A stretch of 64,000 bases of DNA from Breznakibacter xylanolyticus (GTDB lineage Bacteria > Bacteroidota > Bacteroidia > Bacteroidales > Marinilabiliaceae), in NCBI RefSeq assembly GCF_003254275.1, contig NZ_QKZK01000009.1, forward strand, positions 58,424 to 122,423, written 5' to 3'. Positions within the stretch are counted from its first letter, which is position 1, and each line of letters opens with the position of its first letter. The notes below the pieces were generated by a model. That model was not told the origin of the DNA and did no database searches. It was given only the letters and a program-made list of their open reading frames with translations. Shown piece by piece: positions 1 to 64,000 of the stretch. The translations under genes and the position numbers were made by a program.

Positions 1-106
1 GAGGACGATGATTAAATGCTGAGTTACCTGCTTTCATATTTAAACGCAATCTATTAATCATACCAACTCAGCGCCTTCGCGCCTCAGCGTTTATTTTGAC
101 TCTGTG
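1..106 (+). repeat. Dispersed repeat family A, copy 1
   Basis: This stretch is nearly identical to 44305-44412 on the same strand, and a diverged reverse-complement copy lies at 38981-39056. Shared blocks include ATTAAATGCTGAGTTA, CTGCTTTCATATTTAAACGC and CAACTCAGCGCCTTCGCGCC. It may extend beyond the window edge. A second copy of its CTCAGCGCCTTCGCG end follows at about 121-150. All copies are intergenic. No coding potential is evident, and the function is unknown. Confidence 0.8.
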
Positions 107-321
107 TTTTCTAAAAAATGCTCAGCGCCTTCGCGTCTCTGCGTTTATTCTTTCTCTGAGTCTGAATGTTGGTTTTTGATTTTCAACAGATGTGACGGAA
201 TTGTTAGAAATTCATAATGAATAGCGTTAATTGGTTAGATATTGATATTTGAGGGGCTCAAAAAAATGTTAAAATTCAAGTTGGTGTTGGATGTTGGTGT
301 AGTATAATGAAATAGAAAAAC

Positions 322-329
322 TAACTTTG
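322..329 (+). promoter_or_regulatory. Putative -7 element for gltBD
   Basis: TAACTTTG is a perfect match to the Bacteroidetes -7 consensus TAnnTTTG. I found no clear TTTG -33 element 19-21 bases upstream. If transcription starts near 336, gltB would have an untranslated leader of about 215 nucleotides. Confidence 0.5.
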
Positions 330-552
330 CATTCTCAATTGTTATCAAATTGAGCGATGTGGTTTTAAACTGTTAGGCACTGTTCTGGTGCTGAAAAGGG
401 GGAAGCTTCGCGGGAGGAATAATTTGACTAACGGATGTGATCTTAATATATTGATACCTTGTTGTTCTCGTCGAAAATGATGAGACGGCTTGGTGGGTTT
501 GTTGTGAAATAAATCGGGGTTTTCAGAAAAAATTCTTTTTAAAGGACGTGAT
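330..552 (+). other. Long gltB 5' leader
   Basis: This is about 220 bases of apparently untranslated sequence between the predicted start of transcription and gltB. It contains a short inverted repeat, CTCAATT/AATTGAG (334-356), and a weak Shine-Dalgarno-like AAAGGA shortly before the gltB start. I recognise no known riboswitch fold and no leader peptide rich in one amino acid. Its length makes post-initiation control of glutamate synthase possible but unproven. Confidence 0.4.
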
Positions 553-3500
553 ATGATACAGAAGAGATTTCCAAAACCGCAGGGGTTATACGACCCTGCG
601 AATGAGCACGACAACTGTGGGATTGGGTTTGTAGCCAATATCAAAGGGGTCAAAACGCACGACATTGTACAGCGCGGGTTAGAAGTGCTGGTTAACATGA
701 CCCATCGTGGCGCGGAGAGTTCGGACAATAAGTCGGGTGACGGTGCCGGTATTCTCATGCAAGTGCCCCACGAACTCTGTGCTTCGTTTGGGTTTAATCT
801 CCCTGCGCCCGGGCAATATGCCACCGGGTTGTTGTTCTTGCCTAAGGGTGAGAAAGACGCAGCTGCTTGTCAGGATATCCTGAGTAAACACATTGTGAAC
901 GAGGGTCTCGAACTGATCGGTTTTCGCGATGTGCCGGTCGACAGTACCGTGATTGGCGAGATTGCCGGTCGCACCGAGCCGACGATTCGTCAGGTGTTTG
1001 TTAAGGGCAATTATGAGCAGGATACGCTTGAGCGCAAGCTCTATATCACGCGCAAGCTCACCGAGTCGGAAGTGCGCAACAGTGCCATTGCCGACAAGGA
1101 GTGTTTTTACATTCCCAGCTTGTCATCCAAGATTTTTATTTACAAAGGGATGTTGACCCCCGATCAGGTGGGACAGTATTACCTCGATTTGCAAAATCCG
1201 AAACTCAAGAGTGCCATCGCCCTGGTGCACTCGCGTTTCAGTACCAATACTTTCCCCACGTGGGATTTGGCGCAGCCGTTCCGTATCATGGCGCACAACG
1301 GTGAAATTAACACCGTGAAGGGGAACCGCCTGTGGATGCAAGCTCGTGAAGGTTTGCTGCAGAGCGACCTGTTTGGTGACGATTTGGCCAAGATTTTCCC
1401 CATTATCGAACCCAACAAAAGTGACTCGGCTTCGCTCGATAACGTGCTCGAGTTTTTGTTCCTCACCGGCCGCACGCTGCCCCACGCGCTCACCATGCTT
1501 ATTCCCGAGAGCTGGAACAGCAAGAACCCCATTCCGCAAAGCCTCAAGGCCTATTATGAGTTCCACTCGTCCATCATGGAGCCTTGGGATGGTCCGGCGT
1601 CTATCGTTTTTTCCGATGGCCGTTACATTGGTGGCACGCTCGACCGCAACGGGTTGCGTCCTTCGCGTTACATCATCACCAAAAACGACATGATTGTGAT
1701 GGGTTCTGAGGTGGGTGTTCAAACATTTGCCGCCGAAGAGATTCGTGAAAAAGGTCGTCTTCGTCCCGGTAAATTGTTGCTCGTTGACACTCAGCTTGGC
1801 ATCATCATCCCCGATGAGGAAATCAAAGCGCAGTTGTCGCGTCAGCATCCTTACGAAAACTGGCTCAAAGAGAACCGCATCAAACTGCAGGACATCGAAG
1901 CCAAGCAAAACGTGGATGCAGCCCTGGGCGAAAACTTCGAGACATACCTGAAAGCCTTTGGTTATGGCCGCGAGGACTTCAATACCATCATTGCTCCCAT
2001 GGCCGAAACGGCTCAGGAGCCGGTGGGTTCGATGGGGAACGATACCCCCATTGCCGCTTTTTCTGAAAAGCCACAGCGCTTGTTTAGCTATTTCCGTCAG
2101 TTGTTTGCTCAGGTGACCAACCCGCCCATCGACCCCATTCGTGAGGGCTTAGTGATGGCGTTGACCAACTACATCGGGTCGGTATCGAAAAATATTCTCG
2201 TTGAACAACCCTCGCACTGCAAGTCGGTGAAGTTCGAGAGCCCCATCATCACCAATACCGATTTGGGCAAAATCAAGGACTATCGCCGCGATGAGTTCAA
2301 GCATGCCATCATCCCCATGTTGTTCCCTGTTGCGCAGGGTGGCAAGGGGCTCGAAAGTGCGCTGGAGCACATGTGCCAGTTGGCCGAGCAGGCGGTTGAC
2401 AACCAAAGTAACTATATCATCCTTTCCGATCGCGAGATTTCGGAAAACATGGCTGCAGTGCCTTCATTGCTGGCCGTGTCGGCAGTGCACCACCATTTGA
2501 TTCGTGCCAAGAAGCGCATGCAGGTGGGCATCATTGTTGAGACAGCCGAAGCCCGCGAGGTGATGCACTTTGCCCTGTTGCTGGGTTATGGTGCCAGCGT
2601 CATCAATCCTTACGGCGCTTTTGCCGTGATTGACGAGATGGTGAAAAAAGGCGACATTAAAGTCGATTACAAAGAGGCGCGTTATAACTATATCAAATCT
2701 ATCGACAAAGGCTTGCTGAAAGTGATGTCGAAAATGGGTATCAGTACCCTGCGCAGTTACCATGGTGCTCAAATGTTCGAGGCCGTTGGGATTGCCAGCG
2801 ATGTGATTGGGAAATATTTTGCCGGTACGTCGTCGAAAATCGAAGGCGTTGGCTTTGACGAGATTGCTGCCGAGGCGGCCATCTTCCATAAGGCGGCGTT
2901 CTCTGGTCAGTCGTGGAGCAGCTTCCTGGAGACTCAGGGGGCTTATGCCTTCCGCAAGTATGGCGAAAAGCACGGCTGGAACCCCGAAACCATTGGGTTG
3001 CTGCAATGGGCTTCGTCGCAAAACGACTATGCCAAGTTCAAGGAGTTTTCGAAACGCGTGAACGAAGATAACCAAACGCCTCTGTTTATTCGTGGTTTCT
3101 TCCGTTTGAAAGAGGGTCGTCAGCCCATCGACATCAGCCAGGTGGAGCCCGAAGAGGCCATCATGAAACGTTTCGTGACCGGCGCCATGTCGTATGGTTC
3201 TATCTCTAAGGAGGCGCACGAGGCACTGGCCATGGCCATGAACAGCATTGGCGGCCGTAGCAATACCGGTGAAGGTGGCGAGGATGCCGAGCGTTTCAAA
3301 ACCAATGCCCGCAGTGCCATCAAGCAGATTGCGTCGGGTCGTTTTGGTGTGACCAACAATTATTTGGTGAATGCCGATGAGCTTCAGATCAAGATTGCTC
3401 AGGGTGCCAAGCCCGGCGAAGGTGGTCAGTTGCCCGGTTTCAAGGTGGATAAAATCATTGCCCGTTTGCGTAATTCAACGCCCGGCATTACCCTGATTTC

Positions 3501-5076
3501 ACCCCCTCCTCACCACGATATTTATTCTATTGAAGATTTGGCGCAGCTCATCTTCGACCTCAAATGTACCAACCCGACGGCTCGCATCAGCGTGAAACTG
3601 GTGTCGGAAACCGGTGTGGGAACCGTTGCGGCCGGTGTGGCCAAAGCTTATGCCGACCTGATTGTGATCAGCGGTACCGAAGGAGGTACGGGTGCCAGCC
3701 CCATCAGTTCTATTAAACACGCCGGGATGCCGGTTGAAATTGGTCTCTCCGAAACTCAGCAAACGCTGGTGATGAATAACCTGCGCGGTCGAGTGAAAAT
3801 TCAGACTGACGGTCAGCTTAAAACCGGTTTGGATGTGATTAAGATGGCCATCCTGGGTGGCGAGGAGTTTGGTTTTGCTACCAGCGCCCTCATTACACTG
3901 GGTTGTATCATGATGCGTAAGTGTCACCTCAATACCTGTCCGGCCGGTGTGGCCACTCAGGACGAGGCGTTGCGCAAGCGTTTCATTGGTCGTCACGAGT
4001 ATGTGGTGAATTTCTTCCGTTTCATTGCCCGCGAAGTTCGCGAGTACCTGGCTCAGATGGGTTACACCAAGCTCGACGACATCATTGGCCGTACCGAGTT
4101 GCTCGAACAGGATCCTACCGTGGGTAACTGGAAAACCCAGGGCATCAACATGGCTCGTTTGCTCCACTTCCCCGAAGAGGGCAAAAAATATCCGCTCATC
4201 AACACCACGACTCAAAAGCACAAAATTGAGGATGTGATGGATCATGAGCTCATCAAAATGTCCAAAGATGCCATCGATAGCCAAACCAAAGTATGGATGG
4301 CCAAGAATATCGGCAACACCGATCGTACCGTGGGTGCGATGCTTTCGGGTGTGATCTCTAAAAAATATGGCGAAGCGGGTTTGCCCAATAATACGGTGAA
4401 CTGCAACTTCTACGGTTCCGCAGGCCAGAGTTTCGGTGCCTTCCTGGTGAAAGGGGTGACTTTCCGTTTGGAAGGTGATGCCAACGACTACCTGGGTAAA
4501 GGCCTCAGTGGTGGTAAAATCATTGTGGTGCCTCCGGTTGGTTCAACGTTCAAGCCCGAGGATAACATCATTGTGGGTAACACGCTATTGTATGGTGCCA
4601 CCAGTGGTAGTGTGTATGTGCGAGGTGTGGCCGGTGAGCGTTTTGCCGTGCGTAACTCTGGTGCAACTGCTGTTGTAGAAGGCGTGGGTGACCACTGTTG
4701 TGAATACATGACCGGCGGTCGTGTGGTGGTGATTGGTAAGACGGGTCGTAACTTCGCGGCGGGTATGAGTGGCGGTATTGCCTATGTGCTCGACGAAGCC
4801 GGTAACTTCGATTACTATTGCAACCAGGGCTTGGTTGAACTCTCTAAAGTAGAAGATTCGGCCGACGTGCATGAGCTTCAGGAGATGTTGCACAAGCACC
4901 TGCTGCATACCACCAGCTCGAAGGCTCAGGAAATTTTGGTGAACTGGAGTATGTATCTGCCCAAGTTTGTGAAAGTGATTCCTTTTGAATACAAAAAGGT
5001 GTTGCAGGAACAAAAAATTAAGGAATTGGAGCAGAAACTTCGTGAAACCGAAGATGCGCCTTATATCAGAGAGTAG
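553..5076 (+). CDS. gltB: Glutamate synthase large subunit
   Basis: This is the large (alpha) subunit of glutamate synthase. It hydrolyses glutamine and transfers the ammonia to 2-oxoglutarate to make glutamate. At 1507 residues it has the normal length. A short propeptide precedes Cys22 (context DNCGIGF), the expected N-terminal nucleophile of the class II amidotransferase domain. The central and FMN-binding synthase domains follow, and the 3Fe-4S ligands are visible as Cys1118, Cys1124 and Cys1129 (CIMMRKCHLNTC). The C-terminal GXGXG-type beta-helix is present with repeated glycine-rich strands (about 1270-1480). gltD follows after 127 bases, so the two are probably cotranscribed. Confidence 0.97.
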   Translation: MIQKRFPKPQGLYDPANEHDNCGIGFVANIKGVKTHDIVQRGLEVLVNMTHRGAESSDNKSGDGAGILMQVPHELCASFGFNLPAPGQYATGLLFLPKGEKDAAACQDILSKHIVNEGLELIGFRDVPVDSTVIGEIAGRTEPTIRQVFVKGNYEQDTLERKLYITRKLTESEVRNSAIADKECFYIPSLSSKIFIYKGMLTPDQVGQYYLDLQNPKLKSAIALVHSRFSTNTFPTWDLAQPFRIMAHNGEINTVKGNRLWMQAREGLLQSDLFGDDLAKIFPIIEPNKSDSASLDNVLEFLFLTGRTLPHALTMLIPESWNSKNPIPQSLKAYYEFHSSIMEPWDGPASIVFSDGRYIGGTLDRNGLRPSRYIITKNDMIVMGSEVGVQTFAAEEIREKGRLRPGKLLLVDTQLGIIIPDEEIKAQLSRQHPYENWLKENRIKLQDIEAKQNVDAALGENFETYLKAFGYGREDFNTIIAPMAETAQEPVGSMGNDTPIAAFSEKPQRLFSYFRQLFAQVTNPPIDPIREGLVMALTNYIGSVSKNILVEQPSHCKSVKFESPIITNTDLGKIKDYRRDEFKHAIIPMLFPVAQGGKGLESALEHMCQLAEQAVDNQSNYIILSDREISENMAAVPSLLAVSAVHHHLIRAKKRMQVGIIVETAEAREVMHFALLLGYGASVINPYGAFAVIDEMVKKGDIKVDYKEARYNYIKSIDKGLLKVMSKMGISTLRSYHGAQMFEAVGIASDVIGKYFAGTSSKIEGVGFDEIAAEAAIFHKAAFSGQSWSSFLETQGAYAFRKYGEKHGWNPETIGLLQWASSQNDYAKFKEFSKRVNEDNQTPLFIRGFFRLKEGRQPIDISQVEPEEAIMKRFVTGAMSYGSISKEAHEALAMAMNSIGGRSNTGEGGEDAERFKTNARSAIKQIASGRFGVTNNYLVNADELQIKIAQGAKPGEGGQLPGFKVDKIIARLRNSTPGITLISPPPHHDIYSIEDLAQLIFDLKCTNPTARISVKLVSETGVGTVAAGVAKAYADLIVISGTEGGTGASPISSIKHAGMPVEIGLSETQQTLVMNNLRGRVKIQTDGQLKTGLDVIKMAILGGEEFGFATSALITLGCIMMRKCHLNTCPAGVATQDEALRKRFIGRHEYVVNFFRFIAREVREYLAQMGYTKLDDIIGRTELLEQDPTVGNWKTQGINMARLLHFPEEGKKYPLINTTTQKHKIEDVMDHELIKMSKDAIDSQTKVWMAKNIGNTDRTVGAMLSGVISKKYGEAGLPNNTVNCNFYGSAGQSFGAFLVKGVTFRLEGDANDYLGKGLSGGKIIVVPPVGSTFKPEDNIIVGNTLLYGATSGSVYVRGVAGERFAVRNSGATAVVEGVGDHCCEYMTGGRVVVIGKTGRNFAAGMSGGIAYVLDEAGNFDYYCNQGLVELSKVEDSADVHELQEMLHKHLLHTTSSKAQEILVNWSMYLPKFVKVIPFEYKKVLQEQKIKELEQKLRETEDAPYIRE

Positions 5077-5203
5077 TTTTATTGAGTGTTAACAATGAAT
5101 TTTGTGTCAAGTATCATGGCGTAAGTATCAAGTGTCAGGTGTCAAGATTATTTTGTGTCTTGATGCTTGCTACTAACGTCTTGCTACTAAAAAATATAGA
5201 ATC

Positions 5204-6625
5204 ATGGGAGATCCTAAAGGTTTTATGAAATTAGGCCGCAAAGAAGGTGGCTATCGTCCGGTGAGTGAGCGCATTGACGATTACGGTGAAGTAGAGCAGA
5301 CCCTGAATGATAACGACCGTCGCGAACAGGCGTCGCGATGCATGGATTGCGGGATTCCGTTTTGCCACTGGGCATGTCCCGTGGGCAGTAAAATTCCCGA
5401 GTGGCAGGATGCCTTGTATCGTGGCAACTACAAGCTGGCCAGTGAAATTTTGCATTCGACCAACAGTTTTCCCGAGTTTACGGGTCGCGTGTGTCCGCAT
5501 CCCTGTGAGAAATCGTGTGTGCTGGCCATTCATCACGAAGGGGTGACCATTCGCGAGAATGAAGCGGCCACTGTGGAGAAGGCCTTTGAACTGGGTTACA
5601 TTGTACCCCGCATTCCCCAAGTGCGCACCGGTAAAAAGGTGGCTGTGATTGGTGGTGGACCTGCCGGTTTGTCGGCTGCCGATGTGCTTAATCAAATGGG
5701 GCATTCGGTGACCGTGTTTGAGAAGGACGATGTGGTGGGCGGTTTGCTCCGTTACGGCATTCCTGATTTCAAACTGAATAAAAAGGTCATCGACCGCCGA
5801 ATCAATCTCTTCGTGCAGGAGGGCATTGAGTTTAAAACCAACTGCCATGTGGGTGTTGATGTGAAAGGCGAGGAGTTGTTAAAGAACTTCGATGCTGTGG
5901 TGGTGACCATCGGAGCCATGAAACCTCGCGATTTACCTGTTGAAGGCCGCGATTTGAAAGGGGTTTATTTTGCCATGGAATTCCTCAAGCAGCAAAATAA
6001 AGTGGTGCGTGGCGATGAATTCAGCGCCGAAGAACGCATCAATGCCAAAGGCAAAAATGTATTGGTGATTGGGGGTGGTGATACCGGTAGTGATTGTGTT
6101 GGAACCTCGAACCGTCAAAAGGCCAAGAGCGTGATGCAGATTGAGATTTTGCCCAAACCTCCCGTTGAGCGTGCTGCTAACAATCCTTGGCCTTACTGGC
6201 CCACGGTGCTCAAAACTTCCTCGTCGCACGAAGAAGGTTGCGCCCGCGAATGGAATGTGTCGACCAAGCGCTTCATTGGCGAAAACGGCGTGCTCAAGCA
6301 GGTTGAACTGGTGGACGTGGAGTGGAGCAAAGGCGACAACGGCCAGTGGGTGATGAGCGAAAAAGCCGGCTCGAACCGCATTCTGGATGTGGATTTGGTA
6401 TTGCTCTCCATGGGCTTTGTGCATCCCATTCACGAAGGCTTGGTGGCTGAGTTGGGTCTTGAGAAAGATGGCCGCGGTAACGTGAAAATCGATGCTCAAT
6501 ATCAAACCAGCGTGGCCAAGGTATTTGCTGCCGGAGATGCCGCTTCGGGCGCGAGCCTGGTGGTAACATCCATCAACAACGGACGTCGTGCTGCCGAAAA
6601 TGTGGATGCATTCCTGAAGAAGTAA
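5204..6625 (+). CDS. gltD: Glutamate synthase small subunit
   Basis: This is the small (beta) subunit, which passes electrons from NAD(P)H through FAD and 4Fe-4S clusters to GltB. It has the usual 473 residues. The N-terminal half holds the cysteine-rich cluster region (CMDCGIPFCHWACP, then VCPHPCEKSC). A first dinucleotide fold VIGGGPAGLSAAD binds FAD, and a second fold VIGGGDTGSDC binds the pyridine nucleotide. The C-terminal FAD motif AAGDAASG is also seen. The spacer after gltB (5077-5203) contains short direct repeats such as CTTGCTACTAA twice and reads like degenerate repeat sequence rather than a gene. Confidence 0.97.
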   Translation: MGDPKGFMKLGRKEGGYRPVSERIDDYGEVEQTLNDNDRREQASRCMDCGIPFCHWACPVGSKIPEWQDALYRGNYKLASEILHSTNSFPEFTGRVCPHPCEKSCVLAIHHEGVTIRENEAATVEKAFELGYIVPRIPQVRTGKKVAVIGGGPAGLSAADVLNQMGHSVTVFEKDDVVGGLLRYGIPDFKLNKKVIDRRINLFVQEGIEFKTNCHVGVDVKGEELLKNFDAVVVTIGAMKPRDLPVEGRDLKGVYFAMEFLKQQNKVVRGDEFSAEERINAKGKNVLVIGGGDTGSDCVGTSNRQKAKSVMQIEILPKPPVERAANNPWPYWPTVLKTSSSHEEGCAREWNVSTKRFIGENGVLKQVELVDVEWSKGDNGQWVMSEKAGSNRILDVDLVLLSMGFVHPIHEGLVAELGLEKDGRGNVKIDAQYQTSVAKVFAAGDAASGASLVVTSINNGRRAAENVDAFLKK

Positions 6626-6752
6626 GTTTTCTTGTTATAACACGTTGATATGAGTTGCCCCGGCTTTGGTCGGGGCAATTCTGTTTTTGGATGAGTTGCT
6701 CATTAAAAGGTGTGCGTTTTTGTGGTTGGTTGAAAAAAAGTCATTCATGTTA

Positions 6753-6783
6753 TTTGATAATTAAAAAGCTTTTTCTAAACTTG
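6753..6783 (+). promoter_or_regulatory. trp operon promoter (Bacteroidetes type)
   Basis: TTTG at 6753-6756 is followed, after exactly 19 bases, by TAAACTTG at 6776-6783. This fits the Bacteroidetes primary sigma consensus TTTG-N19-21-TAnnTTTG with one mismatch. Predicted transcription starts near 6790, about 12 bases before the Trp-rich leader peptide. That is the placement expected for an attenuator leader. Confidence 0.75.
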
Positions 6784-6802
6784 CAACATCGAAAAATAAA
6801 CA

Positions 6803-6865
6803 ATGAAAACATTGATGAACAATATTTGGTGGTGGCACAGCAATTCATTCCAAACCCGGATGTGA
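6803..6865 (+). CDS. trpL: trp operon leader peptide (three Trp codons)
   Basis: This 20-codon open reading frame encodes MKTLMNNIWWWHSNSFQTRM and ends in TGA. Codons 9-11 are three consecutive TGG, a strong signal given how rare Trp is. It lies between a predicted promoter and an intrinsic terminator, directly upstream of trpE. By analogy with enterobacterial trpL, ribosome stalling at the Trp codons when Trp-tRNA is scarce would favour an antiterminator and let transcription enter trpE. GTGGC over the Trp codons (6832-6836) can pair with GCCAC (6872-6876), a plausible 1:2 stem. The antiterminator pairing was not resolved by eye. Confidence 0.88.
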   Translation: MKTLMNNIWWWHSNSFQTRM

Positions 6866-6897
6866 AGCGACGCCACGTACCTCAACAATAAGATACA

Positions 6898-6932
6898 AAA
6901 AGGCTTGCCGATAACATCGGCAGGCCTTTTTT
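6898..6932 (+). terminator. trp attenuator terminator
   Basis: This is a 14-base-pair stem, AAAAGGCTTGCCGA (6898-6911) against TCGGCAGGCCTTTT (6917-6930), with one G-U pair. The loop is TAACA and a run of six T follows. It lies 32 bases after the leader-peptide stop and about 35 bases before trpE, so it would abort transcription before trpE unless an alternative fold disrupts it. Confidence 0.9.
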
Positions 6933-6966
6933 GATTTTAAACCCAAGCACATAAAAAACTAACGAT

Positions 6967-8382
6967 ATGAAGATTGTTCAAATTAACCCCTTGTGTACCA
7001 AATTGTCGCCCGGAGTGTCCGATGTCATTACGCCGGTGAGCATTTACATGAAAATGCGTGACATTTATCCCAATACCATTTTATTGGAGAGTTCTGATTA
7101 TCATGGGAATCGAAATTCCATGTCGTTCATTTGTTTTCAGGCCGACGGCGAGTTTAAAGTGCAAAATGGCACCGTGACGCGGCAGATGCCCGGCGAGGAG
7201 GCCGAAACGTTTGTGCCTGCATCGCCGCAGGAAGTTCCCATGCTCCTCGATGGGTATGTTCGCTCGTTTCAGGTTCAGAACAACCATTTGCCAGTAAAAA
7301 TCAATGGTTTATTCGGATATTCGGCTTACGATGCGGTGCAGTATTTCGAAACCATTCGTCTGAAAACCCCACGTAAGGATGAATATAGCATTCCCGATTT
7401 GCGTTACGTCTTTTATCGCAATACCATCGCCATCAATCATTTTACCAATCAGATGTATTTAATCGAGAATCTGCACAACGGGCATGAGTCGCAGTTTCGC
7501 TGGGTGATGAACGTGTTGCACAATCCCAACAACCCCGATTTTAAGTTTGTTCCTTCCACAGAGGAGAAATCCAACGTCACCAATGAGCAGTTTATCGAGA
7601 TGGTGAAGAAGGGTAAAGAGCATTGCTTTAAGGGCGATGTGTTTCAGATTGTGCTCTCGCGTCAGTTCTCACGCGGGTTTACAGGTGATGAATTTAATGT
7701 GTATCGTGCTTTGCGCAACATCAATCCATCGCCTTATCTCTTCTTTTTCGATTATGGCGATTACAAAATCTTTGGTTCATCGCCCGAGGCTCAGCTTGTG
7801 ATTGACGACGGCGTGGCCACCATTAACCCCATTGCGGGAACCTTTAAACGTACCGGTGATGACCTCAAGGATAAAGAGTTGGCTGTGAAGCTCAGCCTCG
7901 ATCCCAAGGAAAATGCCGAGCACGTGATGTTGGTCGATCTGGCACGCAACGATTTGAGCCGCAATTGCAACCAGGTGAAGGTGCATACGTTTAAAGAGGT
8001 TCAGTATTACTCGCATGTGCTTCACCTGGTGAGCGATGTAAAGGGACAGCTCAAGGCAGGTTCAAACACCTGTCGCATCATGGCCGACACGTTTCCAGCC
8101 GGAACACTTTCTGGAGCGCCCAAATTTAAGGCCATGGAACTCATTGATGCCTACGAAAATCAGCACCGTAGTTTTTATGGCGGGTGCATCGGTTATTTAG
8201 GCTTTGATGGGAATTTTAATCAGGCCATCACCATTCGCACGTTTTTGAGTAAAAACAACACCCTGTTTTATCAGGCCGGTGCCGGGGTGGTGTCGCAGTC
8301 TGATGAGGAGAGCGAACTCAATGAGGTGAACAACAAGCTGGGAGCTTTGAAAAAAGCGGTTGAAATGGCTGCCGAGTTTTAA
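6967..8382 (+). CDS. trpE: Anthranilate synthase component I
   Basis: TrpE makes anthranilate from chorismate with ammonia supplied by TrpG, the first committed step to tryptophan. It has 471 residues, typical of the family. The N-terminal regulatory motif LLESSDYHGNRNS matches the LLES element that binds feedback-inhibiting Trp. The chorismate-binding core is clear: GSSPEAQL, NPIAGTFKRTG, DLARNDLSR, PAGTLSGAPKFKAME, YGGCIGYLGFDGN and YQAGAGVVSQSDEESE. Together with the upstream attenuator this predicts two layers of Trp control, on enzyme activity and on transcription. Confidence 0.97.
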   Translation: MKIVQINPLCTKLSPGVSDVITPVSIYMKMRDIYPNTILLESSDYHGNRNSMSFICFQADGEFKVQNGTVTRQMPGEEAETFVPASPQEVPMLLDGYVRSFQVQNNHLPVKINGLFGYSAYDAVQYFETIRLKTPRKDEYSIPDLRYVFYRNTIAINHFTNQMYLIENLHNGHESQFRWVMNVLHNPNNPDFKFVPSTEEKSNVTNEQFIEMVKKGKEHCFKGDVFQIVLSRQFSRGFTGDEFNVYRALRNINPSPYLFFFDYGDYKIFGSSPEAQLVIDDGVATINPIAGTFKRTGDDLKDKELAVKLSLDPKENAEHVMLVDLARNDLSRNCNQVKVHTFKEVQYYSHVLHLVSDVKGQLKAGSNTCRIMADTFPAGTLSGAPKFKAMELIDAYENQHRSFYGGCIGYLGFDGNFNQAITIRTFLSKNNTLFYQAGAGVVSQSDEESELNEVNNKLGALKKAVEMAAEF

Positions 8383-8481
8383 AAGCCTCCCCAACCCCTC
8401 CAAAGGAGGGGCTTATGACCATCGAAACTTATTATTAACATCCCAAAGCTTCCCCTCCGGGGAGGTTGGAGGGGCTTCTTT
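8383..8481. repeat. Inverted CCTCCCC-type repeat between trpE and trpG
   Basis: Two arms, AAGCCTCCCCAACCCCTCC near 8383 and GGGAGGTTGGAGGGGCTT ending at 8478, can form a long imperfect hairpin. Each arm also has internal complementarity. It ends in a T-rich run and fills the trpE-trpG spacer. Related C-rich repeats occur at 34221-34255 and 40391-40420, so this is probably an intergenic repeat family. It could also attenuate or process the trp transcript. Confidence 0.65.
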
Positions 8482-8491
8482 TTTTTGAACC

Positions 8492-9061
8492 ATGAAAATA
8501 TTAGTCTTAGATAATTACGATTCGTTTACCTACAACATTGTGCATTATGTCGAAGAATTGGTAAACGACAAGGTGGATGTGTTTCGCAACGACGAAATAT
8601 CCATCGAAAAGGTGGGTGAATACGATAAAATCATCCTTTCGCCCGGTCCCGGAGTGCCCGACGAAGCCGGTCTTCTGAAGCAAGTGATTGCCACGTATGG
8701 TCCTTCTAAAAGTATTTTTGGAGTGTGCCTGGGTTGTCAGGCCATTGGCGAAGTGTTTGGGGGCAGCATTCGAAACCTCAATCGGGTGTTTCACGGGGTG
8801 GCCACGCCGGTAACGATCATCAACCGCGATGAATATCTGTTTGACGGGCTTCCCGATACTTTTATGGCCGGTCGTTACCACTCGTGGGTGGTAAATGAAG
8901 AAGACTTGCCCGCCGAGTTGCTCATCACCATCCGCGATGCCGAGGGGCAAATCATGGGGCTGATGCACCGCGATTATGACGTGCGCGGTGTGCAATTTCA
9001 CCCCGAGAGTATCCTTACGGAGCATGGTAAGGATATGATAAAGAATTGGTTGATGCATTGA
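8492..9061 (+). CDS. trpG: Anthranilate synthase component II (glutamine amidotransferase)
   Basis: This is a 189-residue class I amidotransferase that hydrolyses glutamine and channels ammonia to TrpE. The N-terminal LDNYDSFTYN, the oxyanion region SPGPGVPDEAG, the nucleophile in GVCLGCQAIGE and the His-Glu pair in VQFHPESILTEHG are all present. The same type of subunit serves PabB in some bacteria, but its place between trpE and trpD argues for tryptophan synthesis. About 140 bases of T/A-rich spacer with no clear gene separate it from trpD. Confidence 0.95.
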   Translation: MKILVLDNYDSFTYNIVHYVEELVNDKVDVFRNDEISIEKVGEYDKIILSPGPGVPDEAGLLKQVIATYGPSKSIFGVCLGCQAIGEVFGGSIRNLNRVFHGVATPVTIINRDEYLFDGLPDTFMAGRYHSWVVNEEDLPAELLITIRDAEGQIMGLMHRDYDVRGVQFHPESILTEHGKDMIKNWLMH

Positions 9062-9204
9062 TTTTTAATTTATCTCTTTGCGGTGGATGCTTTAGTGTGC
9101 TACTGCGATGAGGACTGTTTATTCTTGTAGGAAATTATCTATTGAGTTTGCCTCCGGTTACTCCCGTTGGGAGATGGGGGACTCGATTTTAAAAATAATA
9201 AGCT

Positions 9205-10197
9205 ATGTTGCAACCCATATTGAAACGGCTGTTTAATTACGATACCCTTGGGCGCGATGAAGCCTGCCGGGTGCTCATGGACATTGCCGGAGAGAAGTAC
9301 AACAAGTCGGAGGTGGTGGCCTTTATGACGGTTTATCTGATGCGAAACGTGACCGTAGAGGAGCTTTCCGGGTTTCGCGATGCGCTGTTGGAAATGTGCC
9401 TGCGTGTGGATATGAGCGATTTCAACACCATTGACATGTGCGGCACAGGTGGGGATGGGAAAAATACGTTCAACATTTCTACACTGGCCTCACTGGTGGT
9501 GGCCGGTGCGGGCGTGAAAGTGGTCAAGCACGGCAATTACGGGGTTTCCTCGTCGTGCGGGTCGTCGAATGTGATGGAGTACATGGGGTACCGGTTTACC
9601 GGGGATCGCGATACATTGAATCGCCAGATTGATCAGGCCGGTATTTGCTTTTTGCATGCGCCGCTGTTCAATCCGGCCATGAAGAGCATTGCGCCTATTC
9701 GCAAAGAGTTGGGGGTGAAGACGTTCTTCAATATGCTGGGGCCAATGGTGAATCCCTCTTTTCCGCAAAACCAGTTGGTGGGGGTGTTTAGTTTGGAGCT
9801 GGCGCGGATGTACAACTACATCTACCAGCAAACCACTAAAAACTATGCTATTTTGCACAGTCTTGATGGTTACGATGAGGTGTCGCTAACCAGTCCCTTT
9901 AAGGCCATCTTTCGTTCGGGCGAGCGCCTGATGACGGCTGCTGATTTGAACATGAAGACGCTGCGTCAGGAAGATATTTTTGGCGGAAACACCATTCCCG
10001 AAGCGGCTGCCATTTTTACCACTGTGTTGGATGGCAACGGAACCGACGCCCAAAACAATGTGGTATTGGCCAATGCCTCTATGGCCATTCATTGTGTGCA
10101 TGCCGAAAAGGAAATGGACATTTGTTTGGAGATGGCACGCGAGTCGCTCATGAGTGGCAAGGCCAAGTTGGCTCTCAAACGCTTGATTGAAGCATAG
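9205..10197 (+). CDS. trpD: Anthranilate phosphoribosyltransferase
   Basis: TrpD transfers phosphoribose from PRPP to anthranilate. Its 330 residues match the family. The N-terminal helical domain is followed by the PRPP/anthranilate signature CGTGGDGKNTFNIST and the glycine- and serine-rich KHGNYGVSSSCGSSNV. The later NMLGPMVNP and YDEVSLT motifs fit the C-terminal half. It is a stand-alone enzyme, not fused to TrpG. Confidence 0.96.
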   Translation: MLQPILKRLFNYDTLGRDEACRVLMDIAGEKYNKSEVVAFMTVYLMRNVTVEELSGFRDALLEMCLRVDMSDFNTIDMCGTGGDGKNTFNISTLASLVVAGAGVKVVKHGNYGVSSSCGSSNVMEYMGYRFTGDRDTLNRQIDQAGICFLHAPLFNPAMKSIAPIRKELGVKTFFNMLGPMVNPSFPQNQLVGVFSLELARMYNYIYQQTTKNYAILHSLDGYDEVSLTSPFKAIFRSGERLMTAADLNMKTLRQEDIFGGNTIPEAAAIFTTVLDGNGTDAQNNVVLANASMAIHCVHAEKEMDICLEMARESLMSGKAKLALKRLIEA

Positions 10198-10254
10198 TAT
10201 TTATGAAACCTGCAAGGCTGTGAAGCCTTTAATGAATTGGATAATCAATAAGAC

Positions 10255-11037
10255 ATGACCATACTCGATAAAATCATTGCCCGCAAAAAAGAGGAAGTGG
10301 CAGCTGCCAAGGCGGCAGTCTCCATCAAAGATTTAGAGGATTCCAAGTATTTTGAGCTGGATTGCCCCTCGCTCAAGGCCTTTTTGCAAGACCCCGCCAA
10401 GACCGGTATCATTGCTGAGTTTAAGCGCCAATCGCCCTCCAAGGGCATCATTAACGACACCGCTCTGGTGCCCGATGTGACTCGTGGTTACGAGGCTGCC
10501 GGTGCTTCGGGCATTTCCATCCTTACCGATACTGATTTTTTTGGCGGCTGTTATGCCGATTTGTCGCTGGGGCGCGACTCGGTGGAGATCCCCATTCTTC
10601 GCAAGGATTTTATGATTGACACTTATCAGGTGTATGAAGCCAAGTCGATGGGGGCAAGCGCCATTTTGCTGATTGCCGCCGTGCTCACCGATGCCCGTGC
10701 CCGCGAACTGGGCTCCCTGGCCAAAGCCATGGGCATGGACGTGCTCATGGAGGTCCACAACCGCGAAGAACTTGACCTGGTGAATCATTATGTGGATATT
10801 GTGGGGGTGAACAATCGCGACCTCAAGACCTTTGAAGTGAGCCTCGAAAACAGTGTCAAGCTGGCTTCATACATGCCTGCCGATACTGTGAAAATCAGCG
10901 AGAGCGGCATTTATACCGTCGAAGATATTCGCTATCTGCGTTCTCATGGTTTTCAGGGGTTTCTCATTGGTGAGAATTTTATGCGCGAAGCAGATCCGGG
11001 TAAGGCCTGTGTTGAATTCAGCGCTAAGTTGAGATAG
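10255..11037 (+). CDS. trpC: Indole-3-glycerol-phosphate synthase
   Basis: This 260-residue TIM-barrel enzyme closes the indole ring from CdRP. Diagnostic segments are IIARKKEEV at the N-terminus, IAEFKRQSPSKG, LRKDFMIDTYQVYEAK, MEVHNREELD, GVNNRDLKTF, ISESGI and GFLIGENFM. It is monofunctional, with TrpF encoded separately downstream after about 230 bases. That spacer contains a perfect palindrome and a CGCAGAG-type repeat. Confidence 0.96.
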   Translation: MTILDKIIARKKEEVAAAKAAVSIKDLEDSKYFELDCPSLKAFLQDPAKTGIIAEFKRQSPSKGIINDTALVPDVTRGYEAAGASGISILTDTDFFGGCYADLSLGRDSVEIPILRKDFMIDTYQVYEAKSMGASAILLIAAVLTDARARELGSLAKAMGMDVLMEVHNREELDLVNHYVDIVGVNNRDLKTFEVSLENSVKLASYMPADTVKISESGIYTVEDIRYLRSHGFQGFLIGENFMREADPGKACVEFSAKLR

Positions 11038-11121
11038 GTTCGAACGCAGAGACGCCATGACGCAGAGATGTGTTGATTCTGCATTGTGATCGTCATGTAG
11101 GTTAAATGGGCACGTTGTTTC

Positions 11122-11154
11122 AAACCTTTCAGGTCTTCAAGACCTGAAAGGTTT
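11122..11154. repeat. Intergenic palindrome, AAACCTT family, copy 1
   Basis: AAACCTTTCAGGTCTT and AAGACCTGAAAGGTTT form a perfect 16-base-pair inverted repeat around a single C. A closely related palindrome lies at 37701-37733, and a degenerate version may lie near 10205-10232. There is no T tract, so it is more likely a dispersed intergenic repeat than a terminator. Confidence 0.75.
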
Positions 11155-11270
11155 CAGCCTCATGCCGGCCTATTATCCGATTGTGAGTACGATTACAAAT
11201 CCGCGCCAGCGAAAAAGTTATATAACTATAAGCACCTTTGTGTTTTAGTGTTTATTAAAATTTTTATGTG

Positions 11271-11906
11271 ATGAAAATTAAAGTGTGCGGCATGCGCGAC
11301 GCCGATAATATTCGGCAGCTATTAGCGCTTAACCCCGATTATGTCGGTTTTATCTTTTATCCGCCTTCATTGCGATACGTGGGGGGCGATTTCCCTGTTG
11401 AAGTGTCGGCATTGGTGACGGGCGCCAAAAAGGTGGGGGTGTTTGTGGATGCCGATTTTGCCGATATGCGCGAGATCATCTTTCATCACAAGCTCGATGC
11501 CGTGCAGCTGCATGGCAAGGAAACCCCCGGTGAATGCTGGCTGCACCGCTCCTTAGGGCTGACGGTTATCAAGGCTTTTGCCATTGACGAGCAGTTCGAT
11601 TTTTCGGTGCTGGAACCTTACGTCGATGCGGTTGATTATTTCCTTTTCGACACCAAAACTCCGCAGCATGGCGGCAGTGGGGTGAAGTTCAATTGGGACA
11701 TTCTGAAAAATTATAACAATGCCAAACCCGTGTTTTTGAGCGGGGGCATTGGTGAGGATGACGTGGCGGCTATCCGCGCGTTGACACATCTCGATATTCA
11801 TGCCGTGGATGTGAACAGCCGTTTTGAGGTATCTCCCGGGGTGAAGGACGTGGATAAGTTGAAGCGTTTTTTTGATCAAATAAAACAGACATCATGGGAC
11901 AGGTGA
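11271..11906 (+). CDS. trpF: Phosphoribosylanthranilate isomerase
   Basis: TrpF catalyses the Amadori rearrangement of PRA to CdRP. The 211-residue product is a TIM barrel with KVCGMRDADNI (catalytic Cys), VGFIFYPPSLRYV, VGVFVDADFADM, VQLHGKETP, LFDTKTPQHGGSG and FLSGGIGEDD with the following DVNSRFEVSPGVKD. I chose ATG 11271 over the adjacent in-frame GTG 11268. Its last 13 bases overlap the next gene, suggesting translational coupling. Confidence 0.95.
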   Translation: MKIKVCGMRDADNIRQLLALNPDYVGFIFYPPSLRYVGGDFPVEVSALVTGAKKVGVFVDADFADMREIIFHHKLDAVQLHGKETPGECWLHRSLGLTVIKAFAIDEQFDFSVLEPYVDAVDYFLFDTKTPQHGGSGVKFNWDILKNYNNAKPVFLSGGIGEDDVAAIRALTHLDIHAVDVNSRFEVSPGVKDVDKLKRFFDQIKQTSWDR

Positions 11907-12283
11907 AAATTTATGGGTTGGCCAAGGCATTGGATGACCATCGAACCGAAATATCCGATGTGATTCATTCATGCGTGACCGAGGCCTTGAAATTTCCTGC
12001 CGACAAGCGGTTTCATCGCTTTTTTCCCATGCAACCGTGTGATTTCATTTATCCTGCCGGTCGTTCTGACCGTTATGTGATTGTGGAAATACACCTGTTT
12101 GAAGGGCGAAGTGTCGATGCCAAAAAGATGTTTTATCGACTGATGTACCAACGGTTCAATGCCCTATTGGGGGTAGATGCAACCGATTTGGAGATCATCT
12201 TCATCGAAACTCCACGTCATAACTGGGGTATTCGTGGTGTTGCCGGTGATGAGCTGGTGGTTGACTATCAGGTGAATGTGTGA
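11894..12283 (+). CDS. Tautomerase-family protein
   Basis: This 129-residue protein resembles the Tautomerase_2 group of the 4-oxalocrotonate tautomerase/MSAD superfamily. The matching segments are KIYGL at the start, PADKRFHRFFPM, DFIYPAGRSDRY, IHLFEGRSVDAKK, and the tail ETPRHNWGIRGVAGDEL. The residue after Met is Gly, so the catalytic Pro1 of classical tautomerases is absent unless the start is wrong. Its start codon lies inside trpF, so it is translated with the trp genes. Its substrate is unknown. A link to indole or anthranilate chemistry is only suggested by position. Confidence 0.75.
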   Translation: MGQVKIYGLAKALDDHRTEISDVIHSCVTEALKFPADKRFHRFFPMQPCDFIYPAGRSDRYVIVEIHLFEGRSVDAKKMFYRLMYQRFNALLGVDATDLEIIFIETPRHNWGIRGVAGDELVVDYQVNV

Positions 12284-12373
12284 AAGTAAGACAGTCTTAT
12301 TTATCCTCTTTCAAAATTATTGACCGACACCGAGATATCTTATTGTGAATGTATAACGGGGGCGATTATCATT

Positions 12374-12381
12374 TAATTTTG
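12374..12381 (+). promoter_or_regulatory. Possible internal promoter before trpB
   Basis: TAATTTTG is a perfect TAnnTTTG match about 45 bases upstream of trpB, in a 142-base spacer. No good -33 TTTG is seen. The spacer also contains a short perfect palindrome, TAAGACAGTCTTA (12287-12299), just after the tautomerase stop. It may allow trpB, the methyltransferase gene and trpA to be transcribed apart from the attenuated upstream genes. Confidence 0.35.
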
Positions 12382-12425
12382 CCGTCGCCTTCACCATCAT
12401 TTTATTAATATTTTACCCTATTATC

Positions 12426-13610
12426 ATGTCTAAATATCACGCAGACCAGCGAGGCCGCTACGGGAAGTTCGGTGGGGCATATATCCCCGAGATGTTGCAA
12501 CCCAACATCGACGACCTTAATGAACGATATCTTCCGATTATCAATTCCCAAGCGTTTCAGGATGAGTACAAAAGCCTGTTGAAGGATTACGTGGGACGCC
12601 CGTCGCCCCTTTATTACGCCAAGCGGTTGTCGGAGAAATATCATACCAATGTTTATCTCAAGCGCGAAGATCTCAATCACACCGGGGCTCACAAAATCAA
12701 CAATGCCATTGGTCAGATTCTGATTGCCAAAAAAATGGGCAAAAACCGCATCATTGCCGAAACCGGTGCCGGCCAACATGGTGTGGCCACTGCCACGGCT
12801 TGCGCCCTGATGGGGATGCAGTGCGTGGTGTACATGGGTGAGGTGGACATTCAGCGTCAGGCGCCCAACGTGGCGCGTATGAAGATGTTGGGTGCCGAAG
12901 TACGACCTGCACTTTCTGGTAGCAAAACGCTCAAAGATGCCACCAACGAGGCTTTGCGCGACTGGATTTGCAACCCCACCGATACATTTTACCTCATTGG
13001 TTCTGTGGTGGGGCCGCATCCTTATCCCGATATGGTGGCTCGTTTACAGGCTGTTATCAGTCATGAGATTCGTGAGCAAATGTTGGAGAAAACCGGGACC
13101 CCCAATCCCGATTACGTCATTGCGTGCGTGGGAGGCGGTAGTAACGCAGCCGGCACGTTTTACCATTTTCTCGATGAAGAAGGTGTGCGTTTGGTGGCTG
13201 TTGAGGCCGCCGGAATGGGCGTCGATTCGGGCGAAACGGCAGCAACCATTGCTTTGGGTGATGTGGGCATCATTCATGGGAGCAAAACGTATCTGATTCA
13301 GGACGAAGATGGGCAAATTGTGGAGCCTTACTCCATTTCGGCCGGTCTCGATTATCCCGGTATTGGCCCCCAACATGCTCATTTGAAGGACACCGGGCGT
13401 GCCATCTTTTTGTCGGCCACTGATCAGGATGCTTTGGATGCTGCCCTTGAATTGACCCGCCTCGAAGGCATCATTCCTGCGCTTGAGTCGGCCCACGCTT
13501 TGTCCGCTCTGCGTAAAATGACCTTTCAGCCATCCGATAAAGTGGTCATCACCGTGTCGGGTCGTGGCGATAAGGATATGGAAACATATATGAAACGCTT
13601 TCAATTATAA
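12426..13610 (+). CDS. trpB: Tryptophan synthase beta subunit
   Basis: TrpB condenses indole with serine in a PLP-dependent reaction. The 394-residue sequence has the normal length for TrpB1. The PLP lysine lies in [10 protein letters not shown], and [13 protein letters not shown], the [10 protein letters not shown] phosphate-binding loop and the C-terminal LSGRGDKD-like segment ([10 protein letters not shown]) are present. In many Bacteroidetes trpB heads the operon. Here it follows trpF and is separated from trpA by a methyltransferase gene. Confidence 0.97.
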
Positions 13611-13666
13611 TCGACACCCCTCAGCGGGCGCCGTCTTACTTTGTGTATATTCATCAAAACCAGACG

Positions 13667-14383
13667 ATGTCAATACCTTCTGCCGCGCAACCATCCATAC
13701 AACTGGAAGGAACCATTCCCCTAGGGCGCAATATTCGGGAGTATGAACTGATGTTTAACTTATGGTCGATGCGGGATACGGTCACATACCTTGATTGTGG
13801 AGCCGGCCCCGCGTCGTTCAATGCCGAAATGACGGTTCGTGGTCGCAGGGTGGTATCTGTGGATCCGCTTTACGAACTCTGTAGGGCAGATTTGGCAGAA
13901 CGCGTGGAGTCTGCGTTACCCGGCATCATTGCGCAGGTGAGTGCTGCCCGACATTTGTATCGATGGGATATGCATGGTTCTCCCGAGCGGTTATCGCAAT
14001 CGCGGGGAGAGTCGGCTCAGCATTTCCTGGCCGATTACGATCAGGGGCGTCACGATGGGCGATACGTGGCAGCATCGTTGCCGCAGTTACCCTTTGCCGA
14101 TGAGTCGTTTGATGTGGCCGTTTGTTCGCACTTGTTGTTCTTGTATAGCAAGGTGTTTGATGCCGGTTTTCACATCGATGCCATTCGTGAATTGTTGCGA
14201 GTAGCGACCGAGGTGCGCATCTTTCCCTTGTGTGATCTTAATGGGGAGGTGTCGCCCCATTTGCGTGAGGTGGTGAAAACGTTACGAAAGGAGCGCTGCC
14301 ATACGCAAATTATTAATGTACCTTATGAATTTCAGCGGGGAGTGAATCAGTGTTTGCTCATCCGCAAAAAACGTTCGTTATGA
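13667..14383 (+). CDS. SAM-dependent methyltransferase (class I fold), trpB-trpA interloper
   Basis: This protein of about 238 residues has a SAM-binding motif I, LDCGAGPASFNAEM, followed by an acidic ribose-binding strand end (VVSVDP). It later has LPFADESFDVAVCSHLLFLY, typical of Methyltransf_11-like motif II-III regions. I prefer ATG 13667 to the upstream in-frame GTG 13643. The stop codon overlaps the trpA start as ATGA, so it is translationally coupled to trpA. The target is not evident; an indole or tryptophan derivative, or an unrelated housekeeping target, are both possible. Confidence 0.75.
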   Translation: MSIPSAAQPSIQLEGTIPLGRNIREYELMFNLWSMRDTVTYLDCGAGPASFNAEMTVRGRRVVSVDPLYELCRADLAERVESALPGIIAQVSAARHLYRWDMHGSPERLSQSRGESAQHFLADYDQGRHDGRYVAASLPQLPFADESFDVAVCSHLLFLYSKVFDAGFHIDAIRELLRVATEVRIFPLCDLNGEVSPHLREVVKTLRKERCHTQIINVPYEFQRGVNQCLLIRKKRSL

Positions 14384-15156
14384 CAAATCGCATTCAACAG
14401 CTTTTTCAGCAAAAAAAAGATATTCTTTCGGTTTATTTTACGGCCGGTTACCCCACACTCAACGATACGGTTCGCATCCTGCAGGCGCTCGAGAAATCGG
14501 GTGTTGACCTGGTGGAGATTGGGATGCCTTTTAGCGATCCTTTGGCCGATGGTCCGACCATTCAGGCCAGTAGTCTGGTGGCGCTTAACAATGGTATGAC
14601 CATAAAAGTGCTTTTTGAGCAACTGGTTCATATTCGCAAAAGTGTGACCATTCCTTTGGTGTTGATGGGGTATGTGAATCCGGTGCATAAGTACGGCATC
14701 GAAGCGTTTATCGCCAAGTGTGCCGAAGTTGGGGTGGATGGTGTGATTATCCCCGATTTGCCTTTTAATGAGTATCTTGATGATTACAAGCCTACGTTCG
14801 ATGGTGCGGGGGTGGCCAATATCAACCTGATCACGCCACAGACGCCCGAGTCGCGCATTCGCCTGATTGACGAAAATACCAACAGCTTCATCTACATGGT
14901 GTCGTCGGCAGCTGTTACCGGAGCCAAAAAGGGGTTGGCACCCGAGCAGATTGCCTATTTTGAGCGCATCAACGCCATGAAACTGAAGAATCCCACGCTG
15001 ATCGGTTTTGGCATCAGCGACCGTGAATCATTTTTGCAAACCTGCAAGCATGCTTCCGGAGCCATTGTGGGCAGTGCTTTTGTGAAAATGATTGGGGAAT
15101 CCCCAAATCTTGAATCGGATATCGAAACGTTTGTAAATAACATTAAACGAGGCTAA
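14380..15156 (+). CDS. trpA: Tryptophan synthase alpha subunit
   Basis: TrpA releases indole from indole-3-glycerol phosphate for TrpB. The product has 258 residues from ATG 14380, which overlaps the preceding stop codon. Motifs include YFTAGYP, the catalytic Glu in LVEIGMPFSDPLADGP, VLMGYVNP, GVIIPDLPFNE (catalytic Asp), YMVSSAAVTGAK and GFGISDRES. It ends the trp block; a long hairpin follows. Confidence 0.96.
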   Translation: MTNRIQQLFQQKKDILSVYFTAGYPTLNDTVRILQALEKSGVDLVEIGMPFSDPLADGPTIQASSLVALNNGMTIKVLFEQLVHIRKSVTIPLVLMGYVNPVHKYGIEAFIAKCAEVGVDGVIIPDLPFNEYLDDYKPTFDGAGVANINLITPQTPESRIRLIDENTNSFIYMVSSAAVTGAKKGLAPEQIAYFERINAMKLKNPTLIGFGISDRESFLQTCKHASGAIVGSAFVKMIGESPNLESDIETFVNNIKRG

Positions 15157-15172
15157 GCTGATTTAGATTTTG

Positions 15173-15227
15173 AGAGACACAAAGATGTGGAGGTGCGATT
15201 GAAAACCTCTATCATCTTTGTGTCTCT
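15173..15227. terminator. Long hairpin after trpA
   Basis: AGAGACACAAAGATG (15173-15187) is perfectly complementary to CATCTTTGTGTCTCT (15213-15227), with an inner AGGT/ACCT pairing. It could end the trp transcript, although no strong T tract follows. Its sequence resembles the GAGACACAAAG repeats seen near 33100, so it may also be a dispersed repeat. Confidence 0.5.
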
Positions 15228-15260
15228 GAGTTTTGATGGTGTTTTTCAATACAATATTGC

Positions 15261-15268
15261 TATTTTTG
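15261..15268 (+). promoter_or_regulatory. Putative -7 element for purU
   Basis: TATTTTTG is a perfect Bacteroidetes -7 match 21 bases before the purU ATG, directly after the post-trpA hairpin. A TTTG at 15232-15235 is a few bases too far upstream to be an ideal -33 element. Confidence 0.5.
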
Positions 15269-15289
15269 CATCTCAATTTACGAACAACC

Positions 15290-16159
15290 ATGAATCAATC
15301 ACATAGCGAAACAGCCATCATTCGCATTCATTGTCCGGATCAACGGGGCATTGTGGCGCGTGTAACCGACTTTATTCATCGCAATAACGGTAACGTTGTG
15401 GCACTCGATCAGCACACCGACCGCGACGATAAGCGTTTTTTTATGCGCATTGAGTGGGAACTCGATGGTTTTGCGCTCACGCGCGAGCAGATTGCGCCTG
15501 CTTTTGAGTTTGCCATTGCCACGCCATGTAAAATGACCTGGCGCATCGACTTTTCGGACGAGATTCCACGCATGGCTATTTTTGTCTCCAAAATGTCGCA
15601 CTGCTTGTACGACTTGTTGTCGCGCTATCGCAGCGGTGAGTATAAGGTTGAGATTCCCTTGGTGATCAGTAACCACACCGATTTGGAAGAAGATGTGCGC
15701 AAGTTTGGCATCGATTTCATACACATTCCGGTGACGGCAGCCAACAAAGCCGAACAGGAGCAAAAGGAACTGGATGTACTTCGAGAACGTGGCGTTGACT
15801 TTGTGGTGCTGGCGCGTTACATGCAGGTGCTGTCTGAGAATTTTGTGAACCACTACCCCGAACGCATCATCAACATACACCACTCGTTTTTGCCCGCTTT
15901 TGCAGGAGCCAAGCCTTATCATGCGGCACATGCACGGGGTGTGAAACTCATAGGTGCTACCAGTCACTATGTGACATCCGACTTGGACGCCGGGCCTATC
16001 ATTGATCAGGGCGTGTCGCGCATTAGCCATCACGACAGCATCGATCGTTTAGTACAAAAGGGGCGTGATATTGAAAAAATCGTTCTTTCGCGTGCCGTGA
16101 AGGCACATATTGAGCGCAAAACGTTGGTTTATAACAACCGAACTGTGATTTTTAATTAA
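15290..16159 (+). CDS. purU: Formyltetrahydrofolate deformylase
   Basis: PurU hydrolyses 10-formyl-THF to formate and THF, balancing one-carbon pools. From ATG 15290 the product has 289 residues. It has an N-terminal ACT domain (IIRIHCPDQRGIVARVTDFI, 1-80) and a C-terminal formyltransferase-like domain (LVISNHTDLE, then HHSFLPAFAGAKPYHAAHARGV and DLDAGPIIDQ). The catalytic Asn-His-Asp set appears as N in INIHHSF, H in HHSF and D in TSDLDAGP. An upstream in-frame start at 15233 would add an unrelated hydrophobic stretch and is rejected. Confidence 0.94.
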   Translation: MNQSHSETAIIRIHCPDQRGIVARVTDFIHRNNGNVVALDQHTDRDDKRFFMRIEWELDGFALTREQIAPAFEFAIATPCKMTWRIDFSDEIPRMAIFVSKMSHCLYDLLSRYRSGEYKVEIPLVISNHTDLEEDVRKFGIDFIHIPVTAANKAEQEQKELDVLRERGVDFVVLARYMQVLSENFVNHYPERIINIHHSFLPAFAGAKPYHAAHARGVKLIGATSHYVTSDLDAGPIIDQGVSRISHHDSIDRLVQKGRDIEKIVLSRAVKAHIERKTLVYNNRTVIFN

Positions 16160-16191
16160 TTGAGGCCGGGTTGTCCGATATTTCTGAATTT

Positions 16192-16806
16192 ATGTCATCG
16201 ACAAAACAAAACATCGTCATCGTCAAGTATAATGCCGGCAACATTCGTTCGGTGAACAATGCCTTGGTGCGTTTGGGGCATGAGGGGCTCATCACGGCCG
16301 ACCCGGAGTTGATTCGCAAGGCCGACAAAGTGATTTTTCCCGGCGTGGGCGAGGCCAGTAACACCATGAAGTATCTGAACGACACCGGTTTGGGTGCGTT
16401 AATTAAGGAACTTCGTCAGCCGGTGTTGGGTATCTGCTTGGGCATGCAGCTCATGGGAAGCCATTCAGAGGAAGGCGATGTTGATTGCCTGGGTATTTTT
16501 GATGAGCCGGTGCGTAAGTTTCAGTTGCCCAGTCCCAATCCCGAAAACCTAAAAGTGCCGCAGATGGGGTGGAATCGCATTTACGATTTGCGCAGCGACT
16601 TGTTTGATGCTTCGCTCGAAGGTGAATATGTTTACTTTGTGCACAGCTATTACGTGGCCAAAGGCAACGACACAGCTGCTACCACCGATTATTTGTTGCC
16701 CTACAGTTCAGCTCTTCAGCGCGACAACTTTTTTGCCACCCAGTTTCATCCCGAAAAAAGCGGGAAAGTGGGTGAGAAGATGTTGGCCAACTTTTTGAAG
16801 ATGTGA
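16192..16806 (+). CDS. hisH: Imidazole glycerol phosphate synthase, glutaminase subunit
   Basis: HisH hydrolyses glutamine and feeds ammonia to HisF. From ATG 16192 it has 204 residues. The nucleophile elbow is GICLGMQLMG, and the His-Glu pair lies in QFHPEKSGKVG. The N-terminal VKYNAGNIRSV and PGVGEASNTM motifs match HisH. An upstream in-frame TTG (16171) was not chosen. It is separated from hisA by an inserted small gene. hisG, hisD, hisC and hisB are not in this window. Confidence 0.95.
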   Translation: MSSTKQNIVIVKYNAGNIRSVNNALVRLGHEGLITADPELIRKADKVIFPGVGEASNTMKYLNDTGLGALIKELRQPVLGICLGMQLMGSHSEEGDVDCLGIFDEPVRKFQLPSPNPENLKVPQMGWNRIYDLRSDLFDASLEGEYVYFVHSYYVAKGNDTAATTDYLLPYSSALQRDNFFATQFHPEKSGKVGEKMLANFLKM

Positions 16807-16854
16807 TGTTGCAAGAGAAGTGACAAAGTTGCAAAGTAACAAAGTGCCAGAGTG

Positions 16855-17208
16855 ATGAAGACGTATAGAGATTTGATTGCTTGGCAAATGTCGATGGTAT
16901 TGGTGACAATGGTTTATGATGTTTCAAGGAATTTTCCAAAGGACGAAGTTTATGGACTCACCAATCAGATGCGTCGAGCGACAGTGTCGATTCCTTCAAA
17001 TATCGCTGAGGGATTTGAGCGTAACTCAAAAGCTGAATTGATTCGATTTTCTCAAATTGCGATGGGTTCAATATTTGAATTGCAGACGCAGGTTGAAATT
17101 GGACGGAATTTGATGTTTATCGATGATGAGGTATTTCAGAGGCTATATGAACAGACAAGGGAGGTTGAGCGAATTTTATCTGCCTTCATAAAGTCTCAAA
17201 AAGATTAA
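16855..17208 (+). CDS. Four helix bundle protein (23S rRNA IVP type)
   Basis: This small protein of about 117 residues has the hallmarks of the four-helix-bundle family first named for 23S rRNA intervening sequences: YRDLIAWQMS, FPKDEVYGLTNQMRRATVSIPSNIAEG, and a helical tail. It sits between hisH and hisA with its own A/T-rich flanks, a GCAAAGTAACAAAGTGCC-like leader and a duplicated 16-mer after it. Family members are often scattered through Bacteroidetes chromosomes without an rRNA context. The function is unknown; structural work suggests oligomeric nucleic-acid or scaffold roles, but nothing here decides. Confidence 0.85.
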   Translation: MKTYRDLIAWQMSMVLVTMVYDVSRNFPKDEVYGLTNQMRRATVSIPSNIAEGFERNSKAELIRFSQIAMGSIFELQTQVEIGRNLMFIDDEVFQRLYEQTREVERILSAFIKSQKD

Positions 17209-17214
17209 ATTAAC

Positions 17215-17254
17215 GTACTTAGGCACTATATCGCTAAGGTACTTAGGCACTATA
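17215..17254 (+). repeat. 16-bp direct repeat before hisA
   Basis: GTACTTAGGCACTATA occurs at 17215-17230 and again at 17239-17254, with a period of 24 bases. The second copy ends five bases before the hisA start codon. It may be a scar of insertion of the preceding small gene or a regulatory tandem site. Confidence 0.75.
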
Positions 17255-17258
17255 AGAG

Positions 17259-17984
17259 ATGATTCAACTAATTCCCGCCATCGATTTGATTGACGGCAAA
17301 TGCGTCCGATTGAGTAAGGGCGATTACGACACGAAAAAGATTTACAACGAGAACCCCCTTGAGGTGGCGCTTGAATTTGAAGCGCATGGCATACAACGGT
17401 TGCATCTTGTTGATTTGGATGGCGCCAAGGCTGGTCGCATTATTAATCACAAAGTTTTGGAAACCATTGCTTCCAAAACCGGTTTGGTGATTGATTTTGG
17501 CGGTGGCTTGAAAACGAGCGAAGACCTGCGCATTGCCTTCGAGAGTGGCGCCAGTATGGTGACCGGTGGGAGCATCGCTGTAAAAAATCCCGATGAGTTC
17601 ACTGGGTGGGTTCAGAAGTATGGTTCCGGAAAAATCATTTTGGGGTCGGATGTCAAGGATCGGAAAATCGCTGTTTCAGGTTGGCTGGAGACATCAAATT
17701 TGGAGCTGTTCCCCTTTTTAGAAGACTATATGGCCAAGGGCATCACCCAAACCATTTGTACCGATATCAGTAAAGATGGCATGCTGGAAGGACCTTCGCT
17801 CGAATTATACGAAGAAATTCAAGCGCGTTTTCCATCGTTGTTTCTCATTGCCAGCGGCGGCGTGAGCAGCATGGACGACATTGAGAAATTGCATCAGGCC
17901 GGTGTGCCGGCGGTCATTTTTGGAAAGGCCATTTATGAAGGGCGCATTTCCATGGCCGAAATTGAACGTTTCCATACGTATTGA
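17259..17984 (+). CDS. hisA: ProFAR isomerase
   Basis: HisA converts ProFAR to PRFAR. The 241-residue TIM barrel starts [19 protein letters not shown], with the catalytic Asp in AIDLIDG. It carries the two phosphate-binding loops (FGGGLKT and [10 protein letters not shown]) and the second catalytic Asp in [10 protein letters not shown]. It is followed by hisF after 27 bases. Confidence 0.96.
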
Positions 17985-18011
17985 TGTTTTAATAGGATAA
18001 CATAAATAAAG

Positions 18012-18770
18012 ATGTTGGCAAAACGAATCATCCCTTGTCTGGATATCAAGGATGGCATGACTGTGAAGGGGATCAAGTTTTTGGAAATCAAAACAGTGGG
18101 CGATCCTGTGGAGTTGGCGGCCATGTATGCCGAGCAAGGCGCCGATGAGTTGGTGTTTCTCGATATTACTGCCAGTCACGAGGGGCGAAAGACGTTTGTG
18201 GATTTGGTGCATCGCATCGCTCGCCACATCAACATCCCGTTTACCGTTGGAGGTGGCATTAGTGAGCTGAAGGACGCCGAGGCGTTGCTCAATGCCGGTG
18301 CCGATAAAATCAGCATCAACTCCTCGGCCGTGCGTAACCCGCAACTCATTGACGATATGGCGCGAAATTTCGGTAGCCAGTTTGTGGTGGTAGCCATTGA
18401 TGCTAAAAAGGAACCGCAAGGCGATGACTGGGTGGTGACTGTCAATGGGGGACGAATCCCTACCGATAAACGCCTTTTCACCTGGGCTCGTGAGGCAGAA
18501 AGCCGGGGAGCCGGTGAGATTCTGTTTACCAGTATGGATCACGACGGCGTGAAGCAGGGGTTTGCCAACGAGGCCTTGGCACGCATTAGTACCGAGCTCT
18601 CCATTCCTGTTATTGCTTCGGGCGGAGCCGGCAAGATGGAGCATTTTAAAGATGTCTTCACCATTGGCAAGGCCGATGCAGGTCTGGCGGCCAGTATCTT
18701 TCATTATAATGAGATTCCAATTCCGCAACTCAAGCAGTATCTCAAGGGCGAGGGAATTGTGATACGTTAA
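18012..18770 (+). CDS. hisF: Imidazole glycerol phosphate synthase, cyclase subunit
   Basis: HisF uses ammonia from HisH to convert PRFAR to IGP and AICAR. The 252-residue sequence starts [20 protein letters not shown]. It has the catalytic Asp in CLDIKDG, the phosphate loops in VGGGISE and [10 protein letters not shown], and the second Asp in [10 protein letters not shown]. It is typical in length and closely coupled to hisA. Confidence 0.97.
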
Positions 18771-18909
18771 GTGTCGGTTTGTTTTATTTAATTAACTATA
18801 GCATTTACTTGTGGGCAATTCCATTCTTCGGTGTCTGACTTTATTCGAATGTGATTTGATGTTGGAACGCAGGATTGAATTGACAGCAATATCAAAAAAA
18901 TAATACATC

Positions 18910-19509
18910 ATGAAAGTCGATTTTACAAAATCACCCGACGGCCTTGTGCCGGCCATCATACAGGACAATAGCACCGGAAAAGTGCTGATGCTTGGTTATA
19001 TGAATCAGGATGCTCTAGACAAGACACAGAAAGAAGGCAAAGTGACCTTTTTTAGTCGATCCAAGAAACGACTATGGACCAAGGGCGAAGAGTCGGGGCA
19101 TTTCCTGAACTTGGTGTCCATGGCTTCCGATTGCGACGATGATACGTTGCTCATTAAGGTGAATCCCGTAGGACCCACTTGCCACACCGGCTCCGACACC
19201 TGCTGGAATGAAGTCAATGAGGTGGATGATCTCTTGTTTTTAAAGCATTTGCAGGATTTCATCGACAAGCGCAAGCAGGAGATGCCTGAGGGGTCTTATA
19301 CCACTTCATTGTTTAATAAAGGGACTCGTAAAATTGCTCAAAAGGTAGGCGAAGAGGCTGTTGAGACCATCATTGGCGCCATGGCCAATGATGATGAAAA
19401 CTTCCTGTACGAGGGAGCAGATTTGCTTTATCATCTCATTGTGCTGCTGACGTACAAGGGGTATCGTATTGAGGATTTAGCGCGTGAATTGAAGAAGCGG
19501 CACAAGTAA
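18910..19509 (+). CDS. hisI: Bifunctional phosphoribosyl-AMP cyclohydrolase / phosphoribosyl-ATP pyrophosphatase
   Basis: This 199-residue fusion performs steps 2 and 3 of histidine synthesis. The N-terminal HisI part (1-110) shows MLGYMNQDAL, TFFSRSKKRLWTKGEESGH, DCDDDTLL and the zinc-binding PTCHTG...CW. The C-terminal HisE part (about 110-199) shows SYTTSLF, GTRKIAQKVGEEAVET and DLLYHLIVLL. It ends the local his cluster and is followed by a strong terminator. A 139-base spacer of no recognised content separates it from hisF. Confidence 0.96.
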   Translation: MKVDFTKSPDGLVPAIIQDNSTGKVLMLGYMNQDALDKTQKEGKVTFFSRSKKRLWTKGEESGHFLNLVSMASDCDDDTLLIKVNPVGPTCHTGSDTCWNEVNEVDDLLFLKHLQDFIDKRKQEMPEGSYTTSLFNKGTRKIAQKVGEEAVETIIGAMANDDENFLYEGADLLYHLIVLLTYKGYRIEDLARELKKRHK

Positions 19510-19542
19510 GATTAGGTTTGCAGTTTTGCATAAACTTTTTTG

Positions 19543-19601
19543 GGCTATTTCGGAGAACAGGATGCTTGTAATAGAGACTGTTTTCCGAAATAGCCTTTTT
19601 T
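19543..19601 (+). terminator. Terminator after hisIE
   Basis: GGCTATTTCGGAGAACAG (19543-19560) pairs with CTGTTTTCCGAAATAGCC (19578-19595) as an 18-base-pair stem with one G-U, followed by TTTTTT. It is a good intrinsic terminator on the + strand for the his genes. Confidence 0.85.
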
Positions 19602-19604
19602 ATA

Positions 19605-21548
19605 TCATACCGAGTCAAAGGTGTGTGAATCAGCCGAAGCATCATTGGTGGAGGTCTTGAAGAACCCGATGATACCCTTGAGGCTTTCGGCCTGAGCTGA
19701 GAGTTCTTCGGCGTTTGAGGCCATTTCCTCGCTTGCAGCAGCATTTTGCTGAATGACGTGGTTAAAGTCCTGAATGGCTCGGCTCACTTGGTTGGTGCCG
19801 GCACTCTGTTCGGCCGATGAAACTGAAATCTCTTTAACCAGTCGGGTGGTTTCATCAACGCGAGGAAGGATGTCCAATACCTTGTTTTGAGCAGCTTCGG
19901 TCATCGTGAAACTTTCTTTGGCCAGTTTCACGATTTCGTGGGCGGCGTTGCGGCTGCCTTCGGCCAGTTTTCGGACTTCGCCGGCCACCACTGCAAATCC
20001 TTTACCGGCATCGCCGGCTCGGGCAGCTTCTACGGCTGCGTTAAGCGCCAGAAGGTTGGTTTGCAGTGCAATGTTGTTGATGACCGATATTTTGGATGCA
20101 ATCACGCGGTTGGCTTCCAGTGCTTTAGATGACTGTTCCTGTACAAGCAACATTCCTTCGTTGGCTTCTTCCGAGATGCGTTCGGTTTCACGGGCGTTGT
20201 TGCTGTTTTGGTCGATGTTGGAGGTCATTTGTTCGATGGTCGATGAAATTTCTTCGGCCGACGAAGCTTGTTCCGAAGCTCCCTGCGACACCTGAATGCT
20301 GGCCGTGGTCAGTTGTTTGCTGGCAATGAGAATGTGGTCGGCACCTTCGATGATTTGCTGAATGATGCCGGTGAGTTTTTGCCGCATCTCTGAAAATGCA
20401 TGGTACAATTTGCCGATTTCGTCGTTTGATACTTTGATTTCCTGACTGTAGGTCAGGTCGCCATCGGCCATCTTAGAGGCCATGGTGGCCATGCTGCCCA
20501 GTGGTTGAATCAAACGGTTGATGTAGTAAACGCCGGCAGTCACCATCAATAAGCAGATGATGGTTGAGGCAAATAACAAGCGCCATAGTAAGTTGCGAGC
20601 TTCGGCTGTGACCACCGACATGGGGATGGAATAACGAACCTGCCAGGGATAAATGGTTTTGCCCACGACCAGGGGGACGGCAATTTCAAGCGTTTCGGCA
20701 TTCTCGGTAATGCTCATTTTCCCTTGTTGGATTGATGTTTGGATGGTTTTCATGGTGTCTCCTTCGGTAATGGGGTGTCCCACTTTGGTGGGTTCAAGGC
20801 GGTTGGCTACATATATGCCTTTGTTTGACACGATGCTGAGCTGAAAATCTTTGTTTGCAGAATCTCTCTCAGCCACCAGTTGTTGAACGAAATTGATGGG
20901 GTAGTCGATGCCGGTTACCCCAATGGGTTTCCCCTTGAGTAGAATGGGAGTCATGCAGGAGATCATCATCACATCCACTCCTTGCACCGGGTAGATGACG
21001 GGTTCGGTGAGGAAGTCGGTTTTTATTTTCATCGGTTCCCAGTACCAGGGCGCCATTTCGGCCGTTTGGTAGTCGATGAGGACGTCAATGCTCAGTTCGT
21101 TTCCGGCTTTGGTGTAATACGAAAGAAACCTTCCGGTGGCATCGTGAGCCGGAGCGTCCATCCATGCAATGTCGTTTCCGTCGTAGGCATTGGGTTCGAA
21201 GGCGATGGTCAGTCCCAGAAAGTTACTGTTTGAAAAGAGAACTTCTTGTGCAATTGCTGTGTATTCGGTTCTTTTTAATTGTCCTTTGCCATTGCCAATG
21301 CTTTGCGAAGCCATTGTATGGGCAAAGTGTCGCGACCCTTCCATGGCCGAGTTGAGGATGTGGCGAATGTCACCGGCTATATCTTCGGCTGTGGCTACGG
21401 CTCGTTCTTTGGCCGTGGTAATGGCGATGCGGCGGGTTTGAATGGTGCTGATAATTATTATGGCTGCAACGGTAATTAGGATTGCCAATGCAATGAGGAT
21501 TCCTGTTTTCATCCTCAGCGAGAAGGTGTGTTGATGGATTTGTTTCAT
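19605..21548 (-). CDS. Methyl-accepting chemotaxis protein
   Basis: This is a 647-residue transmembrane chemoreceptor. It has a TM helix (about 12-34), a periplasmic double-Cache-like sensor region (about 40-320, with [26 protein letters not shown] and GVTGIDYP), a second TM (about 325-350), a HAMP domain and a cytoplasmic signalling domain. The conserved hairpin tip, with [20 protein letters not shown] followed by [16 protein letters not shown], would contact CheA and CheW. No che or flagellar gene is near, so this is a solitary receptor here. Its ligand is unknown; Cache domains often bind small organic acids or amino acids. Confidence 0.93.
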
Positions 21549-21650
21549 AACAGATGTCGTTAGTGGGCGATGAAAAATAGAAATCCGAAATAATGGCTTT
21601 CTCCCAATGAGCGTTTTTATTGAGATGTTTGCCAGTGAAATGTTTGTCTT

Positions 21651-22367
21651 TTAAAAGGAGAGCTTAACCACGAAAAAGGAGTCATCGTTTTGGGGGTTGT
21701 GAACGATGGACAGGTTGAGCGGTACCGAAAATTGTTCGGTGATGCGGATATCCTTTTCCGCTTGTATTCCTACGTTTACAAATCCCGTATTTGAGGCATA
21801 AAAGCCGTTGTCGGTGAGGGTTGCTCCGGCAAAGGCCGAAAGGTTATAGTCGTTGATGATGAAAGGGTAGGCTGCTTCAAAATATGTGGAGTAGAGTTGC
21901 TGGCCTTCGTCATCGCGGTCGTAACCAAAGATGAAGGTGCTGGCGGTGATGGTGATGGGATGCTTGTCGCTTGGGGTGGTGTAGGTGAGGCAGGCTTCTA
22001 CCAGATGGCCGGTATAGTCTTTGCGCCATTCAGTCCAGTTGGTGGCAGAGAGGTTGGTCTCGTCTTCGTTGTAATAATCGTTTATCGACAGGGTTAGGCC
22101 TTTGGTGCTGTAGGAGAGATAAAGGTCAATCTCAGCATAGTTTTTGCCGGTGGCGTATGATGCCCATCCCATCAGCGATAAACCACCATACGAGAAGGTG
22201 GCGTAGGGTTGAAGGTTGGGTGAGTCGCTGAATTGTAAGCCGCGCCAAATATATCGGCTCACCATATCGAAACCGCCGTCAAAAGATACTTTGGTAGAGT
22301 CTTGCGCCGGGCTGAATAGTGGTATTAAGATAAATGCAAGAGCCAGGGAGAGCTGTTTTTTTGTCAT
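21651..22367 (-). CDS. Outer-membrane beta-barrel protein (TorF-like porin)
   Basis: This 238-residue protein begins with a signal peptide ending near FSPAQDS. The remainder is rich in alternating aromatic strands (VSRYIWRGLQFSDSPNLQP, WASYATGKNYAEIDLYLSY) and ends in an aromatic residue after FFVVKLSF, typical of an outer-membrane barrel. The YIWRGLQ segment is reminiscent of the putative porin family TIGR02001/TorF. The substrate is unknown. About 100 bases separate it from the chemoreceptor, and the two may be cotranscribed. Confidence 0.65.
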   Translation of the reverse strand: MTKKQLSLALAFILIPLFSPAQDSTKVSFDGGFDMVSRYIWRGLQFSDSPNLQPYATFSYGGLSLMGWASYATGKNYAEIDLYLSYSTKGLTLSINDYYNEDETNLSATNWTEWRKDYTGHLVEACLTYTTPSDKHPITITASTFIFGYDRDDEGQQLYSTYFEAAYPFIINDYNLSAFAGATLTDNGFYASNTGFVNVGIQAEKDIRITEQFSVPLNLSIVHNPQNDDSFFVVKLSF

Positions 22368-22524
22368 GGTGTTAGTTTTGGTGAGGAGGAATTGATCATC
22401 ACTTGATTGAGTAAATTACAAGTTGTTGGTGAGAATATCAATAACTTGTGTGAAGGGGAGGTATTTTTGTTTGTTGTTGAATGTCAAGGGGTTATATTTG
22501 TGGTGATTGTGAAAAGATGTGAAT

Positions 22525-22544
22525 TTTGTGAAAAACATCACAAA
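22525..22544. promoter_or_regulatory. Perfect Crp/Fnr-like palindrome
   Basis: The site reads TGTGA-N6-TCACA (22527-22542), extended to seven perfectly matched bases on each side (TTTGTGA/TCACAAA). This is the classical operator form of Crp/Fnr-family regulators. It lies in the divergent region between the outer-membrane protein gene (start 22367, minus) and the small exported-protein gene (ATG 22578 or 22605, plus), closer to the latter. Binding by a regulator is inferred from form alone. Confidence 0.6.
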
Positions 22545-22604
22545 TCAGTAACCTTTTACTTGAATAGACGTTCAATTATGCAGATACTTAAATATCAAAT
22601 TGCA

Positions 22605-22811
22605 ATGAATCGGAAAAGCATTTTAAAAGCAGCAGTGATTGGCGTTGTTTTGGTAGTCGCAGGTGGTTTGTTGACGCTCAACGCCGGGGAACGCAAGGAT
22701 TATAAGTCGATGAGCAATGAGGAGATATTACAGCTCCCCGTGAGTGAGTTGGCCGAATTGTCTTTGGATGAACTGATGGCAATTTCTGATAAATTCAGAT
22801 ACGCCGAATAA
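22605..22811 (+). CDS. Small exported orphan protein
   Basis: This small gene encodes about 68 residues from ATG 22605, or 77 from ATG 22578 in the same frame. A basic N-terminus (MNRKSILK) and hydrophobic helix (AAVIGVVLVVAGGLLTL) are followed by an acidic tail with repeated short helices: EEILQLPVSELAELSLDELMAIS. The LSLDELM motif resembles the short segment found after the signal peptide of many TonB receptors and related exported proteins. It is a free-standing gene with a terminator directly after it and a Crp/Fnr-like palindrome upstream. No function is assigned. Confidence 0.7.
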   Translation: MNRKSILKAAVIGVVLVVAGGLLTLNAGERKDYKSMSNEEILQLPVSELAELSLDELMAISDKFRYAE

Positions 22812-22853
22812 TATTAGGATTGGGTTTTTTATAGGAAAGGGTTAATTGTAGGG

Positions 22854-22887
22854 AAAAGAGGGCGCCTGTGATGGGTTGCCCTCTTTT
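22854..22887. terminator. Terminator between small protein gene and helicase
   Basis: AAAAGAGGGC (22854-22863) pairs with GCCCTCTTTT (22878-22887), and T residues follow. It ends the + strand small gene. The 3' end lies against the stop codon of the convergent helicase gene, so it may act on both transcripts. Confidence 0.8.
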
Positions 22888-25350
22888 TTATGCTTCGGAT
22901 TGTAACTTTAGGTAACTCTGTACCAGTTTGATTTCTCCGTATGAAACCGTTTCGCCCAGTGCGTTTTTTGTGTCGGAGAGACTTGTCATGCGGTTGTTTT
23001 GAAGATATTCGCTGATGGTGTCAATTTTTGAGGGTTCCATGATTTCGGTGAGTTCCAGTTGCCCGTTTTCGACATAGCGACTCAGATGACCTTCGATGGT
23101 GGCGGGCACCATGCCTCTGTTTTGGGCAATGTCGTTGATGGACATTCCCTGTCGTAACATTTGGTAGCTAAGCTCATGGGTGGGGATTTTGGGTTCTTTT
23201 TTTTCTTCGTCGATGCCCATGGGGATGATTTCGGCCGTTTCAATGTTGTTTTCTTTTCGGTAGGCCATCACCATTTCCATGATGGCCGGGCCGTAGTCGG
23301 CAATTTTCTTTTTACCTAGGCCTTTGATGTTTTTAAGTTCGGGCATGTAAAGGGGCAGTTTGTTGCATATCTCGGCCATGGTGGCCGTAGGCAAAACCAC
23401 ATAAACGGGTGCATTGAGTTCTTCGGCCTTATGATTGCGCCAGGTTTTGAGGCGGGCATAGAGCTTGGGATGTTCAATGGTGAGTGAGGCGGCTTCGTCG
23501 CTGTCGTTGCTTTTCCGGGCGGTAGAGGCCGTGATTTCCGTTGGGGCGATGGCAGCCCTGCCTTTGGCGTCGAGGTAGGTCTTGATGTCGAAACCATGGG
23601 TGCTGGCTTTAAAACAGGCCATCTTTATATTCAGTTCTTCTGCAAAGCGGGTAAAAGCTTCGCCAACTTGCTTTTTGATGGTTTTGTTGTCGCTGATGAC
23701 CGAGGTGCTTTTTAATGGTTTTTCGAGCGATGTGGTCATTTTATCGGCAAACCAGGAGGTGGCTTTGCGAATGCGTTCCTGTAAGGGTTCGTTTTGGGTG
23801 ATGTCAGGAACAATGTTGGTGTATTGTCTGATTTGGTTGGTAAACTTGTCGGCCACAGGCAGAATGTCGTTGCGGAATTCGCTGAGCATGGTGCCGATTG
23901 AAGTAGTGAGGCTGCCGTGCAGGGCATTGGCATGTTCACCTGTTTGACGGTGCAAATAGGTGAGGCGGTTTGTCAGGGTGGCGAGGTTAAAGAGTTCGAA
24001 CAGTAACTGGTGTTGGTAGTTGATGCGAGCTTCGACCAACTGTTGTTGGTCGGGCTGGTTTTGTTCAACCTGTTGTGTGAAGGATTGCACGCTAGTGTCG
24101 GCATGCAGACTTGCCGGTGAAATGGGGCTGCTGAGCACCATTCCTTCGAGCGTTTTGCATCGACTCAGAGCCACGTAAACCTGGCCGTGGGCAAAGGAGG
24201 CGCCGGCGTCGATGATGGCTTTTTCGAACGTGAGACCCTGACTTTTGTGGATGGTGATGGCCCAGGCCGTTTTAAGGGGGTACTGGGTGAAAGTGCCGGT
24301 TTCGGTTTCGGTAATTTCCTGACTTTCGGCATCGATGCTGTACTTGATGTTGCTCCACTTTTGTTGTGTCACGGCAATGGGTTCTTCGTTGTCACAGCGC
24401 ACAAATAGCGTGTCGTCGATGATTTTCTCCAGGATACCGATTTTGCCGTTGTAATATCGTTTTTCGGGTGAGGGGTCGTTTTTTACAAACATGACCTGAG
24501 CCCCAAGCTTGAGGCGCAACTCACCATCGGTAGGGTAGTTGTATTCGGGGAAGTCACCCTTCACTTCTGCCCGGAACAGGTGAGGGCGGGTGGAGAGGTT
24601 TTGCAATTGCCGTTCGTTGATGGCTTTGGCCGAGTGATTGTGGGTGGTGAGGATGATGTATCCTTCGTGTATCTGATCGGCAAAGCCGGGAATGTAGCGT
24701 TGGTTGAGGCGCGCAACGGTGGCGGCATCCATTTGTCGGTTGCGCACGCGGTTCAGCAGGTCGATGAATTCGGGGTCGCTTTGGCGGTAGATGTGCTTGA
24801 GTTCGATGTTGACGCTGGCCGTTTGTTGCAGGGCTTTGCTGGCAAAGAAAAATGGAGTGGAGTAATGTGTTTTCAGAAGCGCCCATTCGTCCTCCTTGGC
24901 CACGGGCGCCAGCTGTTGCAGATCGCCAATCATGAGCAGTTGCACGCCGCCAAAGGGGAGGGTTCGGTTGCGGTAGGTGCGCAGCACGGTGTCGATGCCG
25001 TCGAGCAAGTCGGCGCGCACCATGCTGATTTCATCTATCACCAGCAACTCCATGCTTCGAATGATGTTGATTTTTTCTTTTGAGAATCGACGGTTGTAGC
25101 TCTCGTTCAGAGCCATGCCTGGTACGATGGGGCCAAAGGGGAGCTGAAACATGGAGTGAATGGTAACGCCCCCCGCGTTGATGGCGGCTACGCCCGTGGG
25201 AGCCACCACCACCATTCGTTTGAGTGCGTCATGGCGCAGACGTCGCAAAAAGGTGGTCTTGCCCGTACCGGCTTTCCCGGTGAGGAAGACGTTGCGGTTG
25301 GTGTATTGTACAAAGTTGTAGGCCAGTTCTATTTGCGAGTTTTCTGTCAT
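22888..25350 (-). CDS. Pif1-like helicase with HRDC and C-terminal HTH domains
   Basis: This 820-residue SF1B helicase has Walker A LTGKAGTGKTTF (residues 23-34), Walker B LLVIDEISMV, GDLQQLAPV and the C-terminal helicase motifs HKSQGLTFEKA and YVALSRCKTLEG (about 370-405). A long linker is followed by an HRDC-like domain (YVVLPTATMAEICNKLP, NIKGLGKKKI) and a winged HTH_40-like segment (LRQGMSINDIAQNRGM). This architecture recurs in Bacteroidetes and suggests a role in resolving DNA structures during replication or repair. The AlkD-like gene directly upstream, only 12 bases away, supports a shared repair operon. Confidence 0.9.
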   Translation of the reverse strand: MTENSQIELAYNFVQYTNRNVFLTGKAGTGKTTFLRRLRHDALKRMVVVAPTGVAAINAGGVTIHSMFQLPFGPIVPGMALNESYNRRFSKEKINIIRSMELLVIDEISMVRADLLDGIDTVLRTYRNRTLPFGGVQLLMIGDLQQLAPVAKEDEWALLKTHYSTPFFFASKALQQTASVNIELKHIYRQSDPEFIDLLNRVRNRQMDAATVARLNQRYIPGFADQIHEGYIILTTHNHSAKAINERQLQNLSTRPHLFRAEVKGDFPEYNYPTDGELRLKLGAQVMFVKNDPSPEKRYYNGKIGILEKIIDDTLFVRCDNEEPIAVTQQKWSNIKYSIDAESQEITETETGTFTQYPLKTAWAITIHKSQGLTFEKAIIDAGASFAHGQVYVALSRCKTLEGMVLSSPISPASLHADTSVQSFTQQVEQNQPDQQQLVEARINYQHQLLFELFNLATLTNRLTYLHRQTGEHANALHGSLTTSIGTMLSEFRNDILPVADKFTNQIRQYTNIVPDITQNEPLQERIRKATSWFADKMTTSLEKPLKSTSVISDNKTIKKQVGEAFTRFAEELNIKMACFKASTHGFDIKTYLDAKGRAAIAPTEITASTARKSNDSDEAASLTIEHPKLYARLKTWRNHKAEELNAPVYVVLPTATMAEICNKLPLYMPELKNIKGLGKKKIADYGPAIMEMVMAYRKENNIETAEIIPMGIDEEKKEPKIPTHELSYQMLRQGMSINDIAQNRGMVPATIEGHLSRYVENGQLELTEIMEPSKIDTISEYLQNNRMTSLSDTKNALGETVSYGEIKLVQSYLKLQSEA

Positions 25351-25362
25351 GATGCTCGTGTG

Positions 25363-26097
25363 TTATTTGCTTTCGTTGAGCCACGCCAGTTCGGTGCGTA
25401 CCTCCTCGATGGTGTTTGCCCATCCGTCTATATTGGCATCTGTGGCTTGTTGTAACCACCGAGTGGCCTGTTGTATGCCATCGTTGCCCGAGCGTGCCAA
25501 TTGTCTTATCAGGTGTGAGATGCCTCGTTTTTCAATGGCAGAGGTCTCCTTTGAAGTTGGGATGAGGTTGGGTAATATATTTAAAATGTTGGTTGATGTC
25601 AAGATGTTGTTGCGCAAGCTCCATCCCAATGCCAAGAGGGCCGTGGCACGTATGTTACCGTCGGATGACGCGAGTAGCTGTGGTGCGATTTCCGGGAGCT
25701 TGGGCATCTTTCCAAGCAAGTTAATGGCCATTTGTTCGGCTAGTTCGGGGTTGGCGATGAGGTCGCACCATTGCAGGGCTTCGTTGGGGGCAAGGCTGAG
25801 CGGATCGGCCACCAGTGTTGCGAGTATCATGGTTTCCCTGATTTGACGGTACCATAGCCGCACAGCCAGTTCGTTGCAGGGGGCTATGTCGCGAGCCAGT
25901 TCCTTGATGTGAGCCAGGGCGGCGCCATAGCTGAGGCGGTAACTGATGCCGCGCTGCTTTTGCTGGTCGACAGTTTCGCCGTTTTTACGCAGGTCAATGA
26001 CTTTTAGGAGTTGTTCGATGTGTTGATCCACCTCCGGGTTGGGTGCGAAAAAGCGCGAGGTGGTCGTCTGTTTGGGTGTATTGAGTAGTGACATCAT
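25363..26097 (-). CDS. Alpha-helical repeat protein, DNA alkylation repair (AlkD-like)
   Basis: This 244-residue protein is entirely helical and built of HEAT-like repeats (RQIRETMILATLVADP, LAEQMAINLLGKMPKL, NIRATALLALGWSL, ISHLIRQLARSGND). The pattern resembles the AlkD/AlkC-type DNA alkylation repair family, but I cannot confirm catalytic residues by eye. It lies 12 bases upstream of the helicase on the same strand, so the two are probably cotranscribed. A general HEAT-repeat scaffold is the main alternative. Confidence 0.55.
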   Translation of the reverse strand: MMSLLNTPKQTTTSRFFAPNPEVDQHIEQLLKVIDLRKNGETVDQQKQRGISYRLSYGAALAHIKELARDIAPCNELAVRLWYRQIRETMILATLVADPLSLAPNEALQWCDLIANPELAEQMAINLLGKMPKLPEIAPQLLASSDGNIRATALLALGWSLRNNILTSTNILNILPNLIPTSKETSAIEKRGISHLIRQLARSGNDGIQQATRWLQQATDANIDGWANTIEEVRTELAWLNESK

Positions 26098-26266
26098 GTG
26101 TGTTCTCTGGTGAGGATGGCAAAATTACCATCCTTCGGCGTATTTATCCACTAAAAAAGCAAATTTGTGTGGGCATGTTTTGTGCTTTATAATCAGAGCT
26201 ATTTGTTTGTAGGGGGAATGTTGGGGTTGAAAAAATGCACATTCGTGCAAAAAAAATGCATTCGGA

Positions 26267-26299
26267 TTTGTTGGATGAAATGAATTATTTCTATCTTTG
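26267..26299 (+). promoter_or_regulatory. tRNA-His promoter
   Basis: TTTG (26267-26270), 21 bases, then TATCTTTG (26292-26299). This is a textbook Bacteroidetes promoter, with both elements perfect and spacing within range. The tRNA begins about 18 bases after the -7 box. Confidence 0.8.
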
Positions 26300-26317
26300 C
26301 AACGCTTTAGAGAAATG

Positions 26318-26391
26318 GTGAATGTAGCTCAGCTGGTTAGAGCACTAGATTGTGGTTCTAGGGGTCGCCGGTTCGAACCCGGTCTTTCACC
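26318..26391 (+). tRNA. tRNA-His (anticodon GTG)
   Basis: A full cloverleaf is visible: acceptor GTGAATG/CTTTCAC, D-arm GCTC/GAGC, anticodon stem CTAGA/TCTAG with loop TTGTGGT (anticodon 26352-26354), and T-arm GCCGG/CCGGT around TTCGAAC. A G precedes position 1 (26317) and a C follows position 72 (26391), fitting the G-1:C73 identity pair of tRNA-His. The 3' CCA is not encoded. Acceptor position 6:67 is a T-T mismatch. Confidence 0.95.
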
Positions 26392-26400
26392 CAAGCACAA

Positions 26401-26428
26401 AGCCCCGCAGAAATGCGGGGCTTTTTTT
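26401..26428 (+). terminator. Terminator after tRNA-His
   Basis: AGCCCCGCA (26401-26409) and TGCGGGGCT (26414-26422) form a nine-base-pair stem with a four-base loop and a seven-base T run, ten bases after the tRNA. Confidence 0.92.
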
Positions 26429-26507
26429 GTTTTGGGGCTTGTTGGAAAATGAAAACACCCCCGTCGGGTACTGTGCCTGATGGGGGTGTTGTGTTTTGCA
26501 ATGTTGA

Positions 26508-28418
26508 TTACTGAATGGCAGTGGGGCCACTCACCCACTCAAACTGACCTTTGCCAATTACTTTATATACCATTGTATGGGTGGGCGCCGTTACAGAATT
26601 GCCGGTATAGATGGCCACTTTGAGGGTGTAGGTTACCTCAACCCCTTCTATCGGCTCGGCATCGGGGTTCATCTTGGTCAATGCATGCGCCATAACTGTT
26701 CGCAGGCGCTCGGTCATCATGGTGGTGACTTCGGCATCGCTCTTTCCTTCATAGCCGGCTGCATATTGAGTTCGTGCAGCCGAGGGGCGCATGTCGATGT
26801 TGTTGTAGTAGGCCGATGTGCCGGCGTAAAGTTCGTTATTGCCATAACTGCTCACATATCCTTGTCCTTTAGCGCTGATGCCCAGCTGTGCCTGGTCGAT
26901 GTTTTCCCACACCCAGTCAGTCGCAGCCTGGTAATAAGCTGTTGAAATGGGATCGTTTTTCACCGGCACAAGGCTGAGTACCACGCTGGGATTGTACACC
27001 CATACGCCATTGGCACGAACAAACTGATCGGTGACGGTAATTGTTTCATTATTCTTGCTCCATTTACCCGAGGTAAAGGTATAGGCATCGGCCAGATAGG
27101 TGACTGTCTTGGTGCTTGATGAATAGTATTTGTATCCAATCATCATCTTGTTGCCTTCCTGTGCATAGGGATATTTTGAGGAAAGGAACTGTGGTAAATA
27201 GTTGGCCGGAGCCATAGAACTGCTAAAGTTTTTGTTGGTGATGCCCATAGCCAGATAGTCATCCACACTCAAGGCATAGGCGTTGGTCATGGGCGCCCAT
27301 TTGGAGCCCGAATACTGGTAGTAGGCGCCCTGCTCCGACACACCGGTCGCCGTGACGCCAAGTGAGAGCACCTTCACGTGATCAATTTCCCAAGTGGCTG
27401 CGTTGGCCAAATTCGACTGGTAGTGAAAGCCAATATAAATTTTTTGTCCCTGCCAGGCCGATAAGTCCAGATTTTCAGTTTCCACAAATACATAGTCCCT
27501 GCCGGTGGGCTTGGTGGTGGGGGTGAGGGTTGTCCAAGTGGCTGAAGCGGGGTTGTTGCCGTCAAAGTCGGTGCTGATATTGATGGTAATTTGATCCCAC
27601 TGACCGTTCACGTACTTGGCTGTTTGGCGCACTTTTAAGGCCGGGCTTGTCATGGCCGACAGGTCGATGGCGGGTGAAATGAGCCAGTCGTTGTTCACCT
27701 GCTGGTAACCCGACATCTTCATGAAATTGTCGGGGTTGTAATAGCTGGCGCCCCATGCTTTGTCTCCTTCTAGTGAGAACGTATTGAAGGTGATGTTTTC
27801 TTCATTGTCAAAGGTTTCTTCCCACATCGTGGCATAGCCCGATTCGGGGGCATTGATTGTGTTATTGTAGTACACCAGGCAGATGTCGTTTTTAGCGGCA
27901 TTGGGGTACACATTTTTTAGGATGACAGGCAGGTGTGTGCCCGGTGCTTCTGCCGGGAAGAACGATTTGGCCAGTCCCACGGTGGCATTGACGTTTTTAT
28001 AGTCATCAGCGGTGAGAGTGCGCACTGTTTTTTCATAGTTGGCCACATCGGCTGCACGGCCTTGATTATAGTTATAGGTCACCTTCACGGTCGATCCGTC
28101 ATCGGCCGTGCGATAGGTGTTCTTCAGAATGACAGGCAGGTAAGTTGAAGCCGGCAGGGTTGCTGAAAATAACTTGGTGGTTTTTAGATTGCTCAATTCA
28201 GTGGTTACACCAGCTGCTTCGGCCAGCGCTTTGTTGGTCGAAGCAGCTGCAACAACGGCATAGTCGGCGTCAGCCAGGGTGTAATCAATGGTTTTGATAT
28301 CTGAGGGTTGCGCCAGATTATTAAAGCCCTCGAAGTTTTCTTCGTTATAGTCGCATGAGGTGGCCAATACAGCCAGTGCCATCATCGACGGAAGGATATA
28401 TTTCTTAATCATACTCAT
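26508..28418 (-). CDS. Surface lipoprotein with choice-of-anchor J domain
   Basis: The 636-residue product has a lipoprotein signal (ALAVLATSCDYNE; Cys at about 22) followed by acidic residues, consistent with export to the cell surface in Bacteroidetes. Repeated segments of about 90 residues contain the phrase LPVILKN or LPQFL (for example STYLPVILKNTYRT and GTHLPVILKNVYPN). In the middle (about 200-350) is a choice-of-anchor-J-type jelly-roll domain (WEETFDNEENITFNTFSLEG, NNDWLISPAIDLS, WQGQKIYIGFHYQS). It lies 77 bases downstream of a TonB receptor gene and probably works with it in ligand capture. The ligand is unknown. Confidence 0.78.
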   Translation of the reverse strand: MSMIKKYILPSMMALAVLATSCDYNEENFEGFNNLAQPSDIKTIDYTLADADYAVVAAASTNKALAEAAGVTTELSNLKTTKLFSATLPASTYLPVILKNTYRTADDGSTVKVTYNYNQGRAADVANYEKTVRTLTADDYKNVNATVGLAKSFFPAEAPGTHLPVILKNVYPNAAKNDICLVYYNNTINAPESGYATMWEETFDNEENITFNTFSLEGDKAWGASYYNPDNFMKMSGYQQVNNDWLISPAIDLSAMTSPALKVRQTAKYVNGQWDQITINISTDFDGNNPASATWTTLTPTTKPTGRDYVFVETENLDLSAWQGQKIYIGFHYQSNLANAATWEIDHVKVLSLGVTATGVSEQGAYYQYSGSKWAPMTNAYALSVDDYLAMGITNKNFSSSMAPANYLPQFLSSKYPYAQEGNKMMIGYKYYSSSTKTVTYLADAYTFTSGKWSKNNETITVTDQFVRANGVWVYNPSVVLSLVPVKNDPISTAYYQAATDWVWENIDQAQLGISAKGQGYVSSYGNNELYAGTSAYYNNIDMRPSAARTQYAAGYEGKSDAEVTTMMTERLRTVMAHALTKMNPDAEPIEGVEVTYTLKVAIYTGNSVTAPTHTMVYKVIGKGQFEWVSGPTAIQ

Positions 28419-28495
28419 CTGTATTAATTATTGATTCATTGGTGAACCCCCGGGGTTGTTACGCCCCAAGGGTTGATATAAAGAGGGGTTAAAAA

Positions 28496-31198
28496 TCAGA
28501 ACGATACTTTTAAGCGAACCGAGTAGGTGCGTCCAAAGCCATAAAACACGCGATAGGCCGAATCCCAGTTGTGCGTGCCGCCATCGTAAGCTTCGGCAAT
28601 GTATTCCTGATTGAGCAAATTTTCCACGTTGCCTGAGAAAGTGGCGCGGGTACTACCCAGATCAAACGAGTAACTGGCATTCATATCCACGGTGCTGAAA
28701 GAAGGGATTTTCCATGGTGTGACATAGGTTTTTTCGGCGTTGCCAACCAGGTCGCTGCTGCTCACACTCCAGTCGGCATAGTTGCGGGCGGCAAAGTTAT
28801 AGTCGATGCCCATGCGTAGATCCTTGGTGAATTTGATTTTGGCACCGGCGGCAGCGGTGGTTTGCGCCGAACCGCCCACTTCCACGCCCTTCATGTTAAG
28901 CTTGATGGAGGCATGGTCGGCGGCCTGTATGCCCGAGGCTATGGTTCCCTTGGTGTCGGCCAGCGGTTGCCCGCCATTGTTATAAAAGTACCCGGTGGCA
29001 TTGTTGTTCCAGGTCCAGTCGCCATATGAGAACATGGCGGTTAGCTCAAGCCATTTGAGTGGTTGTGAAGCCAATTCCACCTCAATGCCCTGATGCAGGG
29101 CGTTTACCCCGGTCATGTTCACTGAAGCACGATCAATTACGATGCCGTTTTCGCTGATGTCGAATGACTTGGTCATGCTTTTGTCGCGCCATTCGGTGCG
29201 GTAAGCGTTCAGCTTTATATCCATCCATGAGGTACGGAAGCCATATCCGGCTTCTACCGAAAAGATTTTTTCATTGACGGCATCCGGGTTGGTAGCATTG
29301 CTCACCGTTGACGATAAAAAGGCACCACCCGAGAAAAAAGGCGCACGGCTGATATAACCCACGTTGGCAAACACGTTGTGATGGTCGGTCAGGTTGTAAT
29401 TGGCACCCCCTTTGGCGGTGTAGCCAATGAAGCTCAAGGTCTCTGACTTTGCGTTGTCCTTGTCGTAATAAAAGCGGTCGTAACGCCAGTAGCTGGTGTT
29501 TGAGAGTGATCCGGCAGCAAAGGCACTTATCTTGCCCCGATTGTATTCCACTTGCCCAAACCCGCCTTCCTGCATTACATAGCCGTCATAGTCGCGGTAC
29601 ACCACATCGCCCACTTGCAGTTTTTTATAATTAAATTCATCGGTGCCGGCCTGTGCATGATTGGCCGATGAAACGCTGGCACGATAACGGTCAATATAGT
29701 AGTCGGCTCCATACAAGTCAATGAGCTCATTGGTGTGTTGTCCTTTATTGTAGCGCATGTCGATTCCTGCAGTGATGTCGAAATAATCGGCCACGGTTGT
29801 GTTATAGGTCGAGAGCAAACCATACCAGTTGTGTGCGTTAATCGATTTGGACATGGCCATCAGGGAACCGGTTTGGCTGGCGGCGTTCAGGTGATAAATC
29901 TGGTCGTAGGCAAAGGTGCCATCGGAATTGCGGAAGGTGGTGTTTAAGACGCCATTGGAGCTGCCGTACCAGTATCCCGAGTAGGTGCTGGTGGCTCCTT
30001 GTCCGCTGTAGCCGCTACCGCGTCCAATAGAGGTGTAAAGAGCCGTGCTCAGACTGCTTTTGTCGTTGATTTGCCACTGGTGATTAATGGAGATTTGGGG
30101 CTTATGGTACTGGTTGTACGACGAGGTTTTGCGCTCGCCATGGAGTCCGAAGCCATAGGTGGGGTTGTATTTATAAGGATTGTCGCCCTTCATGTAGTTC
30201 TTCACCTGTTGCCACCCTTCGATGGTGAGCCCGTCGTAGCTGCTGCGTTGGTAATGTTCCTGAGGCGAGCCAAAGGCGGTGAGTGAGATTTGGTGACGAT
30301 CGTTGATGATCTTGGCGATACTCGCGAAGTAGTTGTAGCTCAGGAATTCGGTGCCTTGCACGTAGCCTTCGCCCCATGTTTTAGCGCCCAGCAGGGTTAA
30401 TGCCCAACCATTCTCGTTGAGTCCGGTGGAGACATTGAAAAGCATCTTGTTGTAACCATCGCTACCCACGCCATAGGAAATGGCACCGCCTTTTTTGGCT
30501 TCGGTGGTAGTGGTCACGATGTTGATGGAGCCACCCACTGACGGGGCTGAGACTTTAGATGCGCCAACACCACGCTGGGTTTGGGTGGTGCGAATCACGT
30601 CCGACAGGCCGGCCCAGTTGCTCCAGTACAATCCGCCCCACTCCATGTCATTCATCGGGACACCATTGATGAGCACGGCCACGTTGGCCGACTGGAACCC
30701 GCGCATATTGATTTTGGAATCGCCATACCCCCCGGGGCCTTTCGTCGCCCACACGCCGGGAGTGGACTTAAAGATCTCGGGGAATTCCTGGGTACCCAGC
30801 TTCTCTTCAATCAACTTGGGTGTAAGGGTGCTCATGGCAATGGGGGTTTTGCGGGTGACTCCCACCGAGGCTGTTACCGATACTTCGCCCAGTCCGATGG
30901 CGTCGGGCGCGATGCGGATGGTGCCCAGATTGTCGGCATCGTTCTCGCTGACTTTGTGGGTCTTGTCTTTGTAGCCAATGTATTTGAGCAGTAGGGTCGT
31001 GGTTTTGGCATCGGTGTCGAGGTTGAACGAACCGTCAAACCCGGTAATGACGCCATTGGTGGTTCCGTCAATCATCACGGCTGCACCAATGAGGGGCTCA
31101 TTGGTGTCGGCATCCACAATCTTGCCCTTGAGGTTGCGTTGTGCCAGCCCTGGTAAGGATATGGCCAGCAGGGTTAGCAATACAAATTGTTTCATCAT
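28496..31198 (-). CDS. TonB-dependent receptor
   Basis: A 900-residue outer-membrane receptor. A signal peptide (ending GLAQ) is followed by a carboxypeptidase-like regulatory domain (NLKGKIVDADTNEPLIGAAV, about 20-105). The plug domain (about 115-240) includes PEIFKSTPGVWATKGPGGYGD, INMRGFQSANVAVLINGVP and ASKVSAPSVGGSINIVT. A 22-strand-type barrel follows, ending NVENLLNQEYIAEAY and a terminal aromatic (VRLKVSF). It is not followed by a SusD gene but by a choice-of-anchor-J lipoprotein. The neighbouring nuclease, nucleotidase and phytase genes suggest uptake of nucleotides, organic phosphate or a linked metal; this is inference. Confidence 0.92.
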   Translation of the reverse strand: MMKQFVLLTLLAISLPGLAQRNLKGKIVDADTNEPLIGAAVMIDGTTNGVITGFDGSFNLDTDAKTTTLLLKYIGYKDKTHKVSENDADNLGTIRIAPDAIGLGEVSVTASVGVTRKTPIAMSTLTPKLIEEKLGTQEFPEIFKSTPGVWATKGPGGYGDSKINMRGFQSANVAVLINGVPMNDMEWGGLYWSNWAGLSDVIRTTQTQRGVGASKVSAPSVGGSINIVTTTTEAKKGGAISYGVGSDGYNKMLFNVSTGLNENGWALTLLGAKTWGEGYVQGTEFLSYNYFASIAKIINDRHQISLTAFGSPQEHYQRSSYDGLTIEGWQQVKNYMKGDNPYKYNPTYGFGLHGERKTSSYNQYHKPQISINHQWQINDKSSLSTALYTSIGRGSGYSGQGATSTYSGYWYGSSNGVLNTTFRNSDGTFAYDQIYHLNAASQTGSLMAMSKSINAHNWYGLLSTYNTTVADYFDITAGIDMRYNKGQHTNELIDLYGADYYIDRYRASVSSANHAQAGTDEFNYKKLQVGDVVYRDYDGYVMQEGGFGQVEYNRGKISAFAAGSLSNTSYWRYDRFYYDKDNAKSETLSFIGYTAKGGANYNLTDHHNVFANVGYISRAPFFSGGAFLSSTVSNATNPDAVNEKIFSVEAGYGFRTSWMDIKLNAYRTEWRDKSMTKSFDISENGIVIDRASVNMTGVNALHQGIEVELASQPLKWLELTAMFSYGDWTWNNNATGYFYNNGGQPLADTKGTIASGIQAADHASIKLNMKGVEVGGSAQTTAAAGAKIKFTKDLRMGIDYNFAARNYADWSVSSSDLVGNAEKTYVTPWKIPSFSTVDMNASYSFDLGSTRATFSGNVENLLNQEYIAEAYDGGTHNWDSAYRVFYGFGRTYSVRLKVSF

Positions 31199-31260
31199 TG
31201 ATTATTGGTTTTTATTTGTTGTTGTTATTTTATTTTTGGATGTGTTGGGTTTGTGGGTTT

Positions 31261-31290
31261 CGTAGAGGCAGGGCATGCCCTGCCTCTACG
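31261..31290. repeat. Perfect 30-bp palindrome
   Basis: CGTAGAGGCAGGGCA is followed directly by its exact reverse complement. It lies between the TonB receptor gene and the nucleotidase gene, both on the minus strand. This AGGCAGGGCATGCCCTGCCT type is a common intergenic repeat. A shorter related palindrome, CCAGGGC-N6-GCCCTGG, is near 34460. There is no T tract. Confidence 0.8.
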
Positions 31291-31307
31291 GTGCCCGCAC
31301 CACGGGG

Positions 31308-33029
31308 TCATTTCAATTTTAACCGTGTGGCATCCTTTTTCCGTGCCGCATCTACCCACGTGGCCGGTTCGATGTGCCAATTGTGGTTGGTCATCGTCCC
31401 CAGGGTGTCTTGTTGTTCTATGTAATGCATGAGCAAATCGCGGTAGTCCTCTTTTGATGTGCTCACCACCCGTTTGGCCAGTTCATCACTGCTGAGCCCA
31501 ACGCCCTGTGTGAGATGCCCGCCCCCGCCATTGGCCCGGTATGAACTCATGGCCACCTTGTAGGTTGTAAGGGGGTCAAAAGGGCGTCCGTCGGTCATCT
31601 GCGTGATGGTGACCCGATCGCCGGCCGGTCGGGTCACATCCACCGTGTAACAGATTCCCTCGGCCGAAGACAGGTTGTAGGCATTGGCCGACAATCGGTT
31701 TTCGGCCGTGATGTTGAGCAGAGCATCGCCTGGACTCTTCATCTGGTTGAACCAGTTGGTGGCGGCATATTCCAGAAAACGATCCACTTCGTTACCCGTG
31801 AGCGACAAGGTGTAGAGCGTGTTGCTGTATTTATAAATCTTGAACAGGTCGTTGAGGCAGATGACACCGGTATCGGCTTTCACGTTCAAGGCCATGGGTT
31901 CGGCCATGGAGATGTCGGCGCCCGAATGGTGCAGTTGTACCCGATGGATGAGGTCGAGAAAGTCGCAATCGCCAAACAGGGCATCATTGATGTTGAGTGG
32001 AGTGGCCAAATGTCCGATACGTCGGCTTAGGTAGGTCTTTACTTCATGGATGTGAGGGGCGAAGGCCTGATTGAATGTCGGGTCGTCGGGCAGGTTTTTC
32101 AGGCTCACCAGTTTACTTGTGGCTTGATTGCCGGTGGTGGATATCGTCAGGTTGACCACACCCAAATAACGGGAGTGGCTTCCCGGGTTGACAATGGTCA
32201 CCTGCTGTTTAAAGTCGTTGGTAATGGAATAATTGACCGGCTTGTGGTCGTGTCCGCATATCACCACATCAAACCCTTCGACCTTGCGGGCAATGAGCAG
32301 AGAGGCATTATGGTTGAAACGGTCCGTTTCTTTTTGTCCGCCATAGGTGGCATCTATACCTGAGTGAAAGAGTCCCACAATGGCATCGGGGCGATGTTTG
32401 TCCTTTACTTCTTGCACGAGTCGGGTCGCCGTTTCAATCATGTCTTCGAAACGCAGTCCCGACCATAGTGAGTAAGGGAGCCACTCCGGCACACCGGGGG
32501 TGGTGATGCCGATGATGGCAATGCGCTTGCCCTGGCGTTCAATGAGGGTGTAAGGTTGGAAGAAAGGGGAGTTGGTAACTGTGTCTATCACATTGCCGGC
32601 CAGCCATGGGAATTGAAATTCGGTGCGCAGGCGGTCGTAAACCGCATGGCCGCATTCAATATCGTGATTGCCCACTGTGGCGGCGTCGTATTGAAGTTGG
32701 TTCATCACCTGGGCGCAGATGTGCAGGGTGTCGGTTTTTACCTGGTTGTAGTAGTCCATCACGGGCTGACCCTGCAAAATATCGCCATTGTCGAGCAGGA
32801 TAAAGGCGGTGTCGGCATTGGCGCGCATGTGGCGGGCATAGGTGCTCACCCGGCTCAATGACCCTTCGTCGGGGCGGTTGTTGATAAAGTCCCAGGGGAG
32901 GATGGTGCCGTGCACATCGCTGGTAACGGCAATCTGAATGGTAACGGGATGGGGGGCTACCTTAGGTTTGCGGGCTACAAGGGGAGCACAGGTAGTGAGC
33001 AGGAGATAAAACAGGATGATGTGTTTCAT
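31308..33029 (-). CDS. Secreted bifunctional 5'-nucleotidase / cyclic phosphodiesterase
   Basis: This 573-residue member of the UshA/CpdB family has a signal peptide. The N-terminal metallophosphatase domain carries TSDVHGTILPWDF, LDNGDILQGQPV, TVGNHDIECG and VICGHDHKPVN. The C-terminal nucleotide-specificity domain (about 330-540) contains NDLFKIYKYSNTLYTLSLTG and YRANGGGGHL. It would dephosphorylate nucleotides or 2',3'-cyclic nucleotides in the periplasm or at the surface. It lies next to the endonuclease I gene, so a nuclease-then-nucleotidase route for extracellular nucleic acid is plausible. Confidence 0.92.
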   Translation of the reverse strand: MKHIILFYLLLTTCAPLVARKPKVAPHPVTIQIAVTSDVHGTILPWDFINNRPDEGSLSRVSTYARHMRANADTAFILLDNGDILQGQPVMDYYNQVKTDTLHICAQVMNQLQYDAATVGNHDIECGHAVYDRLRTEFQFPWLAGNVIDTVTNSPFFQPYTLIERQGKRIAIIGITTPGVPEWLPYSLWSGLRFEDMIETATRLVQEVKDKHRPDAIVGLFHSGIDATYGGQKETDRFNHNASLLIARKVEGFDVVICGHDHKPVNYSITNDFKQQVTIVNPGSHSRYLGVVNLTISTTGNQATSKLVSLKNLPDDPTFNQAFAPHIHEVKTYLSRRIGHLATPLNINDALFGDCDFLDLIHRVQLHHSGADISMAEPMALNVKADTGVICLNDLFKIYKYSNTLYTLSLTGNEVDRFLEYAATNWFNQMKSPGDALLNITAENRLSANAYNLSSAEGICYTVDVTRPAGDRVTITQMTDGRPFDPLTTYKVAMSSYRANGGGGHLTQGVGLSSDELAKRVVSTSKEDYRDLLMHYIEQQDTLGTMTNHNWHIEPATWVDAARKKDATRLKLK

Positions 33030-33197
33030 GGGAGTTACGGATGAATGGGAGTGTGAACGAATCGTGTATAGGTAATTAGTGTCAAGTGATTAATGAATCA
33101 AAGAGACACAAAGGCATAGCGTCGATCATTCCGGTATATCAGATGTGTTAGCCTGAGTTTTGTCCTCTTTGCTGGTTATGCTTCGTGTGACGTGCTG

Positions 33198-34211
33198 TTA
33201 TTTGATGATTTTCACTGCCTTTTCGCCGTTGATGACCACCAGGGCAATGCCATTGGGGATATTTATGGCATCGATGGATAGTTCCGTTTCGCCATGGTAA
33301 GTGGCGTTCCAAAGCAGTTGGCCGGTGATGGTGCGTATCTCAACACGGAAAATTGGTGTGTTGGTCGTGATGTTGAGCATACCTGCTGTGAGTGACACGC
33401 CGTATGAAGCAGCCTGCTTGTTGGTGAGGCCTGCCGGAATGCCCCCAATGGCGGTGGCAAACTCGGGATGATCGATGAAGGGGTTTCGGTTTTTCTGGTA
33501 TTTGTACACCACCTCGTTACGGTTGCGTTCAAAATCGTCCACCGCATCCTGGGCATGGCATTTGAGCAAGGTGGACTTCACACCCATGAAGGGTTGTTTA
33601 TCCCCATCGCCAAAGATGCTTTCGGTGAGTTCCAGATCCGGTTCGCCATTTTTGCCTTCATACCGCACGGCCATGTATAGGATCATGCGTGCCACATCAC
33701 CCTTCACGGCATCGCGGGGTTCGAAAGTGTAACGTGCGGAATTTTTGTAGCACCCGGTGGCCACATTGTTGTATTTCACCACCGATCCACCCTCGTCGAA
33801 ATAGAGATTAGAGCGTGTGCTGTTGATGTTGTCGTTTTCGGGACGCAGATGATGGCAGTCGGTGCCGGCACCTTGTGATGTGCCAAAATCGCCGCGTGAT
33901 TTGGCCCACACATGTTCGCGCGTCCAGCCTTTGGCGCTGTTGTATTCCTGTGCGGCATTCACGCTCAAGGCTGAATAGAGCAATATGACGTTTTCGGCAT
34001 TGTCCGGATCACGATCACTCTCCTTCAGGATGTCCCAGGTATCGGTACTCGATGACGTATAGGGATAGGTCGTGTGTCCTTTAATAATGTTGTAAAGGGC
34101 AGCCTTGAGTTCGTCACCTGTTTTGCCATCGGCATTCAGGTAGTAGTTTTGTGGTATTTGTGCCCAGGTCAGCAAGGGAAGGCTCCAAAGAAGCAGGTAC
34201 AGATGTTTCAT
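33198..34211 (-). CDS. Secreted endonuclease I-family nuclease with T9SS-like tail
   Basis: From ATG 34211 the product has 337 residues. A signal peptide (MKHLYLLLWSLPLLTWAQ) precedes a nuclease domain of the endonuclease I/NucM type. Catalytic-region segments are WTREHVWAKS, TDCHHLRPENDNINSTRSN and a metal-site region with ARMILYMAVRYEGK. The C-terminal 75 residues (RVEIRTITGQLLWNATYHG, then IPNGIALVVINGEKAVKIIK) resemble a T9SS type A sorting domain. The protein should act outside the cell on DNA or RNA. An upstream in-frame start at 34283 adds a non-signal sequence and is rejected. Confidence 0.9.
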   Translation of the reverse strand: MKHLYLLLWSLPLLTWAQIPQNYYLNADGKTGDELKAALYNIIKGHTTYPYTSSSTDTWDILKESDRDPDNAENVILLYSALSVNAAQEYNSAKGWTREHVWAKSRGDFGTSQGAGTDCHHLRPENDNINSTRSNLYFDEGGSVVKYNNVATGCYKNSARYTFEPRDAVKGDVARMILYMAVRYEGKNGEPDLELTESIFGDGDKQPFMGVKSTLLKCHAQDAVDDFERNRNEVVYKYQKNRNPFIDHPEFATAIGGIPAGLTNKQAASYGVSLTAGMLNITTNTPIFRVEIRTITGQLLWNATYHGETELSIDAINIPNGIALVVINGEKAVKIIK

Positions 34212-34823
34212 ACGTTTGTGATTAAGCCCCCTAATTCCCCAATGGGGGACATGGGGTGGTTTTGTTTTTTTATTTGGCAGCACTATGAAGCTTTTTTAGT
34301 GCTGCATGTCTTTACAAATGTTATGGTCAGGTAAATGCGTGGCGTTTTGCATGATTTGTCTCATGTCGCAGGCCGGATTGTTTCTGGTTTGTGATTACAG
34401 GCTCATGATTACACTGCCTGGATGTGGCGATAAAGCTGGTTCGGTAGGGATGCCGAATGCCAGGGCGTACATGCCCTGGGTGATGGCGATAACAAACTTA
34501 GTGTGTCGCCGTTATGCCGGTGGTAAGCCCACATTAAGGAATTGTCAACATAGCAAAACAGACCTAAAGGGGGTTGCGGTTGTGTATGTGGTTGGATGTG
34601 AGGTGTCATGTGTTGCGTTCCCGGGCGAGATCATGCCTATGTATTTGTTAAAACATTGGTCTTGTTCGTTCGAATGGGTGGGTGCTTAACGGTCTGTTTA
34701 CATTTGCTGTCCTTGGGAGGCATGATGTCTGATCTGCAAAACCGTGTGGTGTGAAAAAAATAAATCCCATGCGGCAGGCAAGCCTGACCGACATGGGATT
34801 CGCAGCATGAAAAACTATAATTA
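34212..34823. other. 612-bp intergenic region with hairpins, no supported gene
   Basis: It holds a C-rich repeat (TCCCCAATGGGGGA, 34233-34250), a perfect nine-base-pair hairpin GCAGCACTA/TAGTGCTGC (about 34275-34303), and a CCAGGGC/GCCCTGG hairpin (about 34459-34478). Short open frames on both strands (for example 34306-34689 plus) lack family resemblance and a believable start. I see no riboswitch consensus. Confidence 0.5.
34754..34800 (-). terminator. Terminator of the OB-fold exoprotein gene
   Basis: On the minus strand AATCCCATG pairs with CATGGGATT (34763-34771 and 34792-34800), with inner GG/CAGG-type pairs. A TTTATTTTTTT run follows (complement of 34754-34762). It lies 24 bases past the restored stop codon at 34824, which supports that stop as the original gene end. 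Confidence 0.8.
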
Positions 34824-36481
34824 CTAGAGCACGAAACGCAAAGTGTTCAGATGGGTTTTAACGATGTAAATCCCATGAGGCAACTCGATGGTCACTCGCT
34901 GGCCATCGGCTGGCACTGTGCGCACCAGATGACCCTGCATGTTATAAATTGACAAGGTTCCTGTAATGCCCTCGGCCACTATGGCACCATTGACCACCTC
35001 GATGTTGGCGGTATTGTTTTGTGTGTCACACCCATTAAGGTGGTGTTGAGGTCGCCCGGTGTGCGCGGCGATAGTTGCAAAGTGGCGTTGTATTGAATGG
35101 CCAGACCCGTCACATGAGCTTTTTCCGGGATGGTGTGGCTCTCGAACCCGGCACCGGCCATGGTGCGTACCACAAACGACCGGTCGCCGTAGGTCACATC
35201 TAAATTCTGTGCCTTGGCAGTAAAGGTGGTCGTGCCGTCGGCTGTGGTGAAGTTGACGTTTTGAATGTGTACCAAACGCGACTCATAAGAGGCGAAGTTG
35301 TTGACAAACTCGTCGGCTGTGATTTCCAATGGTGATACCGCGTTCGCATTGGAATGAATGGTGAGGCCGGGTTGGTTTATCTCCAGTTCCAGCAATCCGC
35401 CATACAGTTTCAGTGTTCCTGTCATGCCCGATACCAGATCGCCCAAGGCGGCGCCGGCGGGTGCAATGTCGCTGTTTTTGTCGTAGATGAGGATGCCTGC
35501 ATGGTTGTCCTGCACGTACATGTTTTTTCCCGATGCGTAGGTCACAAGTGCCTGCCCCTCGAGGAGGTAGCGGGTGTATTGGTCTTCGGTGCCGGTCCAT
35601 TCGTTGCGCAAGGCTGATACGCTGGCCATGTTTTTCACCTCATAGGCGTTGCCGGTGAGCGTTACGGTCACGTCTTGTGTCAGGCCGCCGCCCGACAGAG
35701 TCAGTGTGGCCGTGTGGGCGCCCTTGGCTGCAGGGGCGAAAGTGACAGGTAGGTCAAAGCCTTCGTTCGATTGTGCCGTACTTTGGGCGATGGTGGTGTT
35801 GGGGATGCTAAAGGTCGATGAGGTCAGGTTGGCAGTCAGATCGCCGGTGAGGTTGGCGGCTTTGAGGTTGAGGTTGGTAGTTTTGCTTTCTCCTGCCAAA
35901 AGTGTTCCGAATGACAATAGATTAGATACTGACAGATTAGGATTGGTAGTTGTTGCTAATGTGGAAATCTTGATGTTGTCAATAAATGCCCTTTTAGCTG
36001 TTGTTTCGATCATGATTTGACAAGCACTTGTTCCTCCCGTATTGAAGATGACTTCTTTGGATTCAAATGATACTGAAGACATCGTTGATGAATAAGTCAA
36101 ACTTTCTGCAGTGGTAGTGCCGACGATACTAACTTTAATATCTCCTTCTACTTTTGTCCATCCTTTTACATCAAATTCAACCTTGAAGGCTCCATTGTTT
36201 GTGCTTAAGTCAAGTTCTTTAGTTGTGATTGAACCTGTTTTTGAGCTAGCGCCTAATTTGATGGCTTTGTCAGCTTCGTATGCATTCGTCACAGATGTAA
36301 AGTTGTCATTACCTGTCCATGCGGTATTGGAGCCACTTGTGCTTGTGCTGTTTCCTTGGGTTACTTCATTAAAATTCTCCTCAAACACCGTGGTTTGTGC
36401 CTGAGTGGCGGCGGTGGATGCCATCAGGGCTAAGGCCAGCAGCCATCCCTTGGTTGTCGTAGTAAAGTTTCTCATTTTCAT
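34824..36481 (-). pseudogene. Secreted OB-fold/DUF5689-like exoprotein, frameshifted before its T9SS-like tail
   Basis: From ATG 36481 the main frame encodes a signal peptide (ALALMASTAATQA), a cleaved-adhesin-like jelly roll (about 30-175), an Ig-like stretch (SFGTLLAGESKTTNLNL) and an OB-fold-like domain (LEGQALVTYASGKNMYVQDN, ILIYDKNSDIA). The frame then stops at 34979. Skipping one base near 35034-35038 restores a frame reading DTQNNTANIEVVNGAIVAEG and LSIYNMQGHLVRTVPADGQ to a stop at 34824, right before a terminator. That tail is a T9SS-type sorting domain. A one-base loss, real or a sequencing error, therefore disconnects secretion signal from body. OB-fold partners of this kind often accompany nucleases. 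Confidence 0.8.
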
Positions 36482-36613
36482 TTCAGTTTTAATGGTGATT
36501 GTGTGGTGTTGATTGATACAAATGAACTGAAATGTCAATTGTTCGACATGAAGTGTGCGTGAAGGTTAGGTTTCGCTTTTATCACGGGAGTGTTAAGCCA
36601 GTCTTTTGGGGAA

Positions 36614-36640
36614 CCCCCAAGGCATTGTCTGCCTTGGGGG
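36614..36640. terminator. Hairpin after the acid phosphatase gene
   Basis: CCCCCAAGGCA and TGCCTTGGGGG form a perfect 11-base-pair stem with a five-base loop, 18 bases downstream of the minus-strand phosphatase stop. The minus-strand side has no strong T tract, so it may stabilise the 3' end rather than terminate. Confidence 0.55.
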
Positions 36641-36657
36641 GATGACATTGCGGGGCG

Positions 36658-37644
36658 TTATTTCTGTCGATGGTATTGATAAACGATTCTTCCCGCTTTG
36701 TCAATGAGTGTGATGGTGGTGCGAGCCGTTTGGATGGAGCAAACCAGGAATCCCGATTCGGAACTGCCGGAGAGTATCTGGTCGGAGGGGATGACTTTGC
36801 GCGAGAGCGAAGCCGAGGTGTTCACCACATAGTCGATGCCCGAGTCGGGGCGGCGGATGTGCTGGAAGTTGTGAATGTGGCCGCAGATGTAAAAGTCGGC
36901 GTGATGTTTCTCAAGGATGGGTTGGAGTCGTGCCTGCAGGTCGGTTTGTTCGTTTTGGTCTTTGTTGGTGGATGCGTACACGGGGTGGTGGCCCAGTACA
37001 ATTTTCCATTGGGCATGCGAGTTGTGCAGTTGGGTATCGATCCAATCCAGTTGTTTTTGCATGTTCTCTTTGGCCGCATCGGGATATTCGGGTGATTGGC
37101 GGTATTTGTCGATGAGGGGCACGGTGTTGATGAACAGTAGCAATGCCTGAGTGGTGTCGTTGATGATAAGCGTTTTGGCATAGTAGGTTGCCGGCATCTG
37201 CCAGCGGCGGCTCACCTTGCTGTAGTCGAGCACGGCTTGTGTATTGCCTTCGTACTCATGGTTGCCCAGCGTAGGATGCCAGGGGAGCATCAGCTCGGGA
37301 TGGCTGTACACCTGTTCATAGTTGGTCATCCATAGGGGATCGTTCACCGACTGCACTCCCATGAAGTGATGCACGTCGCCCGGGGCGGCTACAAAGTCAG
37401 CACCGGTCAAGGCCACCACTTCGCCCATGGTCTCGGCGATGGGTTTCTGGTCGTAGTAGCCATTGCGACCCAGGTCATTGGCAATGATAAAGTTGGTGTA
37501 CCCCTTGAGCGAGGAAAGGGCTTGGGCATCTACCGGGGTAATTACAACGGGTTGTCCCATGGCCGGCAATCCCATGGTGAGCAGTGCTGCCAATAACAGT
37601 CGTTGGGTCAGGTGCAACAAGAAGGATGGGGTGGGTGTAAACAT
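36658..37644 (-). CDS. Secreted purple-acid-phosphatase-like metallophosphoesterase
   Basis: The 328-residue protein has a signal peptide (ending GLPAMGQ) and a calcineurin-like fold close to tartrate-resistant acid phosphatases. Metal-site segments are NDLGRNGYYDQ, APGDVHHFMGVQSVNDPLW, LGNHEYEGN, VLGHHPVYAS and CGHIHNFQHI. In typical family members the second motif is GDN-x-Y; here it is GDVHH, so the iron-ligand Tyr and the Asn are replaced, and GNHD is GNHE. It may use other metals or have changed activity. It sits between the OB-fold gene and the phytase gene. Confidence 0.82.
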   Translation of the reverse strand: MFTPTPSFLLHLTQRLLLAALLTMGLPAMGQPVVITPVDAQALSSLKGYTNFIIANDLGRNGYYDQKPIAETMGEVVALTGADFVAAPGDVHHFMGVQSVNDPLWMTNYEQVYSHPELMLPWHPTLGNHEYEGNTQAVLDYSKVSRRWQMPATYYAKTLIINDTTQALLLFINTVPLIDKYRQSPEYPDAAKENMQKQLDWIDTQLHNSHAQWKIVLGHHPVYASTNKDQNEQTDLQARLQPILEKHHADFYICGHIHNFQHIRRPDSGIDYVVNTSASLSRKVIPSDQILSGSSESGFLVCSIQTARTTITLIDKAGRIVYQYHRQK

Positions 37645-37700
37645 ATATGGTGTTGTGATGATGAGTGAAGTGGTTATTGGGTGTGCTGTGTTTCTTTCTT

Positions 37701-37733
37701 AAACCTTCAAGGTCTACAAGACCTTGAAGGTTT
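37701..37733. repeat. Intergenic palindrome, AAACCTT family, copy 2
   Basis: AAACCTTCAAGGTCT and AGACCTTGAAGGTTT form a near-perfect palindrome around a three-base centre. It matches the palindrome at 11122-11154 at most positions. It lies between the phosphatase and phytase genes. Confidence 0.75.
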
Positions 37734-37770
37734 GGATGTTTATCGGGTAATAGAGACCATTCGGTGCCGG

Positions 37771-38904
37771 TTACTTCAACAACGGCAGGATCTTGCTCAC
37801 GGGAACCATTTTGAAGTTCTGGCTTTCGGCCTTCGTGCCGTTGGTGTTGAATCCATCCTGAGCCACAAACATACCTTGTTTGTATTTGCCGCCGCACGAG
37901 CGGGTGGTGATGTCCAGTCCGTCGGTCTCTTCAATGCCGTCGATGCAGCCCGGTTTCACCACAAAGCTTCCCACGTAACGTGGCTGCCCTGTGACGTTGA
38001 ACACAGCATACGAAAAGTTGCCCTGTATCGAGGCCACCAAATAGGTGTGTGCAGCGTGGTTGAATAAGGCCAGGCCTTCAATGTCGTAGCGGATGGCTGG
38101 GGTCTCGCTTGTGCTTTGAGGCAGCAGGGTTAGTTGGGGTTGGGGATCGTTCAGGTTCACCACATAAATGCCTTCGTCTTCCACGCCCAGGTAAAGGAGG
38201 CCGGTACGATCGTCGGCGGCCATGCCTTCGGGTTGTGAGTTGGCTGCGAACTGTTTGGTGAGGCTCCATGTGATGTCATTGTCGTTTGAAGTTATCTCCC
38301 ATTGTTCCACTACGCCGTTTTTGCCGTTCACAATGGCATAGAAACGGTTGGTTTGACGGTTGTGATAGGTGCACAAGCCGTACACTTCATCTACCCCCGA
38401 GGGGATGTTGGCCACCGTATCGGTCATGATGCCCGTGCGCGGGTCGATGAGGTAGAGTGAAATGGCATTGAGGGTGCGGTTGCTGGCAGCCACCAGTGCC
38501 ATCTCCCGTCCTTGGTGCCGGAAACCGTTGCGTACATCCACATTGTTGATTCGTCCCGTGGGCATGAATTGTTTAATGCGCCCTTTCATGTCGTACACGT
38601 ACAGCCCCGCTTTTTTGTTGGTTCCCAAAATGAGGCTCTTGCCCGGACGTCGCGGATGAACCCAAATGGCGGGGTCGTCGGCCGCATCGTCATCGAGGTT
38701 GGTTTTCACGGGGCGAGTTTCGCCTGTGGCTGTCACCTGAAAGGTAATTTGCGATTGCAGGTGCAGGGCTTCGGCCATCTTGAGGGAATCCTCGCGGGCT
38801 TCGGCATCTGACTGTGCTTGTAACAACATGCCGGGTGTCAGCGTGAGGGCGAGGGTCAGCAGAATGATTTTCCGCAAGGGAGTGGAGGTGCTTCGAGTGT
38901 GCAT
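37771..38904 (-). CDS. Beta-propeller phytase (3-phytase)
   Basis: This 377-residue secreted enzyme has a signal peptide (ALTLTPGMLLQAQS). The calcium-dependent beta-propeller phytase signature is clear: DDDAADDPAIWVHP, SLILGTNKKAGLYVYDMKG, FMPTGRINNVDVRNGF, then GLCTYHNRQTNRFYAIVNGK, EGMAADDRTGLLYLGVEDEG and IEGLALF. Such enzymes release phosphate from phytate, usually every second group. It is followed on the minus strand by the acid phosphatase gene. Together they suggest organic phosphate scavenging. Confidence 0.95.
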   Translation of the reverse strand: MHTRSTSTPLRKIILLTLALTLTPGMLLQAQSDAEAREDSLKMAEALHLQSQITFQVTATGETRPVKTNLDDDAADDPAIWVHPRRPGKSLILGTNKKAGLYVYDMKGRIKQFMPTGRINNVDVRNGFRHQGREMALVAASNRTLNAISLYLIDPRTGIMTDTVANIPSGVDEVYGLCTYHNRQTNRFYAIVNGKNGVVEQWEITSNDNDITWSLTKQFAANSQPEGMAADDRTGLLYLGVEDEGIYVVNLNDPQPQLTLLPQSTSETPAIRYDIEGLALFNHAAHTYLVASIQGNFSYAVFNVTGQPRYVGSFVVKPGCIDGIEETDGLDITTRSCGGKYKQGMFVAQDGFNTNGTKAESQNFKMVPVSKILPLLK

Positions 38905-38980
38905 AAATGGGAAGATGATGATGTTAATAAAATGATAGTCGTTGCGCCGTCTTGATTACATGAATGATTGGGTTGTTATT

Positions 38981-39116
38981 CAACGCAGAGATGCGAAGAC
39001 GCTGAGCTTATAGGTGATACGTCGCGTTTAAATGAGAAATCAGATAACTCAAAAGAGTTTAGTAGAAGTTGCAGAGGCGCAAAGTGTTCTTTCTGCGTCT
39101 TAGCGCCTCTGCGTTG
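38981..39116 (-). repeat. Dispersed repeat family A, inverted copy, plus CGCAGAG inverted repeat
   Basis: Read on the minus strand, TGAGTTATCTGATTTCTCATTTAAACGC (complement of 39023-39050) matches the core of the repeats at 1-106 and 44305-44412, and GCTCAGCGTCTTCGCATCTCTGCGTT matches their C-rich end. The flanks CAACGCAGAG (38981) and CTCTGCGTTG (39107-39116) make a large inverted repeat, which may also serve as a transcript end between the beta-helix lipoprotein and phytase genes. Confidence 0.65.
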
Positions 39117-39130
39117 ATGGTTTCAGAGTC

Positions 39131-40378
39131 TTACTTCTGCCCGAAGGCTCCAAAGTGGGTGGCGGGAGCTGATGATTGGTAGGTCACGCCGTTGAGGGTA
39201 AGTCCGTTGGTGCCAAAATGACGGGTGAAGTTGGTGGTGGCTCCGGTAAGGGCGGGTGAGCTGGCTTTGAGGTGGAAGTCCCAGTCGGTGCTGAAGTCTG
39301 TTGCTGTTTGAGAGTTCGAGAGTGGGTAGTTCACCAGCATGGGGTCGTTCTCCCCGGCCTTGGTACCTGCCACATCGTGAGCGCCGCGAACCACATCGGG
39401 CACCCCGGGTTGAAAGTTATCGACACACTCCTGGGTATAACCGTAGTAATAGTTGTAGTCGTACACTGAGCGCTCGTCGGCTTCGTCAAACTTGACAGCA
39501 AAGCGGCGGTTGACGTGCAGGTTGTTATACGCCAGTGCGTTTACGCCCGCTTCGAGCCAAATGCCGCCGCCTTTCACTTTGGGACGACGCCAGCCGCAGT
39601 TCACAATGGTGTTGTTGTACAACACCGGGGCACACTGCGGGGTGCGATCGCCCGAGTTCGACAGTTTAAAGGCGTTGGTGTTGGGGCTGTACATCAGGTT
39701 GTAGCTGATATCGGCAATGGAACCCGACTTGAGGTTCACGGCATCGCCGCCTGTTTCGCCGTTGGTGTAAAAGGTGTTGTGCTCAATGATGTAGTTGCCG
39801 CCTTCCAGGTAGAGTCCGTCTTCGCCCAGATTGTTGAAGGTGCAATGGCGAATCACCAGCTTGCCGTTGGTCTCGTTGCGGAAGTTCACGGCGGGAAGCC
39901 CTTCTCCGGCTTCGGCCTTAAAGAGTCCGGCAATGACCGATGGAGAGGTCTCGGTGGTGACGTAGCCGGTGTAGGCCATGTGGGTGTACTCCATCAGCAG
40001 CTCCTGGCACGAAGCGGCGCAGATGATGCCGCCCCACAGGCGCGGAAAGCTGCCCTCGCGACGCAGTTCCTCGGGAACGGTAATGGTGACGGGGTTGGCC
40101 TGGGTGCCTTTGCAATAGAGATTGCCGTACACCAGGATTTCTTGCCCCAGCGTGGTGTCGTTCATCAACACGGTGACGCCTTCTTCGATGGTGAGCGATT
40201 TGCCCGCCGGAATCACCAGATGGCCGTTGACGGTGATGGTGCTTCCTTTTTCCCACACCCCCGACACTTCGCCGCCGCTCAGGGTTGCGTCATTGGGTTG
40301 GTCGCTGTCGTTCTTTTCACAGGCCGTTAAGGCCAGCAGGGCCATCATGAAGGCCGGAATCAGTTTGATCATTTTCAT
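39131..40378 (-). CDS. Lipoprotein with right-handed parallel beta-helix
   Basis: From ATG 40378 the protein has 415 residues. The lipobox LLALTACEKND gives Cys at about 18, followed by acidic and polar residues typical of surface export. Many short turns of the pattern N-x-F/I-x-N (HCTFNNLGEDGLYLEGGNYI, EHNTFYTNGETGGDAVNLKS, LYNNTIVNCGWRRPKVKGGG) indicate a PbH1-type parallel beta-helix (about 100-330). Such folds bind or cleave polysaccharides. No catalytic signature is seen. It lies downstream of the receptor remnant and upstream of the phytase, in the same orientation. Confidence 0.75.
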   Translation of the reverse strand: MKMIKLIPAFMMALLALTACEKNDSDQPNDATLSGGEVSGVWEKGSTITVNGHLVIPAGKSLTIEEGVTVLMNDTTLGQEILVYGNLYCKGTQANPVTITVPEELRREGSFPRLWGGIICAASCQELLMEYTHMAYTGYVTTETSPSVIAGLFKAEAGEGLPAVNFRNETNGKLVIRHCTFNNLGEDGLYLEGGNYIIEHNTFYTNGETGGDAVNLKSGSIADISYNLMYSPNTNAFKLSNSGDRTPQCAPVLYNNTIVNCGWRRPKVKGGGIWLEAGVNALAYNNLHVNRRFAVKFDEADERSVYDYNYYYGYTQECVDNFQPGVPDVVRGAHDVAGTKAGENDPMLVNYPLSNSQTATDFSTDWDFHLKASSPALTGATTNFTRHFGTNGLTLNGVTYQSSAPATHFGAFGQK

Positions 40379-40555
40379 TTGTTTAAGAATTAGTCCCCTC
40401 ATCCCCCAAACGGTGGACTTGGGAATGGTTCATATTTATGTTGGTTGAGTAATGCGAAATGATGGTACTCTTGCACTCTTGTACTTTTGCACTTCATCAA
40501 TGTGTTTGTCGTTGATCTTTTTGATTGAACGTTTCGCTCTTAGATGAACTGAAAT

Positions 40556-40897
40556 CTATAACTGATATCGTATGCCAATCAGGTAGATTCGGTGCATCGA
40601 CTCGTCGCGCAACAGGGTTTGGCTGTCGGAGGCGGCGTGGTGGGGCAGTCCGCCATTGTCGGGGTTGCCTTTTTTGATGAACACGCAGGTGAGGGTGTAG
40701 CGACCGGCCTTGAGACCGTTGAGGCGGTACGACCCGTCGAGCCCGCTGATGGTGCCCGTTTGCAGTTCATGCACGTAAAAGGTGCAGCCCGTGAGCAGTT
40801 CCCCTGTTTGTCCGTCTTTCACGGTGCCTTTGATTTCGGCACCCTGTGCGGCCGAGACAATCATGAGTGTCAATAATGCGATAATGGTTCGAAACAT
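40556..40897 (-). pseudogene. Collapsed TonB-dependent receptor remnant
   Basis: From ATG 40897 there is a signal peptide (ALLTLMIVSAAQGA), a carboxypeptidase-like domain (EIKGTVKDGQTGELLTGCTF, GLDGSYRLNGLKAGRYTLTC), then abruptly about 35 residues ending RDESMHRIYLIGIRYQL. That ending is typical of the last beta-strand of a TonB receptor barrel, whose C-terminal aromatic-rich strand reads YLIGIRY. The plug and nearly all of the barrel, normally more than 600 residues, are missing, but the frame stays open. The simplest reading is one internal in-frame deletion of a receptor gene. It could still make a small exported protein. Confidence 0.65.
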
Positions 40898-41119
40898 GTG
40901 TGTGGTTTTGCAACGCCACAAAAGTACCGGCACACCCGCCGCTGCCCAATAGTCGCATGGGTGGTTGCCCGATGGTACTTTTGACTACTGCTTGCAAGTG
41001 TTTGTTTGTGATGTAGATGTGGATGGGTGGCGGCAGTTGGTTAAGAAAAGCATAACCTCATTGCCTGCAAATTAATATTGTCTTTACACTGCCTTAGGAT
41101 GGGGGTGATGTTGCAGGGG

Positions 41120-41127
41120 TAGTTTTG
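41120..41127 (+). promoter_or_regulatory. Putative -7 element for the response regulator gene
   Basis: TAGTTTTG matches TAnnTTTG and ends 20 bases before ATG 41148. No clear -33 element is seen. The 250-base divergent space between the receptor remnant and this gene is a natural place for shared control. Confidence 0.45.
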
Positions 41128-41147
41128 TGGCAACGAACAACGTATCT

Positions 41148-41798
41148 ATGGAACCGATCATCTATTCAATCATCATTGCCGACGACCATGCCGTGGTGCG
41201 TCTGGGGCTTCAGTTGATGCTCGACGAAACCCCCGACCTGCGCATCGTGGGGGAAGCCGTCTCGGGCGACGACCTGCTTTACCAACTCTCGCTGCGCCCT
41301 TACCACATGGTGGTGCTCGATATGATGATGCCGGGGCGCGACACGGCCGACGTGCTCAAGGAGATTCGTGCCACTTACCCGCACCTGCCCGTGGTCATCT
41401 TTTCGATGAATGCCGACGAGGCCTTTGCCATGCGCATGCTCTCCATCGGGGCATCGGCATACATTAATAAGGAGACCCCCACGGCCGACCTGGTGGGGGC
41501 GCTTCGACAGGTGGCCACCACCGGACGTTACCTCACCCCGCGTCAGTCGCAACTGCTCATTGAGGCGGCACTCAATCGCGATGTGGTGGCACACAAGCCC
41601 CATGAGGAACTCTCGGATCGCGAGTTTCAGGTGTTTACCCTCCTGGCCATGGGGGCACGCAAGACCGAGATTGCCCTTAAGCTCAACATCTCTAAAAACA
41701 CGGTGAGTAACCATCGCAACAACATCCTCAAAAAGATGGGCTTTGTGCAAAACACCGAACTCACCCGTTATGCCCTTCAGCATGGTTTTATTCGTTAG
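41148..41798 (+). CDS. NarL/LuxR-type response regulator
   Basis: From ATG 41148 the protein has 216 residues. The receiver domain has the acidic pocket IIADDHAVVRLG, the phosphoacceptor Asp in VVLDMMMPGRD and the conserved Lys in INKETPTADL. The C-terminal LuxR-type HTH shows LSDREFQVFTLLAMGARKTE and ISKNTVSNHRNNILKKMG. It overlaps the following histidine kinase gene and is therefore its likely partner. It is transcribed away from the phosphatase/phytase cluster. Confidence 0.95.
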   Translation: MEPIIYSIIIADDHAVVRLGLQLMLDETPDLRIVGEAVSGDDLLYQLSLRPYHMVVLDMMMPGRDTADVLKEIRATYPHLPVVIFSMNADEAFAMRMLSIGASAYINKETPTADLVGALRQVATTGRYLTPRQSQLLIEAALNRDVVAHKPHEELSDREFQVFTLLAMGARKTEIALKLNISKNTVSNHRNNILKKMGFVQNTELTRYALQHGFIR

Positions 41799-44037
41799 AT
41801 GGACGTTGCCGTTGCTGGTGTTGCTCACGGCCTGTCAACCCGGCAAGCGTCCTGTCGCCAAAAGCATCTTGTTGCACTGTGCCGATTCATTATTATATGT
41901 CTCGCCGCGCCAAGTGGTGGCCATGACAGCTCAGGCCGATTTGTTGCCTGCCGCCGAGGCCGATTCGCTCCGTCTGTTGATGGGCAAGGCGTGGTACCTC
42001 ACGGGCGATGGGCAACGGGCGGCTCTCCTGTTCGATTCGTTGTGGAGGGCGCCGGGGGTGCCCGCGGGCATTCGTGCGCAGGCCTGCTTCGAGTTGGCCA
42101 TGGGGGCCTATTATCAGGCGCATCATCCACGGTGTCTTCACCTCGTTGATTCACTGGCGGCGTTGCCCGTGGTGGCGCACGACTCGTTGTTGCAGGGATG
42201 GATGCAGTGGCTCAGGGGCAAGGTGTGGCGCGTGAAGGGCGATTTTGTGCGCTCGCAGCACTGTTTTTACCTGGCTCGTCAGCAGGCCGTGGCCTCGGGC
42301 GACCATCGCCTGCTGGTGTCGGTGTTGCTGAGCATGGGCAAGAATGCCCTGGTGGAAGGCAACAAACGGCTGGCCATCGACCATTATCTGGAAGCCTACC
42401 GCCAGTGTGCTTTGCTCAACAATCCCTTGCTGACCGGCGATGTGTGCAACCATTTGGGCAGTTATTATTTGCTGACCAACGATCCCGTGCGTGCCCTGGG
42501 CTACCACCGTCAGGCATTGGCGTATCGGCGGTTGCCGGCTGTGCCCGATGAGGTGGGGCAGTCGTATATCAACCTGGGGAAGTGTTATCTGGCGTTGCAA
42601 CGCACCGACAGTGCTGAGATTTGCTTCAATCAGGCATTGGCGCAGTTCGAGCACTCGGGCTACATGAAGGGCATGGTCAAAACGCTTACCAGCCTGGGGC
42701 AGTTGCATCTGCAACAGCATCAACACAGCTTGGCGCATGAGGTGTTGCTACGAGCGGGCCACATCGCGAGGCAGTCGGGCTATCGCCTGGGCATGGCCGA
42801 GACCTTGCTGGCGTTGGGCGACTACTATCGTGCCGTGCGTCTGCCCCGCCAGGCCATTGTCACCTATCGGAAGGCGCTGGGCACCATTGACGCATCGGGG
42901 TTTCACGACTGGCTGGCCAACGTTTATCAGGGGATGTATCTGGCGGCCGTCGATATGGGCGACATGGCAGGGGCGCTGAACTATCATGTGCATCTGCTCG
43001 ATGCCGAGCGGCAACGTCTCAACGTGGAAACCAACCGCCAGGTGTCGGCGGTGATGCTCGACTTCGACTTTGAGCGGCAGGAGAACGTGAACCGCCTGTT
43101 GCGAAAAGATTTGCAGATGGCTGCCGTGGAGATGCGCCGCAATCGCTGGATGATGGCCTTTGCCGTGGTGGCCGTGCTGCTGGTGTCGGTGGTGTGCTGG
43201 ATCATTTATTCACGTCTTCGGTTCAGGGAGAAAGCACACCGGCGGTTGACGGCGCTCAACGACAGGGTGCAGCAGCAAAACCAGGAACTCACGCAGGTGA
43301 ACGATCGCCTCAACCGGGTGCTGCGCGACAAGGACAAACTCTTTTCCATCATCTCGCACGAGCTGCGCAACCCGCTCTTTTGGTTCAAGAACCTCACCGG
43401 CATGCTCTCGCGAAGTCACGCGAGCATGTCGCCCGACAAGTTGCAACGCTCCATGGCATCGCTCAACGAGTCGGCGCAAAACGTCTATCACCTCATGGAT
43501 AACCTGCTGTACTGGTCGCGTTCGCAGCTCAACCGCATCGAGCCGCACATGGCTCCCCTGCGTGTGGATGAATTGCTGGGTGGCGTGCTGTCGCTTTTCA
43601 GTCACGTGTGGGAGCCCCGCGGACTCACGGTGTCGGTGGCCTTGTTGCCCCATGTGGGCATCACGGCCGATGCCGACCTGATGGCCTGTGTGTTTCGCAA
43701 CCTGCTCTCGAACGCGGTGAAGTTCACCCCTCCGGGCGGACACATCCGCGTGTCCCTGTGCCGTATCGGCAGCGGGGTGGAGGTGGTCATTGCCGACAAC
43801 GGCCCGGGGTTGCCCGAGGCGCTGTTGCACGAAGGCATCGCCGGAGAGGTCATCTCGCAACCGGGCTTGCTCAACGAGGTGGGTGCCGGACTGGGGCTGC
43901 GCCTGTGCCGCGAGTTTGTGGCCATGCATGGCGGCCGCCTCTCGTTCGAAAGAGCCGATGGCGGCGGCACGGTTGCCCGGGTGGCGATCGATGACCTTTC
44001 AGCCTCGTGTTCGACGATCGCACAGCCGGGTGATTGA
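41782..44037 (+). CDS. TPR-containing sensor histidine kinase (putative lipoprotein-type N-terminus)
   Basis: From ATG 41782 there are about 751 residues; GTG and ATG starts at 41743 and 41770 are possible. The N-terminus LPLLVLLTACQPGK has a lipobox. A periplasmic region of about 400 residues is made of TPR repeats (for example YINLGKCYLALQRTDSAEICFNQAL and LTSLGQLHLQQHQHSLAHEVL). A TM helix (WMMAFAVVAVLLVSVVCWII) leads to a coiled coil, a HisKA domain (ISHELRNPLFWFK) and an ATPase domain (LLSNAVKFTPPGGH, ADNGPGLPEAL, GAGLGLRLCREFV). The start overlaps the response regulator gene by 17 bases. Confidence 0.92.
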   Translation: MVLFVRWTLPLLVLLTACQPGKRPVAKSILLHCADSLLYVSPRQVVAMTAQADLLPAAEADSLRLLMGKAWYLTGDGQRAALLFDSLWRAPGVPAGIRAQACFELAMGAYYQAHHPRCLHLVDSLAALPVVAHDSLLQGWMQWLRGKVWRVKGDFVRSQHCFYLARQQAVASGDHRLLVSVLLSMGKNALVEGNKRLAIDHYLEAYRQCALLNNPLLTGDVCNHLGSYYLLTNDPVRALGYHRQALAYRRLPAVPDEVGQSYINLGKCYLALQRTDSAEICFNQALAQFEHSGYMKGMVKTLTSLGQLHLQQHQHSLAHEVLLRAGHIARQSGYRLGMAETLLALGDYYRAVRLPRQAIVTYRKALGTIDASGFHDWLANVYQGMYLAAVDMGDMAGALNYHVHLLDAERQRLNVETNRQVSAVMLDFDFERQENVNRLLRKDLQMAAVEMRRNRWMMAFAVVAVLLVSVVCWIIYSRLRFREKAHRRLTALNDRVQQQNQELTQVNDRLNRVLRDKDKLFSIISHELRNPLFWFKNLTGMLSRSHASMSPDKLQRSMASLNESAQNVYHLMDNLLYWSRSQLNRIEPHMAPLRVDELLGGVLSLFSHVWEPRGLTVSVALLPHVGITADADLMACVFRNLLSNAVKFTPPGGHIRVSLCRIGSGVEVVIADNGPGLPEALLHEGIAGEVISQPGLLNEVGAGLGLRLCREFVAMHGGRLSFERADGGGTVARVAIDDLSASCSTIAQPGD

Positions 44038-44073
44038 TGACCTCTCAGCCGGCTGGTGGGCGATCGCACAGCC
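43987..44073 (+). repeat. Tandem 46-bp duplication at the 3' end of the kinase gene
   Basis: The 41-base unit at 43987-44027 recurs at 44033-44073 with about seven differences. Both units contain TGATGACCT, TCAGCC and GCGATCGCACAGCC-like blocks. The kinase stop codon lies at the start of the second unit, so the last codons are part of a local duplication. Confidence 0.75.
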
Positions 44074-44304
44074 CCGTTTCGCACGGATCGAACGCCTTGG
44101 TTCGAATGGTTGATGTTTAAGTAAAAAAAAGGCCACTACTCTATAACTCTTTTGTATCACAATCGCACAACACAACTTCAAAAAACTCTGTGACTACTAT
44201 ATAACTCTTTTACCGAGTGGCACTGTGGCACTGTGGCTCTTTCTCCTCACTGGTTCTCATCTTATCTCACTGAAACTCAGCGTCAGTTCTTGGTTTGTTA
44301 AGTT

Positions 44305-44412
44305 GAGGAAGATGATTAAATGCTGAGTTATCTGCTTTCATATTTAAACGCAATCTACATATTCAAACCAACTCAGCGCCTTCGCGCCTCTGTGTTTATT
44401 GAAAACTCTGTG
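44305..44412 (+). repeat. Dispersed repeat family A, copy 2
   Basis: This copy matches 1-106 over almost the whole length, with a handful of substitutions (for example TACCTG versus TATCTG) and one divergent segment near its middle. It has no open reading frame and ends near CTCTGTGG. Confidence 0.85.
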
Positions 44413-44495
44413 GAACTCCGTGTCTTCTCTGAGTGCCTCTGTGATACCCCTTGCTCCAAACACTTAGTAAGGACGCTTTATCCCCTCGGTTAAAA

Positions 44496-44541
44496 ATGTT
44501 TCCCACGCTCATGGGAAGATGTTTCCCACGCCTATGGGAAG
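44496..44541 (+). repeat. Two 23-bp tandem units, each an inverted repeat
   Basis: Each unit contains TTCCCACG followed by CATGGGAA or TATGGGAA. TTCCCA and TGGGAA are complementary, so every unit can form a small hairpin. A third partial unit begins at 44542 and breaks down into the CT-rich array. Confidence 0.8.
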
Positions 44542-44582
44542 ATGTTTCTCCTCCCGAATGTGAGTGAAATGCCTGCCATCTC

Positions 44583-44670
44583 CCTCCACTCTTCCACTTC
44601 TCCACTTCTCCACTCTTCCACTTCTCCACTCTTAAACTCCTCCACTTTCCCACGCCCCCCTCCACTTTTT
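44583..44670 (+). repeat. Pyrimidine-rich CTTCTCCACTC array
   Basis: Five or six imperfect copies of a short CT-rich unit (TCTTCCACTTCTCCACT-like) make an almost purine-free + strand. It is a low-complexity tract just upstream of the TPR protein gene. Confidence 0.75.
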
Positions 44671-44725
44671 TCCATCCTCTCAATCATCTTTTTCTTTAAA
44701 TTGATGTGCATAAACCATTGTGCGC

Positions 44726-46219
44726 ATGTTCGCTTTATCTGTCGGTAGATGTCGGTTGGCCTGGAGTTGTTGCCTGCGCGGGTGGGCAATGGGGCTTTTG
44801 ATGTGGATGTGCGTGGGGGCATCGGGGCAGCAGTTGCTCGAGGTCATCAACCAAACCGAGAAGGCTGTGGTGGCAGCACGTGCCTATGTGCTGGGCGGCC
44901 AACTGGTGGATGAGGGTGCCGGGTTTTTCATCAGTGCCGATGGCCTTGCCCTGCTGCCGGCATCGCTCTTTTATTATGGCGATTCGGTGACCGTTGAGCT
45001 TCGCTCGGGTCGCACCTATGTGGTGAACCGCATCCTGCAGGCGCATGCGTTTGCCAACATGGCCATGGTGCGGGTGGCCAACCCCCGGAATCACACCTTT
45101 ACTTATTTGCTGCCCTCGCGCGAGATGTTTGTCGAGAATCAGGATGTGCTCGTGTACAGCCATCCCCTTGAACTCGATGGCGGTTTCGATGCCGTGCAAC
45201 TGGGGCGGGTGAGTCACCAGTTTTATCTCAAGCGGCAGGCCAGGGTGCGTTCCGGCATCAGCGAGCGTTCCTTTGGGGCACCCGTGGTGAACGTGCGCGG
45301 CCAGTGCGTGGGGGTGGTCAATGCCTGGGACGACACCCGTCCTTCTCTGGTGCAAAATATCTTGTTTATGAACGACTCGTTGTGGTTCACCGTCAACAAA
45401 GCCACCCGTCAAATGCGCCAGAGTCAGGCCTTGCGCGACCGTCTCTCCCCCGACCTGAATGCGGCCATGTACTACCTCTCGTTGGTCGATTATCCCGAGT
45501 CGGCCCGTTACTTCTCCCGTCACCTCAAACTGTTTCCGCGCGACGGGGTGGCTTATGCCTTGCGGGGGCACGTCCGATTTATGTATAAAAACAACTTTGG
45601 CAGCCGTGAGGATTTCACCCTGTTGAGTCAGCTCAATCCCAACGACTATCTTCTTTATTATCTCGAAGGGGTGCACCTGATGCGCGAGAAAAAATATGCC
45701 GAAGCCCAATCGTCGTTCACCCGATCGCTGGCCGTGAAATCCGACTTTGCCTACGCGCTGGTGGAGCGCGGACGGGCGCGCGTGTTGCTCAAAGGCGATA
45801 AGCAAGCTGCCTTCGACGATTTCACGGCCGCCATCCGTGTCGATACCACCTATGCCGACGGCTATTACGAGCGCGCCCGGCTGGTGTTGCAACATGCCGA
45901 GAACAATCAGACGGCGCTGGGCGACCTCTCGCGGGCCATCCTGCTCGACCCCAACCTGCCGGGCGCCTGCACCATTCGCGGAACCATTTATTTGGCATTG
46001 AACGACTACCGTGCTGCGACCCGCGACTTCGATGTGGCTTTGGTGAAAGATCCCCTCGACCGGTATGCCTACTTTAACAGGGGAGTGGCTTTTTACAACA
46101 TGGGCATGAGCGAAAGGGCTTGTGTGGATTGGCAGCGCGCCGTTGAACTGGGCTACTCCAAAGCCGCCGATTACGTGGCTGCTTATTGCAGCGCCAAGGT
46201 GCGCAAGCAGGGACGATGA
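44726..46219 (+). CDS. Secreted trypsin-like (inactive) domain plus TPR repeats
   Basis: From ATG 44726 there are about 497 residues. A signal-type N-terminus (WAMGLLMWMCVGASGQ) precedes a trypsin-fold domain (about 40-220). It keeps the framework GAGFFISADGLALLPASLF, FANMAMVRV and SERSFGAPVVNVRGQCVGVV. In active members these positions carry His, Asp and Ser (TNxHV, DLA, GxSG); here they read PAS, NMA and FGA, so the triad appears lost. TPR repeats follow (about 230-480; FAYALVERGRARVLLKGDKQ, YERARLVLQHAENN). It is likely a periplasmic protein-binding scaffold. An in-frame GTG at 44720 is an alternative start. Confidence 0.7.
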   Translation: MFALSVGRCRLAWSCCLRGWAMGLLMWMCVGASGQQLLEVINQTEKAVVAARAYVLGGQLVDEGAGFFISADGLALLPASLFYYGDSVTVELRSGRTYVVNRILQAHAFANMAMVRVANPRNHTFTYLLPSREMFVENQDVLVYSHPLELDGGFDAVQLGRVSHQFYLKRQARVRSGISERSFGAPVVNVRGQCVGVVNAWDDTRPSLVQNILFMNDSLWFTVNKATRQMRQSQALRDRLSPDLNAAMYYLSLVDYPESARYFSRHLKLFPRDGVAYALRGHVRFMYKNNFGSREDFTLLSQLNPNDYLLYYLEGVHLMREKKYAEAQSSFTRSLAVKSDFAYALVERGRARVLLKGDKQAAFDDFTAAIRVDTTYADGYYERARLVLQHAENNQTALGDLSRAILLDPNLPGACTIRGTIYLALNDYRAATRDFDVALVKDPLDRYAYFNRGVAFYNMGMSERACVDWQRAVELGYSKAADYVAAYCSAKVRKQGR

Positions 46220-46330
46220 AATATTTGCTGCGGTGATGCATGTGATGTTATCATCATCAGATATGGAGATGTGAGATGCCAAGACAGGTGTTCAAATCTC
46301 CTCGTCTCTTCTATCTGTCTAATATCTAAC

Positions 46331-46496
46331 CAATGTCGTTAAGTTAAGAGAAGAAGACGCAAGATTGTGAGACAGATGATGAGATAAGGAAAGATATTTA
46401 GATCTGTCTTCTTCGTCTTTACAGTCTCATCTATCTGTCTGCGGTCTAAAATTCTTCTTGTCTTTTAATCGCTTGTCACTAACTAAACGACATTGA
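46331..46496 (+). repeat. Dispersed repeat family B, copy 1, large inverted repeat
   Basis: AATGTCGTTAAGTTAAG at the left and CTAACTAAACGACATT at the right are imperfect complements. Inside, AGACAGATGATGAGA pairs with TCTCATCTATCTGTCT. The whole can fold into one long stem-loop of about 165 bases. Its right 60 bases resemble 52544-52602. It is probably a small non-coding mobile or intergenic element. Confidence 0.65.
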
Positions 46497-46567
46497 ATAT
46501 CTAACTGTCTTCTTGTCTTTCTTCCCGTCGAGATTCCCTTTAGGACATCTACATCCGATTATTTCGT

Positions 46568-46575
46568 TATTTTTG
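46568..46575 (+). promoter_or_regulatory. Putative -7 element for prfB
   Basis: TATTTTTG is a perfect -7 match 26 bases before the prfB start codon; the -33 region is weak. Confidence 0.5.
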
Positions 46576-46601
46576 CGGCTCATTTAAAGAATTAACACGC
46601 T

Positions 46602-47721
46602 ATGATTACTATTGACCAGGTGAAAGACCTTGTTGAGCGGGAGCAGGCGTTGAGGGGGTACCTTTGACATCGACCGCAAGAAGATTGAAATAGAAGAAGA
46701 AGAGACGCGTTCACAAGCCCCGGGCTTTTGGGACGATGCCAAAAAAGCCGAGGCGCTGATGAAACGCCTTCGCGAACTGAAATCGTGGGTGTCGGGCCAC
46801 ACCAAAATTGCCCAAGCCGTTGACGACCTGCAAGTGATTTTCGACTTCCACAAAGCCGGTGAGGCTTCGGAAGAAGAGGTGGATGCTCAATATGCCGAAA
46901 CCCTTGCCATGGTCGAAGATCTGGAGCTCAAAAATATGTTGCGTCGTGAGGAGGACAAGCTGGGCGCCGTGATTAAAATTGTGGCCGGTGCCGGTGGTAC
47001 CGAGGCGCAGGACTGGGCTCAGATGCTGTTTCGCATGTATCAGCGCTGGTGCGAACGTCAGGGCTACCGTTGCGAAACCACCAACTATCAGGATGGCGAT
47101 GAGGCCGGTCTCAAAACCGTGACCATGCAAATTGAGGGCGAGATGGCTTATGGTTACCTAAAAAGCGAAAATGGCGTGCATCGTTTGGTGCGCGTGTCGC
47201 CTTTCAACGCCCAGGGCAAGCGCATGACCTCGTTTACCTCGGTGTACGTGGTGCCCCTGGTGGACGACACCATCGAAATTGAAGTCAATCCCGGCATGTT
47301 GTCGTGGGACACCTTCCGTTCGTCGGGTGCCGGCGGGCAGAACGTGAACAAGGTGGAGACCGGTGTGCGTCTGCACTACAAGTTCATCAACCCGGTGACC
47401 AACCAGCCCGACGAGATTGTGATTGAAAACACCGAGAGCCGATCGCAGTTTGGCAACAAGGACAACGCCATTCGCCTGCTCAAGTCGCAACTCTACGAAC
47501 TGGAGCTCGAGAAACGTCGTGCTGCCGTGGCCATTGTGGAAGCCGGCAAAAAGAAAATCGAATGGGGCTCGCAAATCCGCAGCTACGTGTTCGACGACCG
47601 CCGCGTGAAAGACCATCGCACCAACTTTCAAACTTCGAACGTGAATGCAGTGATGGATGGTGACATCGACGGGTTTATTAAGGCTTATTTGATGGAGTTT
47701 GGTGCAGAAGGCGTTTCGTAA
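46602..47721 (+). CDS. prfB: Peptide chain release factor 2 with programmed +1 frameshift
   Basis: RF2 terminates translation at UGA and UAA. The reading frame starts at ATG 46602 and runs 21 codons to an in-frame TGA at 46665-46667. The +1 shift at CTT-TGA-C then continues from 46666 to 47721 for a total of about 372 residues. The recoding signals are textbook: a Shine-Dalgarno-like AGGGGG (46653-46658), slippery CTT, and stop TGA followed by C. Downstream, the catalytic loop GGQ is in SSGAGGQNVNKVE and the stop-reading region contains SPFNAQ. The UGA in the shift site lets RF2 autoregulate its level. Confidence 0.96.
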
Positions 47722-47753
47722 ACGTCTTTCTCCAATTTCATTATCATTACTAT

Positions 47754-47787
47754 AAAAAACCACTGTGCGGCTGCATGGTGGTTTTTT
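47754..47787 (+). terminator. Terminator after prfB
   Basis: AAAAAACCAC (47754-47763) pairs with GTGGTTTTTT (47778-47787) around a 14-base loop, with further T residues on the + strand. Confidence 0.82.
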
Positions 47788-47850
47788 TTATGGGTGCCAC
47801 AGTATGTTGAGTAGACATCGGTCAAAAATCATTGTAACTTACAGGAAATA

Positions 47851-49713
47851 ATGCCTGGCATGAAGTATATGTTTGTTGTTTTGATGATGATGCTGATGCT
47901 GCTGCCCGAGACGGTAGTGGCCGACAAACCCGCGAATCCATATCGGGTGTTGTGTCTCAACTCCTATCACGTGGGGTTTTCGTGGAGCGATGAGGTCACC
48001 AGCGGCATTGTGGGGTATTTTGCGCGGCGCGACAGTTTCGATATCAGGGTTGAGCACATGGATGCTAAGCGGCAATCGCACCAACAGGCCGAGGAGGTGT
48101 TTTACCCCTATCTGTTGACGAAATACAAGGGGCAGAAGTTCGACTTGGTGGTGGCGCTTGATAATTCGGCGCTTGATTTGGTGCTGAAACACAAAGATGA
48201 GACGTTGTTTAAGGATGTGCTGGTGGTGTTTGGCGGCATCTCTAATCCCCATGACTACCCTCTTGAAGCGCTCGATTTGTATGGGGTGTATGAGCCCGAC
48301 ATGTTTGTGGAGTCGTTCGAGATTATCCGCAGTATCTATCCCGATTTTGATACATTGTATTACTTTTCCGATCGCACCAATACCGGCGTGGTTTATCGCG
48401 AAAACGCAAGGCGAACCCTGACCGCATATCCCAACTACCGGTTGGTGGCGGTCGATTCTGTCTATTTAGAAACATTGCCCGACCTGATGAAGCAGTTGGG
48501 CGGTAAGGGCATTGTTTATTATGCTGGGGTAAGCGTTGATGGGACGGGGCACTTCATCGATGATTGGGAAGCGGCACGGCTGGTGTTCGAAAACGCCCGC
48601 ATACCTGTTTTTTCTAATTATATCAATAATGTGAGCGGAGCACTGGGGGGCAATTTTACCAAGGGCGTGGATCATGGCATTTATTGTGCTCATCTGATTG
48701 AAAAACGATTGACGGGCAAACACATTGAGAACCGCATTAACACGCCTCCTCTTAGTGGTATTTACGATTATTCAAAGATGGAGATTTACAACATCGACCC
48801 CGATCTGTTGCCCAAGTGGAGCCGGGTGATTAATCAGCCTGAGTCGTTTTGGGTGAAGTATCGCAAGCTGGTGTTTTGGAATGCCTTGGTGATTGTGTTT
48901 TTGGTGGTGGTGATTGTGTTTCTGATTCGGTACAATGCCATGCAGCGTCATGCTCGCGAAATGATGGCGCAGTCCATGGACAAAGCGTTGGAGGCCGATC
49001 GGCTCAAAGGGGCATTTTTGGCCAATGTGTCGCACGAGTTGCGCACGCCGCTCAATGCCATTTGCGGCTTCTCCGAACTGCTTTCGGTCGAAGCCCCGGA
49101 GGCGCACGTGGGCGAGTATGTCGAGATCATTCGCACCAACTCTGATTTGTTGTCGCAATTGGTCAACGACCTGCTCGATATTTCGCTCATCGACTCCAAT
49201 TCCATGGTCATCCATCCTCAGCCCATCGACCTGGAGCCGATTTTTGAGAAGTTGCAGACTCAGGCTGTTTCGTTTCTTCGGATACGGGGCAAGGAACACA
49301 TTTATGTGCATTGTCACACCAATCCGGCCTGTCGTTACCTTACCAATGACGGGTTTCGTGTCATGCAGGTGATGGTGAATTTTATTACCAATGCGGTCAA
49401 ATACACCGAGTCGGGGCATATTGAAATCGGGTATGGCCGTGCCGATGAACGTCCCGATTGGGTGTATGCGGCTGATGCGCGTTCGGTGGTGCTGTATGTG
49501 AAGGACACCGGCATTGGGATTGCTCCCGAGCAGCAACAAATGGTGTTCGAACGCTTTCGCATGGTCGATACCAAGTTTGTGAGCCAGCATGGTGGTGTGG
49601 GGTTAGGTCTGAACATTGCCAAAGCGTTGGTCGAACTCATGGGGGGGCACATCTTTGTCTATAGTGAGCCGGGGAAAGGTTCTGTTTTTGGTTTTACGTT
49701 GCCAGCGAATTGA
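47851..49713 (+). CDS. Sensor histidine kinase with ABC-type substrate-binding sensor domain
   Basis: The 620-residue protein has a signal or anchor segment (MFVVLMMMLMLLPETVVA) and a periplasmic-binding-protein-like sensor resembling the ABC_sub_bind group (about 30-320; VLCLNSYHVGFSWSDE, VALDNSALDLV, VVFGGISNPHD, YYAGVSVDGTG). A TM helix (WNALVIVFLVVVIVFLI) follows. The kinase part has HisKA (FLANVSHELRTPLNAICGFS) and an ATPase domain (FITNAVKYTESGH, VKDTGIGIAPEQ, GGVGLGLNIAKALVELMGG). No response regulator is adjacent. The TonB-type receptor gene lies 175 bases downstream, so it might control that gene. Confidence 0.9.
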   Translation: MPGMKYMFVVLMMMLMLLPETVVADKPANPYRVLCLNSYHVGFSWSDEVTSGIVGYFARRDSFDIRVEHMDAKRQSHQQAEEVFYPYLLTKYKGQKFDLVVALDNSALDLVLKHKDETLFKDVLVVFGGISNPHDYPLEALDLYGVYEPDMFVESFEIIRSIYPDFDTLYYFSDRTNTGVVYRENARRTLTAYPNYRLVAVDSVYLETLPDLMKQLGGKGIVYYAGVSVDGTGHFIDDWEAARLVFENARIPVFSNYINNVSGALGGNFTKGVDHGIYCAHLIEKRLTGKHIENRINTPPLSGIYDYSKMEIYNIDPDLLPKWSRVINQPESFWVKYRKLVFWNALVIVFLVVVIVFLIRYNAMQRHAREMMAQSMDKALEADRLKGAFLANVSHELRTPLNAICGFSELLSVEAPEAHVGEYVEIIRTNSDLLSQLVNDLLDISLIDSNSMVIHPQPIDLEPIFEKLQTQAVSFLRIRGKEHIYVHCHTNPACRYLTNDGFRVMQVMVNFITNAVKYTESGHIEIGYGRADERPDWVYAADARSVVLYVKDTGIGIAPEQQQMVFERFRMVDTKFVSQHGGVGLGLNIAKALVELMGGHIFVYSEPGKGSVFGFTLPAN

Positions 49714-49888
49714 GTGGTGTGTTTCTGTTTTGTTAATGCTTTGTTAAAGGTGTTTTTCTATCCCATTGATATGGTGTTGGATGGCTGTTTTGTGGCAGTT
49801 ATTTGTCGTTTTTGACCCATTGCCAGAGAAGGATTATTGCGGATGCATCGTCTATCTTGCTACAACCAAAGCGAAAAAAACAAAGTAA

Positions 49889-52327
49889 ATGAAGATTAAA
49901 CAGATGAAATGGCTCGCAATGTTCCTGTTGTTGAGCTTACATGGAATAATGTCGGCTGCTGTGGACGATGATAAAACCGGAACCATCAGAGGTTTGGTGA
50001 TTGATGCCAATTCGGGAGAGCCTATTGAATATGCCACCATTGCGGTGTACGATGCGCAAAATAACGTGGTGACCGGTACGGTAACCGATGTCAAAGGGGT
50101 TTTTAAGGTGAGTGGACTCAATTGGGGGGTGTATCATTTGCAACTCTCATTTATGGGCTACGATGCACATCGGGTTGAAAATCTATCGGTCACCAATGAT
50201 AAGCCGTCGCATAACCTGGGGACCGTTCGCCTGGCCGCCAATACTGAAAAGTTGAATGAAGTGGAAGTGGTGGCCGAACGGAAACAGTTTGAGTATAAGA
50301 TCGACAAAAAAGTGGTGAATGTGTCGGGGCAGGCCACGGCGGCCTCCATGACGGCCATTGAGGTGCTCGAAAATGTGCCATCGGTGAAGGTCGATGTCGA
50401 AGGCAATGTGTCGCTGCGTGGCAGTGGCGGCTTTACCGTGCTCATCGATGGCAAACCATCCATTCTCGATGCCAGTGATGCCCTGCGCCAAATTCCGGCC
50501 AGTGCCATCGATAACATCGAAATCATTACAAACCCATCCGTGAAGTTTGAGCCCGATGGTACGGCAGGGATTATTAATGTGATCACCAAAAAGAATAAAT
50601 TATTGGGAGTAAGCGGGCAGGCTGCTGTCAACGCCGGCATGTATGGAACGTATGGGGGCGATGCGTTGCTTAATTATCGACATAAAAAGGTGAATTACAT
50701 TTTTGGCGGAGACTATAACCGTCGTGTGTTTCCCGGTGAGAATGAAAACGAGCGCCGATCGGTGGTGGGTGATCAAACCAATTATTTGATTTCCAAAGGT
50801 GAGGGCGAGCGCGATATGCGCATGTGGGGGCTCCGGGGGGGTGTTGAGGTTGATTTTAACCCCAAAAACAGCATGACTCTTTCGGCTCGTATGGGCGGGC
50901 GCGATATGATCATGGAATCACCACAGTCGTTTCATGAGTTTAACGATGCCGGTCTTGACAATCGTTATTCCAGTTTGGAGAATTGGCATCGCCAGGGGCA
51001 ATTTTATGCATTAAATGGTACTTATGTGCGTCAGTTTGCACAAAAGGGACATCAGGTGAGCACGCAATTCAATATAAGTCATCGCGATGCCACCGAAGAG
51101 TCGTCAAACGAAAAAACCAGCGACGGGACATTGCTTGAAAAACGACGCAATCTTGAGGATGGCCCCGGTGATCGTGCTGAGTTGAAAATTGATTACACCC
51201 TTCCATTTTCCGAGACCAACAAACTCGAAGCGGGTTATCAGGGGCGATGGGAGTCGGAGAGTGACGAAACAGCTCTCGAGAACTGGGATTTGCTTTCCGG
51301 GGCATGGGTGCCAAATGCTCAATATGGTAATAATACCGAAGGCGAACAACAAATTCATGGTCTTTATGCGATGTATGCCGGCATGTGGCGAAAGTTTGGT
51401 TATCAGGCCGGCTTACGGGGTGAAACTACCCGACGAACCATCTCCAGTAATTTGTCGGCACAGCAGTTTGAGCTCGACCGTTTTGATCTTTATCCTACAT
51501 TGCACTTGTCGTTGCAGTTGCCATGGGAGCAGCAGTTGATGGGGGGCTATTCGCGCCGCATTCAGCGTACGCACGGATGGATGCTTGAGCCTTTTATTAC
51601 CTGGGTGAATGCCTATTACGTGCGTCAGGGGAATGCCGATCTGGAGCCCGAGTTCATCGACTCATACGAACTGGGGTACGTGAAGCAGTTTGAGAATGCC
51701 TTTGTGTCGTTCGAAGCTTATCACCGCGTCACCCACAACAAGGTTGAAAACCTACAGCGTCAGTGGGAGGGCGATCCTTCCGGAAACATCCTCATGGGGC
51801 AACCTTTTAACGTTGGTAAAGATTACTCCACCGGGTTGGAGCTGAGCATTAACCTGCGCCAGTTAAAATGGTGGGAAGTGAACCTGATGGGTAACCTTTA
51901 TAATTACGAAGTTACCGGCAGTGCCGGCGGCAAAGATTTCTCGAATCAGACTTTTAACTGGGGTGCCCGCCTGAACAACACCTTTAAAGTCGCCCGCTTG
52001 CATCAGTTGCAATTCAATGGACAGTTTAATAGCCCCACCGCAACGGCTCAGGGCGAAGTGCATGGTTATTATAGTTTTGATGCCGCTTATCGGGTTGATT
52101 TATTTAAGCGTAAATTATCGGCTGTGGTGCAAGCACGCGATTTGTTTGCCACCGGTAAGCGCATTAGCACCACCGAAGGCGAGAATTTCTACACCTGGTC
52201 AAAATGGGGAATGAAAGCCCCTCTGGTGTCGATGACCCTCACCTATCGTTTCAATAATTACATGCCCAAGCGGATGACCAACCGCAATGGTGGTGAAGAT
52301 ATCATGAACGAGGGGGGTGAGTTTTAA
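49889..52327 (+). CDS. TonB-dependent receptor-like outer-membrane beta-barrel protein
   Basis: This 812-residue outer-membrane protein has a signal peptide (ending SAAVDDD) and a carboxypeptidase-like regulatory domain (GTIRGLVIDANSGEPIEYAT, about 30-110). The plug domain (about 125-230) shows TAIEVLENVPSVKVDVEGNV, GGFTVLIDGKPS and NPSVKFEPDGTAGIINVIT. The barrel belongs to the OMP_b-brl_3-like group and is about 580 residues. In typical members of this group the usual C-terminal aromatic strand is followed by a short polar tail, as seen here (NRNGGEDIMNEGGEF). No lipoprotein partner is adjacent, so its cargo is unknown. Confidence 0.88.
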   Translation: MKIKQMKWLAMFLLLSLHGIMSAAVDDDKTGTIRGLVIDANSGEPIEYATIAVYDAQNNVVTGTVTDVKGVFKVSGLNWGVYHLQLSFMGYDAHRVENLSVTNDKPSHNLGTVRLAANTEKLNEVEVVAERKQFEYKIDKKVVNVSGQATAASMTAIEVLENVPSVKVDVEGNVSLRGSGGFTVLIDGKPSILDASDALRQIPASAIDNIEIITNPSVKFEPDGTAGIINVITKKNKLLGVSGQAAVNAGMYGTYGGDALLNYRHKKVNYIFGGDYNRRVFPGENENERRSVVGDQTNYLISKGEGERDMRMWGLRGGVEVDFNPKNSMTLSARMGGRDMIMESPQSFHEFNDAGLDNRYSSLENWHRQGQFYALNGTYVRQFAQKGHQVSTQFNISHRDATEESSNEKTSDGTLLEKRRNLEDGPGDRAELKIDYTLPFSETNKLEAGYQGRWESESDETALENWDLLSGAWVPNAQYGNNTEGEQQIHGLYAMYAGMWRKFGYQAGLRGETTRRTISSNLSAQQFELDRFDLYPTLHLSLQLPWEQQLMGGYSRRIQRTHGWMLEPFITWVNAYYVRQGNADLEPEFIDSYELGYVKQFENAFVSFEAYHRVTHNKVENLQRQWEGDPSGNILMGQPFNVGKDYSTGLELSINLRQLKWWEVNLMGNLYNYEVTGSAGGKDFSNQTFNWGARLNNTFKVARLHQLQFNGQFNSPTATAQGEVHGYYSFDAAYRVDLFKRKLSAVVQARDLFATGKRISTTEGENFYTWSKWGMKAPLVSMTLTYRFNNYMPKRMTNRNGGEDIMNEGGEF

Positions 52328-52384
52328 TGTTTGCAGCATTTTTCTTTGTTTTCTACTTTTTTCATAGTTCTTTTTTGGAAATGA

Positions 52385-52410
52385 AAATGCCCCGAGTAAT
52401 CGGGGCATTT
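52385..52410 (+). terminator. Terminator after the OMP gene
   Basis: AAATGCCCCGA (52385-52395) pairs with TCGGGGCATTT (52400-52410) around a GTAA loop, followed by TTTATTTT. Strong on the + strand. Confidence 0.9.
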
Positions 52411-52469
52411 TTATTTTGCTTGATGTCCGGTTGTTGAAAGTGGACGGTGAGTAAGCGTTTTATTGATTG

Positions 52470-52602
52470 TTATTTAGTTAGTTAGCGAGAATGCTGAAGA
52501 TTGTTTGGTTAAAGGCTCATTGTCTCTAAAGTCTGCTTTGTTTGTCTTTCGTCTGTAATTCTACTTGTCTTTTTTTGAGTATCACAAACGAAATGACATT
52601 GA
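52470..52602 (+). repeat. Dispersed repeat family B, copy 2 (diverged)
   Basis: GTCTGTAATTCTACTTGTCT and AACGAAATGACATTGA here parallel AATTCTTCTTGTCTTTT and AAACGACATTGA at 46437-46496. The left side shares GTTAGTTAG-like and GAAGATTGT blocks with copy 1. The copy is diverged, and its ends are uncertain. Confidence 0.5.
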
Positions 52603-52611
52603 AAAAGCTTT

Positions 52612-53817
52612 CTATATCACCCTTGCAATTTCGCCATGCATGTGAATGTCCAAGCCGGCTCTTTCCACTTCTTCACTCACTTTAACCTTGGTGAAACGAT
52701 TGATGATGATGAGCGTGACCCATGTAAATGCGCTGGCCCACACAATTGCCAATATCAAAGCGGTGATTTCTTCGCCGAAGAGAGACCAGTCGCCCCCAAG
52801 TAATACTCCATCCTGAATGGATGGGTTGATGGCGTGGCTGGCCACCAGACCCATGAGGATGGTTCCAAAGACGCCCCCCATGCCATGAACGCCCCAAACA
52901 TCAAGGGCATCATCCCATTTCATGTAATTTTTAAACTCAACTGCAAAATAACAAACCACAGCGGCGAGGATGCCGATGATACATGCCGTTCCCACGGTGA
53001 CATAACCTGCAGCGGGGGTAATGGTGGCCAATCCGGCTACGGCACCGGTCATCAGCCCGATGAAGGTCGGTTTTTTGGCGCCGGTGTTCCATTCTATCAG
53101 TAGCCAGGTGATGGCAGCAAATGAGGCCGACACATCGGTATTGATAAATGCTGATACCGTAATGCCGTTCATGTCCAGTTCGCTGCCGGCGTTAAAACCA
53201 TACCAGCCGAACCACAGCAGTGCCGTTCCGATGGCAACCAATGGTATGTTGTTGGGTTTGTGAGCTCCTTCTTTTCGTTTGCCCACATAAATGGTGGCCA
53301 CCAGGGCTGCAAATCCGGCTGTGGCATGCACCACAATTCCACCTGCAAAGTCAAGAACTCCCCACTCTTGCAGGATGCCTCCGCCCCAAATCATGTGTAC
53401 AAAGGGATAGTAAACGAATATTTGCCAAAAAATCAGGAAAAACACATACGATTTAAAGGTGACCCGGTTGATGAATGCTCCGGTAATGAGCGATGGGGTG
53501 ATGATGGCAAACATCATTTGATAGGCAAAAAATACGTATTCAGGAAAAGCTTTTCCCGGCATGATGGTGTCGTGGGTAATGCCATTCAAAAAGGCTTTGT
53601 CGAAATTTTCTAAAATGCCGAAAAAATCGGTGCCTTCGGCTACGGTTCCGCTAAAGCAAAGTGAGTAACCGAAGGTAAACCACAGAATGGTGGTTAGCCC
53701 CAGCGATACAAAACTTTGCATCATGATGTTGAGAATGTTCTTCTTGTTGCCTAATCCGCCATAAAAAAATGCCAGCCCCGGTGTCATGAGCATCACAAGG
53801 CTTGTGGCCAGTACCAT
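52612..53817 (-). CDS. amt: Ammonium transporter
   Basis: This 401-residue Amt/Rh/Mep channel has about ten or eleven TM helices. Conserved segments are LMTPGLAFFYGGLGNKKN, FAYQMMFAIITPSLITGAF, DFAGGIVVHATAGFAALVA, WFGWYGFNAGSEL, GAVAGLATITPAAGYV, and the second pore His in VWGVHGMGGVFGTI. The first ATG cuts into the first helix. In-frame sequence upstream reads TIINKGVTTF, resembling the start of other Amt proteins (IN-x-G-x-T), but has no standard start codon. No glnK gene is adjacent. It would supply ammonium to pathways such as GltBD. Confidence 0.93.
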   Translation of the reverse strand: MVLATSLVMLMTPGLAFFYGGLGNKKNILNIMMQSFVSLGLTTILWFTFGYSLCFSGTVAEGTDFFGILENFDKAFLNGITHDTIMPGKAFPEYVFFAYQMMFAIITPSLITGAFINRVTFKSYVFFLIFWQIFVYYPFVHMIWGGGILQEWGVLDFAGGIVVHATAGFAALVATIYVGKRKEGAHKPNNIPLVAIGTALLWFGWYGFNAGSELDMNGITVSAFINTDVSASFAAITWLLIEWNTGAKKPTFIGLMTGAVAGLATITPAAGYVTVGTACIIGILAAVVCYFAVEFKNYMKWDDALDVWGVHGMGGVFGTILMGLVASHAINPSIQDGVLLGGDWSLFGEEITALILAIVWASAFTWVTLIIINRFTKVKVSEEVERAGLDIHMHGEIARVI

Positions 53818-53901
53818 AAAGGTGGTAACGCCTTTGTTGATTATGGTGATGAATTTAAAGTAATATCTGTTTTTAAGTTTTAATCTATTATCTTAGGGCT
53901 G

Positions 53902-53909
53902 CAAATATA
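53902..53909 (-). promoter_or_regulatory. Putative -7 element for amt
   Basis: On the minus strand TATATTTG is a perfect TAnnTTTG match, about 85 bases upstream of the annotated ATG. No clear -33 TTTG. Transcription from here would give a leader of about 75 bases that includes the extra Amt-like codons. Confidence 0.5.
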
Positions 53910-54054
53910 GTGAAATTACAACATGGCCGTTTTCGAATGGGGTGTTTGTTGATAATGTTGTGGTTTTTTTGTTCTCAAGGGGGTGTTGGGATGGGGTGTG
54001 TGGTGGATTGATTTGGTTTTTCACCCTGTAAATCTGTGTTTTGTTGTAGATGTA

Positions 54055-54097
54055 AAAAGCCCCCTCATGCATTGTGAAATGTCATGAGGGGGCTTTT
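54055..54097. terminator. Bidirectional hairpin after the TlpA-like gene
   Basis: AAAAGCCCCCTCATG (54055-54069) pairs perfectly with CATGAGGGGGCTTTT (54083-54097) around a 13-base loop. It lies 27 bases downstream of the minus-strand thioredoxin-like gene and has A/T runs on both sides. Confidence 0.88.
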
Positions 54098-54123
54098 ATA
54101 TGGGGGTGTTTAAATCAAAATGG

Positions 54124-55629
54124 TTACATGTCGAATATGGATCTTTGTTTATCGGGGGTCATTCTGGTTTTGTTGTTTTTGTAGTTGCGTTGCACTTCTA
54201 TAAAACGTTCCGCGAAGTTTTCTTCGGGCGCCGGCGCCGGTGATAAGGCTAAGTTTCCGTCGGGGTCAATGAGGTAGTACATGGGCATGGCCTTGATGTT
54301 GTAGTCCGACAGAATTCGGCCGTTGCCTCCAAAATGAAGCACTTCCCACTTAAAATTGTTTTTCAGCATGTAGTCAAAGGCCGGCTGGTCGTTTTCGTCG
54401 GCCAAAACAGTCAGCACCACCAGGTCGCGTTTCAGTTCGCGGGCAATGGCGGCCAGCGCTTGCAGCTGCTTTTTACAGGCGTAGTTTTGGGTGTGCATAA
54501 AGTTGAGATACACGAATTTTCCCCGGAAATCGGCCAGTGAAATGATTTTGCCATTTGTATTGAGCGCTTCGAGTGGTGGCGCGATGGTGCCGGTTTTTAG
54601 GCGGTTAATACGGTCGATGATGCGTCGCGCCAAGTGACGTGTTTGGTGGCATTGGGCACGTTCTGTCATTTGAGTGAGCAGGTCATTGATGCGTTTCTCG
54701 TCGTAAATTCCCGTGTAATATGCATCGTACAAGGCGCGGATCATCACGGTTTCCCGCAAGTCGTCGCGCGTAAACAAGGTGTCGTTTTTCATAATCAACG
54801 ACAAGCTGTCGTATGGCGCTCCTTCATTAAACGCCATGCGGAAGCGTTTGCCCGAAGGGCTTTGGAAATAGTAAGCAAAAAAGTCCTTAAACGTCTCGTT
54901 GAAACTATCCCAATAAGCCGGCATGCGGTATCGCACCGGTTCGTTACTGAAAAATCGGTTGATGTGCTGGCGTTTGAGTCGGCGCATGGCCAATGCGTAA
55001 AGGCGTGACGCTCTGAAGTGTTTGTGCGCGATAAAGAAACTGTCGCTCCCCGACGGATGAATGGAGTCGAGTTGCTCGCAAACACGTTTGGCCAGTGGGC
55101 TGTTGTGTTGGTTGAACAACGTCATGGCGTAGGCGTTGTAGTGAGCCTCAAAGTCGATTTCATAATCGTTGATGCGTTCGTTGAAATCTTGCGCATCGGG
55201 CGTCAGTACGCCAAGCAGGATGATTTCCGGCTCAAAAAATGGGTTGAATCGTTCGGCTTCGGGACGGGGTTTGTAGGGCGGAAGAGCCAATTGGTAATGT
55301 TGTCCGGGTTGTGCATAAAAGGCCCCACGGTAATGTCCCAGGTCGATGGTGCATTGCGTGGTTTCATCGATGGCAAATGCCCCGCTGTAGTTCCCGTCTT
55401 CATTGATTGTCAGACGGGTCAGCTCTTCTTGTTCACGCAATAGGGGGTGCGACACCGTTTCTATTATCAGCGTCATCCCGGCATAGTCGGGAGCATTTCC
55501 GGTGATGCGCACGCTGTCGGGTGTTGCTCCCCATGCCGTGATGCACCAACACCAAATTCCGGCGGCCAATAATAGACTGCCGACCCGGAGTGTTAAGGTA
55601 TTTCGGATGAGTCGTTTGTTTCCTGACAT
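54124..55629 (-). CDS. Exported thioredoxin-like (TlpA-fold) protein lacking CxxC
   Basis: This 501-residue protein has an N-terminal signal or TM segment (LRVGSLLLAAGIWCWCITAW). The long middle region (about 35-350) resembles the helical and beta-rich domain of Bacteroidetes thioredoxin-like exoproteins. The C-terminal TlpA-like fold (about 350-490) shows IAPPLEALNTNGKIISLADF, GKFVYLNFMHTQNYACKKQ and IKAMPMYYLIDPDGN with the cis-Pro. At the active site only one Cys remains (NYAC in place of CxxC), so classical disulfide exchange is unlikely. The ATG follows the coaD stop with no gap. Confidence 0.8.
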   Translation of the reverse strand: MSGNKRLIRNTLTLRVGSLLLAAGIWCWCITAWGATPDSVRITGNAPDYAGMTLIIETVSHPLLREQEELTRLTINEDGNYSGAFAIDETTQCTIDLGHYRGAFYAQPGQHYQLALPPYKPRPEAERFNPFFEPEIILLGVLTPDAQDFNERINDYEIDFEAHYNAYAMTLFNQHNSPLAKRVCEQLDSIHPSGSDSFFIAHKHFRASRLYALAMRRLKRQHINRFFSNEPVRYRMPAYWDSFNETFKDFFAYYFQSPSGKRFRMAFNEGAPYDSLSLIMKNDTLFTRDDLRETVMIRALYDAYYTGIYDEKRINDLLTQMTERAQCHQTRHLARRIIDRINRLKTGTIAPPLEALNTNGKIISLADFRGKFVYLNFMHTQNYACKKQLQALAAIARELKRDLVVLTVLADENDQPAFDYMLKNNFKWEVLHFGGNGRILSDYNIKAMPMYYLIDPDGNLALSPAPAPEENFAERFIEVQRNYKNNKTRMTPDKQRSIFDM

Positions 55630-56106
55630 TTATCGGTTTAATAGTGACGGGTCGATTTTTATCTTTTCGGGTAGAAATTTGGAAGCATCGCCCCCATGTT
55701 TGATGATGTCACGCACGATGGATGAGTTAACGGGGGTGTGTTCGGGCGTGGTGAGCAGAAATACGGTGTCGATGCCGGTCATGGCTCGGTTTACCTGAGC
55801 GATGGCTCGTTCGTATTCAAAGTCGGCCGAGGTGCGGATTCCCCGTAGCAGGTGGGTAGCTCCGATGGTTTTGGCATAATCGACCGTCAATCCTTCATAT
55901 TTGTCCACCCGGATTCGGGGGGCGTTTGAGAATACATCTTTAATCCAGTCGACCCGCATCTCCACCGGGAAAAAATCGGCTTTGTTGGAGTTGTAGCCCA
56001 CTGCCACCACTATTTCGTCAAAAAGATCGAGCGAGCGGCGAACCACATTTTCGTGGCCAATGGTGAAGGGGTCGAACGATCCGGGGAAGATTGCTATTTT
56101 TTTCAT
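55630..56106 (-). CDS. coaD: Phosphopantetheine adenylyltransferase
   Basis: CoaD makes dephospho-CoA from 4'-phosphopantetheine and ATP. The 158-residue protein has the nucleotidyltransferase motif PGSFDPFTIGHENVVRR with the HxGH-type TIGH, VAVGYNSNK, LLRGIRTSADFEYE and the C-terminal SSSxVR-like NSSIVRDIIKHGGD. The TAA stop touches the start codon of the downstream thioredoxin-like gene, so they form an operon. Confidence 0.97.
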   Translation of the reverse strand: MKKIAIFPGSFDPFTIGHENVVRRSLDLFDEIVVAVGYNSNKADFFPVEMRVDWIKDVFSNAPRIRVDKYEGLTVDYAKTIGATHLLRGIRTSADFEYERAIAQVNRAMTGIDTVFLLTTPEHTPVNSSIVRDIIKHGGDASKFLPEKIKIDPSLLNR

Positions 56107-56384
56107 GTTTCTCTTCGTATATACAAACGGTAAAATTTGAAAAATTTGTTGGATTGACCAAACGTTTATTCAGGAGCTTCATGGTTTCGTGTTTCAGGTG
56201 ACGGGATGTTTATTCGTAAGCGTCCATACTAACCATAAATGAACCTGCATGTCAATGTTAAGTGGGTGTGAATAGTGTTTAAAAATTTTGCAATCATTGA
56301 AAAAAAAGCCACCTTTACCCCCTGATTTTAAAGGCCAACAGCAGAGAAAGGCCATTGTCACATCATTCTGTTAATCGGTTTTTT

Positions 56385-57167
56385 ATGAGAGGTGCAATTA
56401 TCGGTGATATTATCGGTTCTGCTTTTGAAAACAACCAGCCTGACGCACAGGATTTTCAATTACTCAAGCCTTTATCGGCATATACAGACAACACCATCAC
56501 CACGCTGTCGACAGCGGATGCTATTTTGCACAACAAAGCCTATGGCGATACGCTCAAGGATTGGGTGCAACGTTATCCCAAAGCCGGTTATCGCCCACGA
56601 TTTCTTGAGTGGGCTTTGTCGGAGAATAAGGCCACTTATGTGAGTGAGGGGGATGGTGCTGCCCGTCGCATCAGTCCCATTGGCTTTGCATCTCCTTCGC
56701 TCGATGAGGCATTGCGCCAGGCCGAGATGTCTACGGTCATTACTCACAATACGCAAATTCGTATTGAAGCCTCCAAAGCGGTGGCCGGGAGTATTTTTCT
56801 TGCCAAGCAGGGTAAGTCAAAGTCGGAAATTAAGCAGCTTATCGAGGAGATATTTAATTATAAGCTCGACCAGACGCTCGAAGAAGTGAAATTGATGTTG
56901 AGTCAAACCTCTGACGATTTGCCCACGCCGGTTCCGGCTGCCATGGTGGCTTTTTTGGCCAGCAGCGATTTTGAAGATGCCATTCGCAAAGCCGTTTGGT
57001 TGGGTGGCCCCACCCATACCATTGCTTCTATTACCGGTGGTATTGCCCAGGCTTATTATAATCACATTCCTAAGTCGTTGGTGCGAAAAACATTGTGTCG
57101 TTTGCCGTCCGAGATGGAGGAACTTATAGAGGAGTTTGAAGCGGCTTATTTGACTCCTGTTTGTTGA
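56385..57167 (+). CDS. ADP-ribosylglycohydrolase-family protein with altered metal ligands
   Basis: From ATG 56385 the protein has 260 residues and the overall DraG/ARH fold: RGAIIGDIIGSAFE, SAYTDNTITT, GDGAARRISPIG, and the C-terminal GGPTHTIASITGGIAQAYY. Active hydrolases of this family bind two magnesium ions through TDDT near the N-terminus and GGDxDT near the C-terminus. Here these read TDNT and GGPTHT, so three ligand aspartates are replaced. It may bind ADP-ribose without cleaving it or use a different chemistry. It is divergent from coaD and convergent with lon, with a shared terminator. Confidence 0.8.
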   Translation: MRGAIIGDIIGSAFENNQPDAQDFQLLKPLSAYTDNTITTLSTADAILHNKAYGDTLKDWVQRYPKAGYRPRFLEWALSENKATYVSEGDGAARRISPIGFASPSLDEALRQAEMSTVITHNTQIRIEASKAVAGSIFLAKQGKSKSEIKQLIEEIFNYKLDQTLEEVKLMLSQTSDDLPTPVPAAMVAFLASSDFEDAIRKAVWLGGPTHTIASITGGIAQAYYNHIPKSLVRKTLCRLPSEMEELIEEFEAAYLTPVC

Positions 57168-57191
57168 AAAAATCATTGATATAAACGATAT

Positions 57192-57226
57192 AAAAAAAGA
57201 CCCGAGTGAATTTCGGGTCTTTTTTT
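57192..57226. terminator. Bidirectional terminator between ARH-like gene and lon
   Basis: AAAAAAAGACCCGA (57192-57205) pairs with TCGGGTCTTTTTT (57213-57226). Both strands end in T runs, and the two convergent genes stop 24 bases before and 11 bases after it. Confidence 0.92.
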
Positions 57227-57237
57227 ATGGTCTGTTG

Positions 57238-59673
57238 TCATGCTTTTTCGTCAAGCAGTGCAGTTTTTAAAACGTCCTGAATGGTATTGAAGTAAATGAT
57301 TTCCAGTCCCTCGATGTAGATTGGTTTTATTTCATTCACGTCTTTGCGGTTTTCTTCGCAGAGCAGCACGGTGGTGATACCGGCACGTTTGGCGGCCAGT
57401 ATCTTTTCGCGAATGCCACCCACCGGTAATACTTTGCCCCTCAGGGTAATCTCGCCTGTCATGGCTAGTTTTTCGCGCACTTTGCGTTTGGTAATGGCCG
57501 ATGCAATGGATGTGGCCATGGTGATGCCTGCCGAGGGGCCGTCTTTGGGGATGGCGCCTTCGGGGACGTGAATGTGCACGTTGGCGTTATCAAATGCTTC
57601 AATCGGTAGGTTTAGTAATTCGGCGTGCGCACGAAGGTATTCGAGTGCAATCATGGCCGACTCCTTCATCACTTCGCCCAGGTTACCGGTGAGGGTGAGT
57701 TTGCCGTTGCCTTTGCTGATACTACTTTCCACAAACAGAATTTCGCCACCGGCGGCCGTCCATGCCAGGCCGGTGACCACCCCGGCAAAGTCGTTGCTGA
57801 GCCATTTGTCCTTATTGAATCGAGGGGCACCCAACAATTCCTTAATGGCTTCGGTAGTTACGCTTTTTTTAATTGGCACGTCGGTGGCAATTTTGAGGGC
57901 GATTTTTCGGCAGATGCGCGAGAGTACTTTGTCGAGTTCTCGAACGCCGGCCTCGCGGGTGTACCCGTCAATAATGGCGGCCAGTACCGGCTTGCTGATG
58001 GTGAAAGTGCCCGGGGTAATGCCATGGTTTTCCATGGCTTTGGGCAGCAGATGGTTGCGTGATATTTCTATCTTCTCTTCTAGTAAATAGCTGCTTACTT
58101 CAATCACTTCCATGCGGTCGAGCAGGGGAGGAGAGATGGTCGAGAGCGAGTTGGCTGTGGCGATGAACATCACCTTCGACAGGTCGAAGTCGATGTCGAG
58201 GTAGTTGTCGTGGAAGGTTTCGTTTTGCTCGGGGTCGAGCACTTCGAGCAATGCTGAAGCCGGATCGCCATGAAAGCTGTTGCTGATTTTGTCAATCTCG
58301 TCGAGAATGAAAACGGGGTTGGCAGCACCGGCTTTTTTGATGTTTTGGATGATGCGTCCGGGCATGGCTCCGATGTAGGTGCGGCGGTGTCCGCGTATCT
58401 CGGCTTCGTCGTGCAGCCCCCCCAGTGACATGCGCACATATTGGCGCCCTAGGGCTTCGGCCACCGAGCGTCCCAGTGAGGTTTTGCCCACACCCGGAGG
58501 GCCCGTCAGACATAGGATGGGTGATTTGAGGTCGCCCTTGAGTTTGAGTACGGCCAGGTGTTCCAAGATGCGTTCTTTCACTTTGTCGAGACCATGGTGG
58601 TCGCGATCCAGGATGCGTCGGGCCTGTTTCAGGTCGAAGTTGTCGGTGGTGTATTCGTTCCAGGGCAGTTCGGTGAGCGTTTGCAGGTAGGTGAGTTGCA
58701 CCGAAAATTCACCTGTCATGGGGTTGATGCGTTGAAGCTTCCCGATTTCTTTCTCGAATATTTCGTTGAGTTCGGCACCCCAGTTTTTTGTAGCGGCTTT
58801 TTTTCGTAGTTCTTCAGCTTCCTGTTCGGCCGGGTTGCCACCCAGTTCGTTTTGGATGGTTTTAATTTGTTGCTGAAGCAAATATTCGCGTTGCTGTTGG
58901 TCGATGTCCACCTTCACCTTCGACTGAATGTCTTTTTTAAGTTCCAGCAGTTGCAGTTCCTTGACGAGCATTTCCAATAAGTCCATGCCTCGTTTGAGCA
59001 ATTCGTTGGTGCCAAGGAGGTTTTGCTTTTCGGGAATGGTTGCATCGGTGTTTGAGCACACGAAATTGATGAGGAAGTCGCGGCTTTCGATGTTTTTGAT
59101 TGAGAAAATGGCTTCCGGCGGATAGTTGGCCGATGTTTTGATGATGCGCAAGGCCATGTCCTTGATGGATCCGGCCACGGCTTCGTATTCACGTTGTTGT
59201 TCTTCGGTGGGTTCTATGTCGGTGAGTTCCATCACGTCGGCAACCAGATAGGGATCCGAGCTGACGGGGTAGGTCATGACAAATCTTTTTTTACCCTGTA
59301 TGATGACCGAGGTGGTGCCGTCGGGCATTTCGAGGACTTTGATGATTTTAGCCATGGTGCCCACGTCGTAAAGGGAGCGGAAGTCGGGGTTGTCTTCGCG
59401 GGCATCGCGCTGTGCCACTGCGCCAAAGTAGCCTTTGGCATCTTGCAGGTCGCGAATCAGGCGTAATGATTTTTGGCGTCCGAGGGTAATGGGCATAATT
59501 ACGCCTGGAAACAGCACCGTGTTGCGCAGCGGTAAGATGGGCAACGTTTCGGGCATGGGGACGTCGTCGTTATTCATCATCAGGTCTTCGCCAATGATGG
59601 GAATCATGCCTTCGTTGTTTGATTCTTCGTTGTCGAGATCTTCGGGGGGCAGTAAAAAGTTATTCATGTCCAT
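57238..59673 (-). CDS. lon: ATP-dependent protease Lon
   Basis: Lon degrades misfolded and regulatory proteins in the cytoplasm. The mature frame from ATG 59673 (or 59679 or 59667) encodes about 811 residues. The LON N-domain starts near [19 protein letters not shown], with Walker [10 protein letters not shown], Walker B in [10 protein letters not shown], and the C-terminal protease domain. The catalytic Ser is in KDGPSAGI and the Lys in [15 protein letters not shown]. The frame stays open up to 59838, but that extension lacks family resemblance and runs into the rpmE2 terminator, so the internal Met was chosen. Confidence 0.96.
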
Positions 59674-59782
59674 GGGCATCCGGGTGCATTGCGGTCGTGA
59701 GCCGGCGGGGTGATACTTAGTAATGTGAAACATCATTCCCGACCAAATGTTATTGCAAAGTGGGTTGAAAATGTCATTAATC

Positions 59783-59815
59783 AAAAAAAGCCCCGGATTA
59801 TCCGAAGCTTTTTTT
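59783..59815 (-). terminator. Terminator between rpmE2 and lon
   Basis: AAAAAAAGC...GCTTTTTTT pairs around an inner CGGA/TCCG stem. On the minus strand it follows the rpmE2 stop by 24 bases and ends in a T run. It may also act on + strand read-through. Confidence 0.8.
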
Positions 59816-59838
59816 GTATTAGGTTGGTTCGACAGCAA

Positions 59839-60099
59839 TTATTTGCGATTGTCGAAGTGTTTTTGGTAGCGGTTCATGAACTTGTCTACGCGACCGGCAG
59901 TGTCAACCAGTTTCATCTTACCGGTGAAGAAGGGGTGCGAGGTGTTTGAGATTTCGAGTTTTACAACCGGATACTCTACGCCGTCAACTACTTCTGTATC
60001 TTTTGTGTTTACAGTAGAACGTGAAATGAAAACCTCTCCGTTCGACATGTCTTTAAATGCGACCAATCTGTAGTTGGCCGGATGAATTCCCTGTTTCAT
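59839..60099 (-). CDS. rpmE2: 50S ribosomal protein L31 type B
   Basis: The 86-residue protein begins [15 protein letters not shown] and contains [20 protein letters not shown] and [12 protein letters not shown], matching L31. It has none of the zinc-binding cysteines of the C+ form, so it is the zinc-independent type B paralogue. It is monocistronic, with a good promoter and terminator. Confidence 0.97.
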
Positions 60100-60139
60100 T
60101 ATCTTGATTTTTTTGTCTGTTTCAATAATTTTCGGACTG

Positions 60140-60170
60140 CAAAGGTATAGATAAAAATGAATCTTGCAAC
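60140..60170 (-). promoter_or_regulatory. rpmE2 promoter
   Basis: On the minus strand GTTG (complement of 60167-60170), 19 bases, then TACCTTTG (complement of 60140-60147). The -7 box is perfect and the -33 has one mismatch. The start of translation is 40 bases downstream. Confidence 0.7.
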
Positions 60171-60233
60171 AGAAAAAGGTTAAATTTTTGGTCTAAAGGG
60201 GTTCGGTAGTGTCGTCATGGTGAGTGGGTTGGC

Positions 60234-61421
60234 TCAGCGATGGGTGTTTGTGGGCTTGCCCATGGGGATGATGGGGGATCGGTGAGCTTGTTTTTGGTTT
60301 TCAAATAGATATCGCCATGTGATGTGCCTTTTGCCGAAGTCGGCCTCCATGGCTTCCATCAATGCTCGCATTTTGGGATTGAAGTCGCCTACCCACGACA
60401 GCTCCAGTTGCGACAGTGAAGGATGCTGTGCCACCACGTCTTTAAACTGACGAAACAGTGCTGACTCAATGCCCATTCGCTGATAGTGAGGTTTGACCCC
60501 CAGCACTGTGACGCGAGCCCGGGTGAGGGGTTGCATGTGGCGATACCACAAGAAGCGCAGCTTGTTGAGGAACCCCATTTTGCCATTGAGGTGGCGGATG
60601 ATTTGATTGGCGTCGGGAAACATCACCAAAAAACCGATGGGTTCCCCTTGCCAATAGGCGTACCAAATGAAATTTTCCCGCAAAAAAGGTTTGGCTTTTT
60701 GTAGCGTGGCGTGCAGGTAAGCCGGTTGCATGGGGGTGAAATTTTCGTGAAACTGCCAGGCATCGTTGTAGATGTTGATGAAATCGTCCGCAAACCGGGG
60801 GGCTTCTTTCCATGTAAAATGACGGAAGGTGAGTTCCGGTTTTGCCATCACGCGTTCGGCGATTTTCCAGAAACGTTCCGGGAATGGTTTTTTTAGGTTC
60901 AGATGGCTGGTGATTTGTTCGTAATAGGGCTGGAAGCCGTATTCTTCAAACAGTTGTCTGTAATAAGGCGGGTTGTATGGCATTCCAAAACCGGGTGGCG
61001 TGAAGCCGTCGACCAGTAAACCCCAAAAATTATCGTTTTCACCAAAGTTGATGGGGCCATCCATGGCTTGCATGCCTCGTTGCGCTAACCAAGCTTTGGC
61101 CGTGTCGAAAAGGCGTGTGGCGGCTGATGGTTCGTTGATGCATTCAAAAAAGCCTATGCCACCGGTCGGTTGTTCGTAGCCATAGGCTTTGTTGCGGTTG
61201 ATGAAGGCCGCTATTCTCCCGATGGGGTGCATTGCTGCATCAAAAAGGACAAAACGAGTGGCTTCGCCGTTGGCAAACAATGGATTGGTGGTTGGATTAA
61301 ATATTTCGTCAATCATCACATCCAAAGGACGGATGTAATTGGGGTCGCTCTTATAAATGATGTCCACCAGGTTGAGGAATGTTTCTTTAAGGCTCGTGGT
61401 GTTGACTTCCTGTATGATCAT
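60234..61421 (-). CDS. GNAT-like N-acetyltransferase-fold protein
   Basis: From ATG 61421 the protein has 395 residues. It resembles a conserved Bacteroidetes family with two acyltransferase-like halves. The N-terminal half includes RFVLFDAAMHPIGRIAAFIN and IGFFECIN. The middle has the distinctive GPINFGENDNFWGLLVDGF and GMPYNPPYYRQLFEEYGF. The C-terminal half has the acetyl-CoA-type strand VTVLGVKPHYQRMGIESALF. The substrate is unknown. The in-frame start at 61475 was rejected because homology-like sequence begins at MIIQEVN. Confidence 0.7.
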   Translation of the reverse strand: MIIQEVNTTSLKETFLNLVDIIYKSDPNYIRPLDVMIDEIFNPTTNPLFANGEATRFVLFDAAMHPIGRIAAFINRNKAYGYEQPTGGIGFFECINEPSAATRLFDTAKAWLAQRGMQAMDGPINFGENDNFWGLLVDGFTPPGFGMPYNPPYYRQLFEEYGFQPYYEQITSHLNLKKPFPERFWKIAERVMAKPELTFRHFTWKEAPRFADDFINIYNDAWQFHENFTPMQPAYLHATLQKAKPFLRENFIWYAYWQGEPIGFLVMFPDANQIIRHLNGKMGFLNKLRFLWYRHMQPLTRARVTVLGVKPHYQRMGIESALFRQFKDVVAQHPSLSQLELSWVGDFNPKMRALMEAMEADFGKRHITWRYLFENQKQAHRSPIIPMGKPTNTHR

Positions 61422-61568
61422 TTTCGGTTGGTTTAGTTTTGAGAGGCGAGGTGATTCAAATTTAGTTAAAAACACCGAAAAGTCAAGCTTGACAAGTATT
61501 ATGATTGGGTTGACCCGTTATTTTGCAAAAACTTAAACTGAAATCAAGGTTGGTTTTAGAGGTTTTGT

Positions 61569-61576
61569 TAAGTTTG
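61569..61576 (+). promoter_or_regulatory. Putative -7 element for the PAP2 gene
   Basis: TAAGTTTG is a perfect TAnnTTTG match 37 bases before the chosen ATG (61614). The -33 region (TTGG near 61550) is poorly spaced. Confidence 0.5.
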
Positions 61577-61613
61577 CATCTTAAATAATTCAATAATTTG
61601 TGTAGTTGTGTTA

Positions 61614-63092
61614 ATGTGGAGATGGTTTTTGTGTAGTGTCGTCTGTGTGTGCTTGTGTCAGTCGGTGTGTTGCAAGGTGCTGAGCGATGGTGAATTTGAT
61701 GTATTCCGTTTGTCTTCGTTGCATTTGGCGTTCACCCGAGAGAGCGATGTTAGTGTTCGTTTGGATTCATCAATGGTGCCGCTTGCGTCGGTCATGGTGA
61801 GGGATGATGCTGCAAAGGGATGTTGGCAGCAATGTCGGGCAGTACGTTCGGCTGTGGTGCCGGCGTTGTTTTTCGCGGGAAGCGCCCTGTCGTGGCCCTA
61901 TCGGGAGGATTATAGGGAGAGCCGAAACCGCTATGTAAACGATTTTGAAAACCATTACGATGATTTTTTGCAGCACGTACCCACATTGGGGGTGGTGGGG
62001 CTCAATTTGGCAGGCGTCAAAGGGCGGCATACGCTCTCAAGAGCTGCTGTGAATATGGCCTATAGTAATTTGCTGATGATTGCTTTTGTGAATGTACTCA
62101 AATATAACACCCACGTGATGCGTCCCGATAATACCACCGATAACTCTTTTCCGTCGGGGCACACAGCCACAGCCTTCGTGGGGGCTACGGCCTTGCACAA
62201 AGAGTACGGCACGTATCGCGATCCCATGTACAGTGTTTTTGCCTACTCCATGGCGTTGGGCACGGGCATGGGTCGTCAACTCAATAATCGTCATTGGATT
62301 TCGGATGTGCTGGCTGGAGCCGGCATCGGCATTCTCTCTACCGAACTGGGTTATTGGCTGGCCGAGAAGCTGCACGGCAATTGGGGGTTGAATGGGGCTC
62401 CAGTAAAAAACGGATTTGTGAGCAATAATTATCGACCCTCATTTATTGAAATGAAACTAGGGATGGCGCATGCACTCAGCAATTCAATTAATGGACAGGA
62501 GTGTCAGTTTACCGGCAGGGGTTTTGTGACCGGTATGGAGGGGGCGTGGTTTTGGAACCGATACTTTGGGGTTGGCGGGCAGTTTATGGTCTCCAATTTT
62601 CCCTTTAAGGAAAAAGGGCTGGAGGCCGTGAGCAATCGGTTTTTGTTGATTTCCGATGGTGCCGAAACGCAAGCGCTTGGTGTGAAGGCGGTTTGTGTGG
62701 GGCCTTATGCCGATTATCCCCTCAATGAGAAGTGGGCGCTGATGGGTAAAGTGAATATTGGATATGCACAAGGGTTTAAGGGGAAGCATTTTGTTAGTGT
62801 TAAACCAGATTATCAAAAGTTGTTTGGCGAGCGCATGGAGGTGGCCGAGTTCAATCCCGGGCAGTCGTGGATGCTTAACGGGGGGCTGGCTTTGCGCCGT
62901 ATCATCAGTCAAACGGTTAGTGCCAAATTTTTTATCGAAAGTGGTTATAGCAATGTCGATTGGCAGGTAGCTCGCATGGAGAGTGTCAATGTTGATACCG
63001 GTGAGCGAGTGTGGTCTGAGAGTGAAAGTAAAGGGAATATCCGGTCTTTGTTTTTGGCTTATGGATTTGCCTTGTCGGCCATCATTTGGTAA
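61614..63092 (+). CDS. PAP2-family phosphatase with C-terminal outer-membrane barrel-like domain
   Basis: From ATG 61614 there are about 492 residues. After a Cys-rich signal-type segment (FLCSVVCVCLCQSVC), a PAP2 domain (about 120-255) contains the three phosphatase motifs: KYNTHVMRP, SFPSGHTATAF and GRQLNNRHWISD (the usual Ser of motif 3 is Gly). The C-terminal 230 residues have alternating strands (FFIESGYSNVDWQVARMESV, FLAYGFALSAIIW) and end in Trp, like an outer-membrane barrel. The fusion suggests a lipid or pyrophosphate phosphatase acting at the outer membrane or periplasm. An in-frame GTG (61608) is an alternative start. Confidence 0.82.
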   Translation: MWRWFLCSVVCVCLCQSVCCKVLSDGEFDVFRLSSLHLAFTRESDVSVRLDSSMVPLASVMVRDDAAKGCWQQCRAVRSAVVPALFFAGSALSWPYREDYRESRNRYVNDFENHYDDFLQHVPTLGVVGLNLAGVKGRHTLSRAAVNMAYSNLLMIAFVNVLKYNTHVMRPDNTTDNSFPSGHTATAFVGATALHKEYGTYRDPMYSVFAYSMALGTGMGRQLNNRHWISDVLAGAGIGILSTELGYWLAEKLHGNWGLNGAPVKNGFVSNNYRPSFIEMKLGMAHALSNSINGQECQFTGRGFVTGMEGAWFWNRYFGVGGQFMVSNFPFKEKGLEAVSNRFLLISDGAETQALGVKAVCVGPYADYPLNEKWALMGKVNIGYAQGFKGKHFVSVKPDYQKLFGERMEVAEFNPGQSWMLNGGLALRRIISQTVSAKFFIESGYSNVDWQVARMESVNVDTGERVWSESESKGNIRSLFLAYGFALSAIIW

Positions 63093-63157
63093 GGACGCGG
63101 TTCCTCTCGATGCGGGTCTTTTGGGGGTGTTGCATAATGACGAATAGGGCGGGTATG

Positions 63158-63175
63158 ACCCCACTTTAATGGGGT
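63158..63175. other. Short hairpin after PAP2 gene
   Basis: ACCCCA and TGGGGT flank CTTTAA. It is a weak terminator candidate 66 bases after the PAP2 gene, without a T tract. The rest of the 215-base spacer shows nothing recognisable. Confidence 0.4.
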
Positions 63176-63307
63176 TGACATTGTGAGGCGTTTGTACGTA
63201 CTTGATTTCCGCTTGAATGGCCGGAGAATGACGTGTGTTCGTGCTGATTATTTTTTTGATGTTCATGCCCTGCATAGCCGGTTGTTGAGCCCCTAAACCT
63301 TACCCGG

Positions 63308-64000
63308 ATGGAACGTCAATTGAAAGAAATTGTAAGGGTCGATGCCGATAAATGCGTCAATTGTCATGCATGCATTGCGGTGTGCCCCGTTAAGTTTTGT
63401 AACGATGGCAGTAGCGATCATGTGAGCATCAATGCCGATTTGTGCCTGGCCTGTGGCAATTGCATCGATGCCTGCACGCACGAAGCGCGTTATTTTGTGG
63501 ATGATAGCGAGGCGTTTTTTGATGCTCTCAAGGCAAAGACTCCCATGGTGGCCGTGGTGGCTCCCGCTGTGGCTGCTAATTTCCCCAACCGTTATCTCAA
63601 AATTAATGCCCTGCTCAAAAAACTGGGGGTTAAGCCGTGTTCGATGTGAGTTTTGGAGCCGAGCTCACGGTGAAATCGTATCTGCATCATTTAAAAACGG
63701 AGCATCCCCAATGCATCATTGCTCAGCCCTGCCCGGTGTTGGTGACTTATGTGGAAGTGTATCGTCCCGAGCTCATTCCTTATTTGGCGCCGGCTGATAG
63801 TCCCATGGTACACACCATGAAGATGATTCGAACCTACTACCCGCAATATGCTCATCACCAAATTGCCGTGTTGTCGCCCTGCATCGCCAAGCGGCGCGAG
63901 TTCGATGCCGTAGGCATTGGCGATTACAATGTCACCATGGCATCGCTTCAACAAGTGATGGACTTTAACCACCTTCAGCTCGATTCGTTTCCCGATGTCG
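63308..64000 (+). pseudogene. [FeFe]-hydrogenase-like 4Fe-4S protein, frameshifted and truncated by the window end
   Basis: The first frame (63308-63649) carries two 4Fe-4S motifs, CVNCHACIAVCP and CLACGNCIDACT, and stops after KKLGVKPCSM. The next frame, open to the window end, continues without a break in sense: VFDVSFGAELTVKSYLHHLK, CIIAQPCPVLVTYVEVY, VHTMKMIRTYYP and AVLSPCIAKRREFDAVG. These match the hydrogenase large-subunit H-cluster region. A single missing base near 63631-63636 separates the frames. Such domains in Bacteroidetes often belong to sensory proteins with PAS and kinase or SpoIIE modules, but the rest lies outside the window. Confidence 0.85.

Follow-up and report, generated by a model that had tools for sequence, protein, structure and literature searches.

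A putative ribosome-mediated attenuator of the trp operon in Breznakibacter xylanolyticus and candidate antiterminator pairing in related trp leaders

Gene Neighborhood and Leader Region of the trp Operon

The window, i.e. the whole stretch of 64,000 nucleotides of Breznakibacter xylanolyticus DNA that was analyzed, contains a trp operon whose features are collected in Table 1. Direct reading of window 6500-7300 gave, in this order, gltD, a terminator-like hairpin, and the trp unit. gltD matched PF14691 and PF07992, and upstream of it lies a gene which, from its sequence, we take to be gltB. The gltB- and gltD-like genes (glutamate synthase) occupy 553-6625, directly upstream of the trp operon. 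The putative terminator at 6655-6688 sets gltD apart from the trp unit. Within the operon, a Tautomerase_2 (PF14552) gene (11894-12283) overlaps the end of trpF, and a methyltransferase-like gene (13643-14383) sits between trpB and trpA.

An earlier sequence-only reading had pointed to a 20-codon leader with three consecutive TGG codons upstream of trpE, and precisely this ORF was found. The hairpin and the T run of the terminator described in the same reading are also present, but its stem, given there as 14 bp, comprises 16 bp with one G-U pair. The leader stop codon is separated from trpE by 101 nt, with the terminator in between. Both tandem regulatory codons in a leader ORF and an intrinsic terminator before trpE are present as sequence features. 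The region 6785-6935 folded with -48.3 kcal/mol (z = -6.38), and none of 200 shuffled sequences was equally good. Specificity was evaluated with the 43 ATG-initiated ORFs of 8-45 codons in the window, both strands included, that contain W.?W. The trp leader was the only one of these 43 short ORFs followed by a strong terminator, with a following-hairpin score of 37.5 compared with 13.5 for the next best.

A Bacteroidetes promoter at proper spacing had likewise been claimed, and plausible Bacteroidota promoter boxes were indeed read: TTTG (6753-6756) and TAAACTTG (6776-6783) are 19 nt apart. The transcription start is predicted at 6788-6789, 4-5 nt past the -7-like box. In Flavobacterium johnsoniae, many transcription starts lie 4-5 nt past the -7 element according to the accessible part of PMC6847099, and from this spacing a 5' UTR of 14-15 nt is predicted for the window leader.

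Table 1. Features of the trp leader region and the trp operon in window coordinates
Feature	Position	Strand	Basis
Terminator-like hairpin with T-rich tail, 3' of gltD (TTGCCCCG / CGGGGCAA)	6655..6688	+	Sequence reading
-33-like promoter element TTTG	6753..6756	+	Sequence reading; consensus quoted in PMC7366714 (accessible part)
-7-like promoter element TAAACTTG, one mismatch to TAnnTTTG	6776..6783	+	Sequence reading
Leader peptide ORF MKTLMNNIWWWHSNSFQTRM, 20 codons, without Shine-Dalgarno sequence, ATG at 6803 to TGA ending at 6865	6803..6865	+	Sequence reading
Three consecutive Trp codons TGG TGG TGG, predicted ribosome stall site	6827..6835	+	Sequence; close Trp codons in relatives
Predicted local hairpin, 6844-6851 with 6858-6866, hiding the leader end without ribosome cover	6844..6866	+	Folding
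Candidate antiterminator, outer strand: leader end plus the initial stop-codon base; predicted 7-bp helix with 6914-6920, including one bulge	6856..6863	+	Folding; counterpart in relatives comparative
Candidate antiterminator, inner strand: just past the stop codon; predicted 7-bp helix with 6902-6908, including one bulge	6867..6874	+	Folding only
Intrinsic terminator with arms at 6897-6912 (ascending) and 6916-6931 (descending) around the loop 6913-6915; T run as far as 6932	6897..6932	+	Sequence, folding
trpE, first structural gene	6967..8382	+	PF04715, PF00425
Remainder of the unit: trpG, trpD, trpC, trpF, Tautomerase_2 gene, trpB, methyltransferase-like gene, trpA	8492..15156	+	Pfam

trp Leaders in Related Genomes

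A TrpE query yielded the best 80 named loci and 30 loci from the family to which the window belongs, two sets that overlap (e.g. L003 and L087 share one leader). The nearest named relatives were Plebeiobacterium, Labilibacter, Carboxylicivirga, and other Marinilabiliaceae-type records. One locus, L106, came without upstream sequence. Altogether 71 family genomes were searched, six of which were unreadable (two contig ends and four without a trpE-like match). The 65 readable genomes consist of 29 loci whose upstream sequence was available, one of them the window locus, and 36 further genomes. A check for conserved Trp codons upstream of trpE in relatives came out in favor of the sequence-only reading that had suggested it: all 65, the window's own included, possess a leader in which two or more Trp codons are neighbors or have a single codon between them. 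WW occurs in 62 and WWW in 43 of these leaders, while the peptide outside the Trp run varies widely. A terminator follows the leader stop codon after 25-49 nt in all 65 and after 19-40 nt in the named set.

Among the best 80 named loci, 63 (58 of them with WW) carry both leader and terminator no more than 500 nt from trpE. In another four, a WWW ORF lies ~1.3-1.4 kb upstream, in front of what appears to be trpB. No Trp-pair leader was found in the remaining 13 of these 80 loci, which include the single-Trp locus L050, the cut contig L032, and loci in which a trpB-like upstream gene fills the flank; some of the 13 lack a leader because the contig or flank ends too soon. L151 (G058:C43 58900-63150) has two WWW leaders upstream of trpE, MQTYILNSNWWWRLRKHNS and MQTLVLNNNWWWRLRKHNS, separated by ~3.8 kb, and both places match RF01692 just below the cut-off (46.9 and 48.7 bits). 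At G021:C178 32149-33557, trpE is split into two matches with an in-frame TAG in one and TAA in the other; the Trp leader of this genome (L136) looks intact despite the split trpE.

In an Rfam scan, the window leader was matched by RF01692 (Bacteroid-trp) with 31.5 bits, below the gathering score of 49. The alignment is full length (1-131 over 6783-6909) and spans the start codon, the UGG codons, and the AAAAAGGCUUG end, with many non-standard pairs. The consensus hairpin of RF01692 joins the Trp-codon region to the segment past the stop codon; in the window's own fold, 6828-6836 pairs with 6872-6881. Of the features of RF01692, the position upstream of trpE (6967) in a member of the Bacteroidota and the short WWW ORF were found in the window, and the cut-off was not reached. 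The cut-off was passed by one of the 71 family genomes (four of 71 matched at E <= 0.001 with stricter filters) and by six of 20 chosen loci, of which four were from Flavobacteriia-type records and two had the leader far upstream of trpE. None of the proteobacterial amino acid leader families in Rfam reached its gathering score, Thr_leader (RF00506), with 23.7 of 55 bits, being the only one among the matches listed. Trp leader families other than RF01692 gave no match at E <= 1 to the window leader. The leader was found in all readable family genomes and in 67 of the best 80 named Bacteroidota loci, well past the reach of the Rfam cut-off.

RF01692 originates from Weinberg et al. 2010, where it is tabulated (PMC2864571, accessible part). 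Like the window element, it is a leader of trp genes in Bacteroidetes and aligns over its full length. However, the model ends inside the ascending arm of the terminator and thus lacks the loop and the descending arm, to which the leader end is matched here. As far as the accessible parts of the papers go, work on F. psychrophilum mentions Bacteroid-trp or proposes leader-peptide attenuation for amino acid operons (PMC6414381, PMC9723704). The leaders considered there, for trp and other amino acids, belong to the same phylum but to a different class, and no antiterminator pairing is described in these parts. Given RF01692 and the flavobacterial leaders, the kind of element is already known and not new. 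Among the matches listed in a literature search, no title or abstract opening dealt with the antiterminator of Bacteroidota trp leaders or with tandem trp leaders. An attenuation survey, Lopatovskaya et al. 2010, is cited in the accessible part of PMC4833913. In the accessible parts of the Bacteroidota papers examined, trp attenuation hardly goes beyond an entry in Rfam and a proposal.

How the start of the leader peptide is recognized had been raised as a point of interest. It looks like an ordinary Bacteroidota start, free of Shine-Dalgarno pairing and A-rich upstream, with an SD-like 4-mer in only three of 88 leaders; such starts agree with the published F. johnsoniae work (PMC6847099, accessible part). 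The first Trp codon lies 8 or 9 codons past the Met codon in 70 of the 88 leaders. The promoter boxes are also recognizable beyond the window: an exact TAnnTTTG within 60 nt was seen in 22 of 81 leaders (5.6 expected), and a relaxed AnnYTTG box within the last 32 nt in 53 of 82 (5.0 expected). The position of the -7-like box is bimodal, 17-26 nt before the ATG in 37/82 leaders and 5-8 nt before it in 17/82, with no box recognized in 27/82. A single box at 2 nt before the ATG (L025) was taken for chance. The boxes at 5-8 nt belong to L030, L037, L039, L042, L046-L049, L051, L057, L058, L060, L068, L069, L074, L076, and L079. From their spacing, these 17 leaders are predicted to start leaderless or near-leaderless mRNAs with 5' UTRs of ~0-4 nt. 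In the accessible parts of the respective papers, leaderless mRNAs account for 5.5% in F. psychrophilum (PMC9723704), 5' UTRs below 10 nt for ~3.7% in B. thetaiotaomicron (PMC7366714), and leaders not longer than 10 nt for 13% in F. johnsoniae (PMC6847099). Bacteroidota trp leaders are a place for studying leader-peptide starts without Shine-Dalgarno pairing.

Pairing of the Leader End with the Terminator

The leader end of each locus was paired, as a separate strand, with the terminator of every other locus, and matched combinations were compared with permuted ones. Out of 128 leaders, 47 representatives less than 75% similar in the paired regions were used, 17 of them from the family. The pairing set leaves out 17 of the 80 named loci, namely the 13 in which no Trp-pair leader was found and the four with a distal WWW ORF (L038, L052, L056, L065). 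With the terminator loop plus descending arm as the partner, the comparison gave -2.76 kcal/mol in favor of the matched combinations in the 47 representatives (z = -9.2), and none of 20,000 permutations was as good; this partner had been seen while reading the aligned leaders and was then tested on the same sequences, without an independent hold-out. With the ascending arm, the excess was 0.63 kcal/mol (n = 47, z = -2.3, p = 0.014). When only the 17 family representatives were considered, z was -5.4 for the loop plus descending arm and +1.0 for the ascending arm. Contiguous helices scoring at least 15 were formed with the loop plus descending arm in 51% of matched versus 9% of mismatched combinations, and with the ascending arm in 13% of both. 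The best helix was located at the stop codon in 27/47 representatives for the loop plus descending arm and in 15/47 for the ascending arm, compared with 7.4 expected. Examples of complementary leader ends are CGGGAAUUG with CAAUUCCCG in L092 and GUCGUGAG with CUCACGAC in L048.

The ascending arm as the sole partner of the leader was rejected. Dinucleotide shuffles of 85 leaders gave a mean z of -0.39, and a permutation test with 41 representatives (-0.74 kcal/mol, p = 0.009) was carried by six leaders of the ..GL type (p = 0.001); for nine family-like representatives, p was 0.50. A diagonal scan of the family in plain column alignment missed the pairing, because the terminator loops differ in length, and RNAalifold recovered the terminator alone from the family alignment. 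Once loops had been right-justified to the descending arm, the predicted register came out on top among 1211 in a score combining the fraction paired and double changes, with a fraction paired of 0.74 versus a mean of 0.36. This pattern suggests that the antiterminator is formed by the leader end at the stop codon pairing with the terminator loop and the first part of the descending arm. The sequence-only reading had suggested looking for an antiterminator competing with 6898-6911. Pairing with the ascending arm is predicted by folding, but an excess of matched over permuted pairing with this arm is absent from the family. The comparison instead proposes a specific antiterminator that can be mutated.

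Switching was modeled by partition-function folding of growing transcripts in which ribosome positions were masked. At least three expected pairs between leader and loop/descending arm appeared in 41/47 representatives with a stall at the second Trp codon, in 3/47 with the ribosome at the stop codon, and in 13/47 without a ribosome. At least four pairs between leader and ascending arm appeared in 47/47 under stall and in 15/47 with the ribosome at the stop codon. The 15 and the 13 representatives imply that the predicted switch is not clean everywhere. Under stall, loop/descending pairing exceeded ascending pairing in 11/47, the reverse applying to most. The predicted structures of seven relatives each consisted of one nested hairpin, with an outer helix between leader end and loop/descending arm and an inner helix between the post-stop segment and the ascending arm or nearby bases.

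In the window, the two-helix antiterminator was computed at -11.9 kcal/mol with exposure up to 6920, compared with -3.5 kcal/mol for the terminator top alone, and a structure that retained the local hairpin (6845-6851 x 6858-6865) was better still (-13.8 kcal/mol). The outer helix of the window is weak and bulged. Its 2.4 expected pairs (stall at the second Trp codon, 12-nt footprint) are the lowest value of the 17 family representatives and the fifth lowest of all 47. In the model, it forms with a stall at the third Trp codon and a footprint of at least 12 nt, at the second Trp codon and 15 nt, or further on, and such stalls put the ribosome over the 5' arm of the local hairpin. The terminator is favored at equilibrium from 6922 on. 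In full-length transcripts under stall, the terminator was at least 80% formed in 43/47 representatives and likewise in E. coli trpL, implying that antitermination would have to be kinetic, a race that we infer. For most relatives, these models predict an antiterminator that a stall would free and a ribosome at the stop codon would block; the form predicted for the window depends on stall position and footprint.

Six E. coli leaders (NC_000913; trpL, leuL, ilvL, hisL, pheL, thrL) were treated in the same way as the Bacteroidota leaders. trpL, leuL, ilvL, and hisL resemble the window in having a leader peptide and a terminator, and in the stall-freed antiterminator that is predicted for it. Their pairing, however, involves mainly the ascending arm, with 0.0, 0.4, 0.2, and 2.7 loop/descending pairs, respectively. 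The antiterminator of pheL also extends into the loop and descending arm (8.4 ascending and 8.5 loop/descending pairs), and that of thrL does so in part (9.0 and 4.8). These are single sequences from another lineage that serve another amino acid. The idea of a novel antiterminator topology was weakened by pheL and partly thrL reaching the same elements. The extension into loop and descending arm is thus not unique to Bacteroidota, and no new kind is claimed.

Proposed Mechanism, Competing Explanations, and a Distal Leader

Attenuation of the trp operon is a textbook control circuit. We consider it very probable, on sequence and modeling grounds, that the window element is a ribosome-mediated transcription attenuator acting as a supply-and-demand switch. 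The earlier suggestion that the ribosome-stalling logic of enterobacterial trpL operates here gains support from the comparison, namely from the leaders in 65/65 genomes, the terminators, and the stall-freed alternative pairing. Transcription would begin near 6788, and the SD-free leader peptide would be translated while RNA polymerase advances. With ample charged Trp-tRNA, the ribosome would reach the stop codon and cover 6856-6874, so that the terminator (6897-6931) forms and transcription stops near 6932. Under a shortage of charged Trp-tRNA, the ribosome would stall on the Trp codons and leave 6856-6874 free to pair with the terminator, the post-stop segment with the ascending arm and the leader end with the loop and the first part of the descending arm. 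Held by these two nested helices, the terminator hairpin would close too late, and polymerase would read into trpE. Without translation, the local hairpin is expected to hide the leader end, making termination the default in the window locus. The parts, their conservation, and the matched outer-helix pairing in relatives were observed in this analysis, and the switching was predicted; that the operon switches by attenuation in the cell, that the window locus uses the two-helix form, and that the antiterminator wins kinetically is what we infer.

Taking all loci together, we lean slightly toward a joint reading in which many Bacteroidota trp leaders use a two-part clamp, one peptide group has shifted its pairing, and Prolixibacteraceae-type genomes have added a leader. 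In the clamp, a segment on or beside the stop codon would capture the loop together with the initial bases of the descending arm and block hairpin nucleation, and the next segment would hold the ascending arm. The antiterminator would thereby coincide with the stop codon, making the terminating ribosome itself the off-switch. Leaders with peptides of the ..GL type or alike, several of them from Chitinophagaceae (Chitinophaga itself not among them), may have shifted to ascending-arm pairing. Prolixibacteraceae-type genomes appear to have gained another trp leader, of different design and located upstream of the usual one.

The antiterminator might also be of the classical form only, with the post-stop segment pairing with the ascending arm and the leader-end pairing being incidental in the window locus. 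The inner helix of the window is robust, with ~7 pairs between leader and ascending arm at 6918 under every stall tested, and ascending pairs under stall (at least four in 47/47) outnumber those with the loop/descending arm in most representatives. L044, L049, and L055 pair almost only with the ascending arm, and the best ascending helix falls at the stop codon twice as often as expected (15/47 versus 7.4). Despite these points, we hold the classical form to be rather unlikely, since ascending arms of the family matched no better than permuted ones (z = +1.0, versus -5.4 for the loop plus descending arm) and contiguous ascending helices were equally frequent in matched and mismatched combinations (13% each). 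Leader peptides can serve as nascent-chain sensors, as in the TnaC type, and Trp might be sensed here by a nascent arrest peptide or by a protein instead of by codon stalling; the wide variation of the peptide past the Trp run within the family makes this extremely unlikely. It is also very unlikely that a constitutive leader terminator merely sets a basal level, the peptide being a relic or a booster of translation by reinitiation. The hairpin is strong and wins at equilibrium, and reinitiation at leaders has been proposed generally (PMC4833913, accessible part), but close Trp codons are kept in 65/65 readable family genomes and are accompanied by matched alternative pairing. As for reinitiation, the 101 nt from leader stop codon to trpE, interrupted by the terminator, stand against a Bacteroidetes peak of 11-14 bp in the accessible part of that paper.

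The leader that the joint reading regards as added lies upstream of the WWW leader in Prolixibacteraceae-type loci. It was found upstream of trpE in L012, L014-L017, L021-L025, L027, L033-L036, and L159-L188. These 45 loci (30 plus 15 named ones) probably include some from the same organism. A near-invariant core of 28 nt, with at most three mismatches, was present in 56 of 120 sampled genomes of the family of G244, which we take to be Prolixibacteraceae, and in one of 295 genomes of the order sample. In counting the distal leaders, one of 16 regex matches, L059, was dropped as unrelated sequence. The distal unit gave no Rfam match at E <= 0.1 in the three loci scanned (L012, L017, L024). Tandem attenuators as such are known from Salmonella mgtCBR (PMC3641672, accessible part). 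The distal unit may represent either tandem trp attenuators or a structured RNA without a name. L033, L034, and L036 retain the core but have neither an in-frame ATG nor a clear terminator. An in-frame ORF, mostly encoding ..NTIWLPWWGLL.., was read in 42 of the 45 loci, and a following hairpin was scored in 42 of 45, weakly in L033. The 3' arm GCCATA was present in all 45, and a Trp-pair leader followed downstream of the distal unit in 27 of the 30 loci L159-L188.
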